A DNA stretch of 6,795 bases from Methylococcaceae bacterium (GTDB lineage Bacteria; Pseudomonadota; Gammaproteobacteria; Methylococcales; Methylomonadaceae): NCBI GenBank assembly GCA_003155565.1, contig PMDM01000376.1:953-7747 (forward strand), written 5' to 3'. Positions 1-6,795 of the stretch are shown piece after piece. Within the stretch, counting starts at the first letter, position 1. Each line of letters opens with the position of its first letter. A model generated the notes under the pieces. That model saw nothing but the letters and a program-made list of their open reading frames with translations, was not told the DNA's origin and made no database searches. Position numbers and translations under genes: made by a program.

Positions 1-35
1 CTGGCGGCATTCCCACGCCGGAGCGTAGGAACGAT
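1..35. repeat. Short hairpin-forming intergenic repeat
   Basis: TTCCCACGC (10-18) and GCGTAGGAA (23-31) form a 9-bp stem with one G-U type mismatch around a four-base CGGA loop. The style (cgttcc-acgctccggcgt-gggaatgc read on the minus strand) resembles small dispersed palindromes common between genes in gammaproteobacteria. It lies about 20 bases beyond the minus-strand stop codon of the DUF1566 tail, but no T-run follows it on either strand, so it is not an intrinsic terminator. It may continue beyond the left edge of the window. Confidence 0.55.
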
Positions 36-52
36 AAAAAATGGTTAAAGCG

Positions 53-208
53 TTAAAAAGCCCGAACAGCCCGAACATAAAGTGAGTTGAACTTACCGTA
101 GGTGAGCTGGTAGCCAACGTCGAAGCCCTGATCCCACGCAACGTTAGCAACGTCCTCCGTAGAGCTCCAGTAGTAGTCATTAGCAAAACCACCCACAACA
201 CCCGCAAC
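53..208 (-). pseudogene. Orphan C-terminal tail of a DUF1566 (C-type-lectin-like) domain
   Basis: Read on the minus strand, positions 208 down to 53 encode about 51 residues ending in a TAA stop. The tail contains the motifs GGFANDYYWSSTE, AW-Q-F--G-Q and the terminal LYVRAVRAF. These match, from memory, the end of DUF1566/Fib_succ_major-type domains, which adopt a C-type lectin fold and are usually found on exported or surface proteins. Only one sense codon (AAA) separates the start of the similarity from an in-frame TAA at 212-214. There is no start codon and no N-terminal half, so this cannot be a working gene here. The putative variable positions use almost only codons ending in C or T, as expected if AAC/AAT codons had been altered at their adenines. 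It may therefore derive from a diversity-generating retroelement target. Family recognition is fairly firm; the retroelement link is inference, and no reverse transcriptase is in the window. Confidence 0.7.
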
Positions 209-239
209 TTTTTAATTGCCACGTTTTTTATACGCTTTT

Positions 240-302
240 TCAATGGGGAGGCAATAGCCAAGGAGTTTTGTATCTCTCCTAGACTCCAGAGCGGGAACGA
301 TG
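240..302. repeat. Degenerate intergenic repeat with small inverted repeats
   Basis: AGGAG (261-265) is answered by CTCCT (276-280) around a short AT-rich loop. The element ends in ACTCCAGAGCGGGAACGATG, which resembles a worn copy of the 'gttcc-acgctccagcgt-ggaac' palindromes, related in style to positions 1-35. It is judged a repeat relic by appearance only; no second full copy is present in the window. Confidence 0.3.
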
Positions 303-341
303 AAACTAGAAAAAACAGTTGGGCATCCAAAATCCCGTTAA

Positions 342-377
342 CCCTTCAACAGGGCTCTCCTGAGCGCAGCCGAAGGG
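342..377 (+). repeat. Palindromic dispersed repeat, copy A
   Basis: The copy begins CCCTTCAACAGGGCTCTCC and ends CGCAGCCGAAGGG, so its ends form an imperfect palindrome. It shares about 30 of 34 bases with the reverse complement of 885-919. Repeats built on cttcgacaaggctc...gtcgaagg are common intergenic palindromes in gammaproteobacteria. It is followed by CTCAGGGCGAACAG, another common part of such elements. It lies upstream of the DUF2909 gene. Confidence 0.7.
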
Positions 378-525
378 CTCAGGGCGAACAGCCTAGCACA
401 AGCATCAACTGTCGTTTATAGGATGAAACTTGTCACTTTATACGGTTTTTTATTGCTAGCTATTGGAAATCTGGTTTGGATAACCGAGAATAGGTGCCAA
501 TGTTGACTGTCCTGTATTTCTCATA

Positions 526-780
526 ATGATTAAAGTTATTCTTATTGCCATATTTCTAATGATACTTTTCAGCTTAGGTTCGGCGCTGTATCATCTCGTC
601 AAGCATAAAGAAGATGGCTCGTCCCAAAAAACGGTTAAGGCATTGACTTTTCGCATTGGATTGTCCGTCCTGCTATTCATTTTCTTGTTTATCTTGGTGG
701 CGACGGGAATCATCAAACCTCACGGTATTGGTAGCAAAATACATCCGCAGAAATACACAGCTAGTGAAAGTATAAAATAA
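526..780 (+). CDS. Small two-helix membrane protein, DUF2909 family
   Basis: The 84-residue protein has two hydrophobic helices: about residues 2-25 (KVILIAIFLMILFSLGSALY) and about 45-64 (GLSVLLFIFLFILVATGI). They are joined by a charged loop (HLVKHKEDGSSQKTVKALTFR). The pattern S-GSALY-LVKHK near helix 1, TVKALTFRIGLSV before helix 2, and the ending TGIIKPHGI match the DUF2909 'twin transmembrane' family, usually about 65-75 residues. Family members are often found in the cytochrome c oxidase gene cluster, near the assembly factor CtaG, subunit III and SURF1, so a role in oxidase assembly is often supposed but not shown. Here no oxidase gene flanks it on the right, and only repeats and a gene fragment lie on the left. 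The roughly 14 residues after PHGI look like an unconserved tail. No clear Shine-Dalgarno sequence precedes the ATG, and no strong promoter was recognised. Confidence 0.85.
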   Translation: MIKVILIAIFLMILFSLGSALYHLVKHKEDGSSQKTVKALTFRIGLSVLLFIFLFILVATGIIKPHGIGSKIHPQKYTASESIK

Positions 781-800
781 CAACAGGAAACCCTGAACAA

Positions 801-862
801 GTTGATTCCGGTCATGGTTCGACCGTTCGACAAGATCACGGCTCACCACGAACGGAATCAAC
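801..862. repeat. Nested inverted repeat downstream of the DUF2909 gene
   Basis: GTTGATTCCG (801-810) is the exact reverse complement of CGGAATCAAC (853-862). Inside it, CCGTTCG (823-829) pairs with CGAACGG (849-855). The right arm reads continuously as CGAACGGAATCAAC, while the left arm is interrupted by about 13 bases, as if an ancestral 14-bp arm had gained an insertion or local duplication. The inner text (gttcgacaag..ctcaccacgaacgg) is typical of dispersed gammaproteobacterial palindromes. It could give a stem in the 3' end of the DUF2909 transcript, but there is no T-run after it to make a standard terminator. Confidence 0.6.
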
Positions 863-884
863 AGGTTACCGTTCGTTCTGGATT

Positions 885-919
885 CCTTCGACTACGCTCA
901 GGAGAGCCTTGTCGAAGGA
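885..919 (-). repeat. Palindromic dispersed repeat, copy B (inverted)
   Basis: CCTTCGACTACGCTCAGGAG...CTTGTCGAAGGA is the inverted counterpart of 342-377, with about four differences over 34 bases. CCTTCGAC at one end pairs with GTCGAAGG at the other, so a copy can fold on itself. Together the two copies bracket the DUF2909 gene in opposite orientation. Confidence 0.7.
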
Positions 920-1061
920 GTGTGCAAAGATTCATTAAGCTGATAAAACAAAAATCATCTAACCACTAAAATATTTTGTAATTGACGGGTACATGACAGT
1001 AACGCTAGATTTTGAATAGCGCATTTACGAAAGGAAATGTTCCAACTGGTTAATTAAAAGA

Positions 1062-1422
1062 AGAAAAAGTCGGCCTATAAGCCGGGTTCTGTCGAGAGCA
1101 GCCATTCATCTAGGCTGCAAGTCGCCTTGCAGCTCAAGCAATCTACCCAGGAACCGCGCGGACCACGCTATATTCCTCTATTTGATCTTGCTCCGGGTGG
1201 GGTTTACCGTGCCGCCCCTGTTACCAGTTGCGCGGTGCGCTCTTACCGCACCTTTTCACCCTTACCCCAGCACTTTTACAAGTGCTGGGGCGGTATATTT
1301 TCTGTGGCACTTTCCGTAGGTTCACACCTCCCAGGCGTTACCTGGCACCCTGCCCAATGGAGCCCGGACTTTCCTCCATTTTATCTCGCGATAAAACAGC
1401 GACTGCCCAGCCGACTCTTTCT
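1062..1422 (-). ncRNA. rnpB: RNase P RNA, bacterial type A (rnpB)
   Basis: This is the catalytic RNA of ribonuclease P, which removes 5' leaders from precursor tRNAs with the small protein RnpA. On the minus strand the 5' part carries the conserved GAGGAAAGTCCGGGCTCCA (1358-1376) followed by GGGCAGGGTGCCAGGTAACG and CCTGG. The 3' part carries ACAGAACCCGGCTTATAGGC (1073-1092), the universal region that pairs to close the P4 pseudoknot. AGAAAGAGTCGGC at the 5' end pairs with GCCGACTTTTTCT at the 3' end to form P1, which sets the ends to within a few bases. A perfect 11-bp stem (CCCCAGCACTT 1265-1275 with AAGTGCTGGGG 1280-1290, loop TTAC) fits the P12 arm. The length of about 361 nt is normal for type A. 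The plus-strand reading frames across it are spurious. A T-rich tract (1054-1069) follows P1 and may help termination or 3' processing. Confidence 0.97.
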
Positions 1423-1429
1423 GAATCGA

Positions 1430-1460
1430 ATTATACCGTAACCGGGTGATGGGCGTTGAA
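1430..1460 (-). promoter_or_regulatory. rnpB promoter
   Basis: A perfect TATAAT lies at 1430-1435 on the minus strand, 7 bases before the predicted first nucleotide of RNase P RNA at about 1422. The best -35 candidate is TTCAAC (1455-1460), a weak match with a 19-bp spacer. The -10 position relative to the RNA end makes the call credible even though the -35 is poor. Confidence 0.7.
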
Positions 1461-1614
1461 AAAGACTGTTATAAATTAAATTTTCTGCCACACGCAAAAA
1501 GAGAATGAGATAAACTTGAAAACCTATTTAAAACCCATTTGAAAGTAGTCTACGATTGAGAAGCTTATTAAGATACCAAAATTTAGATAATAATTAGCGA
1601 GACAAAGAAAACAT

Positions 1615-2301
1615 ATGGACGAGATCGTCAAAGGTATATTTAGCGCACCTTTAGCTACAGTTTTTGTTGTTGCTGGAGTTGTATTTTTGTTTGTTGCTGT
1701 AGTTGGCAATATTAGTGGAAAAATCGAACCAGACATCAAGGGACGATTCATTTCCGGGATACTCGGCTTGGCATTCATAGGTATCGGCCTTGCAATACAT
1801 TTCACGCAAATGGTGACAGACACTACAACTTTAGCAACAGAAATACCAACTCAGAAGAAGATCGACAAAGCCACTGAAACGTCCCAAACGCCCACAGAAA
1901 GAGAAACAAAAGCGCCTAACAAAGCAATTGTTTCGATACCAAATACTGAAATAAAAGAATCGACCACGGCAGCAGCCACTATCGCCACAGAGGTGATCGA
2001 AGCGGGTTGCAGCTTTTTAGCCAATCAGATTGAAGGCGATCCGGGTTCAACCAACATTGTAGCCTGCCCTGCCGGATGTGACGAAGAAAGTGTTATCTAT
2101 GGCACCGATGTTTACACAGGTCACTCCTATATCTGCGTTGCTGCTATCCATGCCGGTCTGATCAATTCGCAACAAGGGGGTTCAGTAGGGGTAATCATCG
2201 AAAAAGGCCACCCCGCTTATCGCGGCTCAACACGGCACAAAGTCCATTCTTACGACTACGGAAAGTACGGCGTTTCCTTCCGGCTCACCCCGGTTAAATA
2301 A
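1615..2301 (+). CDS. Membrane-anchored protein with C-terminal LCCL domain
   Basis: The protein has 228 residues. Two hydrophobic helices occur at about 11-31 (PLATVFVVAGVVFLFVAVVG) and 45-63 (FISGILGLAFIGIGLAIHF). The basic loop between them (K36, K42, R44) is probably cytoplasmic, placing the C-terminus in the periplasm. Residues 67-125 form a Thr/Lys/Glu/Pro-rich, probably disordered linker. Residues about 130-226 match the LCCL fold (Limulus factor C, cochlin, Lgl1). They show C132, the CPAGC pair C151/C155, GTDVYTGHSYICVAAIHAG with C174, a GG-VGVIIEKG strand, AYRGS, and V-S---YG-YGVSF at the end. All four cysteines that form two disulfides in cochlin are in equivalent places, which suits an oxidising compartment. 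LCCL domains are thought to bind lipids, lipopolysaccharide or other surface molecules; the ligand here is unknown. ATG 1615 gives a complete N-terminal helix, but only a weak purine-rich stretch precedes it. The gene stands alone, divergent from rnpB and convergent with the DUF748 gene. Confidence 0.85.
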   Translation: MDEIVKGIFSAPLATVFVVAGVVFLFVAVVGNISGKIEPDIKGRFISGILGLAFIGIGLAIHFTQMVTDTTTLATEIPTQKKIDKATETSQTPTERETKAPNKAIVSIPNTEIKESTTAAATIATEVIEAGCSFLANQIEGDPGSTNIVACPAGCDEESVIYGTDVYTGHSYICVAAIHAGLINSQQGGSVGVIIEKGHPAYRGSTRHKVHSYDYGKYGVSFRLTPVK

Positions 2302-2343
2302 GGAAACTTATTATTTCGAATCAACCCGTAAGATGTACTCAAT

Positions 2344-2416
2344 GTAGGATGTGCCGAGGTATACGAGATGCATCAATCGAGACAACGAACGATGCGCTTC
2401 CCTTCGTTCAGCACAG
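2344..2416. repeat. Intergenic inverted repeat between convergent genes
   Basis: GTAGGATGTGCCGAGG at the left and CCTTCGTTCAGCACA at the right form an imperfect large hairpin: TGTGCCGA (2350-2357) faces TCAGCACA (2408-2415). Inside are the palindrome GATGCATC (2367-2374) and CGATGCGC (2390-2397). The text is of the 'taggatgtgctga..gcgcatcg' type often repeated between genes in gammaproteobacteria. It lies between the converging LCCL and DUF748 genes, where it could slow or block read-through, but it has no T-run. Confidence 0.55.
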
Positions 2417-2439
2417 AGCTATGTTTTTGCCTTTTTCCT

Positions 2440-2473
2440 GACGCCGGACGAGGCAACACGCCCATCCGGCGTT
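2440..2473. repeat. REP-like palindrome downstream of the DUF748 gene
   Basis: ACGCCGGA (2441-2448) and TCCGGCGT (2465-2472) form an exact 8-bp stem around a 16-base loop. On the minus strand it reads ACGCCGGATGGGCGTGTTGC..., which recalls enterobacterial REP units (GCCGGATGCGGCG). It starts about 26 bases beyond the DUF748 stop codon, so it would form a stem at the 3' end of that mRNA. It is followed by A-rich rather than T-rich sequence on that strand, so simple intrinsic termination is unlikely. Confidence 0.5.
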
Positions 2474-2498
2474 GGATCTATCAATAGAAAACACAAGC

Positions 2499-5400
2499 TC
2501 AATTGGTTTTCAAGGACAAGGCACTGACAATATCCTTACCGTCCCGTTTAGGATCCAGCGCAGAATCCAGGATAAAAATGCGTTCGTTGGGTACGCCACC
2601 TTTCTGGACGATGTACTTGGCGATGGATTGCGAGCGTTCGGAAGCCAGTTCTTTGAGGCGTTCGGGTTGGGGCTTGATGATTTCCGACATCTTTTGCTTC
2701 GCGACTTGGTAAAAATCTCCGGTAAGCGGATTAAGCAACTTCGGCGTACCAAAAATTGATTTCTCACCCATCGTGGGAAATTTTTTGATGAAGGCATCAG
2801 CAAGCAAATCATTGTAGTCATCTTCTGATAGTTTGAAGTGTTCTACGCGTACATTCCTTTCTTCTTCTTTGCTGAGTTCTGCAGCTTTTGTAGTCTTGAG
2901 TTGTTCCAATAAAGCTGCTTCACGGAGAATCGGCCAATCCTGCTCTTCAAAAGCCGCACCTTTGATTTCAAGGTTAAGTACAGGCTTCTCTTTCAATGCT
3001 TTTGCCACGTCATCCAATTTCTTCATTTCCTTAGCGTCCAAAGCATTCTTGCCAGGCGCAAAACCGATAACGCTTAAGTTTTCCTCACTGCCCACCAAAG
3101 ACGCAATGGCGTTGAATGGCGAAGTGACTATTTTGGTCAACACATTGACCAAGGCATCAACAATAATCCCGCCTATGCTGAATTCAGGGTCTTCCAGGCT
3201 CCCGGTCAAGGGCACATCCAGTTTTATTTTGCCGTCAGAATCTTTAAGCAACGCAATTGCCAACTCAAGCGGCAGCGATACGGCATCTGGGTTATCCACT
3301 TTTTCACCCAATTCAAGCTGGTCAATCAAGATACTATTGGAAGCCTGCAATTTACCTTTTTCTACTTGATACTTCAAGCCTAAAGTCAACTTACCTTTTT
3401 CAATTTTGTAACCGGCAAACTGCACCATATAGGGCGTCACCAACGGCATGGGCAAGCCGTCGAATTTAAGGCTTACATCATAATTGCCTAGATAAGGACT
3501 TATCTCTCCAGCTATATCTACAGGCGCAATATCGTACGCGCTGCCTTTCAAATCAACTTTAATGGTTGCTTTCTGATCAGAAGAAACCCCTTTTGCGCCG
3601 CCATCCAGGCTTTCAATTTGTGCGGCAAAAGGCAGTATCAATGAAAGGTCGGCAAAATCCGAAGAACCATCAACGATTTTTACCAGACCCAATTTGAAAA
3701 CCGGTTTACTGTTTTGCGTCGCTTTGCTTTGTGCCACCTTGACGGCGGGTTTCGCTGGTTTTGCGGATTTGTCTGGCAAACCTTTATCGGCAATCATGAT
3801 GTCAGAGAAGTTGATGGTTTTATCTTTCCTGATGGTGACCTTGGCATAGGGTTTTTCAATCAATAAGGTCTCAGCACTAAATCGGGTCGCCAACAGGTCA
3901 ACATCCAGGTCTTTAAATGTCAGGTTCTTCCATTTGATAAAATCTTTATTTAGGATCTTGTCGCGGGTCAATAAATCGGCGACCCCTGTGTTGCCTTTGA
4001 ACTTAACATCCAGTGGTTTTTCAGGCGGCTGCTGGATAGCAAGTTTGCCGTCAATGTTGAATTTGCCGTCCAACACATAAAGACGCGCAAATTTATCGAC
4101 ATAAGGCTGGAATTTTTCAAGGTCTATATCTTTCACAGCCACATCAATTTTTGCAGCAAGGGGCGAGATGACGGCGTCGCCTTTCAGTTTGATAGATCCC
4201 GTTTTGTTTACGCCGATATCGAGTTGAAAAGGAAGTTTCGCTTCGGGTTTGTTGGTGATGTTATTGACTTTCAGGTAGATCGGCTTAGCCGTCATTGTTG
4301 CTGGTTTCTTGAGTGACCTATCCTCAAAATTTACCATGTAATTATTCAATTCTAAGGTAGCTATATTTAGCAGCCAATCTTTTTCGGGTAAAATCGGCTG
4401 TGCAGCCGCAGTAGTAACAGTGGCTGCGGTTTTCACGTCTTCCTTGAAGTCAACGGTTTTGGCGGTAGCGTAATCAGGCCGGGTAGCTTCCACTTTTTTG
4501 CCTTCCGGCGTTGAAACCAGCTTTTGATAATTAAGTGAGCCGTCGGGATTGAGCCAAGCCTGAAATTCGGCATCTTTCGAGGTAATCGATGCTATCTTGA
4601 CTTCCCTATTTTTTAAGTCGACTTCCATGTCGCTAAGGCCAAAAGCCGGAATTTTGATTAAGGTTGCGTTTTCGCCTTTTTCAGCCAGATGCAAATCGTG
4701 AAATTCAAACTTGCCGTGGCTAACATGAATATCCTTGGCTTTCTGGGTTAAGCCCAATTGATAGGTTGTTTCCAAGGTTAGCTCAGGAATTTTGACTTCG
4801 ACCTTTTGCTGGTTAAGACCATTTAACAAAAGATTCTTGATCGCTATAGTGGCTTTGTTCGCAGCTACTTTAAGTCCGTCCTTGGTTTGGTTAACAGTCA
4901 CATCTGTTTCATGACTGAAATTAGGGATGGAAACAGTTATCGGATCGGATGCCTGATTAGAAAACTGTAGGTCGCGGCTATCCAGTTTGGCTTTTTTGAC
5001 CACGATATCCAAGTTGTTTTTGGCAATAGTGACAGTGGCATCGGTTTCAATGGAAAAAAACGGTGTTTTAAGCTGATTTTTTTCGGCGCTTTTATCTGCA
5101 AATTGAAAATCTTTCAGTTCAAACTTGGTTTTCTTGATAGTGACTTTCAGGTCTTTTTCCTCGAAACCGACTTTGTAATCGACATTGAATAACCCATGCC
5201 CTTGCAAATCAAATGCGGCAGTATCCGATAAGGCTAAAGCCAACACTTTTTGTAATTGCACTTTATCCAGTTTTAACCCGCCTTCTGAAAAGACAGGATT
5301 AACCCCGACGCTTGACGTCCAATCCAACTTTCCACCGGATTTAAGCGACATTGTGAAATCTAGTTTGGCTTTGGTTTTGGCCTCAGTGCTTAAACCACTA

Positions 5401-6233
5401 ACATTCAAGTTAATCGGAGTTATTTCCTCTGATACTGCCTTGGCAAAATGCTTATCATCCCATATCAATTTTCCCTCTTTTATCGATAATTTAACGATAT
5501 TGAGCGGAAACAGTTTGCCATCATCTTTTTTCTTTGGCTCTTCCTTTTTCTTAGGTTTTGCCATGTCCTCAAAATTAAACTTGCCGTCTTTCTGCTTGGC
5601 AAGATAGATCGTCGGCTTATTCAGGGCGATTTCATCAATCACCAAAGCCAGTTGTTTGATGGACTGGAACGTGTTTATTTTGGCGTTAAACGTATCAAAC
5701 CCCACAAACGGCTTGCCATCTTTTTCCTGAATCTTGAAGCCTTGAATGCTGGCAAACAGCTTGAAAGGATTGAATTCTATATTGGCAACGGAGGCCTTTC
5801 TGCCCGTTTCTTCTTGAATGATGCTGGGTATTTTTGATTTCAAAACCGCTGGCACTATATAAAAGCCCAACACGGCATACGCTGCGATTAAGCTGACGGT
5901 GATGATGAGTGGCTTAAGGAATCGGGCGTAGGGTTCTGGTATATTGAGGTATTTCTGGTTAAGGTCTTCGATTAGGCCAGAACGGACATTAACTGATGGG
6001 TCTTGTTTATTAGGCTTATCTTTGCGAAATGGCCTAGGAATAAGCTGAACCAGCTTGTACAGGGAGTTTTTAGTGGCATCCCAAGACCAGCTTGATTGTT
6101 TGACTCCAGATAAGTTAGAGTGTACCTTGCCAATTAGCCCTGGGAGACGATCAAGCAGTGATCGCCAACCCAGGCTTATTGTTGACCGAAACTGCTGGCT
6201 GGTCTTAGATATCCAAGTAACCAGTTTCTTCAT
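2499..6233 (-). CDS. Giant AsmA-like inner-membrane-anchored protein, DUF748 family
   Basis: With the ATG at 6233 the protein has 1244 residues. Residues 1-105 form a polar, partly basic N-terminal part with no signal peptide. One transmembrane helix (about 106-130, PLIITVSLIAAYAVLGFYIV) then anchors a periplasmic region of over 1,100 residues. That region is almost all alternating beta-strand sequence rich in Lys/Asp. AsmA-type 'DG-xN-xL' motifs occur at about 216-224 (DGKFNFEDM), 564-572 (DGSLNYQKL) and 804-812 (DKTINFSDI). Low-complexity linkers lie at 226-238 (KPKKKEEPKKKDD), 602-616 and 822-843. Four repeats of about 46 residues span 362-544. The C-terminus (about 1054-1221) resembles an OmpA-like domain split by an insertion, as in DUF748 proteins. 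AsmA-like proteins such as TamB and YhdP move phospholipid between the membranes; by analogy this one may act in envelope lipid transport or biogenesis, but that is inference. The start overlaps the upstream amt gene by about 29 bp. Alternative starts are ATG 6266 and GTG 6278, and the latter would add 15 residues. Confidence 0.9.
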   Translation of the reverse strand: MKKLVTWISKTSQQFRSTISLGWRSLLDRLPGLIGKVHSNLSGVKQSSWSWDATKNSLYKLVQLIPRPFRKDKPNKQDPSVNVRSGLIEDLNQKYLNIPEPYARFLKPLIITVSLIAAYAVLGFYIVPAVLKSKIPSIIQEETGRKASVANIEFNPFKLFASIQGFKIQEKDGKPFVGFDTFNAKINTFQSIKQLALVIDEIALNKPTIYLAKQKDGKFNFEDMAKPKKKEEPKKKDDGKLFPLNIVKLSIKEGKLIWDDKHFAKAVSEEITPINLNVSGLSTEAKTKAKLDFTMSLKSGGKLDWTSSVGVNPVFSEGGLKLDKVQLQKVLALALSDTAAFDLQGHGLFNVDYKVGFEEKDLKVTIKKTKFELKDFQFADKSAEKNQLKTPFFSIETDATVTIAKNNLDIVVKKAKLDSRDLQFSNQASDPITVSIPNFSHETDVTVNQTKDGLKVAANKATIAIKNLLLNGLNQQKVEVKIPELTLETTYQLGLTQKAKDIHVSHGKFEFHDLHLAEKGENATLIKIPAFGLSDMEVDLKNREVKIASITSKDAEFQAWLNPDGSLNYQKLVSTPEGKKVEATRPDYATAKTVDFKEDVKTAATVTTAAAQPILPEKDWLLNIATLELNNYMVNFEDRSLKKPATMTAKPIYLKVNNITNKPEAKLPFQLDIGVNKTGSIKLKGDAVISPLAAKIDVAVKDIDLEKFQPYVDKFARLYVLDGKFNIDGKLAIQQPPEKPLDVKFKGNTGVADLLTRDKILNKDFIKWKNLTFKDLDVDLLATRFSAETLLIEKPYAKVTIRKDKTINFSDIMIADKGLPDKSAKPAKPAVKVAQSKATQNSKPVFKLGLVKIVDGSSDFADLSLILPFAAQIESLDGGAKGVSSDQKATIKVDLKGSAYDIAPVDIAGEISPYLGNYDVSLKFDGLPMPLVTPYMVQFAGYKIEKGKLTLGLKYQVEKGKLQASNSILIDQLELGEKVDNPDAVSLPLELAIALLKDSDGKIKLDVPLTGSLEDPEFSIGGIIVDALVNVLTKIVTSPFNAIASLVGSEENLSVIGFAPGKNALDAKEMKKLDDVAKALKEKPVLNLEIKGAAFEEQDWPILREAALLEQLKTTKAAELSKEEERNVRVEHFKLSEDDYNDLLADAFIKKFPTMGEKSIFGTPKLLNPLTGDFYQVAKQKMSEIIKPQPERLKELASERSQSIAKYIVQKGGVPNERIFILDSALDPKRDGKDIVSALSLKTN

Positions 6234-6795
6234 GCAATACCTGATCGAGTCCTTGCACCTCTTCATCGGAGGTGACACGTAAGCCTATACAGCTATCCAA
6301 GCCCTTAAGAATTAGATAGGTAAATGTTACACTCCACGCGATAGTCACAATGATCGCCAAGGCTTGAACACCGACTTGATGACCAATCGTAACGCCATCA
6401 GCAAGCCCAATACCGCCCAAACTAGCCTCCGCAAATACGCCGGTAAGTAACGATCCCGTAATCCCACCGATACCATGCACGGGAAAAACGTCCAGGGAAT
6501 CATCGATGATTAGTTTGCGTTTGATAACTTGGGTAGCGTAAAAACAGACGATCCCGGCGGTCACACCAATCACCAAAGCACCCACAGGGCCGACAAAGCC
6601 GGATGCGGGTGTAATCGTACCCAATCCTGCCACCATTCCCGTAACTATACCTAACACGCTGGGTTTACCAAAGCGTTTCCATTCGATAAACATCCAGGTT
6701 AAAGCGCCGGAAGCCGCACCGATGTGCGTCACCAGCATCGCCATGCCTGCCCGCCCATCTGCGGTCAAAGCACTGCCGGCATTAAACCCGAACCA
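6205..6795 (-). CDS. amt: Ammonium transporter, Amt/MEP/Rh family (C-terminal part)
   Basis: The gene is open to the right edge of the window; 196 C-terminal codons are visible, and the upstream half lies outside. The visible part begins WFGFNAGSAL and continues through several transmembrane helices. It contains FIEWKRFGKPSVLG, ITPASGFVGPVGALVIG and DDSLDVFPVHGIGGITGSLL. It ends with the conserved cytoplasmic tail GLRVTSDEEVQGLDQVLHEE. The histidine of VHGIGG (codon 6475-6477) matches His318 of E. coli AmtB, one of the twin histidines lining the ammonium pathway. Amt trimers in the inner membrane conduct ammonium and are usually regulated by the PII protein GlnK, whose gene often neighbours amt; that neighbour would be outside this window. 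The TTG at 6766-6768 is an internal leucine codon, not a start. The stop at 6205-6207 lies inside the following DUF748 gene, suggesting an operon. Confidence 0.96.
   Translation of the reverse strand, partial: WFGFNAGSALTADGRAGMAMLVTHIGAASGALTWMFIEWKRFGKPSVLGIVTGMVAGLGTITPASGFVGPVGALVIGVTAGIVCFYATQVIKRKLIIDDSLDVFPVHGIGGITGSLLTGVFAEASLGGIGLADGVTIGHQVGVQALAIIVTIAWSVTFTYLILKGLDSCIGLRVTSDEEVQGLDQVLHEETGYLDI
6239..6242 (-). promoter_or_regulatory. Ribosome binding site deciding the DUF748 start
   Basis: On the minus strand AGGT stands 5 bases before the ATG at 6233 (AGGTATTGCATG). The ATG at 6266 is preceded by CACCTCC, which is not a Shine-Dalgarno sequence. The GTG at 6278 has only an AGG at a similar distance. 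The site lies inside the last codons of amt, which points to translational coupling. Confidence 0.45.

Follow-up and report, generated by a model that had tools for sequence, protein, structure and literature searches.

Diversity-generating retroelements (DGRs) are known to target DUF1566 domains (PMC4159848, PMC6642488), and DGRs inactivated through a broken reverse transcriptase (RT), with variable region (VR) and template repeat left intact, have also been described (PMC3521204). For BPP-1, 5' cDNA integration requires homology between the template and the VR and can use cryptic sites, and is helped by a hairpin located after the VR (PMC3240598). No paper linking DGRs with Methylococcales was found in the literature collection searched, and a term search of PMC8144416 returned nothing on DUF1566 or Methyl-. 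Here, 6,795 nucleotides (the window, G000:C472:953-7747) from the assembly of a Methylococcaceae bacterium (3.0 Mb, 495 contigs, 79.84% complete) were analyzed. The window carries a 147-base VR-type fragment severed from its gene, which is probably the orphaned VR of a truncated DGR target, likely written by a DGR before the rest of the gene was, again likely, removed by rearrangement (Table 1). Elsewhere, the window encodes a bacterial class A RNase P RNA (1062-1418, minus strand) and an LCCL-domain protein (1615-2301, plus strand; 75.9 bits), the latter with no match at E 1e-5 in seven congeners and a partial second copy on contig C189.

Table 1 Features around the orphaned variable-region block (window coordinates).
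Feature	Position	Strand	Description
Dispersed palindromic repeat	1..39	-	Hairpin about 20 bases past the stop
VR-type 3' flank	28..52	-	Part of 70 bases that match the end of lectin L018 on C212
VR-type block	53..199	-	Last 48 codons and stop of a DUF1566 (Lcl_C) C-type-lectin-like tail; aligns end to end with the G001, G149 and G175 templates
Filler, 8-12 bases	200..211	-	Separates the VR block from older intergenic DNA; reads KVAG in frame up to the upstream stop
Intergenic DNA with a counterpart upstream of DUF2909 in congener G121	208..309	.	Local alignment and BLAST

Read on the minus strand, the tail consists of a TAA stop (53-55), 52 sense codons (56-211) and an in-frame upstream TAA (212-214). 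A first-pass annotation made from the sequence alone had described a DUF1566-type tail of 51 codons; the tail is real, while its length required correction. Residues 6-45 of a 47-aa ORF matched Pfam Lcl_C (PF07603) with 22.3 bits (E 1.7e-4), which is below the cut-off of 34.9 bits, and the match spans profile positions 76-117 of 117 (the final third), consistent with a truncated end. Similarly, window positions 56-208 aligned to the last 47 positions of NCBIfam adhesin_Lcl (385-431 of 431; E 1.5e-5) with 23.8 bits, far under the cut-off of 500 bits. Homology to a lectin tail is present, below the Pfam cut-off, and the gene body that belongs to this tail is missing. The first-pass annotation had also noted that the candidate variable codons end in C or T, with the caveat that few such ends are informative, and the caveat was right: all 17 codons opposite AAC or AAT of the aligned G001 template (see below) end in C or T, but the informative ones number only six, for which a joint chance of 0.026 was computed from the codon usage of four window genes. 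By itself, this test is weak; comparing individual bases with real templates gave far stronger evidence. The block itself was considered as a template and rejected, in agreement with the earlier reading, as its variable codons are not A-rich and its end resembles that of a target.

Complete arrays with related templates were identified in four genomes belonging to other genera of the same family (G001, G149, G021 and G175), in which an asparagine-rich repeat, the template, lies between an Avd-like gene and the RT, and a DUF1566 target precedes Avd (loci L049, L050, L051 and L052). A domain scan covering the L052 proteins only identified Avd by PF22296 (81 bits) and NF033474 (66 bits, under its 80-bit cut-off), and the RT by PF00078. 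Lcl_C scores of the array targets were 30.6 (G001), 41 (G149, scored on its last 123 residues only), 34.6 (G021) and 50 bits (G175), two over and two under the 34.9-bit cut-off. Collagen-like repeats are also present in the G001 and G175 targets, and the G021 RT is interrupted by stops. A DNA search with window positions 20-230 produced matches in 40 of 201 family genomes, including rows that match just the dispersed repeat, and a class-wide search matched 4 of 369 genomes, two of which are the own genome and another member of its family. The G001 template matched 45 of 237 genomes at E 1e-6 (some of these matches are templates), compared to 15 of 201 in which a DGR-like RT was detected at E 1e-40 or below. 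The family (Methylomonas relatives) thus appears rich in DGR lectins, and the difference between both counts suggests that many targets may outlive their retroelement, which would make DGR loss and decay measurable.

An Asn-rich block, defined as 8 or more Asn per 30 residues, was present in 18 of 19 loci of the RT search; a few of the frames look like chance. RTs 36-43% identical to the query adjoin Asn-rich repeats at L097-L107, L109 and L110; most of these repeats have a near-common core (NNAWN..NGN.NNNNKNN), with GGSWNN-type repeats at L106 and L107 instead. Degenerate template-like repeats that have lost their frame were observed at L126 (G159:C6) and L136 (G216:C310). Within 600 bases downstream of lectin places, an Avd-like match (E 0.05) was found at 18 of 65, of which six are near full length and 12 partial (11-41 residues); at L066, L032 and L072, where the flank is shorter than 600 bases, the match may be cut by the end of the contig or locus. 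Avd pieces thus often trail lectin genes without the remainder of the array (e.g., L072, L073, L043, L087 and L124).

The mark of adenine-specific mutagenesis proposed in the first-pass annotation was recovered when the block was compared to templates of related genomes, as differences concentrate at template adenines (p 6.2e-5 to 1.2e-6). These templates are from other genera, none having been found in the own genome or genus. Window positions 53-199 differ from the G001 template at 23 of 46 adenines versus 13 of 100 other bases (p 3.4e-6), from the G149 template at 25 of 47 versus 16 of 99 (p 6.1e-6), from the shorter G021 template at 23 of 42 versus 10 of 80 (p 1.2e-6; 25 gap columns in the alignment), and from the G175 template at 27 of 48 versus 22 of 98 (p 6.2e-5). 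Over the first 38 codons compared to G001, 21 of 43 adenines and 4 of 71 other bases differ (p 1.1e-7), and all four non-adenine differences are C-T changes at third positions. Over the last 10 codons, 9 of 29 non-adenine positions differ, indicating that the G001 template is not the exact template of the block. Thus, a near-identical template with differences placed at its adenines, the hallmark of a DGR variable region, was found among other genera.

No significant bias was observed when templates were compared with each other, as G149 differs from G001 at 3 of 46 adenines versus 10 of 100 other bases, and G175 at 3 of 46 versus 19 of 100. The same was true for the intact DUF1566-like gene of the own genome (L018, contig C212; 22 of 46 versus 33 of 100, p 0.063), which does not support it as the cognate complete target that the first-pass annotation had envisaged. 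Two congener lectins are biased relative to the G001 template, namely those of G112 (15 of 46 versus 16 of 100, p 0.021) and G018 (23 of 39 versus 10 of 92, p 2.9e-8). The strongly biased G018 lectin (L088, G018:C56) resides in a genome listed as 100% complete, in which the only RT matches found are of the group II intron type.

An RT, template and complete target, which the earlier annotation thought might exist elsewhere in the genome, were not found in the 80%-complete assembly, a completeness at which absence of the element is not proven. In this assembly, an RVT_1 search gave no candidates, the G001 RT had no match, and Avd was not found, leaving the assembled 80% without either the RT or the Avd of a complete DGR. 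Among seven congeners, the G001 RT produced only two weak matches, both in G018 (26-27% identity); these were rejected as DGR RTs of the genus, being group II intron-type enzymes (427 bits, over the 300-bit cut-off, and 297.8 bits, just under it) without an Asn-rich block nearby. The template core pattern, allowing three mismatches, was absent from the own genome and matched only the G112 lectin itself. G112 was also the only congener in which a part of Avd was found, as a 16-residue start; the lectin there is followed by just the first 14-16 Avd codons, and, judging from this retained pair, the genus likely once held such a lectin-Avd-template-RT array. The only Lcl_C gene found in the assembly was L018 (36.8 bits), and no near-identical copy of the tail, for which the first-pass annotation had proposed a search, was present; the best other match was L018, with 79% identity over 70 bases of tail end and 3' flank. 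A phage home for the VR was also considered and rejected: six viral contigs carry relatives of the tail (57-61% identity), five of them with the tail motif, and neither an Asn-rich block nor a YxDD motif was found for any of the six in the stretches of DNA available. The DUF1566-like tails of viral contigs L164-L168 end in NSLYVRAVR, as does the window.

The view of the fragment as a stray copy was upheld, since only four codons precede the block and a lectin head is missing. VR similarity ends at 199, and the adjoining DNA resembles that of G121, with a local alignment from 208 scoring 118 (maximum of 45 in 300 shuffles) and a BLAST match of 80% identity starting at about 212. Immediately ahead of a shared GTTGTGG, lectin genes and templates also cease to resemble one another, which places the start of the orphan no more than about 12 bases from the template boundary. 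This is a single case, in which a few lectin codons could lie in the filler. Extension of cDNA synthesis into DNA upstream of the template was rejected as its source, as the filler is unlike that DNA by eye. Among congeners, the stretch beside the junction is common to G121 only, and C472 DNA left of the block had no match in the six congener loci tested. A similar 42-base stretch (88%), perhaps a small dispersed repeat, occurs at window 217-257 and G000:C321:8782-8823. No lectin-head remnants were seen by eye in the other open frames of the upstream region; C212 was the only hit when the genome was scanned for Lcl_C in six frames, a scan that would miss short pieces, as it also missed the window tail.

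The family loci examined contain 91 distinct repeat-like places, which leave out six repeat-only rows of the window 20-230 search; at 65 of them, the open frame of the repeat also encodes a lectin signature. The remaining 26 comprise 21 template-like places by Asn count, a contig-edge lectin (L120), a degenerate template (L126) and a short stub (L086); the final two are the window itself (L125) and a cut copy of it (L056). Among the 21, L136 is a degenerate template, and L144 has a variant motif but is in fact a full lectin ORF; outside the 26, a second stub (L084) and a further contig-edge tail (L085) were found. Both stubs (about 10 codons) are weak matches (E about 5e-4). Apart from these stubs and the contig-edge copies, the window is the only VR-type copy without a gene among the 91 places; the best two to four scored candidates were taken per genome, and copy numbers are at least those given.

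Following our preferred reading, a DGR whose template closely resembled the G001 one would have randomized the adenines of a resident lectin gene, and a deletion or insertion would then have fused the tail to DUF2909 upstream DNA; the element may since have been lost, or may lie in the missing 20% of the genome. No working protein is predicted to be made from the fragment. Although non-coding, the block looks fresh by its sequence: its four non-adenine mismatches in 71 positions are the fewest among 90 non-template places (tied with lectin L133) in an ungapped comparison that penalizes copies with indels, and such limited decay counts against an old pseudogene. Either the gene was beheaded recently or homing continued thereafter, and we favor recent beheading. 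The second option, in which the gene-less block is, or was until recently, a live homing target that still drew template cDNA after truncation and was refreshed by retrohoming instead of coding selection, appears unlikely. It would agree with the low mismatch count, with similarity ending at the template boundary, with the hairpin that follows the VR, and with BPP-1, where 5' cDNA integration is described as needing short identities only and using cryptic 5' sites (PMC3240598). However, neither an RT nor a template was found in the own genome, the hairpin has a z of only -2.1 and belongs to a repeat dispersed in the genome, and recent truncation accounts for the freshness equally well. If true, genomes could contain non-coding VR copies that DGRs maintain or have even stranded there.

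Given a fragmented metagenome assembly, a contig gap (NN) just past the window start, 52 bases from the stop, and lectin tails that form a repeat family, the junction could also be an artefact in which the tail of a complete lectin gene located elsewhere was misjoined to DUF2909 upstream DNA. We regard this as unlikely, as the assembly has no near-identical copy of the tail, and the join (199-212), by eye, lacks a long word common to lectin tails or G121. Beyond the gap, to the left of the window on C472, a PIN-domain protein and a small upstream partner gene (L090:46-701, minus strand) form a toxin-antitoxin-like pair. Finally, the block could be a common lectin pseudogene that owes its diversity to selection alone, without a DGR ever having acted on it; the DGR-free DUF1566-like gene L018 and the lack of an RT match in the own genome might speak for this. 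Such a reading is very unlikely in view of adenine-biased differences combined with near-identity to other-genus templates at non-adenine positions, and of L018 being without significant bias in the same test.

Overall, comparison with the templates of relatives makes the mark of DGR mutagenesis recognizable in a lone fragment that lacks both RT and template. An orphaned VR as such was not met in the limited collection of literature searched, and its parts are of known kinds (i.e., DUF1566 targets and decayed DGRs). Compared to the arrays of the family, the block shares the VR type, its position at the end of DUF1566 and the template type, but the window was found without gene head, Avd, template or RT. 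DUF1566 targets described from the human microbiome likewise occur together with an RT and template (PMC4159848), in contrast to the lone tail observed here. As in BPP-1 (PMC3240598), a hairpin follows the stop, although that of the window is part of a dispersed repeat. A further parallel is given by the inactivated DGRs (PMC3521204), as both would represent relics of a decaying DGR, with the RT broken in those elements and the VR cut from its gene in the window.
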